A DNA stretch of 64,000 bases from Aerococcus mictus (GTDB lineage Bacteria; Bacillota; Bacilli; Lactobacillales; Aerococcaceae): contig NZ_CP132985.1 in the NCBI RefSeq assembly GCF_003286595.3, positions 1,736,001 through 1,800,000 of the forward strand. Direction: 5' to 3'. This document shows, piece after piece, positions 1-64,000 of this stretch. Positions within the stretch are counted from its first letter, which is position 1. Every line of letters begins with the position of its first letter. A program made the position numbers and the translations under genes. Under the pieces are notes generated by a model. The model saw only the letters and a list, made by a program, of their open reading frames with translations, was not told where the DNA came from and did no database searches.

Positions 1-66
1 TAAATCATCGAGGATGGTATGACTGCCAAATTTTTTGGACACATGGTCCAAGGTCAAAATTGCCAT
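1..66 (-). CDS. ABC transporter ATP-binding protein, N-terminus only
   Basis: Only the first 22 codons are inside the window; the gene continues past base 1. The ATG at 66 follows a strong GGAGGA ribosome site. The translated start (MAILTLDHVSKKFG, then SHTILDDL) is the usual first strand and A-loop region of an ABC ATPase, ahead of the Walker A motif, which is not seen. Its ATG overlaps the stop of the preceding small membrane gene (TGATG), so it is probably translated in the same operon as the MerR regulator. The substrate cannot be judged. Confidence 0.75.
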   Translation of the reverse strand, partial: MAILTLDHVSKKFGSHTILDDL

Positions 67-271
67 CAGTCCTCCTCCTTACCGAAGATGAGATAGAGGA
101 TGGGGCCAACAAATTGCATCAAGACGATCACCACGACCAACCAGAACGTCCGCCCTCCTCTTTTATAAGTCTTGTGGGTGTGAGGATATGGTGGAGGGTG
201 TAAACTAACAAGGCAACTTGTAGGATGATAACGGGAATTAAAAAGGGTAAATATTCACTCAAGTTATTCAT
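66..271 (-). pseudogene. Small PLD-nuclease N-terminal-like membrane protein, frameshifted
   Basis: The ATG at 271 starts MNNLSEYLPFLIPVIILQ, a first membrane helix. The frame then runs into a stop near 128. In another frame the sequence continues smoothly as HPHTHKTYKRGGRTFW and a second helix ending FVGPILYLIFGKEED, with its stop at 66-68 overlapping the ATG of the ABC gene. Joined, this is the familiar roughly 68-residue two-helix protein (PLDc_N type) found beside ABC transporters in lactic acid bacteria. The break lies around bases 160-175. It may be real decay or a sequencing error. The start overlaps the end of the MerR gene, which suggests coupled translation. Confidence 0.65.
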
Positions 272-1001
272 GATGGTCTCCTTCTTTCTGAGCGAGAGTT
301 TCGACGCAGTAGCCATGGTAGTGGCAATGCGGACAGCTTAGTTTCCGAGTATAAGGGGTATGTTTAGCAAGAATTGCTGCCTTCAAGTCCGGTTGAAAGT
401 CATAATGGCACTCCGGACAAATATAGGCCACTTGCTTGAAGTAATACCGGCTAATACCGAGTCCATAAGGGATAGCCAGGATGAAATAGAGGGTCAACCA
501 GGCAAAACTCCCTTGGGTCACGAGTAAAAAAATCGCTAAGCCTGCTAAGAGGCTAATCGGCAAGGCCGTTAATAGGATAAAAAGATGTAATTGTTGAACA
601 TGTTTACGTTTATTCATCATTTTGGCAATGCTCGATAAGCCGGTGGCAGAAAGGTCAGTAAATGAATTGAGGCTTTTTTGCAGGGCTCTAAGTCGGTCGA
701 GCTGGATTTCTTCTTCCTGGCGCTTAAGCTCCAAGGCTTGGATCTGTTGGTCGATTAATAAATCAATCAAGTCCCGAGCATTGTCCTCATCTAGGACTTG
801 TTTAATATCGTCTAGGGAAAAGCCCAGGTCTTTCAAAAAGCTGATCGTCTTCATTTGATTGAGGTCGCCTTGGGAATATAAACGCCGGCCCCCTTCGGAA
901 ATACTGGTGGGAAGAACCAGACCGCGTTTGTGGTAGTACTGGACCGTTCTCACAGTCACCCCCGCTAATTTAGCCAATTCACCACTTGTATAAGTTGCCA
1001 T
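264..1001 (-). CDS. MerR-family regulator with membrane segments and C-terminal zinc ribbon
   Basis: A 245-residue protein. Residues 1-70 are a MerR winged helix (SGELAKLAGVTVRTVQYYHK, then GGRRLYSQGDL), followed by a helical, coiled-coil-like stretch. Residues about 140-184 form two hydrophobic segments, and the end carries a zinc-ribbon pair, CPEC at about 195 and CPHC at about 223. The ATG at 1001 is chosen because AAGGAAG lies 9 bases upstream; further upstream ATGs lack such a site. It is the first gene of a unit with the small membrane protein and the ABC ATPase, so it probably controls that transporter. The inducer is unknown. Confidence 0.85.
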   Translation of the reverse strand: MATYTSGELAKLAGVTVRTVQYYHKRGLVLPTSISEGGRRLYSQGDLNQMKTISFLKDLGFSLDDIKQVLDEDNARDLIDLLIDQQIQALELKRQEEEIQLDRLRALQKSLNSFTDLSATGLSSIAKMMNKRKHVQQLHLFILLTALPISLLAGLAIFLLVTQGSFAWLTLYFILAIPYGLGISRYYFKQVAYICPECHYDFQPDLKAAILAKHTPYTRKLSCPHCHYHGYCVETLAQKEGDHHE

Positions 1002-1212
1002 CGATTCACTTCCTTTCTTCTCTTCATTAAGCATTGCTTTTCCTCCTTTCTGCCTGTAGATTAGCTTATGACGCAAGGTCACGAGCAAGTCTTTTCCCAA
1101 TATTTTTTCAAAAAACTCCCTTTTTTAGGCAAAGACTTCAACAGGCAGTCATTTTTCTCGCTTCTCAGCTTTTATCTATTTTTTGAAAACATGCCAATTA
1201 AAATAAGGAATG

Positions 1213-1243
1213 AAAAAAGCTAGGGCAAAACCTAGCTTCTTTT
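1213..1243 (-). terminator. Rho-independent terminator after queT
   Basis: An 8-bp stem, AAGCTAGG/CCTAGCTT, with a run of T on the minus strand. It lies about 290 bases after queT, so the family 1 repeat at 1264-1504 would be inside the queT transcript. Confidence 0.75.
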
Positions 1244-1263
1244 AAAAATACGAACTATCTAAT

Positions 1264-1504
1264 CAAAATGTGTTCCAGTCACAGGACGAACGTCCGCTTC
1301 ACCTAGGGTGTGAGACTTGGCGCCTAGGCTTGGATGATTGGAGCAAGTCAGAATAAGAGCGAAGTAATCGCTTGTTTCTGACTTGTGAAATCATTCCAAG
1401 TCTGCCAAGTCGAACCCAACTAAAAACTGGTAACGCTCAGACAAACTGAGCTTATGACAGTTTTCTCCAATGGTTTCGTCCTTTTTTGTGACTGTCGCAC
1501 TCTC
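1264..1504 (-). repeat. Family 1 structured repeat, one unit interrupted by about 120 bp
   Basis: Read on the minus strand it opens with GAGAGTGCGAC and closes with GGAACACATTTTG. Arms AGTCACA/TGTGACT and GGACGAA/TTCGTCC pair, and an apical hairpin (GCTCAG/CTGAGC-like) is present. The unit closely matches the second unit at 58333-58449 but is split just before TGAAGCGGA by about 120 bp (roughly 1302-1421), itself an extended hairpin with GACTTGGC/GCCAAGTC and CAAGTCAGAA/TTCTGACTTG arms. It starts 30 bases after the queT stop, in sense orientation. Confidence 0.8.
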
Positions 1505-1533
1505 TTCAAATACAAATTCTCTATCAAATGCCC

Positions 1534-2037
1534 TTATGCGATTTTTTCGTGGAAGTGGACTTGACGGTCGATCCAGTACATGAGTGGTGCTGTGATGGCT
1601 AAGACAATCAGCTCGCTGACCACTAAGGTGAAGTAGGTGTACCAGAAAGGTAATTGGAAGGCTAGATTCAGTTCAAATGCCACAATGAAAATCATCAATG
1701 AGAAAATCACTGTCGTCGCGCCTAAGCGGGCCTTAACGGAAGGAAGCTTAGGGTAGATCCAATCACAAATCAAGAAACTAATGACCGTATGGAAGGTCCC
1801 AAAGACCAGGTCATACCAGCCTAAGCCATTGGCAAAGCCATAAAAATTAGCAATGAAAACACCTGCCACCACACCCCATTTATAGCGGCGGTCAAAAGCG
1901 TTCAAATGGTTGAGCCCTTCGGATAGGCGAAATTGAATCGGTCCATAGGCAATTTGCGGGGCGATAAAGTAGATCACCACATAAATTGCAGCCACTAAGG
2001 CATTAATGACTAAGGGCCGGGTTTTATTCTCTTGCAT
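1534..2037 (-). CDS. queT: Queuosine precursor ECF transporter S component QueT
   Basis: A 167-residue membrane protein of the QueT family, the substrate-binding component of an energy-coupling-factor transporter that imports preQ1/preQ0-type queuosine precursors for tRNA modification. Visible signature stretches are GPIQFRLSEGLNHL and FYGFANGLGWYDLVFG, with about five hydrophobic helices. The ECF ATPases and T component are not in the window and are normally shared. A good GGAGGA ribosome site precedes the ATG at 2037 and is part of a preQ1-I riboswitch, which agrees with the assigned substrate. Confidence 0.92.
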   Translation of the reverse strand: MQENKTRPLVINALVAAIYVVIYFIAPQIAYGPIQFRLSEGLNHLNAFDRRYKWGVVAGVFIANFYGFANGLGWYDLVFGTFHTVISFLICDWIYPKLPSVKARLGATTVIFSLMIFIVAFELNLAFQLPFWYTYFTLVVSELIVLAITAPLMYWIDRQVHFHEKIA

Positions 2038-2046
2038 AATATTTTC

Positions 2047-2088
2047 CTCCTAGTTTTTTTACGTTGGATGGTTTCGAACAACGCACAC
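2047..2088 (-). promoter_or_regulatory. PreQ1-I riboswitch in the queT leader
   Basis: On the minus strand the leader has stem CGTTG/CAACG enclosing the loop TTCGAAACCATC, followed by TAAAAAAACTAGGAGG. The A-rich tail with ACTAGG is the hallmark of class I preQ1 aptamers, and here it runs straight into the queT Shine-Dalgarno. Ligand binding would therefore bury the ribosome site, a translational switch. The assignment rests on the motif and the gene downstream, not on a covariance-model search. Confidence 0.85.
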
Positions 2089-2091
2089 CCC

Positions 2092-2097
2092 ATTGTA
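2092..2097 (-). promoter_or_regulatory. Possible -10 box of queT promoter
   Basis: TACAAT on the minus strand lies just upstream of the riboswitch. No good -35 at 17 bases is seen, so this is tentative. Confidence 0.4.
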
Positions 2098-2221
2098 ACA
2101 CAATTACTTCTTCAAAAAGAGGTCTTTATTCCCCCTCAAAAAAATAACTTCTTGATGCTGTAGGAAACCACAAGTACACCTAGTCCAGCCACAGTCAAGC
2201 TATGCCACTCTACTAGGGGAA

Positions 2222-3325
2222 TCAGCTGCCAAATACACCATTGGCTAAAGGTGAAAACAAAGAGCTAAAAACAAAGAGCAAGGAAAATACCCGACCTAAA
2301 AATTCCTGGTCACTATGCTTCTGTATAATGGTAAACACCTTGGCGTTAATTTGAACCAGGTAAAAGCCATTCACCCAGGCACACAGGAACATAAAGAAAA
2401 GACTCTGAAAAAAACCCGCCATTAACAAGACGACTGCTAGATACTTTACATCTTGGATAAAACTTTCTTCTGATTGACCACTCCCACGATAGGTGAGTAT
2501 CACGCCTCCAAGAATACCGCCAAGTGCTTCTGTACTAAGGACCAGGCTATATGTCTTATCAGATCCCTTTAACAAAACATTGATGGCAAAGGGAATAACT
2601 AATTCATAAGCAGTCATGATAAAGTTTAATAAGGAAATAAAGACCATGACCCCTAAAATCTTTTTCATACTGAAGACATACTTTAAGCCAGAGACAAAAT
2701 GGGTATGAAATTGAAGGGACTGATTGGCATCTAGTTTATTGTCCTCATAGTAAGGCACAGAAGCAATGATGAGTGCTGATAATAAAAAAGATAAGGAGTT
2801 TATTAGAATAAAGAAATTAAAATTATTATTAACAGCGAGAATTAGCGAACCGATAATCGGAGCTCCTACCTTAATGATACTTGATAGGGTATTTTGGATA
2901 GAATTAAAGCGCTCAATATCCTCCCCTAAGACCACATGAGGGACAATAGCCTTGGCTGCTGGAGAATTGATGGCCAAAGCGATACTTAATATAGCACTGG
3001 TAAGAATCAAGATTAATTGATCATCAAGATAATCTTTATATAATAGAGAACAGGCTAAGCAGGCTAAAAAACTCATGATGTCTGAAAAGATTAATAATTT
3101 TTTTCGATTCACTTGATCAACAAGCGGTCCGACTAGGATATTGGAAAACAATAAGACTGAAGTACTCATACTATTTATTTTTCCTAGTAGTGCCGTATTT
3201 TGAGTTTGAGAAACGAGGAACCAATTGATGGCAAATAGGTAAAGGGTATCACCAATTAAGGAAATCCCATAATTTGCCAGTAAAGGGTAACCCCTTCTTA
3301 AAAATAACTTTTTATTTCCTCTCAA
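2222..3325 (-). CDS. MFS efflux-type transporter, frameshifted near its C-terminus
   Basis: A major facilitator protein of the macrolide-efflux-like (MFS_3) type, with repeated hydrophobic helices and the loop motif GPLVDQVNRKK between helices 2 and 3. The start is probably the TTG at 3325 (GGGGG lies 8 bases upstream); a TTG at 3331 is too close to that site. The frame ends after NGVFGS at 2222, but the next frame continues as QLIPLVEWHSL and a convincing last helix (VAGLGVLVVSYSIKKLFF) to a TGA at 2136-2138. A one-base shift near 2228 thus seems to remove about 30 residues. Substrate unknown. Confidence 0.75.
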   Translation of the reverse strand: MRGNKKLFLRRGYPLLANYGISLIGDTLYLFAINWFLVSQTQNTALLGKINSMSTSVLLFSNILVGPLVDQVNRKKLLIFSDIMSFLACLACSLLYKDYLDDQLILILTSAILSIALAINSPAAKAIVPHVVLGEDIERFNSIQNTLSSIIKVGAPIIGSLILAVNNNFNFFILINSLSFLLSALIIASVPYYEDNKLDANQSLQFHTHFVSGLKYVFSMKKILGVMVFISLLNFIMTAYELVIPFAINVLLKGSDKTYSLVLSTEALGGILGGVILTYRGSGQSEESFIQDVKYLAVVLLMAGFFQSLFFMFLCAWVNGFYLVQINAKVFTIIQKHSDQEFLGRVFSLLFVFSSLFSPLANGVFGS

Positions 3326-3453
3326 AATCAATTCCCCCTTTCGCTTGTTTCCATAAAATGACCAGAGAATACTTGTCTTGACTGCCGGTCATAGATTTTT
3401 TGTCATCACTAGTCTCTGCATTTTTCATTATTACGTTAAAATTAATTTATTGA

Positions 3454-3481
3454 TTATATAGAGAGAAGGCCTCCTTGTCAA
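3454..3481 (-). promoter_or_regulatory. Consensus sigma-A promoter for the MFS gene
   Basis: TTGACA (3476-3481), a 17-base spacer and TATAAT (3454-3459) on the minus strand match the consensus exactly. The leader would be about 120 bases and contains an ATGACC/GGTCAT hairpin just ahead of the gene. Confidence 0.85.
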
Positions 3482-3502
3482 TTTCAAATAAGAAGGCAGG
3501 AA

Positions 3503-3552
3503 AAGCCCCTAGGGTCAGTTGACTTTTTCAAGTTTGACTCTAGGGACTCCCC
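3503..3552 (-). terminator. Probable terminator after the DUF2179 gene
   Basis: A long imperfect stem (CCTAGAGTCA paired with TGACCCTAGG) is followed by a short T run on the minus strand. A perfect 16-bp palindrome, ACAGAATGCATTCTGT (3561-3576), sits just beside it. Confidence 0.5.
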
Positions 3553-3641
3553 AAAATATAACAGAATGCATTCTGTCTAGTTATTTTATCTATTTAATTC
3601 CAACTTAGTCTTAGCCCGAGGAAAGTTCTTGGCAAGGGACT

Positions 3642-4238
3642 TTAATTTTTCTTTGTCCCACTTTCACTCTCCCCCTGCTTATTGGCTTTTTTCTTCATCG
3701 GCTTTCTAGGATGGGGAAGACTGGGGCGCAAACGCTTGGTCCAAAAACCACCGTGGATGTATTTGGCATCATAGGAGATATAGAAGACTTTGGGATCAAT
3801 GGCTTCAATGGTCCGGCAGACTTGCTGCTCCCGTGATCGTGGAGTTAAGACCGTCATGATTAAGCGGTCACCATCCCGGCCGTAACCAGTCTGCACCGTC
3901 ACCCCATAACCTTGTTGGCGCAAGCTTTGGGCCAAATGATTATCGGTCGACTGGGTAAAAATCTGAATCACTGCATGCCCCAGGGCAATCTTATCTTCTA
4001 AGAGAATGCCCAGGTAGATCCCAATCCCGTAACCTAGGGCATAAACCACCAGGTAGATCGGGGTATCCAGGTATTTCATCACCACAGAAAGCCCGATGGT
4101 ATAGATAGTCACCTCAATCATGGCAATAAAGGGCGCAATGGACCGATAACCCCGCATAGCTAACAAGGTGCGGATAGTATTGAGCATAATGTAAATTAAG
4201 TTAATTCCAAAGATAAAAAGTAAAATATACAGGTTCAT
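3642..4238 (-). CDS. DUF5698/DUF2179 membrane protein (UPF0316)
   Basis: A 198-residue protein with three N-terminal membrane helices (NLYILLFIFGINLIYIML onward) and a cytosolic DUF2179 domain (GYGVTVQTGYGRDGDR, then LTPRSREQQV). The C-terminus is rich in lysine and proline. The family is widespread in Firmicutes and its function is unknown. The ATG at 4238 is preferred because GGAGGAAGG precedes it; an upstream ATG at 4268 has no ribosome site. It stands alone between two terminators. Confidence 0.85.
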   Translation of the reverse strand: MNLYILLFIFGINLIYIMLNTIRTLLAMRGYRSIAPFIAMIEVTIYTIGLSVVMKYLDTPIYLVVYALGYGIGIYLGILLEDKIALGHAVIQIFTQSTDNHLAQSLRQQGYGVTVQTGYGRDGDRLIMTVLTPRSREQQVCRTIEAIDPKVFYISYDAKYIHGGFWTKRLRPSLPHPRKPMKKKANKQGESESGTKKN

Positions 4239-4323
4239 AACCTTCCTCCTCCCTAGTAAAATTAGCACAGATCAGATTGTAATTAAAGAAATAATAAATA
4301 AAAAAGCAATATTAATAAACAAA

Positions 4324-4369
4324 GAAAAACTACAGCCAGTCGGCAAAATGTTGCCGGAGACTGTAGTTC
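4324..4369 (-). terminator. Terminator after acpS
   Basis: ACTACAG/CTGTAGT with an inner CCGGCAA/TTGCCG stem and a T run on the minus strand, 10 bases after the acpS stop. It ends the ddl-murF-cshA-acpS run. Confidence 0.85.
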
Positions 4370-4378
4370 TAGCATCCT

Positions 4379-4735
4379 TTATTCTTCTAAGACCACAAAG
4401 GCTTGGGCATAGTCATCGGTATGGGTAATCGAGAGAAAAATCTTGCCCGAATAGACGGCGGTGTTCAGGCAGGGACGTCCCTTTGGGTCATTTAATATTT
4501 CTAAGTCCTGGAAGGATAGGGCCAGACCAATGCCCGTCCCCAAGGCCTTAGCAAAGGCCTCTTTAGCTGCCCAGCGTCCCGAAAGAAATTCCATCTGCCG
4601 CTTCCAGCTACTATTGGCTTCCATGGCTTCTCGTTCACTTGCTGTTAAGACCCGACTGGCAAAATCGGGGCGCTGCTTTTGCGCTTTTTCAATCCGTTTG
4701 ATGTCAACTAAGTCAGTACCTATCCCTTTAATCAT
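4379..4735 (-). CDS. acpS: Holo-[acyl-carrier-protein] synthase
   Basis: Transfers 4'-phosphopantetheine from CoA to acyl carrier protein, activating it for fatty acid synthesis. The 118-residue length is typical. GIGTDLVDIKRIE near the start supplies the metal-binding Asp, WAAKEAFAKALGTG near residue 60 supplies the Glu, and SITHTDDYA near the end completes the fold. It starts 13 bases after cshA and probably shares its transcript. In many relatives acpS is followed by alanine racemase; here a terminator follows instead. Confidence 0.95.
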   Translation of the reverse strand: MIKGIGTDLVDIKRIEKAQKQRPDFASRVLTASEREAMEANSSWKRQMEFLSGRWAAKEAFAKALGTGIGLALSFQDLEILNDPKGRPCLNTAVYSGKIFLSITHTDDYAQAFVVLEE

Positions 4736-4748
4736 CAGCCACTATCCT

Positions 4749-6275
4749 TTAACGAATGGTAAATGATTGCTTAGTGGATTGGTTTCTAGCTGGCTTGTTG
4801 CCTTTCTTAGCCTGGTTGCGCTTATTCTTGCCGGTATGCTTAGACTTGCCTTGGCCTTTATTGTTTTTAGGTCTTTGCTTGGAGTGGTGATTTCTCCCCT
4901 TATGCTGGCCTCGGTTTTTAGAGTGGGACTTGCCCCGGTTCTTATCAGAACGTTTCCGCCCTAAAGGCCGTTCAGGCGTGATAGACACCTTGACATCATT
5001 TTTATCCTTCATTTGAGAGCGAACCACGGCCAAGGCTAATTGTTCCGCGGTATAGTTTTCGCTGAGGTAGTTGACCACTTCTTCGTATTGGTCATCACGG
5101 TCTTCTTCTAAGAGTTCCTCAACCGCAGCTAGAGATTGCTTGATTTGACCCGTGAAGGCTTCTTCTTCCGTTGGTGGACGGAGAGGAGACATTTTTTTGT
5201 GGGTTAGGTTTTCAATGGTACGCAGGTAACCCATTTCATGGTTTGAGACAAAGGTAATCGACATACCGCCCTTACCTGCCCGTCCGGTCCGGCCAATCCG
5301 GTGGACATAGCTTTCAGGGTCTTGGGGGATATCATAGTTATAGACATGGGTCACATTACTAATATCTAAACCACGGGCAGCCACATCAGTAGCCACTAAG
5401 ATTTCCAAGCGGCCGTCTTTAAAGTCCTTCATAATGCTAGAGCGTTTTTCCTGGGAGAGGTCCCCATGGATCCCTTCAGCCTGATAGCCCCGTTCAATCA
5501 GTCCGCGACTAACTTCATCCACCCGGCGTTTGGTCCGGGCAAAGACAATAGCCAGTTTGGCATGGCTAACATCAATAAAGCGGGTTAAAAGATCAAATTT
5601 TTCCCGGTCATGGCACTTGGTAAAGTATTGATCGATGGTATCTGCGGTCATTTCCTTAGCTTCGATTTTAACGGTTACCGGGTCTTGCATGAAGTGCTCA
5701 CCAATGCGTTGGATTTCCTTGGGCATGGTGGCTGAGAAGAGCAAGGTTTGCCGGTTAGACGGAGTAGCGCGGATAATGGTTTCAATATCTTCGATAAAGC
5801 CCATATTAAGCATTTCATCGGCTTCATCTAGGACCAAGGTTTCGATAAAGTTTAAGTTTAAGACCTTGCGTTTCATTAAATCGATTAACCGACCGGGCGT
5901 TCCCACAACGACTGGAGCGCCTTTTTTAATTTGGTGGATTTGCCGGCGGATATTGGCCCCACCGTAAACATTGACCGTGCGGACGCCCTTTTCCTTACCT
6001 AGCCGGTAAAGTTCTTGGCCATTTTGGATAGCTAATTCCCGGGTTGGTGCGATCACCAGGGCTTGGATATGGTCAGTATGGTGGTCGATTTTTTCTAAGA
6101 GGGGTAGGCCAAAGGCAGCGGTTTTTCCGGTACCAGTTTGGGCCTGACCTAAAACATCCCGTCCTTCTAAGGCGTAGGGAATGGTTTGTGCTTGGATTGG
6201 GGTGGCTTCTTCAAAGCCCATATTCTTGACCGCTTGGAGCAGTCTAGGATCTAAATTAAGTTCTTCAAATTTCAT
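4749..6275 (-). CDS. cshA: DEAD-box RNA helicase, CshA type
   Basis: A 508-residue ATP-dependent RNA helicase, in Firmicutes a partner of the RNA degradosome and of cold adaptation. All motifs are present: Q motif (TPIQAQ), [26 protein letters not shown], the second RecA domain with [11 protein letters not shown], and HRIGRTGR. The last 70 residues are a basic, glycine/asparagine/lysine-rich tail for RNA contact. The ribosome site GGAGG is about 13 bases from the ATG, rather far. A terminator hairpin lies in the leader. Confidence 0.95.
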
Positions 6276-6302
6276 TAACGAAGAGATTCCTCCTTATTAT
6301 TA

Positions 6303-6333
6303 AAAAAGAGTCGCCTGCATAAGGCGAGCTCTT
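6303..6333 (-). terminator. Terminator or attenuator between murF and cshA
   Basis: GAGCTCGCC/GGCGACTC with TTTTTT on the minus strand. It ends murF, but also lies downstream of a possible cshA -10 box (TATACT, 6360-6365), so it could attenuate cshA. Confidence 0.75.
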
Positions 6334-6406
6334 ATGTTCTTGGTGTATTCACTTGTTCTAGTATAGCACGGATTGGATAAAATTGCTGGTTAAAGTGTTT
6401 TTAGCC

Positions 6407-7810
6407 TTAAGCTTTTAAGGCAGTAACGACTTCGGCCAGTCCCATACCATGGCTGGCTTTGACCAGAATTTGGTCTTGGGGGTGAACTTGGGCCAGTAAA
6501 TCCTCAATTAAAGCCGCCTTATCTTCAGGATAGTAATGAATCTTATCTTCAGGGAAACCCTTTTCCTGAAGGGCTGTTGCCAAGGCTTGCATTTCTTTAC
6601 CATAGAGGTATACCCCATCAATATGAGGTCTATCAATCTCATCAGCGATGCTGGCATGCATGCTGGCGCTGTACTTACCTAATTCTAACATATCCCCTAA
6701 GACCAATACCTTATGGCTGGTGACAGCGGAACGTTCTAATTGTGAGAAATTACGGATGACTGCCCGCATAGCACTGGGGTTGGCGTTATAGGTATCGTTA
6801 AGAATTTGGATGTCATCCTTACCCAGCAACCACTCACTACGGTTGGCCGTTAGCTTAAACTGACTCAGGGGTGTTTTAATTTGTTCCACCGCTAAGCCTT
6901 GGCTATAGGCTACCGCACAGGCCATCAGGGCATTCTTCACGTTATAGTCCCCACTCACGGGAATCGATAATTCCACATTAGGCGACAAGTTGGTATAAAA
7001 GTGGGTATGCTCGCGTTCGTTAACAATATTTTCGGCATAGACATCCTCAGAGTCATCCAGACCTACCCGGATCTTTTTGATTTCCGGCATGTCGACCACC
7101 GCTTGGTCAATCAAGGGCTCGTCGCCTGGGTAAATGAAGGTACCGTCTTCCTTTAAGCCTTCTAGGATTTCTAGCTTGGCCTTGGCAATGTTTTCCCGCG
7201 AGCCGAGGAATTCAATATGGCTCTCCCCGATCATAGTAATCACCGCAACATCCATGGGACAGAGTTGGGCGAGAAAGCGAATTTCACCAGGTCCTGACAT
7301 CCCCATTTCGACTACCAGGACTTCAGTATCTTCCGGCATGGAGAGGATAGTAAAGGGAACGCCCAGTTGGTTATTATAATTGCCCTGGGTCTTATAGACA
7401 TTAAAGGTAGTTGATAAGGTAGCCGCGGTCATATCCTTGGTAGTGGTCTTGCCAGCGGAACCGGTAACGGCAATCACCTTAGGCCCAATGAGCCCTAGAT
7501 AATATTTGGCCAGGTCAACAAAGGCGGTGAAGGTGTCTTCCACCTGGATAACCGGGATCTCACTAGGGGCATCGGCGGGATCATTGGCCCACAAGGTGGC
7601 TTGGGCCCCATGGTCGATGGCATCTTGGATAAAATCGTGGCCATCCCGGGCAGCTTTCAAGGGGATAAACAACCCCCCTGGCTTGATTTCCTTAGAATTA
7701 AAGGCTACCGACGTAATCAAGTGATGGGCAGCTGTGGAATCATAGTCTACTGCCCCCACGGCTTTGACAATCTCATTGATGGCTAATGCTTTCATCTGAT
7801 CACTGCTCAT
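6407..7810 (-). CDS. murF: UDP-MurNAc-tripeptide D-Ala-D-Ala ligase MurF
   Basis: Adds D-alanyl-D-alanine to UDP-MurNAc-tripeptide, the last cytoplasmic step of the peptidoglycan precursor. Three Mur ligase domains are seen: N-terminal binding domain, central ATPase with VTGSAGKTTTKD near residue 115 and the GNYNNQLGVP motif, and C-terminal domain with NDTYNANPSAM. The ATG at 7810 overlaps the end of ddl by 11 bases and has AGGA 7 bases upstream, so the two are translationally coupled. This order, D-Ala-D-Ala made by ddl and consumed by murF, is classical. Confidence 0.95.
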   Translation of the reverse strand: MSSDQMKALAINEIVKAVGAVDYDSTAAHHLITSVAFNSKEIKPGGLFIPLKAARDGHDFIQDAIDHGAQATLWANDPADAPSEIPVIQVEDTFTAFVDLAKYYLGLIGPKVIAVTGSAGKTTTKDMTAATLSTTFNVYKTQGNYNNQLGVPFTILSMPEDTEVLVVEMGMSGPGEIRFLAQLCPMDVAVITMIGESHIEFLGSRENIAKAKLEILEGLKEDGTFIYPGDEPLIDQAVVDMPEIKKIRVGLDDSEDVYAENIVNEREHTHFYTNLSPNVELSIPVSGDYNVKNALMACAVAYSQGLAVEQIKTPLSQFKLTANRSEWLLGKDDIQILNDTYNANPSAMRAVIRNFSQLERSAVTSHKVLVLGDMLELGKYSASMHASIADEIDRPHIDGVYLYGKEMQALATALQEKGFPEDKIHYYPEDKAALIEDLLAQVHPQDQILVKASHGMGLAEVVTALKA

Positions 7811-8870
7811 TTTTCAATCCTTTATAAGTTTCAAAACGTTCTAAGCCTAATTGGATTAATCTTTCCAGCAATTGGTCATAAGGAATACCAGTCGCTTCCC
7901 ACAAGGATGGATACATGGACCATTGGGTAAAGCCAGGCATGGTGTTGACTTCATTGATGTAGATATCCATATTATGGGTGACAAAGAAGTCCACCCGGGT
8001 TAAGCCACTAGAATCAATAGCAGCATAGGCCTTAGCGGCATAGGCGCGGATCTTATCCATAATCTCACCAGGTAGGTCGGCAGGGATGGCTAATTCTACG
8101 GTATTATTGATGTATTTTTCCTCGTAGTTATAGAAACTCTTAGACTTAACCACTTCACCGGCCACTGAGGTTTCAATGGCATCATTACCGAGTACGGCCA
8201 CTTCTACCTCGCGGGCTTCTACCCCTTGTTCCACAATTACCCGGCGGTCATAATTAAAGGCCAGCTCAATGGCTTGGATTAATTCCTCCCGGTCATTGGC
8301 ACAGGAAATCCCCACACTAGACCCTAGGTTAGCGGGTTTAACAAAGATCGGATAAACCAATTCCCCTTCAATCCGGGTGAGGCTTTTGGCTCGTTCTTGG
8401 TCCCATTCATAATGGGTTAGCGAGGTAAAAGGCACTTGGGGAATTTGCGCTTGTTGGAAGAGCTGTTTGGAAATAATTTTATCCATCCCCGCTGCACTAG
8501 CTAGAACCCCCGCGCCCACATAAGGCACATTCAAGCTTTCAAATAAGCCTTGAATCTTACCATCTTCCCCGTGGGGACCATGTAAGGCTGGAAAGGCAAT
8601 GACTTCTTCCCCATTAAAGACCTGACAGGGACTGACTAAGTCGCCGTGTTCAGGGTCATTAGCGTCCAATTCAGGATTAAACCGGAGCGGAAGGTCCGCT
8701 TCTGGCGCTTGGTCAATCGCTGTCCCCTTAATCCATTGGTTGGCCTGAGTAATATAGACAGGCAACAAAGTATGCTTTTGATAATTAATATGCTTGATAA
8801 TTGATTGCGCCGTCATAATAGAAATATCATGCTCAGCACTTTGTCCTCCGTATAGTAAGACAATCTTCAT
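7800..8870 (-). CDS. ddl: D-alanine--D-alanine ligase
   Basis: ATP-grasp enzyme joining two D-alanines for the wall precursor; 356 residues. LLYGGQSAEHDIS at the start, GPHGEDGKIQG, and INEVNTMPGFT near the end are family motifs. In the omega loop, FYNYEEKY has Tyr at the position that is Phe in D-Ala-D-Lac ligases of vancomycin-resistant lactobacilli, so a normal D-Ala-D-Ala product is inferred. It follows an unknown gene by 2 bases and overlaps murF. Confidence 0.95.
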   Translation of the reverse strand: MKIVLLYGGQSAEHDISIMTAQSIIKHINYQKHTLLPVYITQANQWIKGTAIDQAPEADLPLRFNPELDANDPEHGDLVSPCQVFNGEEVIAFPALHGPHGEDGKIQGLFESLNVPYVGAGVLASAAGMDKIISKQLFQQAQIPQVPFTSLTHYEWDQERAKSLTRIEGELVYPIFVKPANLGSSVGISCANDREELIQAIELAFNYDRRVIVEQGVEAREVEVAVLGNDAIETSVAGEVVKSKSFYNYEEKYINNTVELAIPADLPGEIMDKIRAYAAKAYAAIDSSGLTRVDFFVTHNMDIYINEVNTMPGFTQWSMYPSLWEATGIPYDQLLERLIQLGLERFETYKGLKNEQ

Positions 8871-8872
8871 AA

Positions 8873-9652
8873 TTAGCCTCCAAATATTTCGTTCGAAAGT
8901 TCTTTAATCGACCAACCCTTCGCTGAATCATAGGTCAGCTTGGCTAATAACTTCGCCTCTGATAGTCGATTGATGGTTTCATCCACTTGGTCCTCTGCCA
9001 AATAAATCGGAATAACTAGGTCACTTTGCCGGGCCCAATCCACCTGGGAAAAATCAAAAATAGCCCCTTCATAAAGCAAGGGTCGTAATTCTTCAATGGT
9101 TTCCAGTGAGGGGAGGGGGATTTCCTTAGTGCTTAAAGAGCTGCTTAAGAAAAACAGTGGCCGCTTGCCTACCCCGCTATCTTCCACACAAGCCTTAATT
9201 CTAAGTGCCAATTGATAGAAAAATTCATTGATATAGCGATAATAAACCTTTACCAGATGATTTTCCATGGGCAGGCAGACATAATTATTCTGTAATTTAT
9301 AGAAGAAGGGTGAATGCCAGTGCCGGTTGGCATGACTCAGATAGAGCATTTCGGCGATTTCACCGGGATCTAACTGATGCAGTAACTCCTGAGAATCATA
9401 ATCGATCCATTTGACATGGGGATTAGCCACGCTTTCCTGTTCAATCAAGAAATCAGAAACGCTTTTTTCTCCGCGAATCAGTTCAAAACGTGTATAATCA
9501 TCAAAGGAGCCCATATCTTTAGGGCTAGACAGGAGCACTAAATTACGGGGCAACTTCTTCATGGCCTTTTTCAGGTGCTGAACCCCTAGACCACGACTGG
9601 TTACATGATTACTTGTTGGTTCAAGCAAAATATAAATATAATTCACAACCAC
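8873..9652 (-). CDS. Protein of unknown function upstream of ddl
   Basis: About 259 residues, no family recognised. I see no signal peptide or clear membrane helix and no familiar motif; it looks like a soluble globular protein. The likely start is the GTG at 9652, 6 bases after AGGAGG, or the GTG at 9646. It ends 2 bases before ddl and so is probably first in the ddl-murF operon, which hints at a wall-related or coordinate role, but that is only context. It is divergent from another unknown gene at 9717 with a shared promoter region. Confidence 0.7.
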   Translation of the reverse strand: MVVNYIYILLEPTSNHVTSRGLGVQHLKKAMKKLPRNLVLLSSPKDMGSFDDYTRFELIRGEKSVSDFLIEQESVANPHVKWIDYDSQELLHQLDPGEIAEMLYLSHANRHWHSPFFYKLQNNYVCLPMENHLVKVYYRYINEFFYQLALRIKACVEDSGVGKRPLFFLSSSLSTKEIPLPSLETIEELRPLLYEGAIFDFSQVDWARQSDLVIPIYLAEDQVDETINRLSEAKLLAKLTYDSAKGWSIKELSNEIFGG

Positions 9653-9661
9653 CAGCTCCCT

Positions 9662-9702
9662 CCTCACAGTACCATATAATGATACCAAACTTTAGACAGG
9701 AG
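9662..9702. promoter_or_regulatory. Divergent promoter region with imperfect palindrome
   Basis: TATAAT (9676-9681) on the plus strand overlaps an imperfect palindrome, GTACCAT-ata-ATGATAC. On the minus strand TGTCAC and TATCAT are 17 bases apart. Both unknown genes could start here and an operator is possible. Confidence 0.4.
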
Positions 9703-9716
9703 TGACACATCTTTTT

Positions 9717-10427
9717 ATGAAAGGCGCTCATAATATTCACTTGCTCGCCCTCCCCTTCCAAAAACATTACTACACTTATCTCTCACAAACACCCATCAAA
9801 GGGGCGATTATGGTCCATGACCTCCCCATCGCTTACCACAACTTAGTCAACCAGGTCAATGGTGGCTACAGCTCTAAAGGCTATTTCAAAAGCCCTAAGC
9901 CCAGTACTGATGCCCTGGATGCCGTCTACATTCCCTATATTGCCGGGCTCTATCCCAGACCCGTCAACCGCCCCTACCTGGTTCCCAATCTCTTGGACCA
10001 AGAGAGTTTCCAATTTTCCCAGGAATTAAGCAACCATGAGATTATCTTCTATGAAGACCAGGCCGCGGTGGCCTACCTAGCCTTCCCCAAGGACTTAAAG
10101 GAAAGCCGGAGTGAGCCTAAAGTTTACTATCAAAATTTTGCGACAGGACAAAAGCTCCTACTGGCTGAAGACTTTCAAACTTTTCTTAGCCTGGGGCAAA
10201 GACGGCATTTTTCCCTCCCTGCACCTCCTATCGATAGCTACCACCGCGCCAATGCCGCCTTCCTCCACGTCATCGGTGCGGCTGATTTAGACAGACTCCT
10301 CCAACGCTACCAGGGCCATCCCAACCAGACCTGGTTTTTAAAATGGGTCACTTACTTTAGCCAGCACCCAGAGGAAAGCTACCGTGACCTGGCCCAGGTC
10401 TACCTCAATGACTTGGAAAAGAAATAA
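9717..10427 (+). CDS. Protein of unknown function divergent from the ddl operon
   Basis: About 236 residues, unrecognised. Soluble-looking, rich in Tyr, His and Pro, with no signal peptide. The ATG at 9717 has AGGAG about 14 bases upstream; a GTG at 9702 is the alternative but overlaps that ribosome site. A strong terminator follows. Codon use resembles the neighbours, so nothing marks it as foreign. No function is offered. Confidence 0.65.
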   Translation: MKGAHNIHLLALPFQKHYYTYLSQTPIKGAIMVHDLPIAYHNLVNQVNGGYSSKGYFKSPKPSTDALDAVYIPYIAGLYPRPVNRPYLVPNLLDQESFQFSQELSNHEIIFYEDQAAVAYLAFPKDLKESRSEPKVYYQNFATGQKLLLAEDFQTFLSLGQRRHFSLPAPPIDSYHRANAAFLHVIGAADLDRLLQRYQGHPNQTWFLKWVTYFSQHPEESYRDLAQVYLNDLEKK

Positions 10428-10456
10428 ATCACTAACAATCGCTCGAGTCAAACGGC

Positions 10457-10506
10457 AAAACACCTTAAGAAGACTGCTTCAATCAAGTCTTCTTAAGGTG
10501 TTTTTG
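10457..10506 (+). terminator. Strong terminator after the 9717 gene
   Basis: A 16-bp perfect stem, ACACCTTAAGAAGACT and its complement, with an 11-base loop and a T run on the plus strand. Confidence 0.9.
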
Positions 10507-10607
10507 CTTGTATTAATGCCAAGTTTCATCCGCTAAACTAGATCAGTCAGGCTTAGGCTCATTTATTGACTAGCCGGAAGAGCTTGAATACTCAATGAGT
10601 AAAATTC

Positions 10608-10624
10608 TTTGAAAGCGCTGTTTT
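10608..10624 (+). promoter_or_regulatory. cre-like site upstream of the small membrane peptide
   Basis: TGAAAGCGCTGTTT matches the CcpA operator consensus TGWAARCGYTWNCW at 12 of 14 positions. No clear promoter can be placed next to it, so the regulatory link is weak. Confidence 0.35.
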
Positions 10625-10688
10625 TTTATTAGGCTGGGGATGTAACAATTAATTAGCAAAAAGCCATTCATTAAGAGGAGGAAAACTT

Positions 10689-10769
10689 ATGGAAGAGAAT
10701 AATAACAATACCCTGCGCTATATTTTAATCTTCGTGGTGGGTTTAATTATCGGTTTATTAATTTATTAA
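10689..10769 (+). CDS. 26-residue single-helix membrane peptide
   Basis: ATG preceded by AGAGGAGG with 7 bases spacing; the reading frame is MEENNNNTLRYIL followed by IFVVGLIIGLLIY and TAA. It is a polar, asparagine-rich head followed by one hydrophobic helix that runs to the end. The strong ribosome site, its own terminator at 10861 and the clean topology make it a credible small gene. It is too short to classify; toxin-like or regulator-like roles are possible but not shown. Confidence 0.6.
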   Translation: MEENNNNTLRYILIFVVGLIIGLLIY

Positions 10770-10860
10770 TTAGAAGTTTGTTTATGTAATTAACTTCTCT
10801 ATCAAAGCAATCGATGCACATGCGTTTTGTTTTTAGAATAAATTAAACTATCAATAGATA

Positions 10861-10907
10861 CAAAAACTGCCCCCTGTCAAATAGACAAGAGGCAGTTTTT
10901 ATTTTTA
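10861..10907. terminator. Bidirectional terminator
   Basis: AAAAACTGCC/GGCAGTTTTT with an inner CTTGTC-type stem. Serves the small peptide on the plus strand and the sortase gene on the minus strand. Confidence 0.85.
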
Positions 10908-10933
10908 GCGGTAAATTTCTAAACAATCGCTGC

Positions 10934-11641
10934 TTAGCTGAAGTATTCGATCACTTCTTTAGGAGCCTTCTCAAAAGGCCATTGTTTAACCAGCTTGCCT
11001 TGGACGATATAACGCATGGCGGCGGAAGTGGATTCTTCACAAGTCACCAGGGTCACTATCGGCTCTTGTGACTGGAGGGCCACCATGTCGACCCGGCTAG
11101 GATCGGTCTGTTGGGCATAGAAGGTTTCATATTCATAAATATTCTTCATATCAGTCAAGTAAATCTTATCCCCTAGGGAAGTATTCTCTACCATAGGCGA
11201 TAAAAGTAAGCCTGGCGCAATGGCGTCCATATTATGGCTGGCCAATGGGTAGTTATTGACTCCCATCTCTTGGTTGGGGTAAAAGGTCCCTGCCCCACTT
11301 AAAAGAACGCTCTCACTCAAGCCATTCATCACCGAAATCGAAATATTTTGTTTAGGCATAGCCAGTGCTCCGATCACATTGAGTTCGTCACTGCCTTCGC
11401 GGATCCGTTTCCGGGCTGCCCGGACCATATCAGGGGTTACCATAGTCACCTGGTTAGGGTCGTAGTTCCCTGAGTTATCTTCCTGGTTCTTTAAGACTTG
11501 GTCACGGTCGACATTACTGAGGGCATAAGTTTTTTGGTTAATATACACTTGCACAGCGGGAACATATTGGTAAATGATAAAGCCGATTCCTACTAGAATG
11601 AGGAGAATTCCCAATATGCGGCTCCAGTTAATCTTTTTCAT
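10934..11641 (-). CDS. srtA: Class A sortase
   Basis: A membrane transpeptidase that cleaves LPXTG-type sorting signals and links surface proteins to peptidoglycan; 235 residues. It has one N-terminal helix (residues 8-28), then the catalytic domain with His in LASHNM, Cys in TLVTCEES and Arg in AMRYIVQ, the class A triad. AAAGGAG precedes the ATG. It is a single gene, as is usual for the housekeeping sortase. No LPXTG substrate protein is in the window. Confidence 0.93.
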   Translation of the reverse strand: MKKINWSRILGILLILVGIGFIIYQYVPAVQVYINQKTYALSNVDRDQVLKNQEDNSGNYDPNQVTMVTPDMVRAARKRIREGSDELNVIGALAMPKQNISISVMNGLSESVLLSGAGTFYPNQEMGVNNYPLASHNMDAIAPGLLLSPMVENTSLGDKIYLTDMKNIYEYETFYAQQTDPSRVDMVALQSQEPIVTLVTCEESTSAAMRYIVQGKLVKQWPFEKAPKEVIEYFS

Positions 11642-11786
11642 AATAACTCCTTTATTTGGCCTAACGAAATCCTTCTAATTATTACCCACTTATTATAAAA
11701 AAACAAGTCAGGAAGTTGAAGTAAAGACTTTTATAGAAAAGTTTAAGTAAATCCTTAAGAATTCATAAGCGGAACTCACAAAGCAT

Positions 11787-11820
11787 AAAAAAAGAGCTTG
11801 GCGTGAATGGCAAGCTCCTT
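11787..11820 (-). terminator. Terminator after rpmE2
   Basis: GAGCTTG paired with CAAGCTC-type arm and a run of seven T on the minus strand. Confidence 0.85.
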
Positions 11821-11832
11821 CTTGTAATCTTA

Positions 11833-12099
11833 TTAGTCTTTCTTGGCGTTGGCGTCGGCAAAACCGTATTTCTTGTTGAAACGGTCCACACGTCCATCGG
11901 CTTGGGTGAATTTTTGACGTCCGGTATAGAATGGGTGGGAGTCGGAAGAAATTTCCACACGAATCAATGGATAGGTGTTACCGTCTTCCCATTCAACGGT
12001 TTCATCAGAAGTTTTTGTGGAACCAGATAGGAATTTAAAACCTGTACTTGTGTCCATAAAAACGACTGGATGGTAATCTGGATGGATATTTTGTTTCAT
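11833..12099 (-). CDS. rpmE2: 50S ribosomal protein L31, type B
   Basis: An 88-residue type B L31: [20 protein letters not shown], then [21 protein letters not shown]. It lacks the zinc-binding cysteines of type A L31, so it is the zinc-independent form. Bacteria with both forms use type B under zinc limitation; no type A gene is seen here. It follows rho by about 100 bases, a common order in lactic acid bacteria, and has its own terminator. Confidence 0.95.
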
Positions 12100-12203
12100 T
12101 AGTCGTCTACTCTCCTTTGCGCCCTAAATCTTTTTCAATTTAGAGATTATTTTTACATAACAGCAATATACTATCACAGAGTTTTTTTGATTTCAAGACT
12201 TTT

Positions 12204-13505
12204 TTATTTTTCTTTCAAAGCTTGACCAAAAGAAGCCAAGCGTTCGATAAATTGTTGGTTAGTCTTGGTTTGCGATAACTCATGAATGAAGGTCTCGGTA
12301 TACTCTTGGCTATTCCCTTGCATGCCTTGGCGGAGTTGCCAGAGGGCTTCTAGGGCTTGGTCACTTAAGAGCAGTTCTTCCTTGCGGGTGCCTGACTTCT
12401 TAATATCAATGGCGGGGAAAATCCGGCGCTCGGCCAGTTGCCGGGACAAGTGTAATTCCATATTGCCGGTTCCCTTGAATTCTTCATAGATCATGTCATC
12501 CATCCGCGACCCGGTATCGGTTAAGGCTGTAGCTAAAATAGTCAAAGAGCCGCCATCTTCAATATTTCTGGCGGAACCAAAGAAGCGCTTGGGACCATAT
12601 AAGGCAGCCGGATCCAGCCCTCCAGATAAGGTCCGTCCAGAAGGCGGTTCAATCAAGTTATAGGCCCGGGCTAAACGGGTAATGGAATCCATCAAGACGA
12701 TGACATCCCGCTTATCTTCGACCAAACGCCGGGCCCGTTCCAAGACCAATTCAGCCACCCGGACATGATTATCAGGTTTTTGGTCGAAGGTCGAACTGAC
12801 CACTTCCCCTTGGACACTGCGCTCGAGGTCAGTCACTTCCTCAGGACGCTCATCGATTAAGAGAATAATCAATTCTGCCTCCGGGTAGTTTTCACTGATA
12901 CCATTGGCAATTTCTTTTAACAAAACGGTCTTTCCGGCCTTGGGAGGGGCCGCAATCAAGCCCCGTTGGCCAAAGCCGACCGGAGCGATGAGGTCAATCA
13001 TCCGGGTCGATAGGCGGTTAGGCGCCGATTCCAAGCGCAAGGCCTGGTCAGGATAAATAGGGGTTAGGGCAGGGAAGTGCGAGCGCTGTTTAGCTTCTTC
13101 AGGGTCCTTGCCGTTGACCCCATAGACATGCATCAAGCCCAGATAGCGTTCATTATTCTTAGGTGGCCGGGCAGTTCCCGAGACCAAGTCCCCATTCCGT
13201 AAGCCAAAGCGGCGCATCTGGGAATTAGAAATATAAATGTCTTCTTGACTGGGGGAATAGTTAATCGGGTGCAAGAAACCAAATTCGTTACCGGTAATAT
13301 CCAGGATGCCCTCCACTGAAAAATAGCCCTGGCTCTTTTCTTGGGCCCGGATAACGGCTAGAATCAGTTCCTTTTTATTCATTTGACTGTAGTAGGGAAT
13401 CTTATATTCCTTGGCGTAGTCATAGATTTGCTTGAGGGTGAGGCCTTCCAGATCTTCCCAGGTTAAGAGCTCATCTTTTTCAAATTTTGCTTTCTTTTTA
13501 GTCAT
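12204..13505 (-). CDS. rho: Transcription termination factor Rho
   Basis: Hexameric RNA-dependent ATPase that ends transcription; 433 residues from the ATG at 13505 (AAGAAAGGG upstream; a GTG two codons earlier is less likely). The N-terminal helical domain (LTLKQIYDYAKEYKIP) and cold-shock-like RNA-binding domain (EGILDITGNEFGFL) precede the ATPase with Walker A PPKAGKT, Walker B ILLIDERPEEVTD and the Q-loop region. It lies between murZ and rpmE2. Confidence 0.95.
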   Translation of the reverse strand: MTKKKAKFEKDELLTWEDLEGLTLKQIYDYAKEYKIPYYSQMNKKELILAVIRAQEKSQGYFSVEGILDITGNEFGFLHPINYSPSQEDIYISNSQMRRFGLRNGDLVSGTARPPKNNERYLGLMHVYGVNGKDPEEAKQRSHFPALTPIYPDQALRLESAPNRLSTRMIDLIAPVGFGQRGLIAAPPKAGKTVLLKEIANGISENYPEAELIILLIDERPEEVTDLERSVQGEVVSSTFDQKPDNHVRVAELVLERARRLVEDKRDVIVLMDSITRLARAYNLIEPPSGRTLSGGLDPAALYGPKRFFGSARNIEDGGSLTILATALTDTGSRMDDMIYEEFKGTGNMELHLSRQLAERRIFPAIDIKKSGTRKEELLLSDQALEALWQLRQGMQGNSQEYTETFIHELSQTKTNQQFIERLASFGQALKEK

Positions 13506-13536
13506 AGGCACCCTTTCTTATAAGGAGTAAAGGCCC

Positions 13537-14802
13537 TTAGTCGTCGATATCAACCAGGTCGATCTTGGCTCCTAATTTCTGTAATTTTTCACAAATATTA
13601 TCGTAACCCCGTAAGATATGTTCAGCCCCATAGAGGTCGGTCCGGCCAGAAGCAGCCAAGCCGGCATTGATCAGACAAGCCCCTGCTCTCAGATCAGAAG
13701 CAGTAACCTTGGTACCGGTTAAGGACTTGGGACCCTTGATATGGATAGTGTCATCGACCACATGGATATCTGCGCCCATCCGTTGTAATTCAGGAACATG
13801 GTTGACCCGTTTAGGATAGATGGTGTCCTCGATCACGCCACTCCCGTGGGCAGTAATCAAGAGTGGGGTTATCGGTTGTTGGAGGTCCGTAGCAAAGCCG
13901 GGATAAGCAGCCGTTTTAATATTGACCATCTCTAAATCATCCGCTTGGGGATGGACATAGATCTTGTCTTCATAGACATCCATCTTGACGCCCATTTCGC
14001 CCATCTTAGCCACTAAACCTTCAATATGTTCAAAGATCACGTTCTTCACATAAACGCCTTGGCCAACTAGGGCAGCGGCAGTGAGATAGGTTCCGGCTTC
14101 AATCCGGTCTGGGATAATGGCATGGCTGACCCCGTGTAAGTGGTCAACCCCTTCAATCCGGATGGTTGAGGTCCCTACCCCTTTAATGTTAGCCCCCATT
14201 TTATTTAAGAGGGTAGCCACGTCAATAATTTCAGGCTCCCGGGCCGCGTTATCGATCACGGTTTGTCCCTTGGCCTTGACAGCCGCTAACATAATATTAA
14301 TAGTGGCTCCGACACTAACGACATCCAGATAAATATCAGCCCCAGTTAAGCCATTAGGGGTGGAAAAGTGGATGGCCCCATTTTCACTTTCAATTTTAGC
14401 GCCTAGGGCTTCAAAACCTTTAATATGGAGGTCAATAGGACGGGGACCGAGGGAACAACCACCCGGCAACCCCACGGTACCTTCACCATATTTAGCCAGT
14501 AAAGCCCCCATAAAGTAATAGGAAGCCCGTAAACTTTGGATCTTCCCTTCAGGCATGGGAATATTTTCCATTTGGCTAGGGTCAATACGTAGGACGTGCT
14601 CTTGGAAATCAGCACTCACATTAAAATCTCTTAAAATACTAATCAGCGAATCAACATCATCAATCGTTGGAACAGCCTCTAAGACAACAGGACTATCTGC
14701 CAGAATAGCAGCAGGAATCAGCGCCACTGTACTATTCTTAGCCCCAGAAACTAACACTTCTCCGCTAAGTGGTCGTCCGCCTTCGATAATAAATTTTTTC
14801 AT
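13537..14802 (-). CDS. murZ: UDP-GlcNAc 1-carboxyvinyltransferase (second MurA type)
   Basis: Transfers enolpyruvyl from PEP to UDP-GlcNAc, the first committed step of peptidoglycan synthesis; 421 residues. SGAKNS near residue 20 has the catalytic Lys and [15 protein letters not shown] near residue 115 the active-site Cys that fosfomycin alkylates, so the enzyme should be fosfomycin-sensitive. Its place beside rho and rpoE matches the paralogue usually called murZ or murA2 in Firmicutes. The ribosome site AAAGGA is about 14 bases from the ATG. The next gene, rho, follows after 31 bases. Confidence 0.92.
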
Positions 14803-14857
14803 TTCGTTGATAAAATTCCTTTCACAAGTGAGGATTTGAGGATTGGGGGATAAAATA

Positions 14858-14863
14858 ATTATA
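14858..14863 (-). promoter_or_regulatory. Possible -10 box of the murZ promoter
   Basis: TATAAT on the minus strand, about 55 bases upstream of murZ. The -35 is poor. Confidence 0.4.
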
Positions 14864-14879
14864 CTGATTTATTGTATAC

Positions 14880-15186
14880 TAAAATACCAAGTCAGTCTAT
14901 ATCGATGTATTCTCGCTTTTAAGTTATTCTGGGATAAAACTTTTTCTTAGGAAAAGTAAAAATAAAAGCTGATTTAATCCCTTTCTCTCCCTAAAAGCCC
15001 TTGGTATCAGGCCTACTGCCCTCTCAATCAAAACAAGCTCCAACTAATGAAATCGATCACAAATTCATCCAGCAGTTAATGCCCTGGTAAAAGCCCTCAA
15101 AAAATTCTTAATAAAAAATTTAGCCTTTTTAAAAGCTCAGTTGAGAAACTCCCGCTACACTTCCTAAAAAAACTTTGTGAAGAGGA
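14880..15186. other. Intergenic stretch with no recognised feature
   Basis: A/T-rich spacer between murZ and the rpoE terminator. I see no reading frame with a ribosome site and no clear hairpin. Confidence 0.5.
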
Positions 15187-15275
15187 GAGAGTGTGACAAG
15201 CGCAAAAAGAGGGAAACTTGGTATACAAAAAAGACTGGTTTTTATACCAGCCTTCTTAACTTTAGTCACACGCTT
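15187..15275. repeat. Probable decayed family 1 remnant
   Basis: GAGAGTGTGACAAGCGC at 15187-15203 is the same string that opens the family 1 unit downstream of rpoB. AGTCACACGC near 15265 could pair with it. The rest of the unit is missing and the rpoE terminator lies inside. Confidence 0.35.
15226..15255 (-). terminator. Terminator after rpoE
   Basis: Stem AAGGCTGGT/ACCAGTCTT with six T on the minus strand. Confidence 0.8.
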
Positions 15276-15288
15276 TTTCGATGAATTA

Positions 15289-15930
15289 TTAGAAATCGTG
15301 GTCGTCTTCCTCTTCGTCTTCCAAGTCCTCATCATCGAGAATGGTTAAGTCGCCTTCCAGACCATCTTCTAAGTCATCTTCGGTTTCATCATCACCTAAC
15401 TCATCCAAGTCAGATTGATAATCTTTCAATTCGTCATTTTCGTCACTATCTTCATCGTCGTCATCCACGTCGACATCGTCATAGTCTTCTTCGTCGTAAT
15501 CGTCATCATCAAAGTCTGCTTCATAAGCGTCAACATCTTCTGGGTCATCGGCATTGTAGTCGATCATGTCTTCATTGCCTTCATCAAAGACATTGACTTT
15601 CTTACGACGGGAAGTCTTATGTTTTTCTTTGATATCTTCATCATCCATGGAAGAAACAATGGCTTCGTTAATGGAATCAATCGGATACCAAGCCCGTAAG
15701 CCCCAGCGGTTTTCCCCCAAGGAAATGAAACTTCCATCAGTATTTAATTCGGTATAGAAGGTGACCATGCGTTGAGCCACTTGGTCATCGGTCAAGTCAA
15801 GATATTCTTGCACAGCTGCTAATAATTGATTGAAATCATAAACTTCATTACTCTCAGCCAAAATTTCATAAGCCACTTCTAATAAAGATAGCTCCTCCTT
15901 ATTTTGGTGGTCAAGGCGTTGTAAGTTCAC
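15289..15930 (-). CDS. rpoE: DNA-directed RNA polymerase delta subunit
   Basis: The Gram-positive polymerase accessory subunit that speeds recycling and promoter selectivity; 213 residues. The folded N-terminal domain (HARE-HTH; LLEVAYEILAESNEVYDF, then ENRWGLRAWYP) spans about residues 1-95. The rest is an almost continuous Asp/Glu tail, typical of delta. The likely start is the GTG at 15930, with AAGG about 11 bases upstream. It is a single gene with its own terminator, downstream of the DUF1934 gene. Confidence 0.95.
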   Translation of the reverse strand: MNLQRLDHQNKEELSLLEVAYEILAESNEVYDFNQLLAAVQEYLDLTDDQVAQRMVTFYTELNTDGSFISLGENRWGLRAWYPIDSINEAIVSSMDDEDIKEKHKTSRRKKVNVFDEGNEDMIDYNADDPEDVDAYEADFDDDDYDEEDYDDVDVDDDDEDSDENDELKDYQSDLDELGDDETEDDLEDGLEGDLTILDDEDLEDEEEDDHDF

Positions 15931-15979
15931 TCAAGCGTCATCCTTTCAGGCTAAAAAAATTTGTCATACTCTATCTATT

Positions 15980-16420
15980 TTACACTACATCATAAGTATA
16001 TTTCAATTGCAATTGATATTGACCCAATTCTTGGTCCGAGTCTTCAAAAATTCGGTAGTGACAGTTAATCCTGCCCCCTCCTTCAAACTCTTCCACCTCG
16101 AGCTGGTCCAGTTCACTAGCCAGGCTTAAGTTAGGCAAACCCTTGATCCGGTAAAGAAAGCTCTGCCTTTTCCCCAATGCTAAGGGGATCGTGGCCTGGA
16201 CAGACTGACCTGAACGCTTAATGGTTAGGCCCTGCTTGTGGTCAAACTTCAACCGCACCCGGCTCTTAGCCCCTTGAAAATCTTCTTCATATTCAATAAA
16301 GAAAGCATGGGGGTGGGCAAAGTAAGTCCCTTTTTGGTCGATGATCAATTCCTGCTTTTCCCCCGCTTGCTGGATGTGGTTGACGCCCCGGATATGAATG
16401 ATCTCCTTCATTCTACTCAT
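15980..16420 (-). CDS. ywiB: DUF1934 (YwiB-like) beta-barrel protein
   Basis: About 146 residues matching the DUF1934 family, a small lipocalin-like beta barrel of unknown ligand, often next to argS or rpoE in Firmicutes. Seen here are the alternating beta pattern and the conserved end region GRINCHYRIFED with QYQLQLKYTYD. Start at the ATG at 16420, with AGGTGG upstream, in preference to 16435. It sits 50 bases upstream of rpoE on the same strand. Confidence 0.8.
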   Translation of the reverse strand: MSRMKEIIHIRGVNHIQQAGEKQELIIDQKGTYFAHPHAFFIEYEEDFQGAKSRVRLKFDHKQGLTIKRSGQSVQATIPLALGKRQSFLYRIKGLPNLSLASELDQLEVEEFEGGGRINCHYRIFEDSDQELGQYQLQLKYTYDVV

Positions 16421-16565
16421 TAGTCCACCTCTCACTCTTTCACTGTTTTTTTACAAAGCAGTCTGTTTCTCTTCAATGAGTATAGCATAGGTGAATTTTT
16501 TAAATAAAGTCAAGGCTTTTTCCTGCTTGTCTAGTCACTGAAAGGGGCTTTGTTTATTCACTTTA

Positions 16566-16574
16566 TGCTATAAT
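16566..16574 (+). promoter_or_regulatory. Extended -10 promoter of the lipL-like gene
   Basis: TGCTATAAT on the plus strand, an extended -10 element, about 28 bases upstream of the start. The -35 is weak, as is common with extended -10 promoters. Confidence 0.6.
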
Positions 16575-16601
16575 ATAGGCAAATTATTGAGGAGGGATTG
16601 C

Positions 16602-17462
16602 ATGTTAATCAAGAATTATCTTCATCAAGGGCCTGGGCTAAGAATCGCCCGTCTCAATGTGCACTACGCCAAGGAGACGCCCTTACTCCCTTTTGCCGTT
16701 GACGACTACCTATTAAATGGTCTCAACAAGGAAGCCCTCCCCTACGATTTGATTTTACACACTTGGACCACCGACCCCACTTTGATTCTTGGTATGCAGG
16801 ACACCCGCCTGCCCTATTTGGACCAAGCCCTAGCAGCCGTCGAAGAAAAAACGCCCTACCAGGCGGTGGTGCGTCCGGCCGGGGGACTGGCGGTCATTAG
16901 TGAACCTGGGGTAGTGAATTATACCCTCCACCTGGGTCCCCATAGTTATCCCGATAAGCTGAGTATTGACCAGGCCTACCAAATCAAGGTCCAACTCCTC
17001 CAGGACTTACTGGCCCCCTACCAACTGCAACTAACCACCGGGGAAGTCAGTGATTCCTACTGCCCAGGTAAATTTGATGTCAGCTTGGCAGGTAAAAAAA
17101 TTGCCGGTATTGCCCAAAGACGGATTGGCGGGGCTATTGGGATCTTTACTTACCTTTCCCTTTATGGCCAGCAAAATTACCGTGGTCAAGTGGTGAAAAA
17201 TTTCTACCAATTAGGTAAGCAAAACCAAGCCACAAAAACCAAGTACCCTATCATTAACCCCGACAGCATGGCCAACCTCAAGGCGAGCCTACCCAGACTC
17301 CAAAGCACTGACCAAGTAACCGAGGCCCTGGAAGAAGTTATTAGCCAAGACTTAGGGACTTCTTTTGAAGAGATTGACTTGGCGGCTTTAGACCAAAAGA
17401 TTTTACATGACCAGGTCCAACGCATGATCAAACGTAACCAACGTTTAACTGAAGGAAGGTAG
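16602..17462 (+). CDS. lipL: LipL-like octanoyl-GcvH:protein octanoyltransferase
   Basis: A member of the biotin/lipoate protein ligase fold, 286 residues. RPAGGLAV near residue 95 is the acyl-binding motif, and SYCPGKFDVSLAGKKIAG with IAQRR carries the Lys of the family and a Cys that in LipL/LipM forms the thioacyl intermediate. In Firmicutes LipL moves octanoyl or lipoyl groups from GcvH to the E2 subunits of 2-oxoacid dehydrogenases. The ATG at 16602 follows GAGGAGGG. A lipoate ligase role cannot be excluded. The HD phosphohydrolase gene follows 6 bases later. Confidence 0.8.
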   Translation: MLIKNYLHQGPGLRIARLNVHYAKETPLLPFAVDDYLLNGLNKEALPYDLILHTWTTDPTLILGMQDTRLPYLDQALAAVEEKTPYQAVVRPAGGLAVISEPGVVNYTLHLGPHSYPDKLSIDQAYQIKVQLLQDLLAPYQLQLTTGEVSDSYCPGKFDVSLAGKKIAGIAQRRIGGAIGIFTYLSLYGQQNYRGQVVKNFYQLGKQNQATKTKYPIINPDSMANLKASLPRLQSTDQVTEALEEVISQDLGTSFEEIDLAALDQKILHDQVQRMIKRNQRLTEGR

Positions 17463-17468
17463 TTATTT

Positions 17469-18836
17469 ATGTCATTTGAAGAAGCTAACCGCCGGATCCG
17501 GGAAAAAGTCTTCCGTGACCCGGTGCATGGTTATATCCATATCCAACACCAAATCTTTTTAGACCTTATTAATACCAAGGAATTCCAACGCCTGCGCCGG
17601 GTTAAACAATTAGGAACGACCAGCTTTACCTTCCACGGGGCTGACCACACCCGTTTCGCCCATTGCCTGGGGGTGTATGAAATTGCCCGCCGAATTGTCA
17701 ACCAATTCCAACGCAACTATCCCAGTCAAGAGCCAGGCGACGGTTTGTGGGATGACCAGGAACGTTTAGTCGTTCTCTGTGCTGCTATCCTCCATGATAT
17801 CGGCCACGGTGCCTTCTCCCACACCTTTGAAAAACTTTTCGGTACTGACCATGAAGCCGTCACCCGGGCCATCATTACCTCCCCTGAGACTGAGGTCAAC
17901 CGAATCTTGACTACCGTTTCTCCTGATTTTCCCAATAAGGTGGCTGCCGTCATCAACCACAGCTACCCCAACCCCCAAGTGGTCCAACTGATTTCAAGCC
18001 AATGCGACGCCGACCGGATGGACTATCTCTTAAGAGACTCCTACTTTACCGGAGCTGAATATGGGGCCTTTGACCTCCAGCGGATATTACGGGTCATGCG
18101 GCCTTACCAAGGTGGGATTATGTTTGACTATGCCGGCATGCATGCGGTGGAAGACTATATTGTCAGCCGTTATCAAATGTATATGCAGGTCTACTTCCAC
18201 CCGGTTTCTCGGGCCATGGAAATGATCCTCAACCGCCTCTTGAAACGAGCTAAGGACCTCTACCAAGACAATCCCAAGTACTTTATCAAGCACTCGCCAC
18301 TCTTGGTGCCCTTTTTGAAAAATGAGTGGAACCTCACCGACTACCTCCATGTCGATGATGGGGTGATGGAAACCTACTTCCAACACTGGATCTTAACCAG
18401 TGATGACCCGATTCTGGTGGACTTGTCCAAGCGTTTCATCAACCGCAAACCCTTTAAGTCGGTCACCTTTGACTCCAACACTCAAGCAGAAACTGCCCAA
18501 GATCTCCAAGAGAAGATTGGACAAATGGGCTACGACATTAACTACTATACTGCCTATAACAGTAACTATGACCTGCCCTATGACCTCTATGACCCCAGCA
18601 AAAAGAACCCCCGGACCCAGATTGAATTATTGGAAAAAGATGGGACCATTATTGAACTGTCGGAAGCCAGCCAACTCATCCGGGCCTTTACCGGCCAAGA
18701 ACTAGGCGATGAACGCCTCTATTTTCCTAATGAACTCTACTACGGAAAGAACCATGACAAGATCAGCCTCTTTGAACCTGATTTAAAGGCTATCCATGAC
18801 ATGACCAAGACCGGTAAATTAAAAGCCTTAGATTAA
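17469..18836 (+). CDS. ywfO: HD-domain phosphohydrolase (YwfO/SAMHD1-like)
   Basis: A 455-residue metal-dependent phosphohydrolase related to dNTP triphosphohydrolases. HTRFAHCLGVYEIARR near residue 60, AILHDIGHGAFSHTFE near residue 108 (the HD pair) and CDADRMDYLLRDS near residue 180 make the active site. Homologues in Bacillus and Enterococcus hydrolyse dNTPs; the substrate here is inferred. It follows lipL by 6 bases. Its original terminator has been split by an insertion sequence, but a replacement terminator inside the IS end lies 70 bases downstream. Confidence 0.88.
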   Translation: MSFEEANRRIREKVFRDPVHGYIHIQHQIFLDLINTKEFQRLRRVKQLGTTSFTFHGADHTRFAHCLGVYEIARRIVNQFQRNYPSQEPGDGLWDDQERLVVLCAAILHDIGHGAFSHTFEKLFGTDHEAVTRAIITSPETEVNRILTTVSPDFPNKVAAVINHSYPNPQVVQLISSQCDADRMDYLLRDSYFTGAEYGAFDLQRILRVMRPYQGGIMFDYAGMHAVEDYIVSRYQMYMQVYFHPVSRAMEMILNRLLKRAKDLYQDNPKYFIKHSPLLVPFLKNEWNLTDYLHVDDGVMETYFQHWILTSDDPILVDLSKRFINRKPFKSVTFDSNTQAETAQDLQEKIGQMGYDINYYTAYNSNYDLPYDLYDPSKKNPRTQIELLEKDGTIIELSEASQLIRAFTGQELGDERLYFPNELYYGKNHDKISLFEPDLKAIHDMTKTGKLKALD

Positions 18837-18845
18837 CTTCTAATA

Positions 18846-18867
18846 AAAAAAGCCTTCCCCACTTGAT
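18846..18867 (+). terminator. Left half of a bidirectional terminator split by an IS
   Basis: AAAAAAGCCTTCCC and the loop bases CACTTGAT. The other arm, GGGAAGGCTTTTTTT, is at 20529-20543. Rejoined, the two halves form a normal shared terminator for the convergent ywfO and aminotransferase genes. Confidence 0.8.
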
Positions 18868-18902
18868 ATGGTGACCCCAATAAGTTGGACTTTATATATA
18901 GT

Positions 18903-18929
18903 GAGTTGGCCTTTGGCCAGCTCTTTTTT
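18903..18929 (+). terminator. Terminator inside the left end of the IS
   Basis: GAGTTGGCC/GGCCAGCTC followed by six T on the plus strand. It would stop transcripts entering the IS from ywfO and protects the transposase from antisense read-in. Confidence 0.8.
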
Positions 18930-19040
18930 GTTGCTTACAGTTCTTGCTTATTTCTTGCCGACACATTTACTCAGAAATTTAAACTTGTCAAGAGGAAGAG
19001 CGTAGCGGCTCTTGATAAGTTTAAAGTTTATGTGTAATCA

Positions 19041-19931
19041 TTAAGCGGCGAAAGAAGCGTGATGAAGACGAAATTCTATAGGACTCCTAAAATCTAATTT
19101 TTCTTTGATTCTTTCACCATTGTAATAGATTATAAAATCTTCAATCGCTTGTGCTAATTCTTCAAAGGAATGATAAGTCCGACCATAGTAGACTTCTTGT
19201 TTTAGTAGACTAAAGAAATTCTCCATTGGCGAATTATCTAAGCAATTTCCTTTACGAGACATACTTTGAAAAATTCGGTGATCCTTCAAGAGCCGGGTGT
19301 AACTTTTCATTTGATAGGCCCAGCCCTGATCAGAATGAAAGGTTCTTCTGTATGGACATAATTTACTTGCTTCAATGGCAGCTTGTAGCCCCTCCAACAT
19401 GCTTTGTCCATTAGGCTGATGTGTTATCTTAAAAGAAATAATTTCTCGATTAAATAGATCCATGTAAGGATCTAAATAGAGTTTTCCAGTTTGATAATTC
19501 CCAGAATCATCGGCATAGTAGTATTTAAATTCTGTTGTGTCTGTTGTTATTTTTTGATAAGGAATGGTCGAATCAAACCGCCGGTTGATACGATTTGGCG
19601 CTATCTCTCCAATCGTTCCTTTGTAGGAATTATATTTTCTTGTCTTTCTAGTATAGCTAGTGACCTGTATCCCCATAATTTTCATTAGGCGTTGAACTTT
19701 GTTTTTACTGACCTTATAACCACGGGAAAGCAGTTCAGCTCGCATTCTTCGATAACCATAATCCTTATGGGTTTCTCTGATGTCTTTCATTTCCTCTTTT
19801 AAATCGGCATCCTTATCAATTTCCTCATCTTTATTTTTCCAATAAAAGTAGGTCGATTTAGGAAACTTTAAAACGCTAAGAATATCTTTTAAAGCATATT
19901 TTTCATCATGGAGACGTGTGATTTCGGTCAC
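19041..19931 (-). CDS. IS3-family transposase orfB (DDE integrase)
   Basis: The catalytic subunit, 296 residues. An N-terminal HTH_21 region (DIRETHKDYGYRRMRAELL) precedes the rve core with the first Asp in TDTTEFKY, the second in FHSDQGWAY and Glu in SPMENFFSLLKQE, so the DDE triad is complete. The frame opens with a GTG that overlaps the orfA stop (TAGTG), so it is made either by coupled initiation or by a -1 frameshift from orfA near the A-rich end of that gene, giving the OrfAB transposase. Confidence 0.93.
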   Translation of the reverse strand: MTEITRLHDEKYALKDILSVLKFPKSTYFYWKNKDEEIDKDADLKEEMKDIRETHKDYGYRRMRAELLSRGYKVSKNKVQRLMKIMGIQVTSYTRKTRKYNSYKGTIGEIAPNRINRRFDSTIPYQKITTDTTEFKYYYADDSGNYQTGKLYLDPYMDLFNREIISFKITHQPNGQSMLEGLQAAIEASKLCPYRRTFHSDQGWAYQMKSYTRLLKDHRIFQSMSRKGNCLDNSPMENFFSLLKQEVYYGRTYHSFEELAQAIEDFIIYYNGERIKEKLDFRSPIEFRLHHASFAA

Positions 19932-20467
19932 TATTTCTTCTTTTCTCGCTTGACTCTTTGAGCCACACGTCTCCTCAATCCTTTTAAAAATTTGTTCTCA
20001 ATTTCTAAATCCGTAATCCGTTGTTCAAGTTCCTTTATTTTTGCTTCACTTAACTGATTGGTTTCGCTGCTATCCTTTATTTGATTGATTTGTGATTTCT
20101 TTTTAGACACTTTAGGTGGCCTTCCTTTCCTCGCGGAAAGGCCATCAAGTCCTCTTTCATGATAAGCTCTTCGCCAATTAGCGATTAGACTTGGATTATT
20201 CATGTTTAATGAATTGGCCAATTCGCGATAACTCATTTCCGTACTTTCATACAATTCTATCGCATTTAATTTGAATTCAACAGTATAAACCTGTTGAGTC
20301 CGCCTTTTCTTTAAACCATCTACACCAAATTCATAATAGTTATTAACCCACCTTCGTAAAATAGAAGGATCTATTCCTGCTTTATTAGCTAAGGTTCGAT
20401 AACTTCCTTTTTTCGCAATATAGTCTCCTACTAAATTCAGTTTAAATTCTAATGAATATTTAGACAT
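19931..20467 (-). CDS. IS3-family orfA (helix-turn-helix subunit)
   Basis: A 178-residue DNA-binding subunit with two HTH_28/HTH_Tnp_1-like repeats (GSYRTLANKAGIDPSILRRW, then MSYRELANSLNMNNPSLIANW) and a C-terminal leucine-zipper-like segment (AKIKELEQRITDLEIENKF). It ends in a lysine-rich stretch at an A-rich sequence where frameshifting into orfB could occur. The ATG at 20467 with GGGGG 8 bases upstream is preferred over 20482. The start lies only about 50 bases inside the right IS end. Confidence 0.9.
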   Translation of the reverse strand: MSKYSLEFKLNLVGDYIAKKGSYRTLANKAGIDPSILRRWVNNYYEFGVDGLKKRRTQQVYTVEFKLNAIELYESTEMSYRELANSLNMNNPSLIANWRRAYHERGLDGLSARKGRPPKVSKKKSQINQIKDSSETNQLSEAKIKELEQRITDLEIENKFLKGLRRRVAQRVKREKKK

Positions 20468-20526
20468 AAAAATAACCCCCAAAAGTTGAATTCTTAGTCC
20501 AACTTTTGGGGGTCACTACACTTGAT

Positions 20527-20546
20527 GCGGGAAGGCTTTTTTTAGC
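20527..20546 (-). terminator. Right half of the IS-split terminator
   Basis: GCGGGAAGGCTTTTTTT, the partner arm of 18846-18859. With the IS present, transcripts of the aminotransferase gene no longer meet a nearby hairpin. Confidence 0.75.
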
Positions 20547-20592
20547 TTATGGTTTCATGTCTTTTATTGGTTTCCTAGATTCTAAAAAAGTT

Positions 20593-21746
20593 CTAGGCTA
20601 ATTGATCAACAAAGTTCTTTAGACGTTTCAATCCTTCTTGGATAGATTCGTAAGAAGAGGCGTAGGAGAAGCGGACATAGCCTTTACCGGCATTACCGAA
20701 GGCAAAGCCTGGTATCACCCCTACCTTGGCTTGGTGGGCTAGGTCAAGGGCAAATTGTTTGTCATCACCATGATATGATTCTGGTGCCTTGATAAAGATA
20801 TAGAAGGCTCCAGCTGGGTGAACAAATTCTAAACCAATCTTAGGTAATTCTTCTAAGAGCAGGTCGCGACGACTCTTAAATTTATCACGGGCTTCCACGA
20901 CAAAGTCATCACACTCATTATAGGCAGCGATGGCCCCGCCCCGTGTTGACCAGGGGTAGACACGCTGGTAACCATGGTTTGGTGGGAAACCAAGCCTTGG
21001 GTCACATAGCCATCAGGCATGTGGATGAAACCAATCCGAAGTCCGGTCATGGCGTAACTCTTGGAAGGACCATTGAGATAGATAGTTTGGTTGGGGATTT
21101 CATTGTAGATGGAATAATGGTCTTGGTCATAGATCATGTCTGAATAAATTTCATCACTAATGACAAAGACATCATAGCGCTTAATCACTTCGGCTAATTC
21201 ACGAATTTCATCCTTGGTATAGGTATTCCCAATCGGATTATTGGGGTAGTTTAGGAGGACTAAACGCGTCTCTGGGTTAGCATCCAAGCTCCGTTCCAAA
21301 GCCTTAGGAGTTAACTTGAAGTCGGTTTGGCTGGTATCTAAGGTTACCAATTCTGCCCCCGCAATCGCTGCTGTCATTTCATAAAGGCCAAAGAAAGGAG
21401 AAGGAACAATAATTTTATCGCCTTCATTAATGAAAACATCCATAGCGATCTTTACAGCTTCGGTGACTCCATTGGTAATAATCACATTATCAGCTTTTAA
21501 ATCAAGATCTTGGGTACGTTTAAAATAAGCAACGATGGCCTCGACCAATTCTCCAAGCCCCTTAGCTGATGCATAGTGGGTCTTATTTTCATCTAGAGCC
21601 TTTTTGATAGCGTCTTTAACCGTTTCAGGGGCGTTAAGATCAGGTTCCCCGATCGTGAAGGGAAGTAGACCATCAATTTGGGCAAAAGTTTCAGCAAACT
21701 CGCGAATAATGGAGGGGGCTGTATTTAAGTAACGATGATTAATTTT
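20593..21746 (-). pseudogene. Class I/II aminotransferase, frameshifted
   Basis: A PLP-dependent aminotransferase of the PatA/AspC type (about 385 residues if intact). The N-terminal 270 residues read well, with TNGVTEAVKIAMD, NYPNNPIGN, SDEIYSDMIY and the PLP lysine in GPSKSYAMTGLRIGF. The frame is lost after STPGQHGA and recovered in another frame as AIAAYNEC and FVVEARDKF onward to the stop at 20593. At the break GGGGC occurs twice in tandem (20935-20945); removing one copy restores QHGAIAAYNEC. Start is the GTG at 21746 with GGAAGG 7 bases upstream. As read, the enzyme should be dead. Confidence 0.85.
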
Positions 21747-21934
21747 CACAAAAAATCCTTCCTTTCCTTTAGAAAACATTAGATATATAAATTTTTATTG
21801 ATTATTATAGCATAGAAAATATGAAGTGGTGAAAAATATAAAAATTCGTCGCTATAGTTGAGGAGTAGCTATTTTGACTGACTTCCTTTAAAATATAGCT
21901 AATAATGATGCTTTTAAATAAAGGAGTAATAGAC

Positions 21935-22957
21935 GTGTTTGAAACCAGTGAAGAAAAAGCAGCGCGAAAAAAAGAAAAAGACCAAGCTAGAAAGGTCTAC
22001 CACAGCAATCAAAATCGGGCTAAAGATCTCGACCAACCTTGGCGGCAGTACTTCTTCCAATGCCAGGCCTATCTCTACACCCATGCCGAACCCCAACTCA
22101 CTATCGATGAAGACCTGTCCCAACTCCTTGACCGTTTGGAAGGGGCCCAAACCCGCCATCTCCTGCCCAAATACCTCTTCCCTAATGACGCCGAGGCTTA
22201 TGCCCGCCAGATTATCAGAAGGCACCACTTAGTCACTATCCATGACCAACCCCACACCCTGACTAAGTACCTGTTACTCTTTCTAGTCATTTCTTATGGC
22301 TTTTACGCCCTCTTAATCTTTTTCCAAGGGCTCAGCGCCTATCATTCTTGGGGACAGGCTTTAAATATGCCCCTGCCCCTAAGTGTCCTAGGCCTTTTAT
22401 TGGAGCTTTTACTCTCCATCATGTTTATCTTTTTTGCCTTTCAATTCACTCGTTCCAGTGACTACGGAGACGCTTGGAATGAAGGCTATAATTGGGTCTA
22501 CTTGGTCATTATTACCATCATTCTCCTCCTCATTGGCTTAGTTCCTTATTTTTCCTTACTTTACCAAGTCTTAGTCATCAAGCTCCCAATTTGGCTAGTC
22601 TTCCTCCTTATCCTGACTACCAGCGGCTACCTAGTCTATGACCAGGCCTTGACGAGCCCAGGCAAGGACAAGCACGATCTGGATGATGACCAGGAAGAAG
22701 GAAGCGACGATGATGTCCGTCTGGCTAGCGGACCCGCCCATGGCTTAGAGGCTGATGACCTTGAAAATGAGGAAAACACCACTAATCGGACAGGAATTTG
22801 GGAAACCTTACTCTTCAATACCCCGCTCATCAGCCGGGCTTCCTACCGGTCGCAAAAGAAAAAGCGGGCCAAGGCTGAAAAAGAAGCCAAGCACAAGGCC
22901 GCCCGCCAAGAAAAACATGACCAAGACAATGACGAAGTTAAGAAAGGGGAAGATTAA
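21935..22957 (+). CDS. Membrane protein with acidic/basic tail, unknown function
   Basis: About 340 residues. A charged cytosolic N-terminus (EEKAARKKEKDQARK), a soluble part to about residue 110, then four hydrophobic helices (about residues 111-235), then a long charged tail, first acidic (DLDDDQEEGSDDD) and finally basic (SQKKKRAKAEKEAKHK). The layout resembles DUF1129-type proteins of lactic acid bacteria but I cannot confirm it. The GTG at 21935, 8 bases after AAAGGAG, is the best start. It ends 2 bases before the FAD oxidoreductase gene, so the two form an operon. Confidence 0.75.
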   Translation: MFETSEEKAARKKEKDQARKVYHSNQNRAKDLDQPWRQYFFQCQAYLYTHAEPQLTIDEDLSQLLDRLEGAQTRHLLPKYLFPNDAEAYARQIIRRHHLVTIHDQPHTLTKYLLLFLVISYGFYALLIFFQGLSAYHSWGQALNMPLPLSVLGLLLELLLSIMFIFFAFQFTRSSDYGDAWNEGYNWVYLVIITIILLLIGLVPYFSLLYQVLVIKLPIWLVFLLILTTSGYLVYDQALTSPGKDKHDLDDDQEEGSDDDVRLASGPAHGLEADDLENEENTTNRTGIWETLLFNTPLISRASYRSQKKKRAKAEKEAKHKAARQEKHDQDNDEVKKGED

Positions 22958-22959
22958 TA

Positions 22960-24060
22960 ATGAAAATAGCCATCATCGGTGGAGGAATTGTCGGTTCGGT
23001 AACCGCCTTCTATCTCAGCCAGACTGACCACCAAGTCACCCTCTACGATAGCGGGATCGGCCAAGCCACTAAGGCAGCAGCCGGTATTATCTGTCCCTGG
23101 TTCTCCAAGCGTCGCAATAAGCCTTGGTACCGGATGGCTAACGCTGGGGCCCATTTTTACCCCCAATTGATCGCTAACTTAGCCCAAGCCGGCATCACTT
23201 CCCAAGCCTACCAAAAACGGACGACCTGGCTTTTGAAAAAGCGAGAAAAAATGATTGACGAACTCATGGCAATTGCTAACCGCCGTAAGGAAAAGGCCCC
23301 CCTGATCGGTCAAATCCGGCGATTAAAGCCTAGCCAGGCCCAAGCTGCCTTAGCCCCTTGGACCTATGACCAAGACCTGATTCAAATTGATTCTGGGGCG
23401 GCCGTCATTGACGGCGAATTACTCTGCCAGGAACTCCTCAGTGCTGCCCAAGATAAGGGGCTTAGTGTCATCCCTGAAGCGGTCGCCATTGATGCCATCA
23501 GCTCTACGGAGGTCAAGATCCAACAGCAAAGCTATGACCGGGTCATTATCGCAGCAGGCGCCTGGCTGGGAGAGATTCTGGCCCCTTACACAGAAAATGT
23601 GGATATCCGGCCTCAAAAGGGGCAACTATTGGTCTATGACCATATCGATCAAGCTGAGCAATGGCCCCTGATTATGCCCGAGGGTCAGGCTGATATCATC
23701 CCCCACCAAGGTCAGCGCTTATTCTTAGGAGCTACCCATGAAAATGACCAAGGCTTTGACCTGAGTCCCAACCTCCAAGCCTTAGAAGAAATTATGACAA
23801 CAGCTCAGGACTTACTGCCTGCCATCGATTTCTCTGATTACCAAGCTATTAAGGTCGGCACCCGGGCCTATACCAGCGACTTTGCCCCCTTTTACGGGGC
23901 CCTGCCCAAGTATGACCATATTTATGTAGCTTCTGGCCTGGGCTCAAGCGGCCTAACCACCGGACCGATTATCGGCCACGAACTCGCCGCCATGATCACA
24001 GGCAGCGACTTACAGCTCGACCCTAGCGACTATCCGGTCGGTGATTACATAACTTTTTAA
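22960..24060 (+). CDS. FAD-dependent oxidoreductase, DadA/ThiO-like
   Basis: A DAO-family flavoprotein of 366 residues. IAIIGGGIVGSVTAFYLS at the start is the FAD-binding Rossmann motif, RVIIAAGAWLGEIL near residue 190 a second FAD contact, and VASGLGSSGLTTGPIIGHELA near the end the C-terminal FAD motif. Such enzymes oxidise amino acids such as glycine or D-amino acids; the substrate here is not evident. It is co-transcribed with the membrane protein upstream and is followed by a family 2 repeat 26 bases after its stop. Confidence 0.85.
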   Translation: MKIAIIGGGIVGSVTAFYLSQTDHQVTLYDSGIGQATKAAAGIICPWFSKRRNKPWYRMANAGAHFYPQLIANLAQAGITSQAYQKRTTWLLKKREKMIDELMAIANRRKEKAPLIGQIRRLKPSQAQAALAPWTYDQDLIQIDSGAAVIDGELLCQELLSAAQDKGLSVIPEAVAIDAISSTEVKIQQQSYDRVIIAAGAWLGEILAPYTENVDIRPQKGQLLVYDHIDQAEQWPLIMPEGQADIIPHQGQRLFLGATHENDQGFDLSPNLQALEEIMTTAQDLLPAIDFSDYQAIKVGTRAYTSDFAPFYGALPKYDHIYVASGLGSSGLTTGPIIGHELAAMITGSDLQLDPSDYPVGDYITF

Positions 24061-24086
24061 ATGAAGACACTTATCCAATAATATCA

Positions 24087-24266
24087 TTGAGCATTCGTTA
24101 TGCTTTTGAAATTTCGTCGTTAAAAAGCCATGGCACCGGTTCGGACCTAGGTTCCTCACCTAGCGAGCCTCAAACGGCTAGTACGGCTAGCGCCTACTAT
24201 CCGATAATTCACATCGCTTGCTTGTTCATGGCTAACGACTCATTTCACAGCGTCACTACTGCTCAA
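24087..24266 (+). repeat. Family 2 structured repeat, copy 1
   Basis: About 180 bp closed by TTGAGCA/TGCTCAA. Inside, GTCGTT-AAAA-AGCCATG pairs with CATGGCT-AACGAC, TTCGGA pairs with TCCGAT, and TAGTA/TACTA encloses CGGCTAGCGCC. It matches 45843-46020 in constant blocks (AAAAGCCATGGCACCG, CTAGCGAGC, AATTCACATCGCTTGCTTG), while paired positions differ and stay complementary. A long frame crosses it but has no ribosome site. It lies in the 3' region of the oxidoreductase gene. Confidence 0.8.
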
Positions 24267-24334
24267 AACTATATAAAAATAGATTTTCTTCTTAAACAAG
24301 TCACCCACTATAAAAATAAAAGAAGAATATAAAA

Positions 24335-24374
24335 CAAAAAGCGAAACTAGCCATTGGACTAGCTTCGCTTTTTA
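24335..24374. terminator. Bidirectional terminator
   Basis: AAAAAGCGAA...TTCGCTTTTT with an inner CTAG-containing stem, between the converging oxidoreductase and mscL genes. Confidence 0.85.
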
Positions 24375-24425
24375 TTTGCCTACAATAGAATTGAGGGATC
24401 TCTTCCCGTCTGGAGTTCTTAGCTT

Positions 24426-24794
24426 CTATTTGTTCTTTAATAAGTCACGGATTTCTGTTAATAGGACTTCTTCATTACTTGGTTTAGCTTCTTCAACTTT
24501 CTTTTCTTCATGTTTGAAGTGGCTAAAAGCCTTAACAATAAAGAATAGAACCAGGGCAATTAATAAGAAAGAAATAATAGCGTTAACAAAGTTCCCCACA
24601 CCAAATGTGGCTCCGGCAACTTCAATACTATAAGCTGACAAGTCGATGTTGCCTAAAATAATCCCTAATAATGGGGTTAAAATATCCTTAGCTAGGGAGT
24701 TCACAATAGCAGTGAAGGCAGTCCCCATAACAACCCCGACTGCTAATTCAATCACATTACCCTTAGCAATAAAATCTTTAAATTCTTGTAGCAT
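24426..24794 (-). CDS. mscL: Large-conductance mechanosensitive channel
   Basis: A pentameric pore that opens under membrane tension to release solutes on osmotic downshock. The 122-residue length is typical. The N-terminal amphipathic helix and TM1 (MLQEFKDFIAKGNVIELAVG, then VVMGTAFTAIVNSL) are followed by a short loop, TM2 and a charged C-terminal bundle. It follows the ydcF-like gene by about 30 bases. Confidence 0.96.
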   Translation of the reverse strand: MLQEFKDFIAKGNVIELAVGVVMGTAFTAIVNSLAKDILTPLLGIILGNIDLSAYSIEVAGATFGVGNFVNAIISFLLIALVLFFIVKAFSHFKHEEKKVEEAKPSNEEVLLTEIRDLLKNK

Positions 24795-24822
24795 ATCAAT
24801 AGCTCCTCTCTTAGTAAATCAT

Positions 24823-25860
24823 CTAATCAAAATGAATATAGTTGAGCCAACCAATCCCAAACATAACCACCGTCATCAATAAATGCAGCTTGCGGTGCAT
24901 AAATAAGATGGCGACGAATTCTCGAATCCCATGTTTAAAGCTTTCCCTTAGGGTGGTTTTGGCCCCGAATCCGGTGACTTGGTAGAGTCCTTCCAGGTTG
25001 GCATAGAGTTGACTGCGGTAAAGGTGGAAAGCACTAGTAATAAAAGCAATATGGGCACTCTTGACGGGTTGGATCCCCTCGATCAGTTGCTTACTGTAGG
25101 CAAAGTTACCATGGGTATTGGTGGCTTGGTCTTCTCGCCAAATCTTTTCCTCGGGGATGCCCTGGGCTTTCAAATACTGGGCCATGACATCAGCTTCCGA
25201 ACAGTCACTATTTGCTACTGTGGCTGCTCCAGAAACAATGAGAATGGGAATATGGTGGTAGAGAAACTTCTGACGCCCCACATAGGCTAAGCAGGCATCC
25301 AAGCGTAGCTTTAACATCTGAGACACCGTATTGTCACTATTAAATAGACAACCCAAGATAATAATATAATCCTGCTTACGGTCATCCTCAATCAACCAGA
25401 GTCTTAGAGAATTGACCAGGAAATTAATCAAGAGTAAAACATAGTAAGCGACTACAAAGTCTAAAATATGCAGCCAATGCTTATCCGCCATCAATTCTGG
25501 GTTGAAGCGAACGTAATAATGCACAAGGCCCACCAGAATTAAGAACACCGCCAGACTCAGTCCAATCACCAGCTGGAGGTAATTATGTTCTTCTTGGAAG
25601 AGGGATAAGGCATAGGTAAACATGGCTAGTCCAAAAATCAGCAGTAAGGAAGGGGCAATGTAATTCACAAAAACCTCTATCCCATGAAAGATGAAGGACA
25701 GCCACTGGGATTCTGCAAAGTTGGGGTCCTTACCCATGGCGTAAAAAAGGATAATAAGTCCCAGACTAGCAATCCAGGAGTCCCACAAATTACGCGGGGC
25801 AAGGATAAAGAGTAATAAAGCGATGGCAAGGAGTAAGCCGCCTCCTAGGTAGAAAATCAT
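24823..25860 (-). CDS. YdcF/DUF218-family membrane protein
   Basis: A 345-residue protein with several N-terminal membrane helices (to about residue 165) and a DUF218 domain starting at DYIIILGCLF and including VSGAATVANSDCSEADVMAQYL, EDQATNTHGNFAYSK and FITSAFHLYRS. Related proteins include SanA and ElyC, linked to envelope integrity; the biochemical role is unknown. Its ATG overlaps the stop of rsmI by 4 bases, so it is coupled to it. Confidence 0.85.
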   Translation of the reverse strand: MIFYLGGGLLLAIALLLFILAPRNLWDSWIASLGLIILFYAMGKDPNFAESQWLSFIFHGIEVFVNYIAPSLLLIFGLAMFTYALSLFQEEHNYLQLVIGLSLAVFLILVGLVHYYVRFNPELMADKHWLHILDFVVAYYVLLLINFLVNSLRLWLIEDDRKQDYIIILGCLFNSDNTVSQMLKLRLDACLAYVGRQKFLYHHIPILIVSGAATVANSDCSEADVMAQYLKAQGIPEEKIWREDQATNTHGNFAYSKQLIEGIQPVKSAHIAFITSAFHLYRSQLYANLEGLYQVTGFGAKTTLRESFKHGIREFVAILFMHRKLHLLMTVVMFGIGWLNYIHFD

Positions 25861-26759
25861 GGGGCCTCCCCACCGATTTCATGGTAGGCTTGGTAAACTT
25901 CTTGCTTCTTTAACCCCTTATTCTTAGCCACTTTCTTAATGGCTTCTTTAGAAGAGAGTTTTTCTTCTTCCATCCACCACTCGACTTGGCCTTTGAGAGG
26001 CAGGTGGTCAATACCTGCCTGTAACTGTTCCGCCGCTGACTTGGGATGAGGGTTGCCCTCAATATAGAAACAAATTTCCCCCTTGACGACGGGATTTTCC
26101 TGGTAATAAGCACTCAGTTCCGCCAAAGACCCGCGGTTAAATTCCTCATAGGACTTGGTCAATTCCCGGACCACACAAGCTGGTCGGTCAGGGCCAAAAA
26201 CCTCAATGGCCGTCTCAATGGTCTGGCTGATTCGATAAGGAGACTCATAGATCATGAGGGTTTCTCCAGTATTCTGATAGGTCATTAATTGTTGGCGGCG
26301 GTTCTTTGCCTTCTTGGCTAAGAAACCAATAAAGGTAAAAGCCTCACTATTCAGTCCGCTAGCAATCAGTCCGGTCAAGGCCGCATTGGCGCCTGGCAGG
26401 GGGATCACCCGAATACCCGCTTTGAGACAGGCCTGGACCAATTCACTTCCTGGGTCAGAAATCACTGGCATACCGGCATCACTAACCTGGGCCAGGTCCT
26501 TGCCCTTTTCCAAGAGGGAAAGAATTTCAGGAATCCGCTCCTGGGTATTGTACTTATGAAAGCTTTTTTGCGGCTTATCAATTTCAAAATGGTTCAATAA
26601 CTTTTGGGTATGACGGGTATCTTCAGCTAGGATCAAGTCCACCGATTGCAAGACTTTGAGGGCCCGAAAGGTCATATCCTCCAGGTTACCAATTGGGGTA
26701 GGCACCAGATAAAGATTGCCTTGACTCCCTTCACTGGCAAAACTTTTTTGTTGTTGCAT
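25857..26759 (-). CDS. rsmI: 16S rRNA 2'-O-ribose C1402 methyltransferase RsmI
   Basis: A SAM-dependent tetrapyrrole-methylase-fold enzyme methylating the ribose of C1402 in the decoding centre. LYLVPTPIGNLEDMTFRAL near the start, EDTRHTQKLLNH and SDAGMPVISDPGSELV are family motifs; 300 residues is a usual length. The ATG at 26759 is chosen for AAGGTGAG upstream rather than 26792. In the yabA-trmN6-GIY-rsmI order common to Firmicutes. Confidence 0.95.
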   Translation of the reverse strand: MQQQKSFASEGSQGNLYLVPTPIGNLEDMTFRALKVLQSVDLILAEDTRHTQKLLNHFEIDKPQKSFHKYNTQERIPEILSLLEKGKDLAQVSDAGMPVISDPGSELVQACLKAGIRVIPLPGANAALTGLIASGLNSEAFTFIGFLAKKAKNRRQQLMTYQNTGETLMIYESPYRISQTIETAIEVFGPDRPACVVRELTKSYEEFNRGSLAELSAYYQENPVVKGEICFYIEGNPHPKSAAEQLQAGIDHLPLKGQVEWWMEEEKLSSKEAIKKVAKNKGLKKQEVYQAYHEIGGEAP

Positions 26760-26763
26760 GGAC

Positions 26764-27084
26764 TCACCTTCTTTCTCTATTGTAGTCATCATCTAAACCG
26801 ACGCGCTGGCAGGAAATGCCCGGTCGGTAATGAAAGTCACTAACACCGTAAGCCTTTAGACGTTTAATCTTCTCGGCACGGGAAAATTGCTTAAAGCGGT
26901 ACTCCGCCTGGGTAGCCGCTTGGCGACTAGAAAAAGCCTTGGCAAAGACCATGGCACAGGGGCGCCGGCTGGCTGGGCGGGTATACTTGGCTCCTTTGCC
27001 ACTATTATGTTCTTCCTGCCGACGGTCAACATCGGTGGTATAGCCGGTATAGAGACTATCATCGTGACAGAGAAGCACATACAT
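26764..27084 (-). CDS. GIY-YIG nuclease-like protein (YazA type)
   Basis: A small protein, 106 residues, with a single GIY-YIG domain: MYVLLCHDDSLYTGYTTDVDRRQEEHN, written here as GIY part YVLLC, YIG part LYTGYT, then the conserved Arg in DVDRR and Glu in QAEYRFKQ. The role of these stand-alone proteins is unclear; nuclease activity is only inferred. No ribosome site is obvious close to the ATG at 27084. It lies between trmN6 and rsmI, its usual place. Confidence 0.88.
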   Translation of the reverse strand: MYVLLCHDDSLYTGYTTDVDRRQEEHNSGKGAKYTRPASRRPCAMVFAKAFSSRQAATQAEYRFKQFSRAEKIKRLKAYGVSDFHYRPGISCQRVGLDDDYNRERR

Positions 27085-27103
27085 GTAGTGGCGGGACTGC
27101 TTA

Positions 27104-27847
27104 TTATCCTTGGTGGAGATAAGCCTTCACTTCTTCCGTATAAACATTGTCCTTGGTATACACATAGAGGGGCGGAAGGACTTGCAGGCCCTTTTCCTGG
27201 CCATTCTTCATAAAGTCAATTAAGAGGGTATTAGCCGGCTTATCGGGCTTAGGGTGGACAAAACGCAAGCGCTTGGGAATAAGCCGGTACTTGAGTCCCG
27301 CTTGGATCATTTCAGTCAAGCGTTCCGGCCGGTGGACCAAAATTAAGCGCCCTCGCTCCTTGAGTAAGGCTTGGCTCTGCTTGAAAATATCTTCCAAGGT
27401 CATGGCGATTTCATGACGGGCCAGAGCCTTTTTATCGTTGGGATTAATCCAAGAGTCCGGGTAGACCTTAAAATAAGGCGGGTTACAGGTAATCACATTC
27501 ACCGATTCCGGCTTGACCAGACTAGTAGCAGATTTGATATTGCCGGTATGGATAGTGATTTGCTCTTCTAAATGATTTAAGGCCACCGACCGTCTAGCCA
27601 TATCAGCTAGTTCAGGCTGGATTTCAATGGCTTCAATGGGTGCATCGGTCATGGCTGATAAAATCAAGGGAATGGCCCCATTACCAGAGCAGAAGTCGAC
27701 AATTTTTTGCTTTTTGGTCTTTCTCACCCGGGCAAAATAGGCTAAAAACAAGGCATCTGTCGACAAGGAAAAAGTATCATCACTTTGGATGATCTCCCGG
27801 TCAAATTGGCTTAATTGATCAATGCGCTCATTGGCTAATAGCGTCAT
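27104..27847 (-). CDS. trmN6: tRNA1(Val) (adenine(37)-N6)-methyltransferase TrmN6
   Basis: A Rossmann-fold SAM methyltransferase, 247 residues. VDFCSGNGAIPLILS near residue 50 is the SAM site and ITCNPPYFKV near residue 120 the NPPY catalytic motif of N6-adenine enzymes. Its place right after yabA and before the GIY-YIG gene matches YabB of Bacillus. The substrate is from the family assignment. Confidence 0.92.
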   Translation of the reverse strand: MTLLANERIDQLSQFDREIIQSDDTFSLSTDALFLAYFARVRKTKKQKIVDFCSGNGAIPLILSAMTDAPIEAIEIQPELADMARRSVALNHLEEQITIHTGNIKSATSLVKPESVNVITCNPPYFKVYPDSWINPNDKKALARHEIAMTLEDIFKQSQALLKERGRLILVHRPERLTEMIQAGLKYRLIPKRLRFVHPKPDKPANTLLIDFMKNGQEKGLQVLPPLYVYTKDNVYTEEVKAYLHQG

Positions 27848-27859
27848 CCAATCCCCTTC

Positions 27860-28225
27860 CTAACGCTTACCTTCCATGCCATAAAGAATATCTAAGCAAA
27901 ACATGCATTGCTCAGCATTTTCTCGTCTTTGGCCATAGGAAATATTACATATATGAAAGCCATCTTCATAAATATTTAAGAGGTTCTGTAAGGCAGGAGA
28001 GCGTTGTCCGTCCTTTTCTTCGGGAGCAGCTTCCTTCTCTTCCGGCTGGTCATTGGCTAATAATTGGTTGACCCGTTCTCTTAAATAATGGTTTTCCATC
28101 TGTAGGTCTTGATTTTTGATTAATTCTTTACCCCACTCATCGATAATTGTCTCTAGTTCGGTCTGCATTTGGCCCAGTTGCTCGCTGAGGGTATTGAGGC
28201 GAGTGACAATATCTCTTGTCTCCAT
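27860..28225 (-). CDS. yabA: Replication initiation control protein YabA
   Basis: Restrains DnaA-dependent replication initiation by tethering DnaA to the DnaN clamp. The 121 residues show an N-terminal coiled coil (LNTLSEQLGQMQTELETII), a variable linker and a C-terminal zinc-binding part with HIC and, 15 residues later, CMFC. First gene of the yabA-trmN6-GIY-rsmI run and downstream of holB by the usual gene order, here interrupted by the GNAT gene on the other strand. Confidence 0.95.
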   Translation of the reverse strand: METRDIVTRLNTLSEQLGQMQTELETIIDEWGKELIKNQDLQMENHYLRERVNQLLANDQPEEKEAAPEEKDGQRSPALQNLLNIYEDGFHICNISYGQRRENAEQCMFCLDILYGMEGKR

Positions 28226-28419
28226 ACTATCATTCCTTATTACATATTCTGATAGACCATTAAACTCAAAACCTATTTTATCATAATTCTATTTTTTTCG
28301 ATGGCAGAGACTGAAGTTTTTTATGGCTTTTTAAAGGCAGGAAAAAATCAAGCCACTCGTATTCTCATTTGGGCTTTTTTCCAGTAGACTAAGGATAAAA
28401 TCAGCAAGAAGGAGCAAGT

Positions 28420-29211
28420 ATGTTAGACCTTAATGCCACTTACCATTGGATCAGTCATTATGAGGATAATGAACTCTACCAAATCTTTGCCAATCAAGCG
28501 GCCCGCCATGTCCCGCTCAGTAACTTCATGGCCCTCGATTTTAACCCAGGTCTGGACGAGTGGTTGATCCTCGAGGAACAATATATGGATTATGCCAGTG
28601 AATTTGACCTGCCAGAAATCAATATCCACTTGCCTATGAACCAAGGGGTTGATGATGAGCTCTATGCCTATCTCTCTGAAGCTGGCTACCAGTTGGCCAT
28701 CACTGAGCTGGTTAGTCTCGAGAACTACCAATACCCCAATAAGAAAAGACAGTCCGCTCAACTTGAGCTCGAAGAAATCAACTCCGACAGCCTCCCCGCC
28801 TTTCTAGCCTTCCAGGCCTACTATGACAAGGACTATGGCTTGGCCTACCAAGAGGAAATGCAGGGCTACTACCAAGAAGCCTTCTATAAGGACAACATTC
28901 ACCAGGTTGCCGTCTTTGACCAAGGACAAATCATCGCCGCTATGCAAGTGATCCTTTCCCGCCACTACCTAGAGATTGACCATCTAACTGTAAGAGAGGA
29001 CTTTCAGAAAAGAGAAATTGGCCGCTGGCTGGTGGAATGGGCCTATGACCAGGCTCAGCAGGACGACAAGACGCTGATCTTAGTCTGTGACGCGGATAGT
29101 CCCGCCCGACAATTCTATGACCACTTAGGTTTTATGGGTTTGGGATTTGAATTAGCCTTCTCCCGAAAGATAGATCAGGACTTTAAAGAGCAATTTTACT
29201 ATCAAGACTAG
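28420..29211 (+). CDS. GNAT-family N-acetyltransferase
   Basis: A 263-residue protein with a GNAT domain in its second half: IIAAMQVILSRHYLEIDHLTV is the beta4 strand region, followed by REDFQKREIGRWLVEWA (a degenerate acetyl-CoA pyrophosphate loop) and FYDHLGFMGLGFE. The first 120 residues may be a second, decayed GNAT-like half. Substrate unknown. It interrupts an otherwise minus-strand block. Confidence 0.75.
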   Translation: MLDLNATYHWISHYEDNELYQIFANQAARHVPLSNFMALDFNPGLDEWLILEEQYMDYASEFDLPEINIHLPMNQGVDDELYAYLSEAGYQLAITELVSLENYQYPNKKRQSAQLELEEINSDSLPAFLAFQAYYDKDYGLAYQEEMQGYYQEAFYKDNIHQVAVFDQGQIIAAMQVILSRHYLEIDHLTVREDFQKREIGRWLVEWAYDQAQQDDKTLILVCDADSPARQFYDHLGFMGLGFELAFSRKIDQDFKEQFYYQD

Positions 29212-29217
29212 CTTATT

Positions 29218-29264
29218 AAAAAAGTGCTTCTGGCAAATCTTCTAACTTGCCAGAAGCACTTTTC
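29218..29264. terminator. Bidirectional terminator
   Basis: AAAGTGCTTCTGGCAA and its complement around a 10-base loop, between the converging GNAT and holB genes. Confidence 0.9.
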
Positions 29265-29270
29265 TTTAGC

Positions 29271-30284
29271 TTATAGGTATTTTTTCTCTAAGTTCCAGGC
29301 TTCTAGGACAAAGTATTCCAAACTGGCCTGGGGGCTGACATTTTGCTTGATCATTTTTTGCGCCTTGGTCACTAATTTTAGCAGGTCAAGGAATAAGCCT
29401 TCTGGGTAGGCCTGGTATTTGGCCTGGCGATTGGTCTTCAGATCGGGGCGGACGAGAACCTGGTCTAGGGTCTCCTGGTCCCTTTGACTCTTAATTAAGA
29501 GACAATCCCTGAGTAAAAGGGTCAAGAGCTGTAACAAAAGCTGGTTATCCTGGCGGCTGCGGGAGAGCTTCATCCAATCAGTCGCCACCATGGTAAAGGC
29601 GCGCCCGTCTCTAGCCACAATGAGCTGGAGCCACTGATCGAGGCGCTGGCACTGGTCATGGAAGACCTGGTTGTCATTTAGAGCCAAGGCACTATCCAAG
29701 TCTGTCGTCAACCAAGCAATGATTTGGGCCTGGGCTTTGCCAATCCCATGATCAACAAAGAGGCGGACGGCTTGGTCAACCGCTAGGGAGGGGAAGTGGA
29801 TCACCTGACAGCGGGATTGGACAGTTGGTAAGATCGCCTCCCGATTATTGGTCAAGAGGAAGATGTAGACATCTTGGTGAGGTTCTTCCAGAAATTTCAA
29901 CAAGGAATTGGCCGCTTGGACCGTCATGGTTTCAGCTGCCTCAATTACAAAGACCTTGACCCTACCTTCTAAACCGGTTAGGGATAGGTTGTGCTTGAGC
30001 TCACGGATTTGGTCAATTTTAATACTGTTCGCATCCTTAGTCAGCCATTCCACATCACTATGGTCACCCCGGATCACCCGCTGGCAATGGTCACACTGAC
30101 CACAGGGCTTGTCTTCTTGACTGCAAAATAAAGCCGCTGCCAAAAAAATGGCCATGTCGGCTTGGCCAGAACCCGCATTCCCCTCAAATAAATAGGCATG
30201 GGCTAGACGGCCATTCTGGATGACTTGGCGCATCAACTGGGCCAGTTGGCTTTGTTTTTCTTCAATGGCAAAGGCTTGCGTCAT
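29271..30284 (-). CDS. holB: DNA polymerase III delta' subunit
   Basis: Clamp-loader component that works with DnaX (tau) and delta; 337 residues. HAYLFEGNAGSGQADMA is a degenerate P-loop, as expected for the non-hydrolysing delta', followed by the zinc motif CGQCDHC and NSLLKFLEEP, and the SRC-type motif QSRCQVIHF. It lies 17 bases after tmk and is the last gene before a terminator. Confidence 0.95.
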   Translation of the reverse strand: MTQAFAIEEKQSQLAQLMRQVIQNGRLAHAYLFEGNAGSGQADMAIFLAAALFCSQEDKPCGQCDHCQRVIRGDHSDVEWLTKDANSIKIDQIRELKHNLSLTGLEGRVKVFVIEAAETMTVQAANSLLKFLEEPHQDVYIFLLTNNREAILPTVQSRCQVIHFPSLAVDQAVRLFVDHGIGKAQAQIIAWLTTDLDSALALNDNQVFHDQCQRLDQWLQLIVARDGRAFTMVATDWMKLSRSRQDNQLLLQLLTLLLRDCLLIKSQRDQETLDQVLVRPDLKTNRQAKYQAYPEGLFLDLLKLVTKAQKMIKQNVSPQASLEYFVLEAWNLEKKYL

Positions 30285-30301
30285 TAGGGCTGTCCTTTCT
30301 A

Positions 30302-30943
30302 CTAGGAAAAAAATTTGGGAAAACGTTGGCGAATCAACTCATAAGCGGTCGCTTGCATGACCTCAGCGGGTTGGCTAGCATCAATGGGAACAATCCGGTC
30401 CGGGCTTTCTTTCAAGAGATCTTGGTAGCCCTGGACGACCCGGCGGTGAAAAGCGATGGATTCTTGGTCCAAGCGGTTGATTTCATTAGTCCGGCCGGCT
30501 TCAATCCGAGCAATGCCCTCCTCAGCGGAAATATCACAGTAGAGGGTTAAATCGGGCAGTAAGCCATCGATCGCAAATTCATTGATCAACTTAACAGCCT
30601 GGCCACCCAGTTGACGGCCATAACCTTGGTAGGCAATGGAACTATCCACATAGCGGTCACAGAGGACCATGTTTCCAGCGGCTAGGGCAGGACGGATCTT
30701 TTGGGCCAGATGCTGGGCACGACTCGCCGCATAGAGTAAGGCCTCTGACCGGGCATCGAGTTCGATATTAGCTGGAGAGAGAATGATGTCACGAATTTCT
30801 TCAGCGATCCGATCTCCCCCCGGCTCCCTAGAAAAAATTGGAGCCTGTTTTAAATCTTGGTCCAAACGTGCCTTGAGACCCTTGATTAGGGTAGTCTTTC
30901 CTGATCCATCCGGTCCTTCAAAGCTGATAAATACACCTGGCAT
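30302..30943 (-). CDS. tmk: Thymidylate kinase
   Basis: Phosphorylates dTMP to dTDP; 213 residues from the ATG at 30943, which follows GGAGGATTAGG. FEGPDGSGKTTLI is the P-loop, DRYVDSSIAYQGYGR the DRX motif and substrate site near residue 95, and a lid with REPGGDRIAEEIR is present. Part of the dnaX-ybaB-recR-tmk-holB block. Confidence 0.96.
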   Translation of the reverse strand: MPGVFISFEGPDGSGKTTLIKGLKARLDQDLKQAPIFSREPGGDRIAEEIRDIILSPANIELDARSEALLYAASRAQHLAQKIRPALAAGNMVLCDRYVDSSIAYQGYGRQLGGQAVKLINEFAIDGLLPDLTLYCDISAEEGIARIEAGRTNEINRLDQESIAFHRRVVQGYQDLLKESPDRIVPIDASQPAEVMQATAYELIRQRFPKFFS

Positions 30944-30956
30944 CCTAATCCTCCTT

Positions 30957-31553
30957 TTAGAGTTCTTGACGGCCATCAAGGGCCCGCATTAGGGTCATCT
31001 CATCTGCATATTCAATGTCACTACCCACCGATAGACCATAAGCAATCCGACTGACCTTGATTTGGGCGGGCTTGATTAACCGGGCCAGATAGGTAGCCGT
31101 CGCCTCCCCTTCAGCGGTCGCATTAGTAGCAATAATTACTTCTTGAATCTGGGTATCCTGCAAGCGTTGCAAGAGTGAGCGGATATTTAAGTCATCCGGT
31201 CCGGTCCCATCCATAGGTGAGAGGACGCCATGAAGAACATGATACTTACCGTGGTAGTTTTGCATTCTTTCCATGGCCATCACGTCACGGGCCTCTTCAA
31301 CCACCATCAGCACCGACCCCTCCCGGTCATTATCCCGGCAAATTAAACACGGGTCTTCCTGGGTCACATTACCGCAGACCGAACAGGTAGTCATTTCCTG
31401 CTTGACCCGGTTCAAGGCCTCAGCAAAGTCATTCACATCGGCCTGGTCCATATCCAAGACAAAAAAAGCTAAACGAGCCGCTGTTTTGGCTCCAATCCCG
31501 GGTAATTTCTTGAAGCTATCGATCAAGCGCGCGATCGGTTCGGGATATTGCAT
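30957..31553 (-). CDS. recR: Recombination protein RecR
   Basis: Ring-forming partner of RecF/RecO in loading RecA at gaps; 198 residues. An HhH motif ([14 protein letters not shown]), a zinc finger (CSVCGNV, then DPCLIC) and a Toprim domain starting at [10 protein letters not shown] with the [11 protein letters not shown] loop are visible. It lies downstream of ybaB, with an attenuator-like hairpin between them. Confidence 0.96.
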
Positions 31554-31573
31554 GCTTTCAACTCCTTCTATAT

Positions 31574-31621
31574 AAAAAAGTGGGAAAATCTTCAGACTGA
31601 TTGCGTCTGAGCTCCCCCACT
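31574..31621 (-). terminator. Attenuator-like hairpin between ybaB and recR
   Basis: Arms GTGGG/CCCAC and CAGAC/GTCTG followed by TTTTTT on the minus strand. It lies inside an apparent operon, so it probably only reduces read-through into recR. Confidence 0.6.
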
Positions 31622-31636
31622 CCCTAAAGCAAGTTC

Positions 31637-31951
31637 CTAGAAGCCGGGAAAGCCTTTAGAAAGGTTTCCCATATTCGATTCTTGAGCACTATCCACCTTA
31701 CTTAAACCGTCATTGACTGCCGCAATCAGGAGATCACTGAGCATGTCAGGGTCTTCAGGATCAATCACGGCTGGATCCATTTCAATAGCCTTAACCCGGC
31801 GGTCGCCCCCTACCTTGGCTTTAATCATGCCTGAAGGTTCTTTGCCTTCAAAGACTTGTTTTTCCAAGTCCTTTTGGGATTCTTCTAATTTTGCTTGCAT
31901 CTTTTTAGCTTCTTTGAGCATTTTTTGCATGTTCATCATATTGTTTGCCAT
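31637..31951 (-). CDS. ybaB: YbaB/EbfC nucleoid-associated protein
   Basis: A small DNA-binding dimer, 104 residues, starting [19 protein letters not shown] with a long helix, then a beta sheet ([19 protein letters not shown]). The gene order dnaX-ybaB-recR is nearly universal and supports the call. Its exact role is unsettled; it binds DNA and influences expression in several bacteria. Confidence 0.95.
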
Positions 31952-31975
31952 TTGATTTCCTCTTTCCTTCTTTGA

Positions 31976-33871
31976 TTAATCATTGCTGAGGGTAACATTG
32001 TCATTATCCGCCCCAAAGAGATCAGCCATGGTTTGGGTGAGCGGATCTTGGGCTTGCTGGTCTTCCTGTGATAGCCAAGCAGAAGACGAGTCTCCTTGTG
32101 GCTGTGGCCGATCAGCTTCCTGGTCCACAGGAGCTTCACTTTCTTGAGAAGCGACTGGACTTGCCGGACTATCGGCTTGGCTGGCATCACTATTTTCTTT
32201 TTCGGCTTGGGACTGGATCAGTTCATCCTTACGGCCTTCATGGTAGGCCTTGACATAGCGTCCCCGAGCCTCCTGCCATTGCTCACTTGTCATCACCAGC
32301 ATCCGGCCGGGATGGTTGATTTGATTTTGTAAGTGGGTAGCGACGGTCTCTTGTAATTCTTTATCCTCAAAAACCCTTTGGCAGAAAATCTCATAGTCAA
32401 AACTCAAGACAAAGGCCTCAGGACTGGCAGCGACCGGCTCCGTTTGATGGAGGAGGGCCTGTTGAACGGTAGGAAGAGATTCGACCACCTGAGACCAAAC
32501 ACTGCTGACCTGGTTGAGGTCAGTTTTTGTGGCCTGGCTCAGAGTCTTATAGATAGCTGAATAGGCCGGCTTAAATTGCCCTTGGACCTTTTTCGGTCGC
32601 TTGTCACTTGCCGGCTTAGCTTCCTCTTTAGCAGGGGATGAGCTTGCCGGGGAAGGGCCTTGCCCCCCTTTTACTTGGGCGATTGCTTGCTTTAAGGCTT
32701 GGACTTCTTGCTTTAACTGGGCCAATTGCTGAGATTCCCCATCACTCGGAGTCTGCATAGCTGCTCTAGAAGGACTGCTATCCCCTGCAGGCAAGTCGGC
32801 CAATTTAATGGTAGCCACTTCTAAATAAATATCGCCTTGGATGGCAAAGCGGATATCTTCTTGGACCGAGCGAAATTCCTTCATCATTTGGTAAATCAAA
32901 TCGCGGTCTAAGTTCTTGGCCAAGTCATAAAAAGACTGGTCGTAGTTTTTCATCAGTTCCGTATCTTTAGCCCCTTGACTTTGCTTAGCTAACAAGAGGT
33001 CACGGGTAAAAAGCAGCATCTCTTCGACAAAACGGCTAGCTTCCCGGCCGGCTTGAAGGATCTGCCTTAGAACGGCCAAGGCTTGGTCAGTATCGCCTTG
33101 TCCTAGAGCTTCAACGTAAGCAATTTTTTGCTCATCACTTAAAATCCCCGTCACTTGCCGGGTCATGGCCGTGGTAATCTCGCCTTGGGAGAAAGAAATC
33201 ACCTGGTCCAACAAACTCAAGGCATCCCGCATGCCCCCATTGGCATCTTGGGCAATTAATTCCAAGGCCTCAGCTTCATAAGTCACCCCTTCTTGGTCTA
33301 GGATATAGGCCATCCGGTCCTTAATCGCTTGGTTAGACAGCCGCTTAAAGTCAAAACGTTGGGTCCGAGAAATCACCGTCGCCGGAATTTTATGGGCTTC
33401 AGTTGTCGCTAAGATAAAGATCACCCGGCTGGGTGGCTCTTCTAAGGTTTTTAACAGGGCATTAAAGGCCCCGGTTGAGAGCATGTGGACTTCATCGATA
33501 ATGTAGACCTTGTAGTTCGCTTCGGTAGGGGCGTAGCGGACCTTGTCACGGATATCACGGATTTCCTCCACCCCATTGTTAGAGGCCGCATCAATTTCAA
33601 TTACATCCGCCAAGCGGCCTTCGGTAATGGCCTGACAGAGGTGGCATTGATTGCAGGGTTCTCCATCATTTTGATTGGGACAGTTAATCGCCTTAGCAAA
33701 AATTTTAGCGGCACTGGTCTTCCCTGTTCCCCGCGGTCCATTAAACAAATAGGCATGGCTGGTCTTATCTTGATTGATGGCGTTCTTCAAGGTTCTTGAA
33801 ACCGCTTCTTGGCCGACAATATCAGCAAAGGTTTGCGGCCGCCACTTCCGATATAAAGCTTGATAACTCAT
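31976..33871 (-). CDS. dnaX: DNA polymerase III tau (gamma/tau) subunit
   Basis: Clamp-loader ATPase and replisome organiser; 631 residues from the ATG at 33871 (GGGAGG upstream; an ATG three bases earlier is also possible). GPRGTGKTSAAKIFAK near residue 45 is Walker A, followed by a four-Cys zinc module (CPNQNDGEPCNQCHLC), DEVHMLS and SRTQRFDFK. The C-terminal third is low-complexity and acidic, as in tau. I found no obvious slippery site for a gamma product. Confidence 0.94.
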   Translation of the reverse strand: MSYQALYRKWRPQTFADIVGQEAVSRTLKNAINQDKTSHAYLFNGPRGTGKTSAAKIFAKAINCPNQNDGEPCNQCHLCQAITEGRLADVIEIDAASNNGVEEIRDIRDKVRYAPTEANYKVYIIDEVHMLSTGAFNALLKTLEEPPSRVIFILATTEAHKIPATVISRTQRFDFKRLSNQAIKDRMAYILDQEGVTYEAEALELIAQDANGGMRDALSLLDQVISFSQGEITTAMTRQVTGILSDEQKIAYVEALGQGDTDQALAVLRQILQAGREASRFVEEMLLFTRDLLLAKQSQGAKDTELMKNYDQSFYDLAKNLDRDLIYQMMKEFRSVQEDIRFAIQGDIYLEVATIKLADLPAGDSSPSRAAMQTPSDGESQQLAQLKQEVQALKQAIAQVKGGQGPSPASSSPAKEEAKPASDKRPKKVQGQFKPAYSAIYKTLSQATKTDLNQVSSVWSQVVESLPTVQQALLHQTEPVAASPEAFVLSFDYEIFCQRVFEDKELQETVATHLQNQINHPGRMLVMTSEQWQEARGRYVKAYHEGRKDELIQSQAEKENSDASQADSPASPVASQESEAPVDQEADRPQPQGDSSSAWLSQEDQQAQDPLTQTMADLFGADNDNVTLSND

Positions 33872-34032
33872 CATGGCCTCCCTTCCTTCATTCTCAACCA
33901 TTATAACCAAATCCCCCCTAGATATCCACGGATGAGATAAAATAGTTCTCGGTCAGATAAGTCGTCAAAGCCAGTTTTTTAGGCAAGCTTTTAGGGATTA
34001 GGGGCAAATTCTTAGTCATTTTTTTGAAAATA

Positions 34033-34061
34033 AAAAAGTTGGAACTTCTGTCCCAACCTTG
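34033..34061 (-). terminator. Terminator of the SRP RNA gene
   Basis: GTTGGGAC paired with GTTCCAAC-type arm, then six T on the minus strand. Confidence 0.85.
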
Positions 34062-34067
34062 AATAAG

Positions 34068-34160
34068 TGCATAACGTACAACACAAGACAAGCAATGCTT
34101 ATAGCTGCTTCCTTCCGGATCTGACTCGGTTCACATCCTTGCCTTTGTCGTACGGTCTTT
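34068..34160 (-). ncRNA. ffs: Signal recognition particle RNA (small bacterial type)
   Basis: The minus strand holds the invariant domain IV core, GTCAGATCCGGAAGGAAGCAGC (given here as GTCAGATCC, GGAAGGAAGCAGC), with the GGAA tetraloop and the asymmetric loop bound by Ffh. Flanking arms GTACGACA/TGTTGTAC and AAGGCAAG/CTTGTCTT make the long helix. No Alu domain is seen, so it is the short 4.5S-like form. The exact ends are estimated. Promoter and terminator flank it, and dnaX lies upstream in coordinate order, tadA next. Confidence 0.92.
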
Positions 34161-34171
34161 CGACAAAGTAT

Positions 34172-34201
34172 ATATTAGCATGTTTTCGACTAACTTGTCA
34201 A
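34172..34201 (-). promoter_or_regulatory. Promoter of the SRP RNA gene
   Basis: TTGACA (34196-34201), 18 bases, TAATAT (34172-34177) on the minus strand. Confidence 0.75.
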
Positions 34202-34204
34202 ACC

Positions 34205-34693
34205 CTAAGACCTGGGTTTACGGGAAGCGGCTTTGCGACGCTTACGCAGGTCCTTGAAAAAGCTTTTAAGGAGTTGACTGCATTCCTCTCCCCTTAGACC
34301 ACTGACTAAGTCGACTTGGTGGTTGAGCCTGGGGTCTTGGACCAAATTCATCAAGGATCCACAGGTTCCCGCCTTGGGATCACTGGCCCCAAAGTAGAGG
34401 CAGCGAATCCGGCTCAGGACAATGGCCCCACTGCACATGCTACAAGGCTCTAAAGTGACATAGAGGTCAACATCATTCAAGCGCCAATTATTTAAGTAGC
34501 GGTTGGCCTGACGGATGGCCTGCATTTCGGCATGGTCTGTCGCATCTTGACTCTGCTCCCGCAAGTTATATCCTCGTCCAATCACCTGGCCCTGGTAGAC
34601 AGCTACTGCTCCAATCGGCACCTCATCGATGGCCTGGGCCTTTTTGGCTTGGTCAATGGCCGCCTGCATAAAATCGTCTGCCCGCTCATCCAT
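34205..34693 (-). CDS. tadA: tRNA-specific adenosine deaminase TadA
   Basis: Converts wobble A34 to inosine in tRNA-Arg(ACG); that tRNA is present at 44445. The 162 residues hold the zinc deaminase motifs DHAEMQAI (His and catalytic Glu) near residue 53 and LEPCSMCSGA near residue 83. GGGGGATGAG precedes the ATG. The tail is basic. The nearby SRP RNA and dnaX order is typical of Firmicutes. Confidence 0.95.
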   Translation of the reverse strand: MDERADDFMQAAIDQAKKAQAIDEVPIGAVAVYQGQVIGRGYNLREQSQDATDHAEMQAIRQANRYLNNWRLNDVDLYVTLEPCSMCSGAIVLSRIRCLYFGASDPKAGTCGSLMNLVQDPRLNHQVDLVSGLRGEECSQLLKSFFKDLRKRRKAASRKPRS

Positions 34694-34774
34694 GGCTCAT
34701 CCCCCTTTCTCTTTCCTTTCTCTTGATTATAAGCAATATTGACTTATCCGTGCAAGTAGGAGTGTTTATCCAAG

Positions 34775-34806
34775 AAAAAAGCCCTTGACGGCAATGGTCA
34801 AGAGCT
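34775..34806 (-). terminator. Terminator after the ketopantoate reductase gene
   Basis: AGCTCTTGAC/GTCAAGGGCT and six T on the minus strand. Confidence 0.85.
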
Positions 34807-34815
34807 AGGTATCGA

Positions 34816-35760
34816 TTATTTAGCGCCTAGTAATTGTTCTTTGGTATGAACCAGGCTGGTTAAGAATTGGTTGTAAGGGGTTGGTACATTGAGTTTCTTA
34901 CCCTTTTGAGCCACGGCTCCATTAATATAGTCGATTTCAGTCAGGCGCTTATTGGTGATCAAATCTTGGTACATGGATGGGAAGTGGCCACCAATGGTTT
35001 CGCGGTTGAAGCATTCACCCACGTGTTCAATCATTTCATCCAGGTCCATTTCCACACCTTCTGCATTCGCCACGTCAACCACTTCTTTGACTAATTGATT
35101 AATGAGGTCGTGGGAAGCTTGGGCGTCTCCCAAATCAGCCATATTACATTCTAAAATCGTACAGAGGCCATTCATGGTTGCATTAACGCAAACCTTCTTG
35201 TAGATCAGGTAGAAAATTTCTTTTTCATAAACCCCATTCAGACCCGCTTCATCGAGTAAAGCTACGATGTCTTTAGCAGCAGCTGCCGCCTCTTCGCTCT
35301 TACCCAGGTTAAGGAGGTTAACATAGCCATTACCGAATAATTTCGGACGACCAGGGCCTTCTAAACCAGCGGTCCACATGGTGTTTCCTAAGACAATTTG
35401 TTCATCATCAAAATATTTACGGAGGATATCATCATAGCCAATCCCGTTCATCAGACATAAAACCTTAGTTTGGTCTGTTACAATGGAGCGAGTTGCTTGG
35501 ATAGCATCCTCCAATTGCATGGCCTTGGTAAAGACAATCAGTAAGTCTGCCTTCAAGTCCGGATCAAAGTCATCAATTGGATAAATATCAATGTCCACTT
35601 GGACCTCTTCTCCGTTATAGTTGGCACGGATACCGTGTTCACGAATGGCTTCAATATTTTTATCCCACCCGTCGAGTAAGGTAACATCTTTGCCGGCTTT
35701 TTTTAACATTAACCCAAAACGGGAACCCATACCACCGGCACCTAATATAACAATTTTCAT
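34816..35760 (-). CDS. panE: 2-dehydropantoate 2-reductase family protein
   Basis: An NAD(P)-dependent reductase of the ketopantoate reductase (ApbA/PanE) family; 314 residues from the ATG at 35760 (AAGGAGG upstream). MKIVILGAGGMGSRFG is the nucleotide-binding site, CLMNGIGYDDILRKYF the NGxG region, and KVCVNATMNGLCTILEC the helical domain with the catalytic Lys. In the family some members act on other 2-ketoacids, and no other pantothenate genes are present, so the pathway is uncertain. Confidence 0.85.
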   Translation of the reverse strand: MKIVILGAGGMGSRFGLMLKKAGKDVTLLDGWDKNIEAIREHGIRANYNGEEVQVDIDIYPIDDFDPDLKADLLIVFTKAMQLEDAIQATRSIVTDQTKVLCLMNGIGYDDILRKYFDDEQIVLGNTMWTAGLEGPGRPKLFGNGYVNLLNLGKSEEAAAAAKDIVALLDEAGLNGVYEKEIFYLIYKKVCVNATMNGLCTILECNMADLGDAQASHDLINQLVKEVVDVANAEGVEMDLDEMIEHVGECFNRETIGGHFPSMYQDLITNKRLTEIDYINGAVAQKGKKLNVPTPYNQFLTSLVHTKEQLLGAK

Positions 35761-35911
35761 CGTTTTTCCTCCTTCACTGTTTGTCAAATACAATGTGTTA
35801 AAAATTACTTTTATCTATTGTAGCATGGATCGAGCCATTTAGAAAAAGCTTTTATTAATATTAAAAATTATTTATTAAATACTCATTAAGAGTAAAATTA
35901 ACGCCCCTAAC

Positions 35912-35945
35912 AAAAAAGCGGGATGACCGCGTCATCACCGCTTTA
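35912..35945 (-). terminator. Terminator of the ctsR-clpC operon
   Basis: AAAGCGG...CCGCTTT with an inner GATGAC/GTCATC stem and a T run on the minus strand. Confidence 0.85.
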
Positions 35946-35993
35946 AGTAAAGGATTCGCTTTTTAGCTCTTTAAGGCTCTAACTGGTGAGCGT

Positions 35994-36206
35994 TTAGGCA
36001 AAACGTTCTACCCATTCAGGTAAATCCAATTGATCAACTTGTTTTGCTAGACGTTTTCCTTGCTTTTGAGCCTTGTTAGAAACATCGTCCCAAGCCTTGC
36101 TTAGGGTTTGATTTTGGTCTTCTTCATACATTGCTAGGGCAACAACAGCTGTAATCGCAGCAGCAGTTCCTAAACCAATTAACACTAATTTTGTTGTCTT
36201 GTCCAT
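35994..36206 (-). CDS. Small single-helix membrane protein (YtxH-like)
   Basis: About 70 residues from the ATG at 36206, with AGAGGAGGG upstream. One N-terminal membrane helix (LVLIGLGTAAAITAVVALAM) is followed by a charged amphipathic segment. It resembles YtxH-type envelope stress proteins only in layout. It is the third gene after ctsR and clpC, before the terminator, so it may share their stress control. Confidence 0.7.
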   Translation of the reverse strand: MDKTTKLVLIGLGTAAAITAVVALAMYEEDQNQTLSKAWDDVSNKAQKQGKRLAKQVDQLDLPEWVERFA

Positions 36207-36272
36207 AGTAACCCTCCTCTTTTTTAGCTTGTCTTTATCATACACTAAAAGCGATATAAAGTCTTCTTTGGA

Positions 36273-38792
36273 CTATCCTAGGGACAGACTTTCCTCCACT
36301 TTGTCCAGGTCAGCCTGGCTTTCACTGCCGTCACCATGTTTAGTACGGATGTAGAAAGTACCTTGGCGGCTGCCGACTTGAAGGCTGTCTCCAGCTTGGA
36401 CCTTCCCTTCAATCAAGAGGTCACTCAGAGCATCTTCAATTTGCCGTTGGATGAGGCGGCGAACTGGCCGCGCGCCCATTTCTGGGTCATAACCGTCCTT
36501 AGCCAATCGCTTAATAGCCCCATTGGTAAAGCGCAAGGTCAAGCCTTGTTCTTCCACTTGTTGGCAAATTTGATCGGTAAATTTGCGGACAATATCCTTC
36601 AAGTTGTCTTGACTTAGGGCGTGGAAGACAATCACTTCATCCACCCGGTTAAGGAACTCCGGTCTAAAGGTCTTCTTCAAGGCTTCCAAGATCCGCTTTT
36701 TCATGGTTTGATAGTCTTTTTGTTGGTTATCTTGACCAAAGCCGACCAGTTTTTCATCCCGTAATTCAGTGGCCCCAATATTGGAGGTCATGATGACCAC
36801 CGTATTTCTAAAGTCCACCATCCGACCCTTACTATCGGTAATATAACCGTCATCAAGGACTTGGAGTAAGAGGTCAAAGACATCAGGATGGGCCTTTTCA
36901 ATTTCATCGAAGAGGACAATGGAATAAGGATGTTGACGGATCTTCTCAGTCAGTTGCCCCCCTTCTTCATAGCCAATATAACCTGGTGCTGAACCGATCA
37001 TCCGGCTGGAAGAATATTTCTCCATGTATTCGGACATATCTAGACGAACCAGGGCCTCTTCCGAACCAAAAAGGGTTTCGGCTAAGGTCTTGGCTAATTC
37101 GGTTTTTCCGACTCCAGTTGGGCCAAGGAACATAAAGGAACCGATGGGACGGTTTCTTTGTCCCAAACCACTGCGTGAGCGTTTAATAGCCCGGGCCACT
37201 GCATTGACCGCTTCGTCTTGGCCCTTGACCCGGTCATGGAGGCGGTCTTCTAAGTGGATCAAGCGTTCGTTATCACTTTGACTCAGTTCTTGAACAGGGA
37301 TGCCGGTCCAAGCATGGATCAAGTTTTGCACGTCTTGACTGGTCAAACTCAAGTCGTAGCTGTCTTGATTGTCCTGGTCGCCTTGGTCTGCTTCCAAGCG
37401 ACTAAGTTCTCTGACTAAGTTCGCTTGTTGGGCATGGACCGCGGCTGCCTTTTGAAAGGCCTGGTTACGGACATGGTATTCTTTTTCTTGGTTAAGTCGC
37501 TTCAATTCCTGTTCGATTTGGTATTTCTTCCGGCGACCACTATTGGCTACTGGATTATCCAGCCGCTTGGTAGCCGCCGCTTCATCCATAACATCAATGG
37601 CCTTGTCAGGAAGGAAGCGGTCTGACAGATAACGGGAGCTTAAACGCACACAAGTGGTAACGCTCTCATCGGGGATGGCCACTTGGTGGTGTTTTTCATA
37701 GGCGGGCCGGATCCCTTTCAAGATTTCTTCCGTCTCCGCTAGGCTAGGTTCTTCAACTAAAATCTTAGCAAAACGTCTTTCCAAGGCGGCATCTTTTTCG
37801 ATGTATTTTTGGTATTCGTTGAGGGTAGTAGCCCCGATCAATTGGACTTGTCCCCGACTGAGAGCAGGTTTTAGGAGGTTTGAGGCGTCAATAGCCCCTT
37901 CAGCTCCCCCAGCCCCTATAATGGTATGGATTTCATCGATAAAGAGAATAATATTGCCTTGGTCTTCAATTTCTTCAATTAGATGCTTCATGCGGTCTTC
38001 AAATTCACCGCGGTACTTGGTCCCAGCAACTAAAGAGCCGATATCTAAGACCATGAGTCGTTTATCCAGCATGTTTTCTGGGACTTGCTGTTGGCTCATT
38101 TGGATGGCTAAGGCTTCGACAATGGCGGTCTTACCAACCCCAGGTTCACCAACCAGGACCGGGTTATTCTTGGTTCGGCGGCTTAAGACCTGCATGAGCC
38201 GCCGCATTTCTTGCTGGCGACCGATCACTGGGTCCAGCTTGCCGTCCTTAGCGGCTTGGGTCAGGTCCTTAGCAATACTATCCAAGGTCGGGGTCTTGCT
38301 TTTGCTTTGCTTACCCAGCGGCTTTTTAGTCCGGTTTCTGACTGGTTCTTTTTGTCCCAGCATCTGATAGACATCACTACGCAAACGATTAACATCTATA
38401 TCGAGATTTTTCAGCAGGCGGTTGGCCAGGGTTTCCTCATTGATGAGGGCGAGTAATAAGTGCTCGGTACCAATTAAGGAAGCCTGCATAGACTTGGCCA
38501 AGTCTTTGGCTTGGTTCAAGACGTCTTGCATGCGTGGGGAAAACTGCACATAGTCTTCCTGACTCTTGGCTGAATCGCTGGTCCCATAGCCGGTCACAAA
38601 TTCAATCTCTTCGCGAAGACTCTCATAACTTGGCAAGTAGTCGCTTAAAACGGCATGAGCAACACCTTCACTTTCGCGGTATAAGCCCAAAAGCATATGC
38701 TCGCTACCAATGGCTGGATGACGGAAGTATTCAGCTTCTTCTTTGGCAAATCCAATCGCGGTCTTGGCTTTTTCAGTATAGATGTCTTTCAT
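36273..38792 (-). CDS. clpC: ATP-dependent Clp protease ATPase subunit ClpC
   Basis: A Hsp100 unfoldase of 839 residues that feeds ClpP, usually with adaptor MecA. Two N-terminal Clp-N repeats (residues 1-145), first AAA module with GEPGVGKTAIVE and FIDEIHTIIGAGG, a UVR-containing middle domain (about residues 420-460), and second AAA module with GPTGVGKTELAKTLAE are in order. The C-terminus is the usual ClpC end without a zinc finger. It follows ctsR by 30 bases. Confidence 0.95.
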   Translation of the reverse strand: MKDIYTEKAKTAIGFAKEEAEYFRHPAIGSEHMLLGLYRESEGVAHAVLSDYLPSYESLREEIEFVTGYGTSDSAKSQEDYVQFSPRMQDVLNQAKDLAKSMQASLIGTEHLLLALINEETLANRLLKNLDIDVNRLRSDVYQMLGQKEPVRNRTKKPLGKQSKSKTPTLDSIAKDLTQAAKDGKLDPVIGRQQEMRRLMQVLSRRTKNNPVLVGEPGVGKTAIVEALAIQMSQQQVPENMLDKRLMVLDIGSLVAGTKYRGEFEDRMKHLIEEIEDQGNIILFIDEIHTIIGAGGAEGAIDASNLLKPALSRGQVQLIGATTLNEYQKYIEKDAALERRFAKILVEEPSLAETEEILKGIRPAYEKHHQVAIPDESVTTCVRLSSRYLSDRFLPDKAIDVMDEAAATKRLDNPVANSGRRKKYQIEQELKRLNQEKEYHVRNQAFQKAAAVHAQQANLVRELSRLEADQGDQDNQDSYDLSLTSQDVQNLIHAWTGIPVQELSQSDNERLIHLEDRLHDRVKGQDEAVNAVARAIKRSRSGLGQRNRPIGSFMFLGPTGVGKTELAKTLAETLFGSEEALVRLDMSEYMEKYSSSRMIGSAPGYIGYEEGGQLTEKIRQHPYSIVLFDEIEKAHPDVFDLLLQVLDDGYITDSKGRMVDFRNTVVIMTSNIGATELRDEKLVGFGQDNQQKDYQTMKKRILEALKKTFRPEFLNRVDEVIVFHALSQDNLKDIVRKFTDQICQQVEEQGLTLRFTNGAIKRLAKDGYDPEMGARPVRRLIQRQIEDALSDLLIEGKVQAGDSLQVGSRQGTFYIRTKHGDGSESQADLDKVEESLSLG

Positions 38793-38822
38793 AGTTGTCT
38801 CCTTTTCTAATTACCGGAGTAA

Positions 38823-39281
38823 TTAGTGATATTTCAAATGTTCTAGCATGTTCCTAAGTATCACTGCGCGGACACGGTCCGGGGATTTGAAATTAGACAT
38901 GACTTGCTTGTCAATGGCTGAGTGCATGATGGCCGCCTCGCTCTCGTTGAGCAGTTCATTCTTCATCAAATTGGTGAGAATCGATACAGCATCGCGCAAG
39001 GAAATGTCGTTCCCTACTAGGCTAATCATATTATCAATATAGTCCGCATCGTCGATAATATTCAATTTCATAATTCTGATATAGCCGCCACCACCCCGCT
39101 TACTTTCGACTTGATAGCCTTGCTTGGGGGTAAAACGCGTATTAATCACATAATTAATCTGTGAAGGCACGCACTCAAAGCGGTCAGCAATTTCACTCCG
39201 TCTGATTTCGACCCGTTCAGTATCTTGAAGCACTTCTTTGAGATAGGCTTCAATAATATCTGACATATTCCGGTTGCTCAT
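38823..39281 (-). CDS. ctsR: Transcriptional repressor CtsR
   Basis: Repressor of class III heat-shock genes; 152 residues. The N-terminal winged HTH has EIADRFECVPSQINYVINTRF and the wing RGGGGYIRI, whose tetraglycine loop is the thermosensor of CtsR. Strong AAGGAGG upstream of the ATG. A CtsR operator lies at 39304-39320 in its own leader, so the ctsR-clpC operon is autoregulated. No mcsA/mcsB follows, as in other Lactobacillales. Confidence 0.95.
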   Translation of the reverse strand: MSNRNMSDIIEAYLKEVLQDTERVEIRRSEIADRFECVPSQINYVINTRFTPKQGYQVESKRGGGGYIRIMKLNIIDDADYIDNMISLVGNDISLRDAVSILTNLMKNELLNESEAAIMHSAIDKQVMSNFKSPDRVRAVILRNMLEHLKYH

Positions 39282-39303
39282 GTCCTCACCTCCTTCACTA
39301 ATT

Positions 39304-39320
39304 ATTGACTAACTTTGACT
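39304..39320 (-). promoter_or_regulatory. CtsR operator
   Basis: AGTCAAA-GTT-AGTCAAT on the minus strand matches the direct heptad repeat RGTCAAA-NAN-RGTCAAA at nearly all positions and lies between the -10 box and the ctsR start. Confidence 0.85.
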
Positions 39321-39331
39321 AATATACTTTA

Positions 39332-39360
39332 ATAATAAGCAAAAAAAGGGATGAGGTCAA
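39332..39360 (-). promoter_or_regulatory. Promoter of ctsR-clpC
   Basis: TTGACC (39355-39360), 17 bases, TATTAT (39332-39337) on the minus strand. The -35 lies within the terminator hairpin of the upstream gene. Confidence 0.75.
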
Positions 39361-39390
39361 CTATTTAATTCACTAATAGCGACCTCATCA
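39341..39390 (-). terminator. Terminator after the CDF gene
   Basis: GATGAGGTC/GACCTCATC with an inner CTATT-type stem and seven T on the minus strand. Confidence 0.85.
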
Positions 39391-39399
39391 GGCTTTGAC

Positions 39400-40524
39400 C
39401 TAGTTATGCTGGCTACTTTCTCTTTGGATAAAGTGGTCAGGATCGTAAACGGTATCTATGGTTATATGATTTATATTATATTTCGCCACCAAGGAGCGGA
39501 TTTTTTGCTTGAGGTCTTCTTGTTCATCTGCGGTTAAACGACAAGTCAGGACGGTGACACTGGCCATATGTTGTTCTCCATCGGTTGACCAGATATGTAA
39601 GTGGGACAAACCATCGATATCATCGTCTAAGGCTAAGATTTGTTGACCAATGACTTGGGGGTCAATGCCTTCAGGAACCGCTTGGAGGAAAATCTTAGAA
39701 ATATTCAGGAAACGTGGGAAACTTTGACTGATAATCCAAGCCGCAGTCAGAATCGACAAGAGCGGGTCAAGGAAATACCAATTGGTAAAGCGTAAGACCA
39801 CTGAAAGAATCAGGATGGCTACCCAGCCGAGGACATCTTCTAGGAGGTGGAGGTTGAGTAATTGTTCATTGGCTGACTGACCCTTATGCATCATCCAAGA
39901 GCAATAACCATTAACCACCACCGCGAAAACAGCTACCCAGAACATTCCCGTCACATGAACCGGTTCAGGATTAAAGAGCTTAGGAATCGAAGTGATTAAA
40001 ATAAAGGCCGATCCGAATAATAGAAAGACTGCCGTAATCAGCCCCCCTAATAGAGAAAAGCGGCGGTAGCCATAAGAATAGCGGTTATCAGCCTCACGGT
40101 CAGAAATCTTTTCGAAGAACCAGGCAATGGCAATAGCTAGAACGTCACCCGAGTCGTGGACCGCATCAGATAGGATAGCCGCACTGTTTAAGGTCCAACC
40201 AAAGAAGGCCTCAAAGACGGTGAAGAAGGCATTTAAGATGAGAACGATGCGCATCTTCTTGGCCGTTTCCTGGGTATTTTTAAAGCGAAGTTGTTTGGCC
40301 TTATCTAATTCCAACTCTGCTGGATCAAGAGCGACCAGGGAGAACTGTTCAAAGGCTAAAAAGCGACGTAGGTAAAGTAATTCTTCCTGGCGGTGCAAAC
40401 GGACAATATCCTTGTCCAATTCAATCGCAAAGCCCTTGTCCTGGTTAAGGTCTTGGATTTGCTTTGCCAACCAATCATATTGGCTTTGGCTTTCGATACC
40501 GACAATCCTGTAAAGTGTTTCCAT
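39400..40524 (-). CDS. Cation diffusion facilitator (zinc-type) with N-terminal extension
   Basis: A membrane metal/proton antiporter of 374 residues. Two HxxxD motifs typical of zinc/cadmium transporters are seen, AVHDSGD in TM2 and LHLLEDVLG in TM5, and a C-terminal cytoplasmic domain with LHIWSTDGEQHMASV. Before TM1 there is an extra 85-residue cytosolic part (LYRIVGIESQSQYDWLAKQI) not found in ordinary CDF proteins. The ATG at 40524 with AAGGAGAG upstream is the likely start. Metal specificity is inferred. Confidence 0.88.
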   Translation of the reverse strand: METLYRIVGIESQSQYDWLAKQIQDLNQDKGFAIELDKDIVRLHRQEELLYLRRFLAFEQFSLVALDPAELELDKAKQLRFKNTQETAKKMRIVLILNAFFTVFEAFFGWTLNSAAILSDAVHDSGDVLAIAIAWFFEKISDREADNRYSYGYRRFSLLGGLITAVFLLFGSAFILITSIPKLFNPEPVHVTGMFWVAVFAVVVNGYCSWMMHKGQSANEQLLNLHLLEDVLGWVAILILSVVLRFTNWYFLDPLLSILTAAWIISQSFPRFLNISKIFLQAVPEGIDPQVIGQQILALDDDIDGLSHLHIWSTDGEQHMASVTVLTCRLTADEQEDLKQKIRSLVAKYNINHITIDTVYDPDHFIQRESSQHN

Positions 40525-40684
40525 GTTTTCACTCTCCTTATAATACCCTATCATATCATCATTTTCTTCCAGCACAAATAATAACTACGCTTGTAGTCCC
40601 AATATTTTAAGTAAATTTAATTAATCGTTAAATAAAGTAGCTCCCCTAACACTAAAGCCTGCAAAGTGAAAATCTTCCCCAAAT

Positions 40685-40720
40685 AAAAAAGACCCTGCCC
40701 CAAGTACGGAACAAGGTCAA
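40685..40720 (-). terminator. Terminator after the ABC permease gene
   Basis: GACCTTG/CAGGGTC stem and six T on the minus strand, 5 bases after the stop. Confidence 0.75.
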
Positions 40721-40724
40721 GGCT

Positions 40725-42353
40725 CTAGCGCAAGACAAAGCGCTTAGGACCGATAAACTTCAACAAGAGATAACCTAAAATAATATAGGCAATAATAAAG
40801 AGGTAGATCCCTAAAATCACCCGCGGCCCAATGGATTCGGCATTCATATAGAGTAAGTAGGGAATAAAAATACTCAAGCCCCGAATCAAATTATAGAGGG
40901 GACTCTTGCTTTCCAAGTTAGCGGTAAAGGGTTGGAGCCAGTAATATAAGTAGAGGTAATGGACGGTAAAGAAGACCATCACCACTACTTGACTAAGAAG
41001 TAAAATTCCCAGGGGCAGTAAGCGTTGCCCGCCTAACTGGAAGTAGACCAGGCTGGACCCTAACATTAAAACCAGCAAGGTGGGTAAATTATAGCGGAAG
41101 CAGCGCTTAAAGCGAATGACCATAGCCTCAGCCAGGAGATCGGGATTGCGGTAATAGTTATTATGCATCAAGTAGCGGTCCATATTGAAAAAGCAAAAGC
41201 GGGTAAAGGATTCCCCAATATTCAAGAAGAGGCAGGCATAGATCACCATCACCACCAAGTAGGTCTGGTAGGCCTCTTCCAAGTCGGCCTGGTTAATCCC
41301 TAGGTCACCCTGGAAGAAAAATTGGTAAATAAAGATGCCTCCACTGATTATGGCAAAGAGGCCGAGGACAATCAGAAAGATAATCCGGCGTTGCTTGTTC
41401 AAGCGGTGGCCCAATCGGTCAAAGAAGATAGCATTGATATAAGTTATCCCCTTTAAGTGGTCATAGTGGTCGGAAGTCGCAGGGACTTTGATATCTTCTG
41501 CTTCCACCTTGACATTAGCGGACTGGGCATTAGTTACGGCCTGGTTAATGTTTCGAATGCTGTTATGGTTGATGCTTGACCGAGCCAGGGCCTGGTACTT
41601 GTCCGATTTGGCTAGCCAATGAGCCCCGATCCCTGCCATGACCACTCCAGCGACCGCCGTAAGGGGATGGAAAAGCCAGTTAATCGGTAAGTGGAAGGCC
41701 GCAGCTTCTTCCATCAGCGACAAGCCCACAAAGAGTCCCCCAGAAACAAAAATCATAGCAATCATCACGATCGTAAAGGGCCGGTTAGGAACCTGGTGTT
41801 TGGGATTGACTAGCTTCAGGTAGAGGGCTTGGGCTAAGAGTCGTAAGCCGAGAAAAAAGAGGGTCATATTCATCCCACTAAAAAGGGAGAGACCCATGGC
41901 TTTTAGCGTGATCGTCGCGGCTATCCCGTAGAAAATCACAAAGTTCAAGCCTTCCATAAAGGTCATATTCAAGTAATAGCATTTGGGATTCATCTTTAAG
42001 TAATAGATACAGAGCCGGTCAAAGGTTTGGTTGGGGTCAATTAACTTGACCCAAAAGGTCGCTAAGACTAAAGAAAAACAAAAGATCGCCAGCAAACGGA
42101 CAGTATTTTCCTGCCCGGGATTGCCAATAAAACCGAGGAGAAAAATAGCGCCAAAATAAAAGCTCTTGCCAAAGATTTGCTTGAAAACTTCCCCCACTGT
42201 GCCCAACCAAGTGGTCAGACTCTTGACATGTTTGGCCTCAAACCAACGATTGGGAATATGCTTACCGATCAGGGGAAGGCGTTGGAGATAGTAGAGGAAG
42301 ACATTAAATGACCGGGTGGCTTTGAGCCGTTGTAAGAATTGATAGTTAGTCAT
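40725..42353 (-). CDS. ABC transporter permease, large multi-helix
   Basis: A 542-residue membrane protein with about twelve hydrophobic segments and a soluble stretch around residues 265-315. It resembles the large permeases paired with a single ATPase in streptococci and lactobacilli; no specific substrate is known. Its ATG at 42353 overlaps the ATPase stop by 8 bases (ATGACTAA), so the two are coupled. The function could be export of a lipid, peptide or bacteriocin, but the sequence does not decide. Confidence 0.82.
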   Translation of the reverse strand: MTNYQFLQRLKATRSFNVFLYYLQRLPLIGKHIPNRWFEAKHVKSLTTWLGTVGEVFKQIFGKSFYFGAIFLLGFIGNPGQENTVRLLAIFCFSLVLATFWVKLIDPNQTFDRLCIYYLKMNPKCYYLNMTFMEGLNFVIFYGIAATITLKAMGLSLFSGMNMTLFFLGLRLLAQALYLKLVNPKHQVPNRPFTIVMIAMIFVSGGLFVGLSLMEEAAAFHLPINWLFHPLTAVAGVVMAGIGAHWLAKSDKYQALARSSINHNSIRNINQAVTNAQSANVKVEAEDIKVPATSDHYDHLKGITYINAIFFDRLGHRLNKQRRIIFLIVLGLFAIISGGIFIYQFFFQGDLGINQADLEEAYQTYLVVMVIYACLFLNIGESFTRFCFFNMDRYLMHNNYYRNPDLLAEAMVIRFKRCFRYNLPTLLVLMLGSSLVYFQLGGQRLLPLGILLLSQVVVMVFFTVHYLYLYYWLQPFTANLESKSPLYNLIRGLSIFIPYLLYMNAESIGPRVILGIYLFIIAYIILGYLLLKFIGPKRFVLR

Positions 42354-43050
42354 GGCCCTCATCCTCCACGCTCAAGGCTTCAATGAGGGACTGGTCAAAG
42401 TCCTCATCTTCCAGAGCGCTCTCAAAGTGTCGCAACTGGCCTTGGTGTAAAAGCACAATATCATCACAAATATCCTTGGCCAGTTGGATCATATGGGTGG
42501 ACATGATCATAATATGGTCCTTACCTAGGTCAAGGAGCAGGCGCTTAATTTCTAAACTGGATATCACATCAATAGCGGTTAAGGGCTCGTCGAGGAGGAT
42601 AATTTTAGGTTTGGAAATCAAAAGGCAAAGAATGGCCAACTTACTCTTCATCCCACTGGAGTAACCCTTGATAATCCGGTGGCGGTCCTCCTGACCAAAT
42701 CCCAAGCGGTCCAAGTAATCATCGACGGAATAAGCATCCTTGGGGGCATGGATATCCATGTAGAATTTAATATATTCATAGCCCGTGAGAAAGTCCGGTA
42801 AATAATTTTCTGCAAAGACCATGCCGATGTCTTCCGGCTCAATGGCTCTTTCTTGACCATTCTCAACTAATTGAGCCTGGCCGCCATCACTTTCTAAGTC
42901 CCCATAGAGGATGCGAAAGAGGGTGGTCTTCCCTGACCCGTTCCGGCCTAAGAGTCCATAAATATGGCCAGCTTCAAAAGTATAAGTTGCCCCTTTAAGG
43001 ACTTCTTGATCTTGAAAGCTCTTTTCGATATTTTCTAAGCGCAATTCCAT
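42346..43050 (-). CDS. ABC transporter ATP-binding protein
   Basis: The ATPase partner of the permease that follows; 234 residues. GLLGRNGSGKTTLF near residue 38 is Walker A, YSSGMKSKLAI the signature (SSGM variant of LSGGQ), ILLDEPLTAID Walker B, and MSTHMIQ the H-loop. The ATG at 43050, with GGAGG 7 bases upstream, is preferred over 43095. Upstream of it lies a family 1 repeat pair in the opposite orientation. Confidence 0.92.
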   Translation of the reverse strand: MELRLENIEKSFQDQEVLKGATYTFEAGHIYGLLGRNGSGKTTLFRILYGDLESDGGQAQLVENGQERAIEPEDIGMVFAENYLPDFLTGYEYIKFYMDIHAPKDAYSVDDYLDRLGFGQEDRHRIIKGYSSGMKSKLAILCLLISKPKIILLDEPLTAIDVISSLEIKRLLLDLGKDHIMIMSTHMIQLAKDICDDIVLLHQGQLRHFESALEDEDFDQSLIEALSVEDEGHD

Positions 43051-43136
43051 GCTGGTCGCCTCCATTTGTCTATTCAGCTCCAGGGCTGTCTGCACTGCAA
43101 GTATAACAAAGAATGAAAGCGCCTTAAAGTCAAAAA

Positions 43137-43255
43137 GAGTGCGACAGGCGCGTCAGAAGGCAAGACCACTGGAAGAAAAAGGCGTAAGAATTCTCAGAGA
43201 GAATTTGTCGTCATTTTCTGAAGTGGACGCTTGCCTTGCGCTTGGAGCACGTTTG
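43137..43255 (+). repeat. Family 1 structured repeat, tandem unit 1
   Basis: GAGTGCGAC to GGAGCACGTTTG. Arms AGGCAAG/CTTGCCT, AGAAAA/TTTTCT and an apical AATTCTC/GAGAATT hairpin flank the constant strings CTGGA and TGAAGTGGAC. Confidence 0.85.
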
Positions 43256-43259
43256 GCGA

Positions 43260-43365
43260 GAGTGCGACAAAAAGTGAAACGCTGGAAGAAATATGCGGTA
43301 ATCCTTGAAAAGGATTGCCAAATATTTCTGAAGCGGAGTTCACTTTTGTCAGCGAGCAGGTTTGG
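43260..43365 (+). repeat. Family 1 structured repeat, tandem unit 2
   Basis: GAGTGCGAC to GAGCAGGTTTG. Arms CAAAAAGTGAA/TTCACTTTTG, AGAAATAT/ATATTTCT and apical GGTAATCC/GGATTGCC, all different from unit 1 and all complementary. A degenerate third start, GGATGTGAGGA, follows at about 43369. Confidence 0.85.
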
Positions 43366-43437
43366 TAAGGATGTGAGGAAGGACCACCTTGGGAAAAAAA
43401 CGGCCCACGCACTCTCCACTTAAAACACATTTTTTGT

Positions 43438-43475
43438 AAAAAAAGCGATAGGCCCAGCATTTTGCCTATCGCTTC
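43438..43475 (-). terminator. Terminator after the small HTH gene
   Basis: AAGCGATAGGC/GCCTATCGCTT and seven T on the minus strand. Confidence 0.88.
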
Positions 43476-43484
43476 TATTATTTA

Positions 43485-43724
43485 TTAATTATCATTTGTT
43501 TCCGCCTTATTTTCTTTAGGAGTAAAGAAATAACGGCCGATTTCTTCATGGTCGATATCCAATAATTCGCAAGACTTATAAATTTGTGATTGACTAAAAG
43601 ACAAACCACCATTTAATTTCATGGACATAGTCGGCTCTGACAATTCCATTGCCTTGGAAAAATTCTTCACCGAACCATAAATCTCAATAATCCTGCCACG
43701 TAATTTTCGATAGTCGAATTCCAT
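43485..43724 (-). CDS. Small helix-turn-helix protein (DUF739-like)
   Basis: A 79-residue protein: MEFDYRKLRGRIIEIYGSVKNF followed by AMELSEPTMSMKLNGGLSFS, the layout of the DUF739 phage-repressor-like HTH family. Start at the ATG at 43724 with GGAG upstream. No other phage gene is nearby, so it may be a domesticated regulator or prophage relic. It has its own terminator. Confidence 0.7.
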   Translation of the reverse strand: MEFDYRKLRGRIIEIYGSVKNFSKAMELSEPTMSMKLNGGLSFSQSQIYKSCELLDIDHEEIGRYFFTPKENKAETNDN

Positions 43725-43749
43725 AAACACACTCCAATCCACATTCACT

Positions 43750-44180
43750 TGTTAAAACTCATTCAATGACTTTAAGGGATAAGGATCATCGGCAGAAGTT
43801 ATCCAAAATTCCTGCCAATTATTATGTGGACTTATCCCAAGATTTTCTTAAGCCTCGCGTATTAAGTCTGATAAAGTGCTCTGTCTCAAGCATTCTTAAA
43901 GCCTAAGCATCAAAAGCTTGGCTTTAAGCCAAAGTTTGTTTGCTTTTATCAGCTGGTCCACTAATGAGTCCAAGAACCAATATCCCTAAGTCAACCGGGC
44001 TTAATTCGCAGTCATTTTTAATAAATGAGTGCCCACTCACTTACTATACACTATTCTGTCTAAAAATCTATTAAAAGCCCTTCTAAATTAAGTTAAATTT
44101 AACAAATTTATTTTTTTCTTTAATAAATAACATCTTACTGATTTTACCAGAAGTTTTAGGGATTGTGCCAGCAATTTCCT
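43750..44180. other. Intergenic stretch, one palindrome only
   Basis: About 430 bases, A/T-rich. TGAGTG-CC-CACTCA (44026-44039) is a perfect palindrome of the TetR-operator kind. No gene or other structure is recognised. Confidence 0.5.
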
Positions 44181-44187
44181 CAAGAAA

Positions 44188-44213
44188 ATAAAAAAGCGAT
44201 CCAAAGACCGCTA
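44188..44213 (-). terminator. Terminator of the tRNA cluster
   Basis: AGCGGTC/GATCGCT and a T run on the minus strand. Confidence 0.8.
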
Positions 44214-44236
44214 GAAGGCTTGTTCGTATCAACTTA

Positions 44237-44310
44237 TCGGGAAGACCGGATTCGAACCGACGACCCCTACGTCCCGAACGTAGTGCTCTACCAAGCTGAG
44301 CTACTTCCCG
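44237..44310 (-). tRNA. tRNA-Pro (CGG)
   Basis: A 74-base cloverleaf on the minus strand, acceptor CGGGAAG/CTTCCCG, anticodon loop TTCGGGA, discriminator A, CCA not encoded. It is separated from the rest of the cluster by a weak terminator-like hairpin. Confidence 0.95.
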
Positions 44311-44334
44311 TCATCGTAGACTTTTTAAGTAAAA

Positions 44335-44358
44335 TAAAAAGCGCCTTACTGACGCTTT
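44335..44358 (-). terminator. Hairpin between the two proline tRNA genes
   Basis: AAAGCG/CGCTTT with a T run on the minus strand; it may reduce or stop read-through to tRNA-Pro(CGG). Confidence 0.55.
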
Positions 44359-44366
44359 CCATCGAG

Positions 44367-44440
44367 TCGGGAAAACAGGATTCGAACCTGCGACCCCTTG
44401 GTCCCAAACCAAGTGCTCTACCAAGCTGAGCTATTTCCCG
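44367..44440 (-). tRNA. tRNA-Pro (TGG)
   Basis: A 74-base cloverleaf, anticodon loop TTTGGGA. Very similar to the neighbouring CGG isoacceptor outside the anticodon and T stems, suggesting duplication. Confidence 0.95.
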
Positions 44441-44444
44441 GTAA

Positions 44445-44518
44445 TGCACCCAGCAGGATTCGAACCTGCAACCGCCTGATTCGTAGTCAGGTACTCTATC
44501 CAGTTGAGCCATGGGTGC
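44445..44518 (-). tRNA. tRNA-Arg (ACG)
   Basis: A 74-base cloverleaf, anticodon loop CTACGAA. A34 is the substrate of TadA, whose gene is at 34205. Confidence 0.95.
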
Positions 44519-44536
44519 TTGATCATTTAAACGGTA

Positions 44537-44622
44537 TGCCGAGGACCGGAATCGAACCGGTACGGTGTTTAACCACCGCGGGATTTTAAGTCCCGTGCGT
44601 CTGCCTGTTCCGCCACCCCGGC
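44537..44622 (-). tRNA. tRNA-Leu (TAA)
   Basis: An 86-base class II tRNA with a long variable arm; anticodon loop CTTAAAA, acceptor GCCGGGG/CCTCGGC. Confidence 0.95.
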
Positions 44623-44651
44623 ATATTAATTAATTCAAAGCCATTTGGCTA

Positions 44652-44723
44652 AGCGGAAGACGGGATTCGAACCCGCGACCCTCACCTTGGCAAGGTGATG
44701 TTCTACCACTGAACTACTTCCGC
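44652..44723 (-). tRNA. tRNA-Gly (GCC)
   Basis: A 72-base cloverleaf, acceptor GCGGAAG/CTTCCGC, anticodon loop TTGCCAA. Confidence 0.95.
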
Positions 44724-44757
44724 ATTTGTAAGTCAATACTAGGTATGCTTACAATAA

Positions 44758-44830
44758 TGATCCGTGGGAGGCTCGAACTCCCGACCCTCTGATTAAAAGT
44801 CAGATGCTCTACCAACTGAGCTAACGAATC
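44758..44830 (-). tRNA. tRNA-Lys (TTT)
   Basis: A 73-base cloverleaf, anticodon loop CTTTTAA; acceptor GATTCGT/ACGGATC. Confidence 0.95.
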
Positions 44831-44834
44831 ATAA

Positions 44835-44907
44835 TGGAGAATGAGGGGCTCGAACCCCCGACATTCTGCTTGTAAGGCAGACGCTCTCCCAGCTGAGCTA
44901 ATTCTCC
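44835..44907 (-). tRNA. tRNA-Val (TAC)
   Basis: A 73-base cloverleaf, acceptor GGAGAAT/ATTCTCC, anticodon loop CTTACAA. First gene of the cluster; no rRNA gene precedes it. Confidence 0.95.
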
Positions 44908-44953
44908 CTAAATGCTTATCGCTTGGCCGCTGTCTTTATCAGACAACTATTAA

Positions 44954-44982
44954 ATAATACCACTATTCTTTATAAGCGTCAA
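44954..44982 (-). promoter_or_regulatory. Promoter of the tRNA cluster
   Basis: TTGACG (44977-44982), 17 bases, TATTAT (44954-44959) on the minus strand, about 47 bases upstream of tRNA-Val. Confidence 0.85.
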
Positions 44983-45059
44983 GTGAATTTGATAAAAAAT
45001 TTACCTGGTCAGCTAATTTTTTTAGTCTTTGCGGACTAATAAGCTAGGAGGTGTTTACT

Positions 45060-45773
45060 GTGGGACTTAGCTTAGTCTTTTTCTTTTTTGCTGCCCTCGC
45101 TTCTTGCCTGATGGCCTTTAGCCATCGTTACCTGAAAAAACTTCCTTTCCTCTGGGCCCGGTCCCAGTGCGACCAGTGTCAGATCACTTTGTCAGCCTTA
45201 TCCCTTATTCCCCTGGCCGGTTATTTCTTGTCAGGAGGGCGGTGCTTCCACTGTCAGCGGCCCATCGCCTGGACCTATCCCCTATTTGAAGGGCTCTTCG
45301 CCCTCCTGAGTCTCTTGATCTTGGCCCGCTTTCCTACTGGACAAGCGGCTTACCTAGTCACTCTCCACAGCCTCCTCTTTGTCATGGCCATGACTGACCT
45401 GGAGGAAATGTGGGTGCCAGATCGTTTTCAAGTGCTCTTTTTCTTGAGCCTGCTTGCTTACCACGGCCTCTATACTCCGGCTAGTCACTATTCCAGTCTC
45501 TTATTTCATCTCTTGGCCTGTGGGCTGATTCTCACCCTCTTGGTCTATCGCTTACCGGGATCTCTGGGCGGGGCGGATATCAAAATCTTTCTCTCCCTGG
45601 CGCTCTTCTTCCCGCCTAGGATTTATCCCCTCTTTATTTGCCTGGCTTCCGGACTAGCCCTGGTTTATCTTTTAATCAGCGCTTGGCTGAAGCAACGTTC
45701 CTTAAAAGACCCCCTGGCCTTTTTTCCCTTGATTTGGCTGGCCTTTGACCTGACTTTGATCTTAGCTTATTAA
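45060..45773 (+). CDS. comC: Prepilin peptidase (ComC/PilD type)
   Basis: A membrane aspartyl protease that removes leader peptides from type IV-like prepilins and methylates the new N-terminus; 237 residues. The N-terminal domain has two CxxC pairs (CDQC, CFHC) and the catalytic Asp residues lie in AMTDLEEMWVPDRF and GSLGGADIKIF. The GTG at 45060 is 8 bases after GGAGG. In Gram-positives the usual substrates are ComG pseudopilins for DNA uptake; those genes are not in this window. Confidence 0.88.
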   Translation: MGLSLVFFFFAALASCLMAFSHRYLKKLPFLWARSQCDQCQITLSALSLIPLAGYFLSGGRCFHCQRPIAWTYPLFEGLFALLSLLILARFPTGQAAYLVTLHSLLFVMAMTDLEEMWVPDRFQVLFFLSLLAYHGLYTPASHYSSLLFHLLACGLILTLLVYRLPGSLGGADIKIFLSLALFFPPRIYPLFICLASGLALVYLLISAWLKQRSLKDPLAFFPLIWLAFDLTLILAY

Positions 45774-45783
45774 ATTTTCTTCA

Positions 45784-45812
45784 TAAAAAAGCTGGGACTT
45801 GCTCCCAGCTTG
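45784..45812 (-). terminator. Terminator on the minus strand
   Basis: AAGCTGGGA/TCCCAGCTT followed by six T. It lies beyond the family 2 repeat as seen from the adenosyltransferase gene. Confidence 0.75.
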
Positions 45813-45842
45813 GTTAATAATATTTTAAAGCAAATAATATTT

Positions 45843-46020
45843 GTGAGCTTGCGCTCTGCTTTTGAAATTTAGACGTTGAAAAGCCATGGCACCGACTCGA
45901 GCCAAGGTCTCTCGCCTAGCGAGCTTCAAACGGCTCGTACGGCTAAAGCCTACGAGTCGTAATTCACATCGCTTGCTTGTTCATGGCTAACGACCAACTT
46001 CAAAGCTTCACTCCAGCTCA
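45843..46020 (+). repeat. Family 2 structured repeat, copy 2
   Basis: About 178 bp closed by TGAGCT/AGCTCA. ACGTT-GAAA-AGCCATG pairs with CATGGCT-AACG, CGACTCG with CGAGTCG, and CTCGTA/TACGAG encloses CGGCTAAAGCC. The constant blocks equal those of 24087-24266. It starts 70 bases after the prepilin peptidase stop. Confidence 0.8.
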
Positions 46021-46104
46021 TAACTATTAACTAAAATTTATTGATAACTTGTCCTTAAATATAAAAATGAAATGACTATCAAAATATATTTATCTATAAA
46101 GAGA

Positions 46105-46698
46105 CTAACTATCTTTGAGGTCTTCCTTGCTTAATTCACTTTCGTCATGGAAGACCTTGCCACTACGTTCGTAGAGGATATCAGATAGGCCTACCTTAAC
46201 ATTGGCGAGCCGGGCTACTGCAAAGAAGTAGTCGGATAGGCGGTTAATAAATTTCAAAGCGACAGGACTGGAGCTTTCTTCACGCATGAAGGAAACAATG
46301 TGACGTTCGCAGCGGCGGGTCACTGTCCGTGCATAGTGCAAACGACTAGCTAAACGGCTACCACCGGGCAGGATAAAGGATTCCACCGCGGGCGCTTGGG
46401 GATTGTAGGTATCAATCCGTTCCTCTAGCCAATCAATCGCGGCTTGTTTTAAGCGGTACTCACCCTTGCCCTCCGGCGTAGCAAAGTCATTCCCACAGTC
46501 AAATAAATACTGTTGGATTTGAATCAATTCCTCGTTTAACTCTGGCCATGATTCATTTTCGCTAATGGTCACACCAATCCATGAATTTAATTCGTCCACG
46601 CTCCCATAGGCATTGACACGTAAGGAATCTTTAGGAACTTCCTGGCCACCGATAATCCGGGTCGTCCCCTTATCCCCTGTTCGGGTATAAATTTGCAT
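46105..46698 (-). CDS. pduO: Cob(I)alamin adenosyltransferase, PduO type
   Basis: Makes adenosylcobalamin from ATP and cob(I)alamin; 197 residues. YTRTGDKGTTRIIGG near the start and VTRRCERHIV near residue 130 are the ATP and active-site motifs. The ATG at 46698 follows GAGGTGA. It lies 120 bases downstream of nrdJ on the same strand, with a terminator between, which fits a supply of coenzyme B12 to the class II ribonucleotide reductase. Confidence 0.95.
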   Translation of the reverse strand: MQIYTRTGDKGTTRIIGGQEVPKDSLRVNAYGSVDELNSWIGVTISENESWPELNEELIQIQQYLFDCGNDFATPEGKGEYRLKQAAIDWLEERIDTYNPQAPAVESFILPGGSRLASRLHYARTVTRRCERHIVSFMREESSSPVALKFINRLSDYFFAVARLANVKVGLSDILYERSGKVFHDESELSKEDLKDS

Positions 46699-46757
46699 AT
46701 TAATCACCTCACTTACATTATAAAGTATTTCTTCTATAAATACGATTTAAATGGTGA

Positions 46758-46795
46758 TAAAAAAGCCACTAAGTAAAAACTTAGTGACTTTTTCT
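46758..46795. terminator. Terminator after nrdJ
   Basis: AAAAAGTCACTAAGT/ACTTAGTGGCTTTTTT-type stem, T-rich on both strands. Confidence 0.85.
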
Positions 46796-46818
46796 CATAT
46801 ATCATTAAAGTTATTTTA

Positions 46819-49401
46819 TTATAAACCACATTTTAATTGGGCAAAGCAATTTGAACAGGTATTGCAGCCGCCAATTTCTTCGACAATCCCGGTCCGGCAA
46901 ATTGGGCAGGTATTGCCAAGTTCGCTACCGAAGACGACTTCTTCTTCATTGGCTTCAGCTTGGGCTTGGTCGACTAATTGACGTAATTCTTCACTGTCAT
47001 CAACGACAACCACATCGTCTTGCTTGCTTTGATCGGCTTGAGAATCTTGGTCACTGTCTTCATGTTCATCCTTATTTAAGGTGAGGACTTGAGAATCCCG
47101 TGACCCGTCAACATAAACGGTACCACCCTTAGCGCCGCCTTCATAAAGTTTTTCATAGACTTCGGCCACTTGGTTAACCGCGTAACCCTTAGGTGCATTA
47201 ACGGTCTTAGAAATGGAGCTATCTACCCAACGTTGAATAGTGGTTTGCACATCAACGTGTTCTCTTGGGCTTAGGTCCATGGCAGACACAAAGAAGTCAG
47301 GCAGGTTGTCAGCATCAGCTTCTGGATGTTTATCCAGGTATTCTTGGACGATGTCGGCATTGACTTCAATAAATTTACCTAAACGACCGGTCCGGTAGTA
47401 TTTAAAGGCAAAGTAAGGTTCGAGCCCGGTAGAGACATTCATCATGGTCCCGGTACTTCCGGTCGGCGCCACGGTGAGTAAGTGGGAGTTGCGGATCCCA
47501 TACTTCAAGACGTCTTCACGGATGCTTTCAGGCATTCTTTGCATGAAACCGGATTGAACAAAGCGTTCTCTGAGGGCTTGGGTTTCTTCTTCACTTTCCC
47601 CGATTAAGAATGGGAAGCTGCCCCGTTCTTTGGCGAGTTCGATGGAGGTTTGGTAAGCCGTTACCGCGATGGTTTCAAAGACTTCATCGACTAATTGGTT
47701 ACCTTCTTTAGAACCATAGCGTTTTTCACAGTAGATTAAGAGGTCAGCCAGACCCATAACCCCTAAACCAATCCGACGTTCACCAAGAGCTTGTTTCTTG
47801 TTGGCTTCCAAGAAGTATGGTGTAGCATCGATGACGTTATCTTGCATGCGGATAGCGGTAGCTACTGTTTGTTGTAGTTTTTCTTTATCCAGGCGTTTGT
47901 TTTCCTTGTCCGCCATTTGGGCCAGGTTAATCGCACCCAAGTTACATACGGAATAAGGCGCTAGGGGTTGTTCCCCACAAGGGTTGGTTGCCACAACCTT
48001 TTGCCCGTAAGCCACCGCATTAGTGTCTTCATTGGCGCGGTCAATAAAGAAAATGCCTGGTTCAGCCGCGTAAGTAGCACAAATGTTGATCAATTGCCAT
48101 AGTTCTTGGGCAGGCAGGGTCCGGTAAGTGGTAATTTCATGACCCAGGGCTTCCCATTCACGCACATCGCCAATTTCTTGCCATTGGGTGTCGTAAGCGG
48201 CCATTTCTTCTTGGTCATATTTTTCCACTGCTGGGAAGCGGAGGCTCCAATCCTTACCTTCCTTAACAGCTTCCATAAAGTCTGATGAAATAGCTACGGA
48301 AATATTAGCCCCAGTTAGGAAGTCGGGTTCATTGACTTCATAATGGCCACCTTGTTCCAAGTTTTCCTTGGCTTCAGCATAGGCTGCATCACTGACTTGA
48401 CCAGCTTGTTTTTCCTTGAGGTCAACGACAGCTTGGTACATGTCGATTTGCGCTGGAGTTGAGTAGACGAATTTTAACTTTTCATCAACTAATTGTTTAA
48501 TGTAGCTGTCCTTAGAGCTTTCCTTGATAAATTGGAGGATGCGTGGGTTTTGCATCTTAGAAATAATGAATTCCAAAATATCTGGATGCCAGTCTGCTAG
48601 CATGATCATTTGGGCCCCACGACGGCTACCGCCTTGTTCTACCAGGTGGGTTAATTTAGCAATGTCATCTAACCAGGAAACCGCCCCGGAAGACTTCCCG
48701 TTAACTCCACGAACCAGGGAGTGACGTGGTCTCAAGGTGGAGCCATTGGTCCCAACACCCCCACCACGGGACATAATTTCCATCACTTCCTTACGGTGGT
48801 CAGCAATACCACCCCGGGAGTCAGGCACATAAGGCATGACATAGCAGTTAAAGTAGGTGACATCGGTTCCGGAACCTGCACCATATAAGACCCGGCCGGC
48901 AGGAACAAAGTTACCCTTGGATTCTTCTTGGTAGAAGGCTGCTTCAATGTCTTGGCGGCGGTCTTCATTATTATCAATAGCTGCTAAGCCATGGGCATTC
49001 CGTTTGGCAATTTGTTCATAGTAGATTTCTAAAGGTTTGTCGATTTCATCCAATGGGCGTTTTACCAGGCCAGTTTCCTGTTCTTCTCCCATTAGGGACC
49101 CACGATAGGCTTCTTCGACCCAAATGGTTGCGGTCTTGTTCTCAATGGCTTGGACAATCCCGATCCCCCGTCCTGGATATTGCGGGTCAGGGCGGACAGT
49201 TAATACCACTAAGTCACCAGGGGCTAGGGTTTCTTTCATGGTGTCTTTAAAGGAATAACGGTCCAACATGACCATCCGACTGATGCCAGAGAAGGTTTTG
49301 TTCATGTCTTCTGTCATCGGATAAACTTGAGGGAAGGATTTGATGGCTTGGTTAAGCGCCTCTTTATTCCATTCCACAATATTCTTCATCGCAGTTTCCA
49401 T
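46819..49401 (-). CDS. nrdJ: Adenosylcobalamin-dependent (class II) ribonucleotide reductase
   Basis: Reduces ribonucleotides to deoxyribonucleotides with a B12-generated thiyl radical, independent of oxygen; 860 residues. Visible are NCYVMPYVPDSRGG, GGGVGTNGSTLRPR, ATNPCGEQPLAPYSVCNLG (radical Cys and Glu) and APTGSTGTMMNVSTG. The C-terminus carries CPICRTG and CNTCSNC, the redox and zinc-like tail of the dimeric NrdJ form. A strong AAAGGAG precedes the ATG. Paired NrdR boxes lie just upstream of its promoter. Confidence 0.95.
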   Translation of the reverse strand: METAMKNIVEWNKEALNQAIKSFPQVYPMTEDMNKTFSGISRMVMLDRYSFKDTMKETLAPGDLVVLTVRPDPQYPGRGIGIVQAIENKTATIWVEEAYRGSLMGEEQETGLVKRPLDEIDKPLEIYYEQIAKRNAHGLAAIDNNEDRRQDIEAAFYQEESKGNFVPAGRVLYGAGSGTDVTYFNCYVMPYVPDSRGGIADHRKEVMEIMSRGGGVGTNGSTLRPRHSLVRGVNGKSSGAVSWLDDIAKLTHLVEQGGSRRGAQMIMLADWHPDILEFIISKMQNPRILQFIKESSKDSYIKQLVDEKLKFVYSTPAQIDMYQAVVDLKEKQAGQVSDAAYAEAKENLEQGGHYEVNEPDFLTGANISVAISSDFMEAVKEGKDWSLRFPAVEKYDQEEMAAYDTQWQEIGDVREWEALGHEITTYRTLPAQELWQLINICATYAAEPGIFFIDRANEDTNAVAYGQKVVATNPCGEQPLAPYSVCNLGAINLAQMADKENKRLDKEKLQQTVATAIRMQDNVIDATPYFLEANKKQALGERRIGLGVMGLADLLIYCEKRYGSKEGNQLVDEVFETIAVTAYQTSIELAKERGSFPFLIGESEEETQALRERFVQSGFMQRMPESIREDVLKYGIRNSHLLTVAPTGSTGTMMNVSTGLEPYFAFKYYRTGRLGKFIEVNADIVQEYLDKHPEADADNLPDFFVSAMDLSPREHVDVQTTIQRWVDSSISKTVNAPKGYAVNQVAEVYEKLYEGGAKGGTVYVDGSRDSQVLTLNKDEHEDSDQDSQADQSKQDDVVVVDDSEELRQLVDQAQAEANEEEVVFGSELGNTCPICRTGIVEEIGGCNTCSNCFAQLKCGL

Positions 49402-49499
49402 AATGAATCTCCTTTATACTTTACTTGTTTGTAGACTTTTCAGCTGCTTTAGCGTGAGTTAAGTTAATGGTCTATCGGCTAAAAATTAGCTGCATTGCT

Positions 49500-49528
49500 A
49501 TTATAGGAAAAACTTAAACAGAAAGCAA
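49500..49528 (-). promoter_or_regulatory. Promoter of nrdJ
   Basis: TTGCTT (49523-49528), 17 bases, TATAAT (49500-49505) on the minus strand. Leader about 90 bases. Confidence 0.8.
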
Positions 49529-49535
49529 GCTAAAA

Positions 49536-49583
49536 AATCAATATATAGTATCAATTAAAAAGCAACAACACTATATATAGTGT
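49536..49583 (-). promoter_or_regulatory. Paired NrdR boxes
   Basis: ACACTATATATAGTGT (49568-49583) is a perfect NrdR box; AATCAATATATAGTAT (49536-49551) matches at 13 of 16. The centres are 32 bp apart, about three helical turns, the usual NrdR arrangement. The proximal box ends 8 bp upstream of the -35 of nrdJ. The distal box also lies in a 30-bp palindrome followed by T on the minus strand. Confidence 0.88.
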
Positions 49584-49630
49584 TGTTGCTTTGCTTGAAG
49601 CGGTTAAAGCCCAGTCCCATGGCCTTGGAC

Positions 49631-49680
49631 AAAAAGAGAGGCGCATATCTTGTAGTCGGATATGCGCCTATCCTCTTTTA
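49631..49680 (-). terminator. Terminator of the rpoBC operon
   Basis: GGCGCATATC/GATATGCGCC extended by AGAGG/CCTCT and five T on the minus strand. Confidence 0.9.
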
Positions 49681-49696
49681 ATGGTATCTACCTTAA

Positions 49697-52600
49697 TTAA
49701 GGCATACCGCTATAGTTTTCGTCGATTGGTTTGGTAATTGTCGCAATTTCGGCTGGATTTTCGTTGTCAGATGGCTCATGGGCCGGCACTTCAACAACTT
49801 GTTCCACACCTAATTTTTCTGGTTCCATGTGACGGTAGCGACCGACACCAGTACCAGCAGGAATTATCTTACCAATAATGACGTTTTCTTTCAATCCAAG
49901 TAACTCGTCCCGTTTACCACTAATAGCAGCGTCAGTGAGGACCTTGGTGGTTTCTTGGAAGGAAGCAGCAGATAGGAAGGATTTAGTTTCCAAGGCTGCC
50001 TTGGTAATTCCTAGGAGGACTGGTTGACAGGTAGCTGGTTGTTGGCCAGTCTTAATGATTTCCTCATTGGCGTCTTCAAATTCACCAATATCCATTAAGT
50101 GCCCTGGCAACAAGTCAGAAGCGCCTGGGTCTAAGACTCTAACCTTACGCATCATTTGACGTAGGAGAACTTCCACGTGCTTGTCGTTAATGTCCACCCC
50201 TTGTTGACGGTAAACCCGTTGGATTTCCGCTAACATGTAGTTTTCTACGGTGAGGGAATTCGTGATCCGGAGCAATTCTTTGGGATCAATGGACCCTTCT
50301 GTTAATTGGGCACCACGTTCAATCAAGTCACCTTCGCTGACCTTCATACGGGCAGTGTAAGGCACCTTGTATTCCCGTTCGTCAGTTTCCCCTTTGACGG
50401 TAACAGTCTTGGTCCGGGTTTCTTCTTCAATATCAATGGCCACGACTTCCCCAGTCACTTCAGTAATCACCGCTTGCCCTTTCGGATGACGGGCTTCAAC
50501 GATTTCTTGAACACGAGGTAAACCTTGGGTAATGTCATCCCCGGCAACCCCACCGGTATGGAAGGTACGCATGGTCAACTGGGTACCAGGTTCCCCAATG
50601 GATTGGGCAGCCACGATACCAACTGCTTCACCAACTTCGACTTCGCCATTGGTTGCTAGGTCAGAACCGTAGCAATACTTACATACCCCATGGCGGGTCC
50701 GGCAGGTAAAGGCAGAACGAATAGTAACGTGTTTGAGGCCAGCAGCTTCAATCTTAGCTGCGGTTTCTGGTGAAACCAGCTCATTATGGTGAGCGAGAAC
50801 TTCACCGGTTTGTGGATCACGGACCGTTTTTTGGATGTAACGACCAGTCAGACGTTCAGCCAGGCTTTCGATCATTTCGTTACCTTCTTTAATGGCTGAA
50901 ACGGTTAAGCCACGGTCGGTTCCACAATCATTTTCACGGATAATCACGTCTTGGGCCACGTCAACCAGACGACGGGTTAGGTAACCAGAGTCGGCCGTCT
51001 TCAAGGCGGTATCGGTCATCCCTTTACGTGCCCCGTGAGTGGAGATAAACATTTCTTGAACCGATAGCCCTTCACGGAAGTTAGAAGTAACTGGCAGTTC
51101 AATAATCTTACCACTTGGTCCCGCCATCAAACCACGCATCCCCGCTAATTGGGTAAAGTTGGAGATGTTACCACGCGCACCAGAGTCCATCATGATAAAG
51201 AATGGGTTATCTGGAGACAGACTGTGTTTCAATTCGTTTTCAATGTCGTTTTTGACATCATTCCACGTGTTAATGACTTGGTCATAGCGTTCGTCATCGG
51301 TAATTAAACCACGACGGTATTGCTTCATGATATTGTCAACGCGTTTATGCCCCTTGTCCACGTGTTGGTCCTTGGCATCTAAAACGGTAATATCAGCAAT
51401 CCCAACGGTAATCCCTGACTTGGTGGAGTAGTAGTAACCAAGAGCCTTCAAGCGGTCTAAGAATTGGGAGGTTTCAGTAACCTTCAAGCGCTTGAAGATA
51501 GCGGCGATAATTTCTTCTAAGTAGCCCTTCTTAAATGGCGCCGTAGTCTCTAATTGAGCAATCGCTTTTTCGGTATCTTCCCCAGGATTGACGAAGAAAC
51601 GATCAGCGGTTTGACCATTTAAGTTTTCTGATGTGGGCTCATTAATATAAGCAAAATCAGCCGGCATGATCTCATTAAAGAACAATTTACCAATAGAAGT
51701 AATCATTAATTGTTCTTTTTGTTGGTCGGTCCATGCATATTTAGGGAAGTGTTTCGGACTGATTACCACCCGAGTATGCAATTGAGCTGCCCCATTGGCA
51801 TAAGCAATGTGGGCTTCGCTGAGTGAGGAAATCTTCATTCCTTCCCCAGTCATCCCAGCTTCTTCTTGGGTTAAGTAGTAGTTCCCTAAGACCATGTCTT
51901 GGGATGGGGTTACCACTGGTTGTCCATCTTTAGGGTTTAAGATGTGGGAAGCGGCCAACATTAAGATACGGGCTTCAGCTTGGGCTTCCTCACCTAAAGG
52001 CAAGTGGACCGCCATTTGGTCCCCGTCAAAGTCGGCGTTATAAGCTTCACAGGCTAAGGGGTGAAGACGGATGGCCTTTCCTTCAACCAAGACTGGTTCA
52101 AAGGCTTGGATCCCCAAACGGTGGAGGGTAGGTGCCCGGTTAAGCAGTACCGGGTGTTCACGCATGATCTCTCCGAGGGGTTCCCAAACAGCGTCATCCT
52201 TGCGTTCAATCATCCGTTTAGCATGTTTAGCATTGGTGGCAATTTCACGGTCCACCAATTCCCGAATCAAGAATGGTTTAAAGAGTTCTAGAGCCATTTC
52301 TTTAGGCAGACCACATTGGTAGAACTTCAAGTGTGGTCCAATGGCAATAACGGAACGTCCAGAATAGTCCACCCGTTTCCCTAAGAGGTTTTGACGGAAA
52401 CGTCCTTGTTTCCCTTTCAACATATGGGAAAGGGACTTCAATGGGCGGTTCCCCGGTCCAGTCACAGGACGGCCGCGACGACCATTATCCACTAGGGCGT
52501 CAACGGCTTCTTGGAGCATCCGTTTTTCATTTTGAACAATAATATTTGGTGCATTGAGGTCTAATAAACGTTTTAGACGGTTATTCCGGTTAATCACCCG

Positions 52601-53377
52601 GCGGTAGAGGTCATTTAAGTCACTGGTTGCAAAACGGCCCCCATCCAGTTGCACCATGGGACGGAGTTCAGGTGGGATCACAGGGATCACATCAAGAACC
52701 ATCCATTCCGGTTTATTGCCGGATTTTCTAAAGGCATCCATGATGTCTAAACGACGGATAGCCCGGGTCCGTTTTTGACCCTTGGCAGTCCGTAATTCTT
52801 CTTTTAATTCTGCACATTCACTATCAAGGTCTACGCGGCGTAGGAGTTCCTTAATGGCTTCAGCACCGATACCTGCTTGGAAACGGTCACCATATTCGGC
52901 CTTATACTCCCGGTATTCTCGTTCAGAAAGCAATTGCTTAGGAGCTAAAGGCGTGTCACCACCGTCAATGACCACGTGAGAAGCAAAATAAATCACTTCT
53001 TCTAAAGACCGTGGGCTCATATCTAAGATCAGGCCCATCCGACTTGGAATGCCTTTAAAGTACCAAATGTGGGTAACTGGTGAAGCTAATTCCAAGTGGC
53101 CCATCCGTTCACGACGGACTTTGGCCTTGGTTACTTCAACCCCACAACGGTCACAAACCACACCCGCATAGCGGATCCGTTTATACTTTCCACAAGCACA
53201 TTCGTAGTCCTTGGTTGGCCCAAAAATACGTTCACAGAAAAGACCGTCTTTTTCTGGCTTTAGGGTACGGTAGTTGATTGTTTCCGGTTTCTTGACTTCA
53301 CCATAGGACCAGGAACGGATCTTATCTGGTGAGGCTAAACCAATTTTTATACTTTCAAATTTATTTACATCGACCAA
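49697..53377 (-). CDS. rpoC: RNA polymerase beta' subunit
   Basis: Catalytic clamp subunit, 1226 residues. The N-terminal zinc site (CACG, CDRC), lid and rudder region, the Mg-binding [12 protein letters not shown] near residue 455, the bridge helix and trigger loop ([11 protein letters not shown]) and the second zinc site ([11 protein letters not shown]) are all present. The likely start is the TTG at 53377 (8 bases after GGGAGG), giving the family N-terminus [12 protein letters not shown]; the ATG at 53395 lies on the ribosome site. The rpoB-rpoC gap of 370 bases is unusually long. Confidence 0.96.
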
Positions 53378-53464
53378 GAGGTCAACCTCCCTCATTAATC
53401 ACTGAAACTGCTAAGAGCTAGAGCAAATTGACATTATCCTTTTGAGTTTTATTACACTCTCTAG

Positions 53465-53581
53465 TTGAGTTCGGACGCCAGACTTGAAGTTGCTTCAGAA
53501 AATACCAACGCTCAGTCTTACTGTGCTTATGGTATTTTCCTCCAGCAATTCAAGTCTCTGACGGCGTCCTCTCATCCTTTA
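53465..53581 (-). repeat. Family 1 structured repeat, tandem unit 2, in the rpoB-rpoC gap
   Basis: On the minus strand GGACGCC/GGCGTCC and AGACTTGAA/TTCAAGTCT arms enclose GCTGGAG and TGAAGCAAC, with AAAATACC/GGTATTTT above. The 5' border is the degenerate GGATGAGAGGAC. Confidence 0.82.
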
Positions 53582-53750
53582 CAAACGTGTTCCAAGCGCA
53601 GAGCAAGCGTCCACTTCACTAAAGGTCGGCGAAGTCTCTTTGAGACTTCTTTCGCCCTTTAGCTCCAGTTGCTATAGCTGTAGGAAGCGTTAGCGACGTA
53701 CAGATATAGTATGCGTAGCGGTCTTGCTCTCTGACGCGCTTGTCACACTC
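53582..53750 (-). repeat. Family 1 structured repeat, tandem unit 1, in the rpoB-rpoC gap
   Basis: On the minus strand it runs from GAGTGTGAC, whose first G is the last base of the rpoB stop codon, to GGAACACGTTTG. Arms AAGCGC/GCGCTT, GAGCAAG/CTTGCTC, CTAAAG/CTTTAG and an apical AAGTCTC/GAGACTT enclose ACTGGAG and TGAAGTGGA. About 50 extra bases are inserted on the 5' side of the internal loop. Confidence 0.85.
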
Positions 53751-56700
53751 TATTCATTTGCTTGTTTTTTGGCGATGATTTCTTCGTCATTGCCTTCGCT
53801 TTGTTTTTCTTCTTGGTTCTTATCCTTGTCTTCATCTTCTTGTTCTTGGTTTTCTTTGTGATCACGACGGGTGACTTGGACTGGGTCTTCATCACGTAAG
53901 TCCAGTTCCTTATCGTTTTCATCGAGGACTTGGATATCTAAACCTAGGGATTGTAACTCTTTGACGAGCACGCGGAAGGATTCCGGCACACTTGGTTTAG
54001 GAATTGAGTCGCCTTTTACGATAGCTTCGTAGGTTTGCACCCGGCCAACCACGTCGTCTGATTTATAGGTAAGGATTTCTTGTAGGGTATAAGCCGCACC
54101 GTAAGCTTCCAGTGCCCAAACTTCCATTTCCCCGAAACGTTGTCCCCCAAATTGCGCTTTACCACCTAGTGGTTGTTGGGTAACTAGGGAGTAAGGTCCA
54201 ATCGAACGCGCATGGAGCTTGTCATCAACCATGTGGGAGAGTTTCAAGTAGTACATAACCCCTACAGAAACGCGGTTATCAAAAGGTTCACCGGTCCGAC
54301 CGTCGTAAAGCACGGTCTTAGCATCTTCAGCCATGCCGGCTTCTTTAACGGTTTCCCAAATGTCTTCATCTTGGGCCCCGTCAAATACAGGCGTTGCCAC
54401 GTGGATACCTAAGTTCCGAGCAGCCATCCCTAAGTGAAGTTCTAACACCTGTCCGATATTCATCCGGGAAGGCACCCCTAATGGGTTCAAGCAGATATCG
54501 ACTGGGGTACCATCTGGTAAGTAAGGCATGTCTTCTTCTGGTAAAACAATGGAGACAACCCCTTTGTTACCGTGACGACCAGCCATCTTATCCCCAACTT
54601 GAATCTTACGTTTTTGGATAATGTAAACCCGAACCATCATGGAAACACCAGGTTTGAGTTCGTCACCATTTTCCCGGTGGAAGACTTTAACGTCGTTAAC
54701 GATACCGCCACCACCATGAGGTACCCGTAAGGAAGTATCACGGACTTCACGGGCTTTTTCACCAAAGATGGCATGGAGTAGGTGTTCTTCAGGACTGAGT
54801 TCAGTCACACCTTTAGGGGTTACCTTACCCACTAAGATGTCGCCATCAGTAACTTCAGCACCGATGCGGATAATCCCGTTTTCATCGAGGTTACGGAGGG
54901 CATCTTCACCCACATTAGGAATTTCCCGGGTGATTTCTTCTGGCCCTAATTTAGTGTCACGGGCTTCAGATTCCAATTCGTCAATATGGATTGAGGTGTA
55001 GACGTCTTCTTTTACCAAACGTTCGGAAAGAACAACCGCGTCTTCATAGTTATAACCATCCCAGGTCATGAAGGCGATGATTGGGTTTTGTCCGAGGGCT
55101 AATTCCCCACCTTCCATAGAAGGTCCGTTGGCGAGGATTTCGTCCTTATCAACTTGGTCACCCTTACGTACCAATGGGGTTTGGTTATAGCAGGAGCTGG
55201 CGTTAGACCGGTAGAATTTCACTAATTCATACTTATCTAAGGCGCCTTCTTCAGTCCGGACGCGGATTTCACGAGCGTCGACATAGTCCACCACACCGGC
55301 CCGCTTACAGGTCACTGCAGCCCCAGAGTCATGGGCAGCCTTATATTCCATCCCAGTCCCTACTAAAGGTGCATGAGGGTTTAAGAGCGGCACTGCTTGC
55401 CGTTGCATGTTGGCCCCCATCAAGGCCCGGTTGGAGTCATCGTTTTCCAAGAAAGGAATACATGCTGTTGCGACAGAAACCACCTGTTTAGGGGAAACGT
55501 CCATGTAGTCGACTTCTTCTGGAGAAACTTCAATATTTTCTTCAATCTTACGTGCCATAATGGTATCGGTAGCAAAAGAACCATCTTCATTTAAAGGTGT
55601 GTTCCCTTGAGCGATAACAAAACGGTCTTCTTCATCCGCCGTTAGGTAGTCAATCTTATCGGTAACCTTATGGGTATTCCAGTCTACCCGACGGTATGGG
55701 GTTTCAATGAAACCAAAGTCATTAATCTTAGCATAGGTTGCCAAGGAGTTAATCAGACCAATGTTAGGTCCTTCAGGGGTTTCAATTGGACACATCCGAC
55801 CATAGTGAGAGTAGTGAACGTCACGCACTTCATAACCGGCACGGTCCCGGGTCAAACCACCGGGCCCCAAGGCAGAGAGACGACGTTTGTGCGTCAACTC
55901 AGAAAGTGGGTTGTTTTGGTCCATGAATTGGGACAATTGGGAGGACCCAAAGAATTCACGAATCGATGCAACCACTGGGCGGATATTAATCAATTGTTGG
56001 GGGGTAACTGTATCGATGTCTTGGATAGACATTCTCTCTCTTACCACTCGTTCCATCCGGCTTAAACCGATCCGAAGTTGGTTTTGTAATAATTCACCCA
56101 CAGAGCGGATCCGACGGTTACCCAAGTGGTCGATATCGTCGGTAGTTCCTAGACCTTCATAGAGGTTTAAGAAGTAGTTCATCGCGGTTAAGACGTCAGC
56201 AACGGTTAGAGACTTGTAGTCGGAATTTTGCATAGCGTTACCGATCACATGAACCACACGTTCTGGGTCCTTAGGTGCCACAATCTTAATTAATTGGATG
56301 TCAACAGGATCAGTGATCACCGCATCATCATTTGGATAAACGGTCACTAAACCGAGACCATTATCTAACTTGTCGCTAATGTCATCTAAGACTTCACGGG
56401 TGAAAACTGTCCCTGCTTCCAGGACAATTTCACCAGTCTCATTGTCGACTAAGTTTTCTGCTAGGGTTTGTTTATATAGACGGGATTTTAAGTCTAATTT
56501 CTTATTGATCTTGTAGCGTCCGACAGCAGCCAAGTCATAACGACGTGGGTCGAAGAAACGCGTATTTAATAAGTTACGGGAGGATTCTGCGGTTTTTGGT
56601 TCACCAGGACGGAGGCGCTCATAAATATCTTTTAAGGCTTCTTCAGTCCGGGAGTCCGATGGGTTTTTGTGGACATCTTTTTCTAAGGTTAAACTCAGGG

Positions 56701-57346
56701 TTTCACTGTCACCAAAGAGTTCACGGATTTGGTCATCAGACCCAAAACCTAGAGCCCGCATTAACACAGTCATTTGTAGTTTACGGGTCCGGTCAATCCG
56801 TACATAGGAAATGTCTTTAGCATCGGTTTCCATTTCTAACCAGGCACCCCGGTTAGGAATCACGGTAGCTCCATAAGAAAGTTTCCCGTTTTTGTCTACT
56901 TTATCATTGTAGTAAACCCCTGGGGAACGGACCAATTGCGAAACAATAACTCGTTCAGAACCGTTAATAATGAAAGTTCCACTATCAGTCATCAATGGGA
57001 AGTCCCCAAAGAAAACTTCTTGGTCCTTAATTTCACCGGTTTCGCTATTGATTAAACGCAATTTAACATACATTGGCGCCGCATAGTTAGTGTCTTGTTG
57101 ACGCGATTCAGACATATCATATTTAGGTTCTTGGAAGGAATAGTCCACGAACTCTAAGGCTAATTTGCCTCCGTGGTCTTCAATCGGTGAAATATCACTA
57201 AACATTTCCCGAATTCCCTTATCCAATAACCAACGATAAGATTCGGTTTGAATCTCAATCAAGTTTGGCAACTCGAGCACTTCATTGATGCGCGAGTAAG
57301 AACGCCGTACGCGGTGTTTGCCGTATTCAACATTATGTCCTGCCAT
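53750..57346 (-). CDS. rpoB: RNA polymerase beta subunit
   Basis: Catalytic core subunit, 1198 residues from the ATG at 57346, which opens with the family N-terminus [19 protein letters not shown]. The rifampicin region has [29 protein letters not shown], given here as its parts [14 protein letters not shown] and [14 protein letters not shown], with the sensitive-type residues (Asp, His, Ser). [12 protein letters not shown] near the end is the active-site region. The C-terminus is an extra Glu/Lys-rich tail. Transcribed with rpoC across a repeat-filled gap. Confidence 0.96.
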
Positions 57347-57562
57347 GAATGAGTAGCCACCTCTCCAAAAAGTAAATCTTTTAGCCTGCAATTATTAAGA
57401 AACTATTAAGAAATGATTAAAATTAGATAAAATCGCTCCTTTTTACCCGTTTTTGGGCAAAAAAAAGACAAAAGACTCAAGGCCATGCCTACTTCTTTTG
57501 TTTTATCCCATCAAAGCCTACGGACAATATTTCGTACACTTCTTCTATTTAATAATCAATCA
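57347..57562 (-). promoter_or_regulatory. rpoB leader, candidate structured RNA
   Basis: A leader of about 215 bases. Its 5' part holds GTGTACGAAATATTGTCCGTA, given as TACG/CGTA around AAATATTGTC, which could be the Lacto-rpoB type motif described upstream of rpoB in Lactobacillales, though I cannot check the model. A terminator-like hairpin follows. Confidence 0.5.
57458..57501 (-). terminator. Attenuator hairpin in the rpoB leader
   Basis: ACAAAAGA/TCTTTTGT with inner AGGC/GCCT and a run of eight T on the minus strand, about 110 bases before the rpoB start. As drawn it would end transcription before rpoB unless prevented. Confidence 0.65.
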
Positions 57563-57568
57563 TTATTT

Positions 57569-57597
57569 ATGATACTAGCTATTTAATTCTTTGTCAA
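57569..57597 (-). promoter_or_regulatory. Promoter of rpoBC
   Basis: TTGACA (57592-57597), 17 bases, TATCAT (57569-57574) on the minus strand. Confidence 0.85.
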
Positions 57598-57649
57598 GAA
57601 GTTTTTTTAAAAGGATGATTCTTTAATGGCTTCTTAGCCAGAGCTTTTG

Positions 57650-57655
57650 TATAAT
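57650..57655 (+). promoter_or_regulatory. -10 box of msrA promoter
   Basis: TATAAT on the plus strand, 33 bases before the msrA start; the -35 is weak. Confidence 0.5.
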
Positions 57656-57688
57656 AGTTTCAAAATAGAAAAGAGGAAGGATGTTATT

Positions 57689-58210
57689 ATGGCTATAGAA
57701 CGTGCAATCTTTGCGGGAGGCTGTTTCTGGTGCATGGTCCAACCCTTCGACCAATTGCCAGGAATTGAAGCGGTCGTTTCTGGTTATACAGGAGGACACA
57801 TCGCTAACCCCAGCTATCAAGAAGTCAAAAGTGGTAAAACCGGCCACACGGAAGCGGTAGAGATCAGCTTCGATAACGCCATCATCACCTACGAAGAGTT
57901 ACTGGAGATTTACTGGCAACAAACCGACCCTACCGACGCTATGGGCCAGTTTGAAGACCGGGGTTCATCATACCGTCCCGAGATCTTCTACTTATCTGAA
58001 GACCAACGCCAAGCCGCTGAAGCTTCCAAAGCAGCCCTAGCCGCTAGCGGGCGTTTCGATGACCCCATCGTCACCCAAATCACCCCCGCCGGCCCCTTCT
58101 ACCCAGCAGAAGACTACCACCAAGACTTCTATAAGAAGAGCCCCGATAAATACCAAGCCGACGAAAGCGCCATCGCCCGCCACCAATTTATTGAAGACAA
58201 ATGGAAATAA
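57689..58210 (+). CDS. msrA: Peptide methionine sulfoxide reductase MsrA
   Basis: Reduces the S form of methionine sulfoxide in proteins; 173 residues. [12 protein letters not shown] at the start has the catalytic Cys in GCFW, followed by GYTGGH and the YHQDFY region near residue 150. The ATG at 57689 follows GGAAGGA. It lacks an MsrB fusion. A family 1 repeat pair starts 2 bases after its stop. Confidence 0.95.
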
Positions 58211-58212
58211 GA

Positions 58213-58328
58213 GAGTGCGACGGGTGCACCAAAGATCGATAACACTGGAGCTAAAGAGCAAAAATTCTTGAAAAGAATTTCTTGCACTTTAGTGAAGTGG
58301 AGAGCGATCTGCACCCGGAGCACGTTTG
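58213..58328 (+). repeat. Family 1 structured repeat, tandem unit 1
   Basis: GAGTGCGAC to GGAGCACGTTTG. Arms GGGTGC/GCACCC, AGATCG/CGATCT, CTAAAG/CTTTAG and apical AAATTCTT/AAGAATTT enclose the constant ACTGGAG and TGAAGTGGA. Confidence 0.88.
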
Positions 58329-58332
58329 AAAA

Positions 58333-58449
58333 GAGTGCGACAGTCACAATAAAGGACGAAATCGCTGGAGAAAATTGGTATAAGCTCAGTGAAGCTGAGC
58401 GTTACCAGTTTTTGAAGTGGACGTTCGTCCTGTGACTGGAGCAGGTTTG
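58333..58449 (+). repeat. Family 1 structured repeat, tandem unit 2
   Basis: GAGTGCGAC to GGAGCAGGTTTG. Arms AGTCACA/TGTGACT, GGACGAA/TTCGTCC, AAAATTGGTA/TTACCAGTTTT and apical GCTCAG/CTGAGC. Nearly the same sequence as the uninterrupted parts of 1264-1504. Confidence 0.88.
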
Positions 58450-58473
58450 AAGAGTATGTGACATTCATAAAAT

Positions 58474-58512
58474 AAAACCAGCAGGATGTAGTGAACTCCT
58501 GCTGGTTTTTAC
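58474..58512. terminator. Bidirectional terminator between msrA and the GDPD gene
   Basis: AAAACCAGCAGGA/TCCTGCTGGTTTT. The repeats at 58213-58449 lie upstream of it, inside the msrA transcript. Confidence 0.9.
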
Positions 58513-58528
58513 TTTTTCACATAATCTG

Positions 58529-59263
58529 TTAATAACTGGCCAAAACGGGAGCACTTTCTAGGTAGTGACTATCATTGGTAATCACGCCCGCCAGGCCCCA
58601 GTCCTTAAATTTTCGGTAGGCCTTACGATCGTCGACCGTCCATGCATTAATCTTAACCCCGTGGTCATGCAAGTTGTTCACCGTCGTTGGGTCAAGCAGC
58701 TTATAGTCAGGATGGTAGTAGTCCACTCCCCTAGCAGCGCAATAGGTCCCTGGATTTTCTAGATAGTCTTCCTGTAAGAAGGCGCAAGCCAGATGAGGGG
58801 CTAGGGCCTTGACCTTAAGGATACTCTGGTGGTTAAAAGAAGAGATAATCACCCGGTCTTGCATCTGATAGTCTTCTACCAAGTCAACCACCGCTTCCAC
58901 TAAGCCAGGATAAGGAAAAAGCCCCGTCTTTAATTCAATATTCAAGGTCAACTCCAAGGGCTGAGCCCAGGCTAATAGCTCACTTAAATGGGGAATACGA
59001 ACTAAGTCAAGGTTAACGTTCTGAGGGTGGAGGCGGTCAAAGCGAAGGCCACGCAAGTCCGCGTATTTATAGTCTCGTAGCCAGCCCCTAGCATTGGCAG
59101 TCCGGTCTAAGCGCTCATCGTGGCAAATCACCACCTGGCCATCCAGGGTCAATTGGACATCACATTCAATCCCATCCGCCCCAGCTTCATAAGCCTTAAT
59201 AAAGGACAGCATGGTATTTTCCGGATAGCGGGCGCTATAGCCACGGTGGGCATATAATTTCAT
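58529..59263 (-). CDS. Glycerophosphodiester phosphodiesterase
   Basis: Hydrolyses glycerophosphodiesters to glycerol 3-phosphate and an alcohol; 244 residues, cytosolic (no signal). AHRGYSARYPENTMLSF at the start has the catalytic His and metal ligands, GIECDVQLTLDGQVVICHDE follows, and LNIELKTG and NAWTVDD complete the site. The ATG at 59263 has AAGGAG about 13 bases upstream; no better start is seen. Confidence 0.93.
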   Translation of the reverse strand: MKLYAHRGYSARYPENTMLSFIKAYEAGADGIECDVQLTLDGQVVICHDERLDRTANARGWLRDYKYADLRGLRFDRLHPQNVNLDLVRIPHLSELLAWAQPLELTLNIELKTGLFPYPGLVEAVVDLVEDYQMQDRVIISSFNHQSILKVKALAPHLACAFLQEDYLENPGTYCAARGVDYYHPDYKLLDPTTVNNLHDHGVKINAWTVDDRKAYRKFKDWGLAGVITNDSHYLESAPVLASY

Positions 59264-59402
59264 TTGTGTTTGGCATCTCCTTATCTTCCTGTTCCATTCA
59301 TTAAAACTGGTCCCCCTACTCACATCACCCTTATTCTAACCAGCCTTTATTAAAGCAGGGTAAATTTGAAGTAAAGTTAAAATGAACTTTGTAAAGATAA
59401 GG

Positions 59403-59435
59403 TAAAAAAAGACTGGGCATGATTCCCAGTCTCTT
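59403..59435 (-). terminator. Terminator after the UPF0210 gene
   Basis: AGACTGGG/CCCAGTCT with seven T on the minus strand. Confidence 0.88.
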
Positions 59436-59460
59436 GACTCATTAATTGATCGTTTACTGC

Positions 59461-60819
59461 TTAATTCTTCAAACCTTGAATTGGCGCAGGGATGTGGCCT
59501 CCGCGACGGATAAAGACTTCCGGCGAAGAGGTCTTCAATGGCATGATTGGTGCTGAACCAAAAAGTCCCCCAAATTCCAAGCAGTCCCCAGCTTGGTAAC
59601 CAATGGCAGGGATTAAACGCACTGCAGTGGTCTTCCCATTAATCATCCCAATGGCGGCTTCATCGGCAATAATAGCCGCTAAGACTTCAGCTGTGGTTTC
59701 ACCAGGCACGGCAATCATATCCAGCCCCACTGAGCAGACCGCAGTCATGGCGGTTAGGGTTTGGAGATCTAAGACACCAGCTTGGGCGCCGGCAATCATG
59801 CCTTCGTCTTCAGACACTGGGATAAAGGCCCCTGAGAGTCCCCCGACCCGTTCAGCTGCCATTAAACCACCCTTCTTGACCGCATCATTCAAGAGGGCCA
59901 GGGTGGCTACGGTTCCATGACCACCCACTGTTTCAAGTCCCATACTTTCTAAGATACGAGCTACCGAGTCACCCACCGCAGGGGTAGGGGCTAGGGAAAT
60001 ATCGACAATTCCAAAAGGAACACCCAGGGCTTTTGAGGCTTGGCTACCGATCAATTGCCCCATCCGGGTGACTTTGAAGGCGGTCTTTTTAATGGTCTCA
60101 GCCACTTGGTTAATTGGCGCGTCTTTAGGCAGACGCTCCAAGGCTTGACGGACGACCCCAGGCCCAGAAACCCCCACATTAATCTCACAATCCGCTTCCC
60201 CACTACCGTGGAAGGCTCCAGCCATAAAAGGATTATCCTCTACCGCATTACAAAAGACGACCAACTTGGTAGCCCCAACGCATTGCCGGTCTTGGGTGAC
60301 TTCAGCGGCTTGGCGGATAGTTTCTCCCATTAAGGCCACGGCGTCTAAGTTAATCCCTGACCGGGTGGAACCGATATTGACCGAAGAACAGACATTATCG
60401 GTTTCACTTAAGGCTTGGGGGATGGATTCAATCAAGGCCCGGTCTCCCGCAGCAAACCCTTTTTGAACTAGGGCGGAATAGCCCCCAACGAGGTCAATGC
60501 CAATATCCTTAGTCACTTGGTCCAAACATTTGGCGTAACGCACGGGGTCTCCACCAGAAACAGCTACCAGATGGGCAATCGGAGTTACCGAAAGCCGTTT
60601 ATTAATAATAGGAATCCCCAATTGCCGACTCAACTGCTCAGCTACCGGCACTAGGTCTTTGGCCTTTTGGCTAATTTTTTGTTTGATTTTCTCACAGGAC
60701 CGCTCGATATCGGTGTCACAACAATCGAGTAAGGAGATCCCCATCGTGATGGTACGGACATCGAGATGGTCCTTGGCAATCATATTGACGGTTTCTAGAA
60801 TATCATTAATTTCAATCAC
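59461..60819 (-). CDS. UPF0210 (DUF711) family protein
   Basis: A 452-residue member of the PFL/DUF711 family ([33 protein letters not shown]-like [24 protein letters not shown]). It has a glycyl-radical-enzyme-like fold in solved members, but no proven activity. The gene follows an ACT-domain gene by 11 bases, a pairing conserved across many Firmicutes, which suggests the two act together, perhaps sensing an amino acid. Confidence 0.9.
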
Positions 60820-60830
60820 GAGTCTGCCTC

Positions 60831-61094
60831 CTATAAGCGATGCATGGCCTTAAAGATATCTTCGTGCATGACCGTAATCTGCATACCTGGTATTAAGTTT
60901 TCGACGCTTTCTTGGAAATCATCAAAAGCAACTTGCCCTTCATCGACTGTCACAAGCATGGTCATGGTGAAATAATTATCCATTACCGTTTGTGCGACAT
61001 CCACAATATTCACCTGGTTCTGGGCACAGGCTGTACTTACCTTAGCCAAAATCCCAACTTGATCAATACCTACAACAGTAATTACCGCATTCAT
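60831..61094 (-). CDS. ACT domain protein (UPF0237)
   Basis: An 87-residue single ACT domain: [20 protein letters not shown] followed by [19 protein letters not shown] domains usually bind amino acids. Together with the UPF0210 gene just downstream it forms a conserved two-gene unit of unknown function. GcvR-like by sequence, but no DNA-binding part. Confidence 0.93.
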
Positions 61095-61160
61095 AAGCAG
61101 TAAACCTCCTTAATTTTTATGTTCCCTATCATAGCATAAGTTAAACTTTCTTAAAATATG

Positions 61161-61196
61161 AAAAAAGAAGTCAGAACGTTCAGTCCCGACTTCTCA
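61161..61196 (-). terminator. Terminator after the 61221 gene
   Basis: AGAAGTC/GACTTCT and six T on the minus strand. Confidence 0.85.
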
Positions 61197-61220
61197 TCGA
61201 ATGAAGGCTATTGCATTCGC

Positions 61221-61664
61221 TTATTCAAAGATGTCATCAACAGTGGCTTCACGATTAATCACAATATAAAGATTCCCATTATCTTTCACTTTAGAGCTCA
61301 TGTAAACATTATCGACCTTATCGGTGGTAGAAGCCTTAAATGGGAAGTAGATTTCTGATTCCCGGCCGCTTGACCAACGGATGGTTAGGTATTCTAGGTC
61401 ATTATTATTGACCACATTTTCAAACATACCGCCCATTAAGCCGCCTTGCACGATGCTATTGGATTGGAAAACGTCGGCATCGGGAAGGATTTCAATCTTG
61501 AAGGTCTTACATGGGTGGATTTCGACAATGTCGCCTTGGCCGTTAATCCGACCATAAGAGGTAGTAATCCGGCCAATCCAGATATCTCCTACATGCTCCA
61601 TAGGGATTTCCCATACCCCACCATTATGAAAATGAAACTCTAAGGACTTCATTGCTTTTGTCAT
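61221..61664 (-). CDS. Protein of unknown function
   Basis: A 147-residue soluble protein, beta-rich by pattern, starting MTKAMKSLEFHFHNGGVWEI and including SYGRINGQGDIVEIHPC. AAGGAAG lies 8 bases before the ATG. It has its own terminator and lies between the opuA operon and the ACT gene. I recognise no family and infer no function. Confidence 0.75.
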   Translation of the reverse strand: MTKAMKSLEFHFHNGGVWEIPMEHVGDIWIGRITTSYGRINGQGDIVEIHPCKTFKIEILPDADVFQSNSIVQGGLMGGMFENVVNNNDLEYLTIRWSSGRESEIYFPFKASTTDKVDNVYMSSKVKDNGNLYIVINREATVDDIFE

Positions 61665-61760
61665 TCGAATAACTTCCTTTCTTAATAATTGCTTTTTCCT
61701 TTGTTAGTATCCAAAGTTAGTGATTTATTTCACAGATTCATTATACTATGACAACAAGCA

Positions 61761-61797
61761 AAAAAGCAAGCTTTCTTTTTAAAAAAAGCTTGCTTGT
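61761..61797. terminator. Terminator of the opuA operon
   Basis: AAGCAAGCTTT/AAAGCTTGCTT around a T/A-rich loop. Confidence 0.8.
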
Positions 61798-61839
61798 GAA
61801 TTCATGGTTTTTGTTTTCTTGCTTTTGTCAGCGAATGGG

Positions 61840-62718
61840 CTATTCCGCTGTCCATTCACTAACCTTGTCTGGATTGGCTTCAATCCATTTTTGAGCGGCT
61901 TGACTAGGATCCGTCCCGTTAGCAATCTCTAACATCACGGATTCCATGTCTTCAAGGGACCAATGGAAGTTGGCTAGGATTTGATAAGCCCGAGGGTTGT
62001 CTTCTTGGAAACCTTGACGGGTATAGGTGTTAATGGTTTCTCCTTCGCCGTAAACCCCTTTCGGATCTTCCAAGTATTTCAAGTCATACTTAGCAAATTT
62101 CCAGTGGGGGTTCCAACCCGTTACCACAATCTCTTCTTGGTTATTGTAGGCTTGGCCTAGAGAAGTCGCCATGGCCCCTGAGGATGAAGAAGCTAAGTTC
62201 CAAGATCCTAGATTTGGGTATTCTTGGAGCGCTTTCTCAGTGGAGGCCATAATGCCGGCTCCCGGTTCAATCCCGGTAATGGTTTGGCCGGCTTCTGAAC
62301 TCAAGTCTTCAATAGAGTTGACTTGGTCCATATAGGTTGGTACCACTAGACCAGTACGGGCGCCTTCAAGACTGACCCCTGCATGAACAATTTGGTCACC
62401 ATACTGTTCAATTTGCTCCCCATGAGTAATCGGTAACCAGGCCGACACCATGGCATCCGATTCGCCACTGGCCACTGAAGACCACATGATGGCGTTATCC
62501 AAGGGAACTTGTTCAACGTTAAAGCCTTCTTGGCGTAAGACTTCAGCAATCACTTGCGTTGAAGCCACTTCACTGTCCCAGTTCACATAAGCTAGGGTAA
62601 CGGTTTCGCCACCAGCTCCGCCTCCTGAAAAGAGGCTACTTTTATAGGAATCTTCACTCCCAAAGGTTAAGAGTAAGCCAAGGACAGCTAAGAGAGCGAG
62701 GGCAATTTTTTTAAACAA
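61840..62718 (-). CDS. opuAC: Glycine betaine ABC transporter substrate-binding protein
   Basis: Extracellular binding protein for glycine betaine or a like osmolyte; 292 residues. The OpuAC domain begins at VTLAYVNWDSEVASTQVIAEVL and includes MVSAWLPITHG and VVTGWNPHWKFAKYDL, with Trp residues that form the aromatic cage. The N-terminus is a hydrophobic helix (KKIALALLAVLGLLLTFG) with no lipobox Cys, so it may be anchored by an uncleaved helix. It follows the permease gene by 13 bases. Confidence 0.93.
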   Translation of the reverse strand: MFKKIALALLAVLGLLLTFGSEDSYKSSLFSGGGAGGETVTLAYVNWDSEVASTQVIAEVLRQEGFNVEQVPLDNAIMWSSVASGESDAMVSAWLPITHGEQIEQYGDQIVHAGVSLEGARTGLVVPTYMDQVNSIEDLSSEAGQTITGIEPGAGIMASTEKALQEYPNLGSWNLASSSSGAMATSLGQAYNNQEEIVVTGWNPHWKFAKYDLKYLEDPKGVYGEGETINTYTRQGFQEDNPRAYQILANFHWSLEDMESVMLEIANGTDPSQAAQKWIEANPDKVSEWTAE

Positions 62719-62731
62719 TGTTCATCCTCCT

Positions 62732-63586
62732 TTACTTATCACGTGAGGCAAAGCCATTAGTAATCCGGTCAACCACGATGGCTAAGATAACGATGGCTAA
62801 ACCAGCCACGAAACCACTACCGACTTGGGCCCGTTGTAAGGCCGATAGGACATCGCGTCCTAAACCTGGTGCCCCAATCATGGAACCAGTAACGACCATG
62901 GATAGCGCTAGCATCACGGTTTGGTTGACCCCAGCCATAATGGTGGCTTGGGCTAAGGGAAGTTCTACCTTAAAGAGTTTTTGCCATGGGGTTGACCCGA
63001 AAGCGTCGGCTGCCTCGATCAATTCGGTAGAAATTTGGGTAATCCCCAGCTCGGTAAAACGAACCGTTGGTGGGAGGGCAAAGATCACGGAAGCGAAGAC
63101 TCCCGGTACCATCCCAATTCCAAAGAAGGCTACCGCCGGAATCAGGTAAACGAAGGCCGGCATGGTTTGCATAAAGTCCAGAATCGGTTTGAGGATAATG
63201 TGAACCCACTTACTTTTGGCCGACAAAATCCCTAATGGAATCCCAATAATAATGGAGACCAAGGAGGAAATCAGGACCAAAGTAATGGTTTGGGTCAACT
63301 GACTCCACAAACCTTGGTTGAGGACATAACCCAAACCAAGCAGGACAAAGACTGGAACTCCGAAGCGACGATTGGTAGCAAAGTAGGCCAAGACAGCCAC
63401 TAGGAGAATGAATAAAAACGGTGGGAACCATAGTAAGACATCATTCACCGAGTTCATCACGGTTGACCCGATACTTTGGACCACATCAAAGAGTCCTGAG
63501 AAAGTCGTAGTTAGCCAATTGGTGGCTGCTTCCACCCAGTCAGCAACTGGTAGGGGGTCTAAGGGAAATAATAGGATATTATTCAT
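62732..63586 (-). CDS. opuAB: Glycine betaine ABC transporter permease
   Basis: A BPD_transp_1 permease of 284 residues with about six helices. The EAA-like coupling motif is ELIEAADAFGSTPWQKLFKVELP in its parts AADAFGSTPWQKLF and VELPLA near residue 195. Start at the ATG at 63586, with GGAGG upstream, overlapping the ATPase stop by 8 bases. It works with the ATPase and OpuAC to import osmoprotectant. Confidence 0.94.
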   Translation of the reverse strand: MNNILLFPLDPLPVADWVEAATNWLTTTFSGLFDVVQSIGSTVMNSVNDVLLWFPPFLFILLVAVLAYFATNRRFGVPVFVLLGLGYVLNQGLWSQLTQTITLVLISSLVSIIIGIPLGILSAKSKWVHIILKPILDFMQTMPAFVYLIPAVAFFGIGMVPGVFASVIFALPPTVRFTELGITQISTELIEAADAFGSTPWQKLFKVELPLAQATIMAGVNQTVMLALSMVVTGSMIGAPGLGRDVLSALQRAQVGSGFVAGLAIVILAIVVDRITNGFASRDK

Positions 63587-64000
63587 TGTTATCGCCTCCT
63601 TGTCCAGATAATTGGTCAATCACTAAGCGACGGTCCACATAGCCGAGCAAGCGTTCGTCATCGTCAACCACCGCGATCGGCATATTGGTATCACTCATGA
63701 GGTCATACATTTCGTTAATTGGAGTATTGCGATTGACCAAAGGATTATCGGTACGGATAATTTCATCCACATGGATATTCTTCGTATGTTTATTTTGGCG
63801 GATTAAGTCAGCCAGGTCCTTGTCAGTGACATAACCATGGATTTTACGGTCCCCGTCAATCACATACAAGGTCGAGGTATGCTCGTTTTGCATAATCTTC
63901 AAGGCCACGCGAGCTCCGACCCGGTCCTTATTGAAGACATAGCCCGGAGCTTCCATAGCATTTTCAGCAGTAAAGACCTTGGACCGGTCCACGCCGCCAA
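63579..64000 (-). CDS. opuAA: Glycine betaine ABC transporter ATPase, C-terminal part
   Basis: The frame is open to the end of the window, so only the last 140 residues are present. They form two CBS domains (ALKIMQNEHTSTLYVIDGD, then TPINEMYDLMSDTNMPIAVVDDDERLLGYV), which in OpuAA sense ionic strength on the membrane and gate transport. The ATPase domain lies outside. First gene seen of the opuAA-AB-AC operon. Confidence 0.92.
   Translation of the reverse strand, partial: GGVDRSKVFTAENAMEAPGYVFNKDRVGARVALKIMQNEHTSTLYVIDGDRKIHGYVTDKDLADLIRQNKHTKNIHVDEIIRTDNPLVNRNTPINEMYDLMSDTNMPIAVVDDDERLLGYVDRRLVIDQLSGQGGDNNE

Follow-up and report, generated by a model that had tools for sequence, protein, structure and literature searches.

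What kind of element keeps its borders and its unpaired bases while the helices between them change completely? The question arises behind the msrA gene of Aerococcus mictus, where two adjacent repeat units occupy positions 58,213-58,449 of the 64-kb stretch of DNA analyzed here (the window). A preliminary description of the locus had named shared borders, an internal-loop motif and four stem pairs, had counted seven such units in the window, and had read the compensatory changes in their stems as selection on an RNA structure, carried either by BOX-like mobile cassettes or by a regulatory or ligand- or protein-binding RNA.

The borders GAGTGCGAC and GGAGCA[C/G]GTTTG, the CTGGAG / TGAAGTGGA motif and the four stem pairs are all present at this locus. 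The sequence TGAAGTGGA was found 4 times in the window, compared with 0.61 expected, and 0 of 100 shuffles reached four or more; GAGTGNGAC was found 8 times (0.85 expected); six of these sites belong to units, another to a truncated start (15,189), and the last (4,921) is unrelated. Units 1 and 2 are each predicted to fold as a single hairpin (-53.2 and -56.1 kcal/mol, respectively, for 131 nt each including flanks). We built a covariance model from three window units (R1) and a broader model from 73 matches (R2). Each of the seven units counted previously was recovered, together with an eighth that is nested in the unit at 1.3 kb, and R2 gives eight units in the 64-kb window. The units and their fragments are the following, in window coordinates.

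58211..58330, plus strand: unit 1, with outer stems GGGTGCA and GATCG and inner module GCTAAAG, beginning directly 3' of the msrA stop codon (R1, 126.6 bits).
58331..58451, plus strand: unit 2, with outer stems AGTCACA and GGACGAA and inner module GAAAATTGG, in direct tandem with unit 1 (R1, 115.2 bits).
58452..58469, plus strand: truncated third unit at the array end, 5' border and one arm only, with a terminator-like hairpin on its 3' side (both by eye).
43135..43257, plus strand: unit 3 (R1, 123.2 bits).
43258..43366, plus strand: unit 4, forming a tandem with unit 3; a deletion leaves the outer P2 stem unaligned to the model (R1, 62.0 bits).
43367..43390, plus strand: truncated start of a subfamily-B unit at the array end (by eye).
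53580..53752, minus strand: unit 5, between rpoB and rpoC, overlapping the TAG stop codon of rpoB (R1, 64.4 bits).
53671..53719, minus strand: optional extra hairpin of unit 5, at the P3/P4 junction.
53460..53579, minus strand: unit 6, subfamily B, with borders GGATGAGAG / CGAACTCAACTA, in tandem with unit 5 (R1, 60.4 bits; R2, 82.7 bits).
1263..1504, minus strand: unit 7, downstream of a queT-like gene and interrupted by a nested unit (R1, 35.3 bits, partial; R2, 47.8 bits).
1304..1424, plus strand: unit 8, with GGGTGTGAG borders, inserted within unit 7 in the opposite direction (R1, 51.9 bits; R2, 91.0 bits).
15187..15210, plus strand: lone truncated unit start.

Other features were seen in the same DNA. 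A PreQ1 riboswitch (Rfam) lies at 2044-2088, upstream of the queT-like transporter gene (Pfam QueT). A second dispersed repeat of about 200 nt, CCATGGCACCG ... TTCATGGCTAACGAC, occurs at 24077-24272 and 45833-46027; the two window copies are 82-88% alike, further copies exist in the relatives UMB3669 and G414, and some copies bear the extra 50-nt hairpin or a nested GGGTGTGAG unit. A 1.7-kb stretch at 18866-20603 contains two minus-strand ORFs (296 and 183 aa), ends in GTGACCCC/GGGGTCAC and is missing at the same site in UMB3669 and G414; it resembles an IS3-type insertion.

The suggestion that the units belong to no named family was supported at the level of Rfam, since no match reached the gathering threshold at the window units and the sub-threshold matches at 58,150-58,550 were unconvincing. 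Thirteen further loci compared with Rfam gave a T-box as the sole match, beside and not at the unit of locus L192, and literature searches naming Aerococcus found no paper on such repeats among the records listed.

The element is about 105-125 nt long; some copies have an additional side hairpin of 50 nt, and in some relatives a terminator-like hairpin lies behind the unit. From the outside inward, a unit consists of P1 (GTGY/RCAC), a tandem GA/GA, P2, a 5' bulge of 5-6 nt, P3, P4 (CACT/AGTG), a GGA/GA junction, P5 and a terminal hairpin, P6. The constant internal loop of the preliminary description therefore had to be redrawn: the GGA/GA and the tandem GA/GA beside P2 are unpaired and constant, whereas CACT/AGTG is a helix (P4) with covarying pairs. 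Among 52 divergent units, GGA/GA is conserved in 51-52 of 52, the 5' GA in 50 and 51, and the 3' GA in 44 and 46. Mean entropy in these 52 units was 0.22 bits at junction columns, which were named after the consensus had been seen, versus 1.47 bits in the stems. Subfamily B (GGATGTGAG or GGGTGTGAG to CGAACYCAACTA) has the same core as the other units. In 1.2 Mb of DNA, 26 of 30 occurrences of the extra 50-nt hairpin were within units of both subfamilies at P3/P4 (22 recognized by script and 4 read from the listing), and the remaining 4 adjoin a different repeat. On the 3' side, a spacer and a terminator-like hairpin that exists in a few sequence variants follow 20 of 20 copies read in G450 and 7 of 10 in G406. 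In 15 of the 20 G450 copies (loci L113-L132), the spacer before this hairpin contains TTATTCG, a second copy of part of the 3' arm of P5 that could pair with the 5' arm CGAATAA; an alternative fold is possible for these copies, and they might be read as attenuators.

The claim that compensatory change maintains the stems was borne out by two tests and by a direct view at one orthologous site, rpoB-rpoC, described below. When 70 matches (60 distinct) were aligned by structure, 90.1% of the cells were paired, compared with 58.3% in shuffles, and the covariation score was 0.765, compared with 0.199 for shuffled and at most 0.109 for slid alignments. Change on both sides was found at 44 of 44 pairs in this alignment, a measure that says little by itself because shuffles reach 38.5 of 44. 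Since a structure-fitted alignment leans to its model, we redid the test without structure, using a MAFFT alignment of 52 units, a tree from FastTree and a null of 60 alignments in which both the tree and the substitutions on each branch were preserved. These units derive from 133 pooled rows, of which 115 were retained after keeping lengths of 100-130 nt and taking out four named rows (one wrong-strand match and three misaligned through the extra hairpin), 53 at a redundancy of 0.80, and 52 after removal of a mis-hit (window:1395-1504). Nineteen column pairs passed E = 0.05, all in P2, P3, P4 and P5 and none elsewhere, with the caveat that module exchange between copies violates the single-tree assumption of the test; pairs in P1 and P6 were below significance. 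Covariation thus exceeded phylogenetic expectation under a tree-preserving null, as computed with an R-scape-like script of our own.

Helices contained 51 G.U and 17 A.C oppositions (P = 4e-5, the cells not being independent). From this asymmetry we conclude that the written strand is the folded strand, and a plain double-stranded DNA repeat with no preferred folded strand is disfavored by the same count, subject to the same dependence between cells. Together, these data support selection on structure. Paired bases that change around fixed unpaired ones suggest that whatever moves or uses the element recognizes its folded shape, not its sequence.

Both models recovered many further copies in the window and its relatives when used for the genome search that had been proposed as a check. 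The RpoB proteins of the window and of A. tenax UMB3669 share 99.7% identity; DNA blocks of the window are 91-97% identical to UMB3669 and 90-95% to G414, and the blocks aligned between G414 and A. tenax have identities of 80-95%. Record CP127381.1, 592 kb from A. tenax, is labeled 'plasmid unnamed1'; the dnaA, rpoB and rpoC genes and the ribosomal operons that it bears indicate that it is probably a piece of the chromosome. R2 found 64 matches in the 592 kb of A. tenax UMB3669 and, at E 1e-5, 121 units in the 1.21 Mb of the window, UMB3669 and G414 combined. Of the 76 genomes in the family of G272, R1 matched 28; this family is probably Aerococcaceae, because its member G414 aligns to the window and to A. 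tenax. At most 47 candidates were scored per genome in this survey, which makes per-genome counts lower bounds, as in G414, G406 and G407, each at or near 47 scored candidates with R1.

Across 398 genomes of the class Bacilli, surveyed with stricter filters that lose weak matches, R1 matched 2 (G272 and G388) and R2 matched 6 (five besides G272). Of 22 genomes from the genus of G388, 14 had R2 matches, and a copy from this genus resembles plasmid elements at 60-80% identity, in 107 Enterococcus and 3 Lactococcus records of 110. G388 also has another type of element, L056: R1 gives it 26.7 bits, R2 does not match it at E 1, and it matches 59 plasmid records, 48 of them from Enterococcus. On one E. 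faecium plasmid, a weak member of the family (23.7 bits) stands right before an L056-type unit, behind which lies a further hairpin. Plasmid searches with a G450 unit and with two units from other Bacilli gave no match. Other Bacilli, too, have units of about 117-125 nt with a CACTGGA / GAAGTG core in tandem: at L190 in G208, where the units are near-identical to each other, and at G279:C1:1861949-1862422, an array read at one locus, L192.

Sites differ between these close relatives. The msrA-gdpd site has two units and a stub in the window, only the stub in UMB3669 and half a unit in G414; at the site of the lone truncated start of the window (15187..15210), UMB3669 has two units and G414 has units too. 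Between rpoB and rpoC, a unit stands at the same place in the window, UMB3669 and G414, but its type differs. Of 169 positions, 17 distinguish the window allele there from that of UMB3669; the core of 115 nt accounts for 1 of these and the outer parts for the rest, with 10 on the 5' side and 6 on the 3' side. A 123-nt full unit of G414 is absent at the aligned site of UMB3669, where one copy of the direct repeat TAGAGTGCGACAAGCG remains; this pattern reads equally as an insertion or as a deletion between repeats, and presence/absence between relatives could more generally also come from deletion between short direct repeats. Nesting is recurrent. By eye, a subfamily-B unit lies in the hairpin tip of another unit in seven cases, in one of which the right half belongs to another unit type and for another of which an empty counterpart exists. 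Three other nested units (window 1304 and two in G414) are not in a tip and lie beside a TGAAG motif.

The element is thus observed in many copies, differing at the same sites between sister species, arranged in tandem, nested, exchanging modules by both arms at once (see below) and covarying in its helices. The simplest account of the number of copies, their gain and loss, their nesting and modularity, and the conservation of their fold is a mobile hairpin with fold-dependent mobility or maintenance. The 'BOX-like mobile cassettes' of the preliminary description agree well with high copy number, presence/absence between relatives, nesting and modularity; of its overall interpretation, selection on structure, the lack of an Rfam family and BOX-like mobility were supported, and a ligand-binding or regulatory RNA gained no support from the tests run. 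We consider that the units are probably non-autonomous mobile hairpin elements of the BOX/EFAR type, propagated via a folded single strand. The copying or inserting step would act on one folded strand, either single-stranded DNA or RNA, and would recognize the fixed G.A junctions and the helix geometry. Stem sequence would be free to drift or to be swapped, provided that both arms match. Insertion would take place preferentially at the ends of genes and in hairpin tips, as the least harmful sites, and the copies may be tolerated by the host as 3'-UTR hairpins.

A bolder version, which we advance tentatively, is that the address of the element is its structure: machinery would read the tandem G.A junctions and the helix lengths instead of terminal sequences and insert the element in hairpin tips and at gene ends, and stems would be replaceable wholesale, both arms at once, giving rise to nested and tandem arrays in Aerococcaceae, enterococci and some other Bacilli. 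Such an element might pass through an RNA intermediate.

We then considered whether the units are instead maintained by the host. In the window, UMB3669 and G414, 64 of 66 arrays are intergenic by our own ORF calls (genes of at least 90 aa). The array set comprises 103 entries, with the four window sites entered as one span each, three wrong-strand matches and one weak match left out, and orthologous sites in the three relatives counted separately; it predates R2, which gave 121 units in the same DNA. Forty-six of the 66 arrays lie in sense behind a gene, and 25 of these 46 start at most 10 nt from the stop codon, some overlapping it (raw count; 16 of 27 in G414, 7 of 16 in UMB3669 and 2 of 3 in the window). 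In codirectional gaps, the sense:antisense ratio was 31:13 (P = 0.01), with 20:4 in G414 and 9:9 in UMB3669. Convergent versus divergent gaps (15:7) did not differ significantly from the background (P = 0.12).

A 3'-UTR or intercistronic hairpin (rpoB-rpoC, rplL) bound by a protein or an RNase, tuning mRNA stability and having spread because it is useful, would agree with this placement close behind genes, with selection on structure and a single folded strand, and with the presence of the rpoB-rpoC unit in all three relatives. There is a possible precedent in Bacillus cereus, where, according to PMC3446304, genes cotranscribed with bcr3 had longer mRNA half-lives, a result that its authors did not regard as conclusive. 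Such a host-maintained RNA element nevertheless appears unlikely to us, since sites and unit types vary between sister species, 20 of the 66 arrays lie elsewhere than in sense behind a gene, UMB3669 has no sense bias in codirectional gaps, and nesting interrupts individual units. The tests that we ran likewise gave no support for a ligand-binding or regulatory RNA, the arrays occurring in both orientations; some role as RNA may still exist.

Matched arms could also arise with no function at all. Quasi-palindrome correction is template switching within one hairpin; through it, one arm would be rewritten from the other, and modules would be shuffled when copies recombine. Among the 121 units, arms pair at 75% or more in P2 for 109, in P3 for 106 and in P5 for 104, and the types of P2, P3 and P5 combine in several ways with their arms still matched. 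Twenty-four of the 121 score below 0.6 in P2, P3 or P5, by eye mostly through an extra hairpin, a nested unit or a deletion. L111:33426 is, by eye, a hybrid with arms of two types, unflagged by the script. In the right flank of L112:26090, a mini-unit was observed in which GAGTGTGAC is joined straight to TGGAACACG, with a similar one after L112:32362; in the former, a whole hairpin looks to have been deleted between direct repeats TGTGAC. The hybrid unit, a mini-unit that by eye fits deletion between 6-nt direct repeats, and the joint change of both arms at rpoB-rpoC are all what correction and recombination would produce. However, arm correction would be expected to remove the mismatched junctions as well, whereas GGA/GA and GA/GA rank with the best-conserved positions when genomes are compared, and the excess of G.U over A.C also speaks against it; we hold this explanation to be rather unlikely.

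The ends of the units bear on a more conventional kind of mobility. RUP is said to be a MITE of an IS630-type element, and the present units might similarly be MITEs of an ordinary DDE insertion sequence, palindromic merely because inverted ends fill them; this would share mobility with a mobile hairpin and differ in what is recognized. Size, intergenic placement and copy number fit, and so does a candidate 4-bp target duplication, CTTC, seen in a single case (window 1.3 kb versus G414). Beyond this candidate, no clear target-site duplication was found at the junctions compared, and we dropped the idea of a universal 4-bp duplication. In addition, the end regions vary by subfamily and the adjoining stems covary, leaving the units with no long terminal inverted repeat that is fixed, nor was an insertion sequence with such ends noticed in passing; a DDE-type MITE is improbable. 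Integron attC sites have the core box consensus GTTRRRY, which the 3' border GTTTGAA of the units misfits by eye.

To find candidate machinery, we searched for split units and for two classes of protein. In 1.2 Mb, 15 pairs of matching P2 arms were found, 6 of them 1.6-4.7 kb apart. In the five distant pairs that were checked, the 3' half had its own 5' border in 5 of 5 and the 5' half its own 3' border in 4 of 5; these five look like chance pairs of separate units. Y1 transposase (PF01797) occurs in 36 of the 76 genomes of the family, including the element-rich G450, G436, G438 and G463, and has no match in the element-rich G414, G406, G407 and G416, which include the three genomes with the highest numbers of matches to the element; RAYT/IS200 was therefore rejected as a general mobilizer. 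Group II maturase reverse transcriptase (RT) exceeds the cut-off in 13 of 76 genomes, including G414, G436, G438 and G450; it is absent over the cut-off from G406, G407 and G416, with weak RT-like matches only in G406 and G407, and was rejected in the same role. As other element-rich genomes carry them, Y1 and group II RT are excluded solely for the genomes that lack them. Neither an ORF-bearing version of the element nor a mobilizing protein was found in the split-unit, Y1 and group II searches. A bacterial SINE-like retroelement would spread by reverse transcription of its folded RNA, with insertion where gene ends are rich in A. It would accord with the strand-specific fold, the 3' gene-end placement, the A-rich left flanks and the 3' terminator-like hairpins of G450 and G406, but it is very improbable, since the copy-rich G406, G407 and G416 are without group II RT over the cut-off and the G450 copies have no common tail past the hairpin.

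Returning to a mobile hairpin, we compared the family with known repeats. It has the traits of bacterial MITEs in being shorter than 200 bp, non-coding, dispersed in many mostly intergenic copies, and present or absent at orthologous sites, where insertion and deletion are not always separable. EFAR of Enterococcus faecalis was reportedly described by Venditti et al. in 2007; such repeats are put together from sequence types in varying combinations and insert into host stem-loops, of which parts of the stem persist. This assembly resembles the mixing of P2, P3 and P5 types here, and the stem-loop targets would fit the tip insertions seen by eye. G450 copies appeared by eye to lie within split host terminators (L127, L129), but flank complementarity, as expected of retained host stems, failed a permutation test around 20 copies (P = 0.08). 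Efa-1 of E. faecalis is intergenic, 163 nt long and made of a pair of adjacent stem-loops according to Cozzuto et al. 2008 (PMC2267715). Efa-1/EFAR are thus likewise intergenic hairpin repeats of similar size, and the double stem-loop so described is reminiscent of a unit plus the terminator-like hairpin in G450 and G406; in contrast, window units 1, 3 and 5 have another unit behind them instead. A direct equation with E. faecalis EFAR was unsupported by R2: three L056-type copies in 42 kb of E. faecalis and E. faecium score 17-22 bits, and no match at E 1e-3 was obtained in any of four Enterococcus records, which include 747 kb of E. faecalis. A point in common is the E. faecium plasmid on which a weak family member and a unit of this type stand in tandem. 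Kinship to Efa-1/EFAR is plausible, and the L056-type copies may themselves be EFAR.

The BOX repeats of Streptococcus pneumoniae are modular, dispersed, intergenic and predicted to fold, and BOX, RUP and SPRITE cluster and insert into each other (PMC3049150). By this description, BOX resembles the present family in organization only: its modules were defined there with sequence HMMs, and the stems here differ wholly around fixed unpaired junctions. The bcr repeats of the Bacillus cereus group are MITE-like, intergenic and often parts of UTRs, with conserved RNA structure in bcr10 and bcr18; the sections of PMC3446304 used here make no mention of tandem or nested hairpin units. YPAL and ERIC of enterobacteria are 100- to 200-bp repeats whose transcripts are highly base-paired long stem-loops (PMC2229807). 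They belong to other hosts, and stem covariation or module exchange is unmentioned in the part of that source used for comparison.

Miniature hairpin repeats are usually defined by sequence. Here it is structure that defines one family across genera, and a covariance model therefore unites copies with wholly different stems. At rpoB-rpoC, both outer arms have changed around an almost identical core, which makes the folded strand directly testable as a substrate of mobility. The units may have a function at the RNA level. As arrays lie between or behind core genes (rpoB, rplL, lysS), they may affect gene expression in these urinary bacteria.
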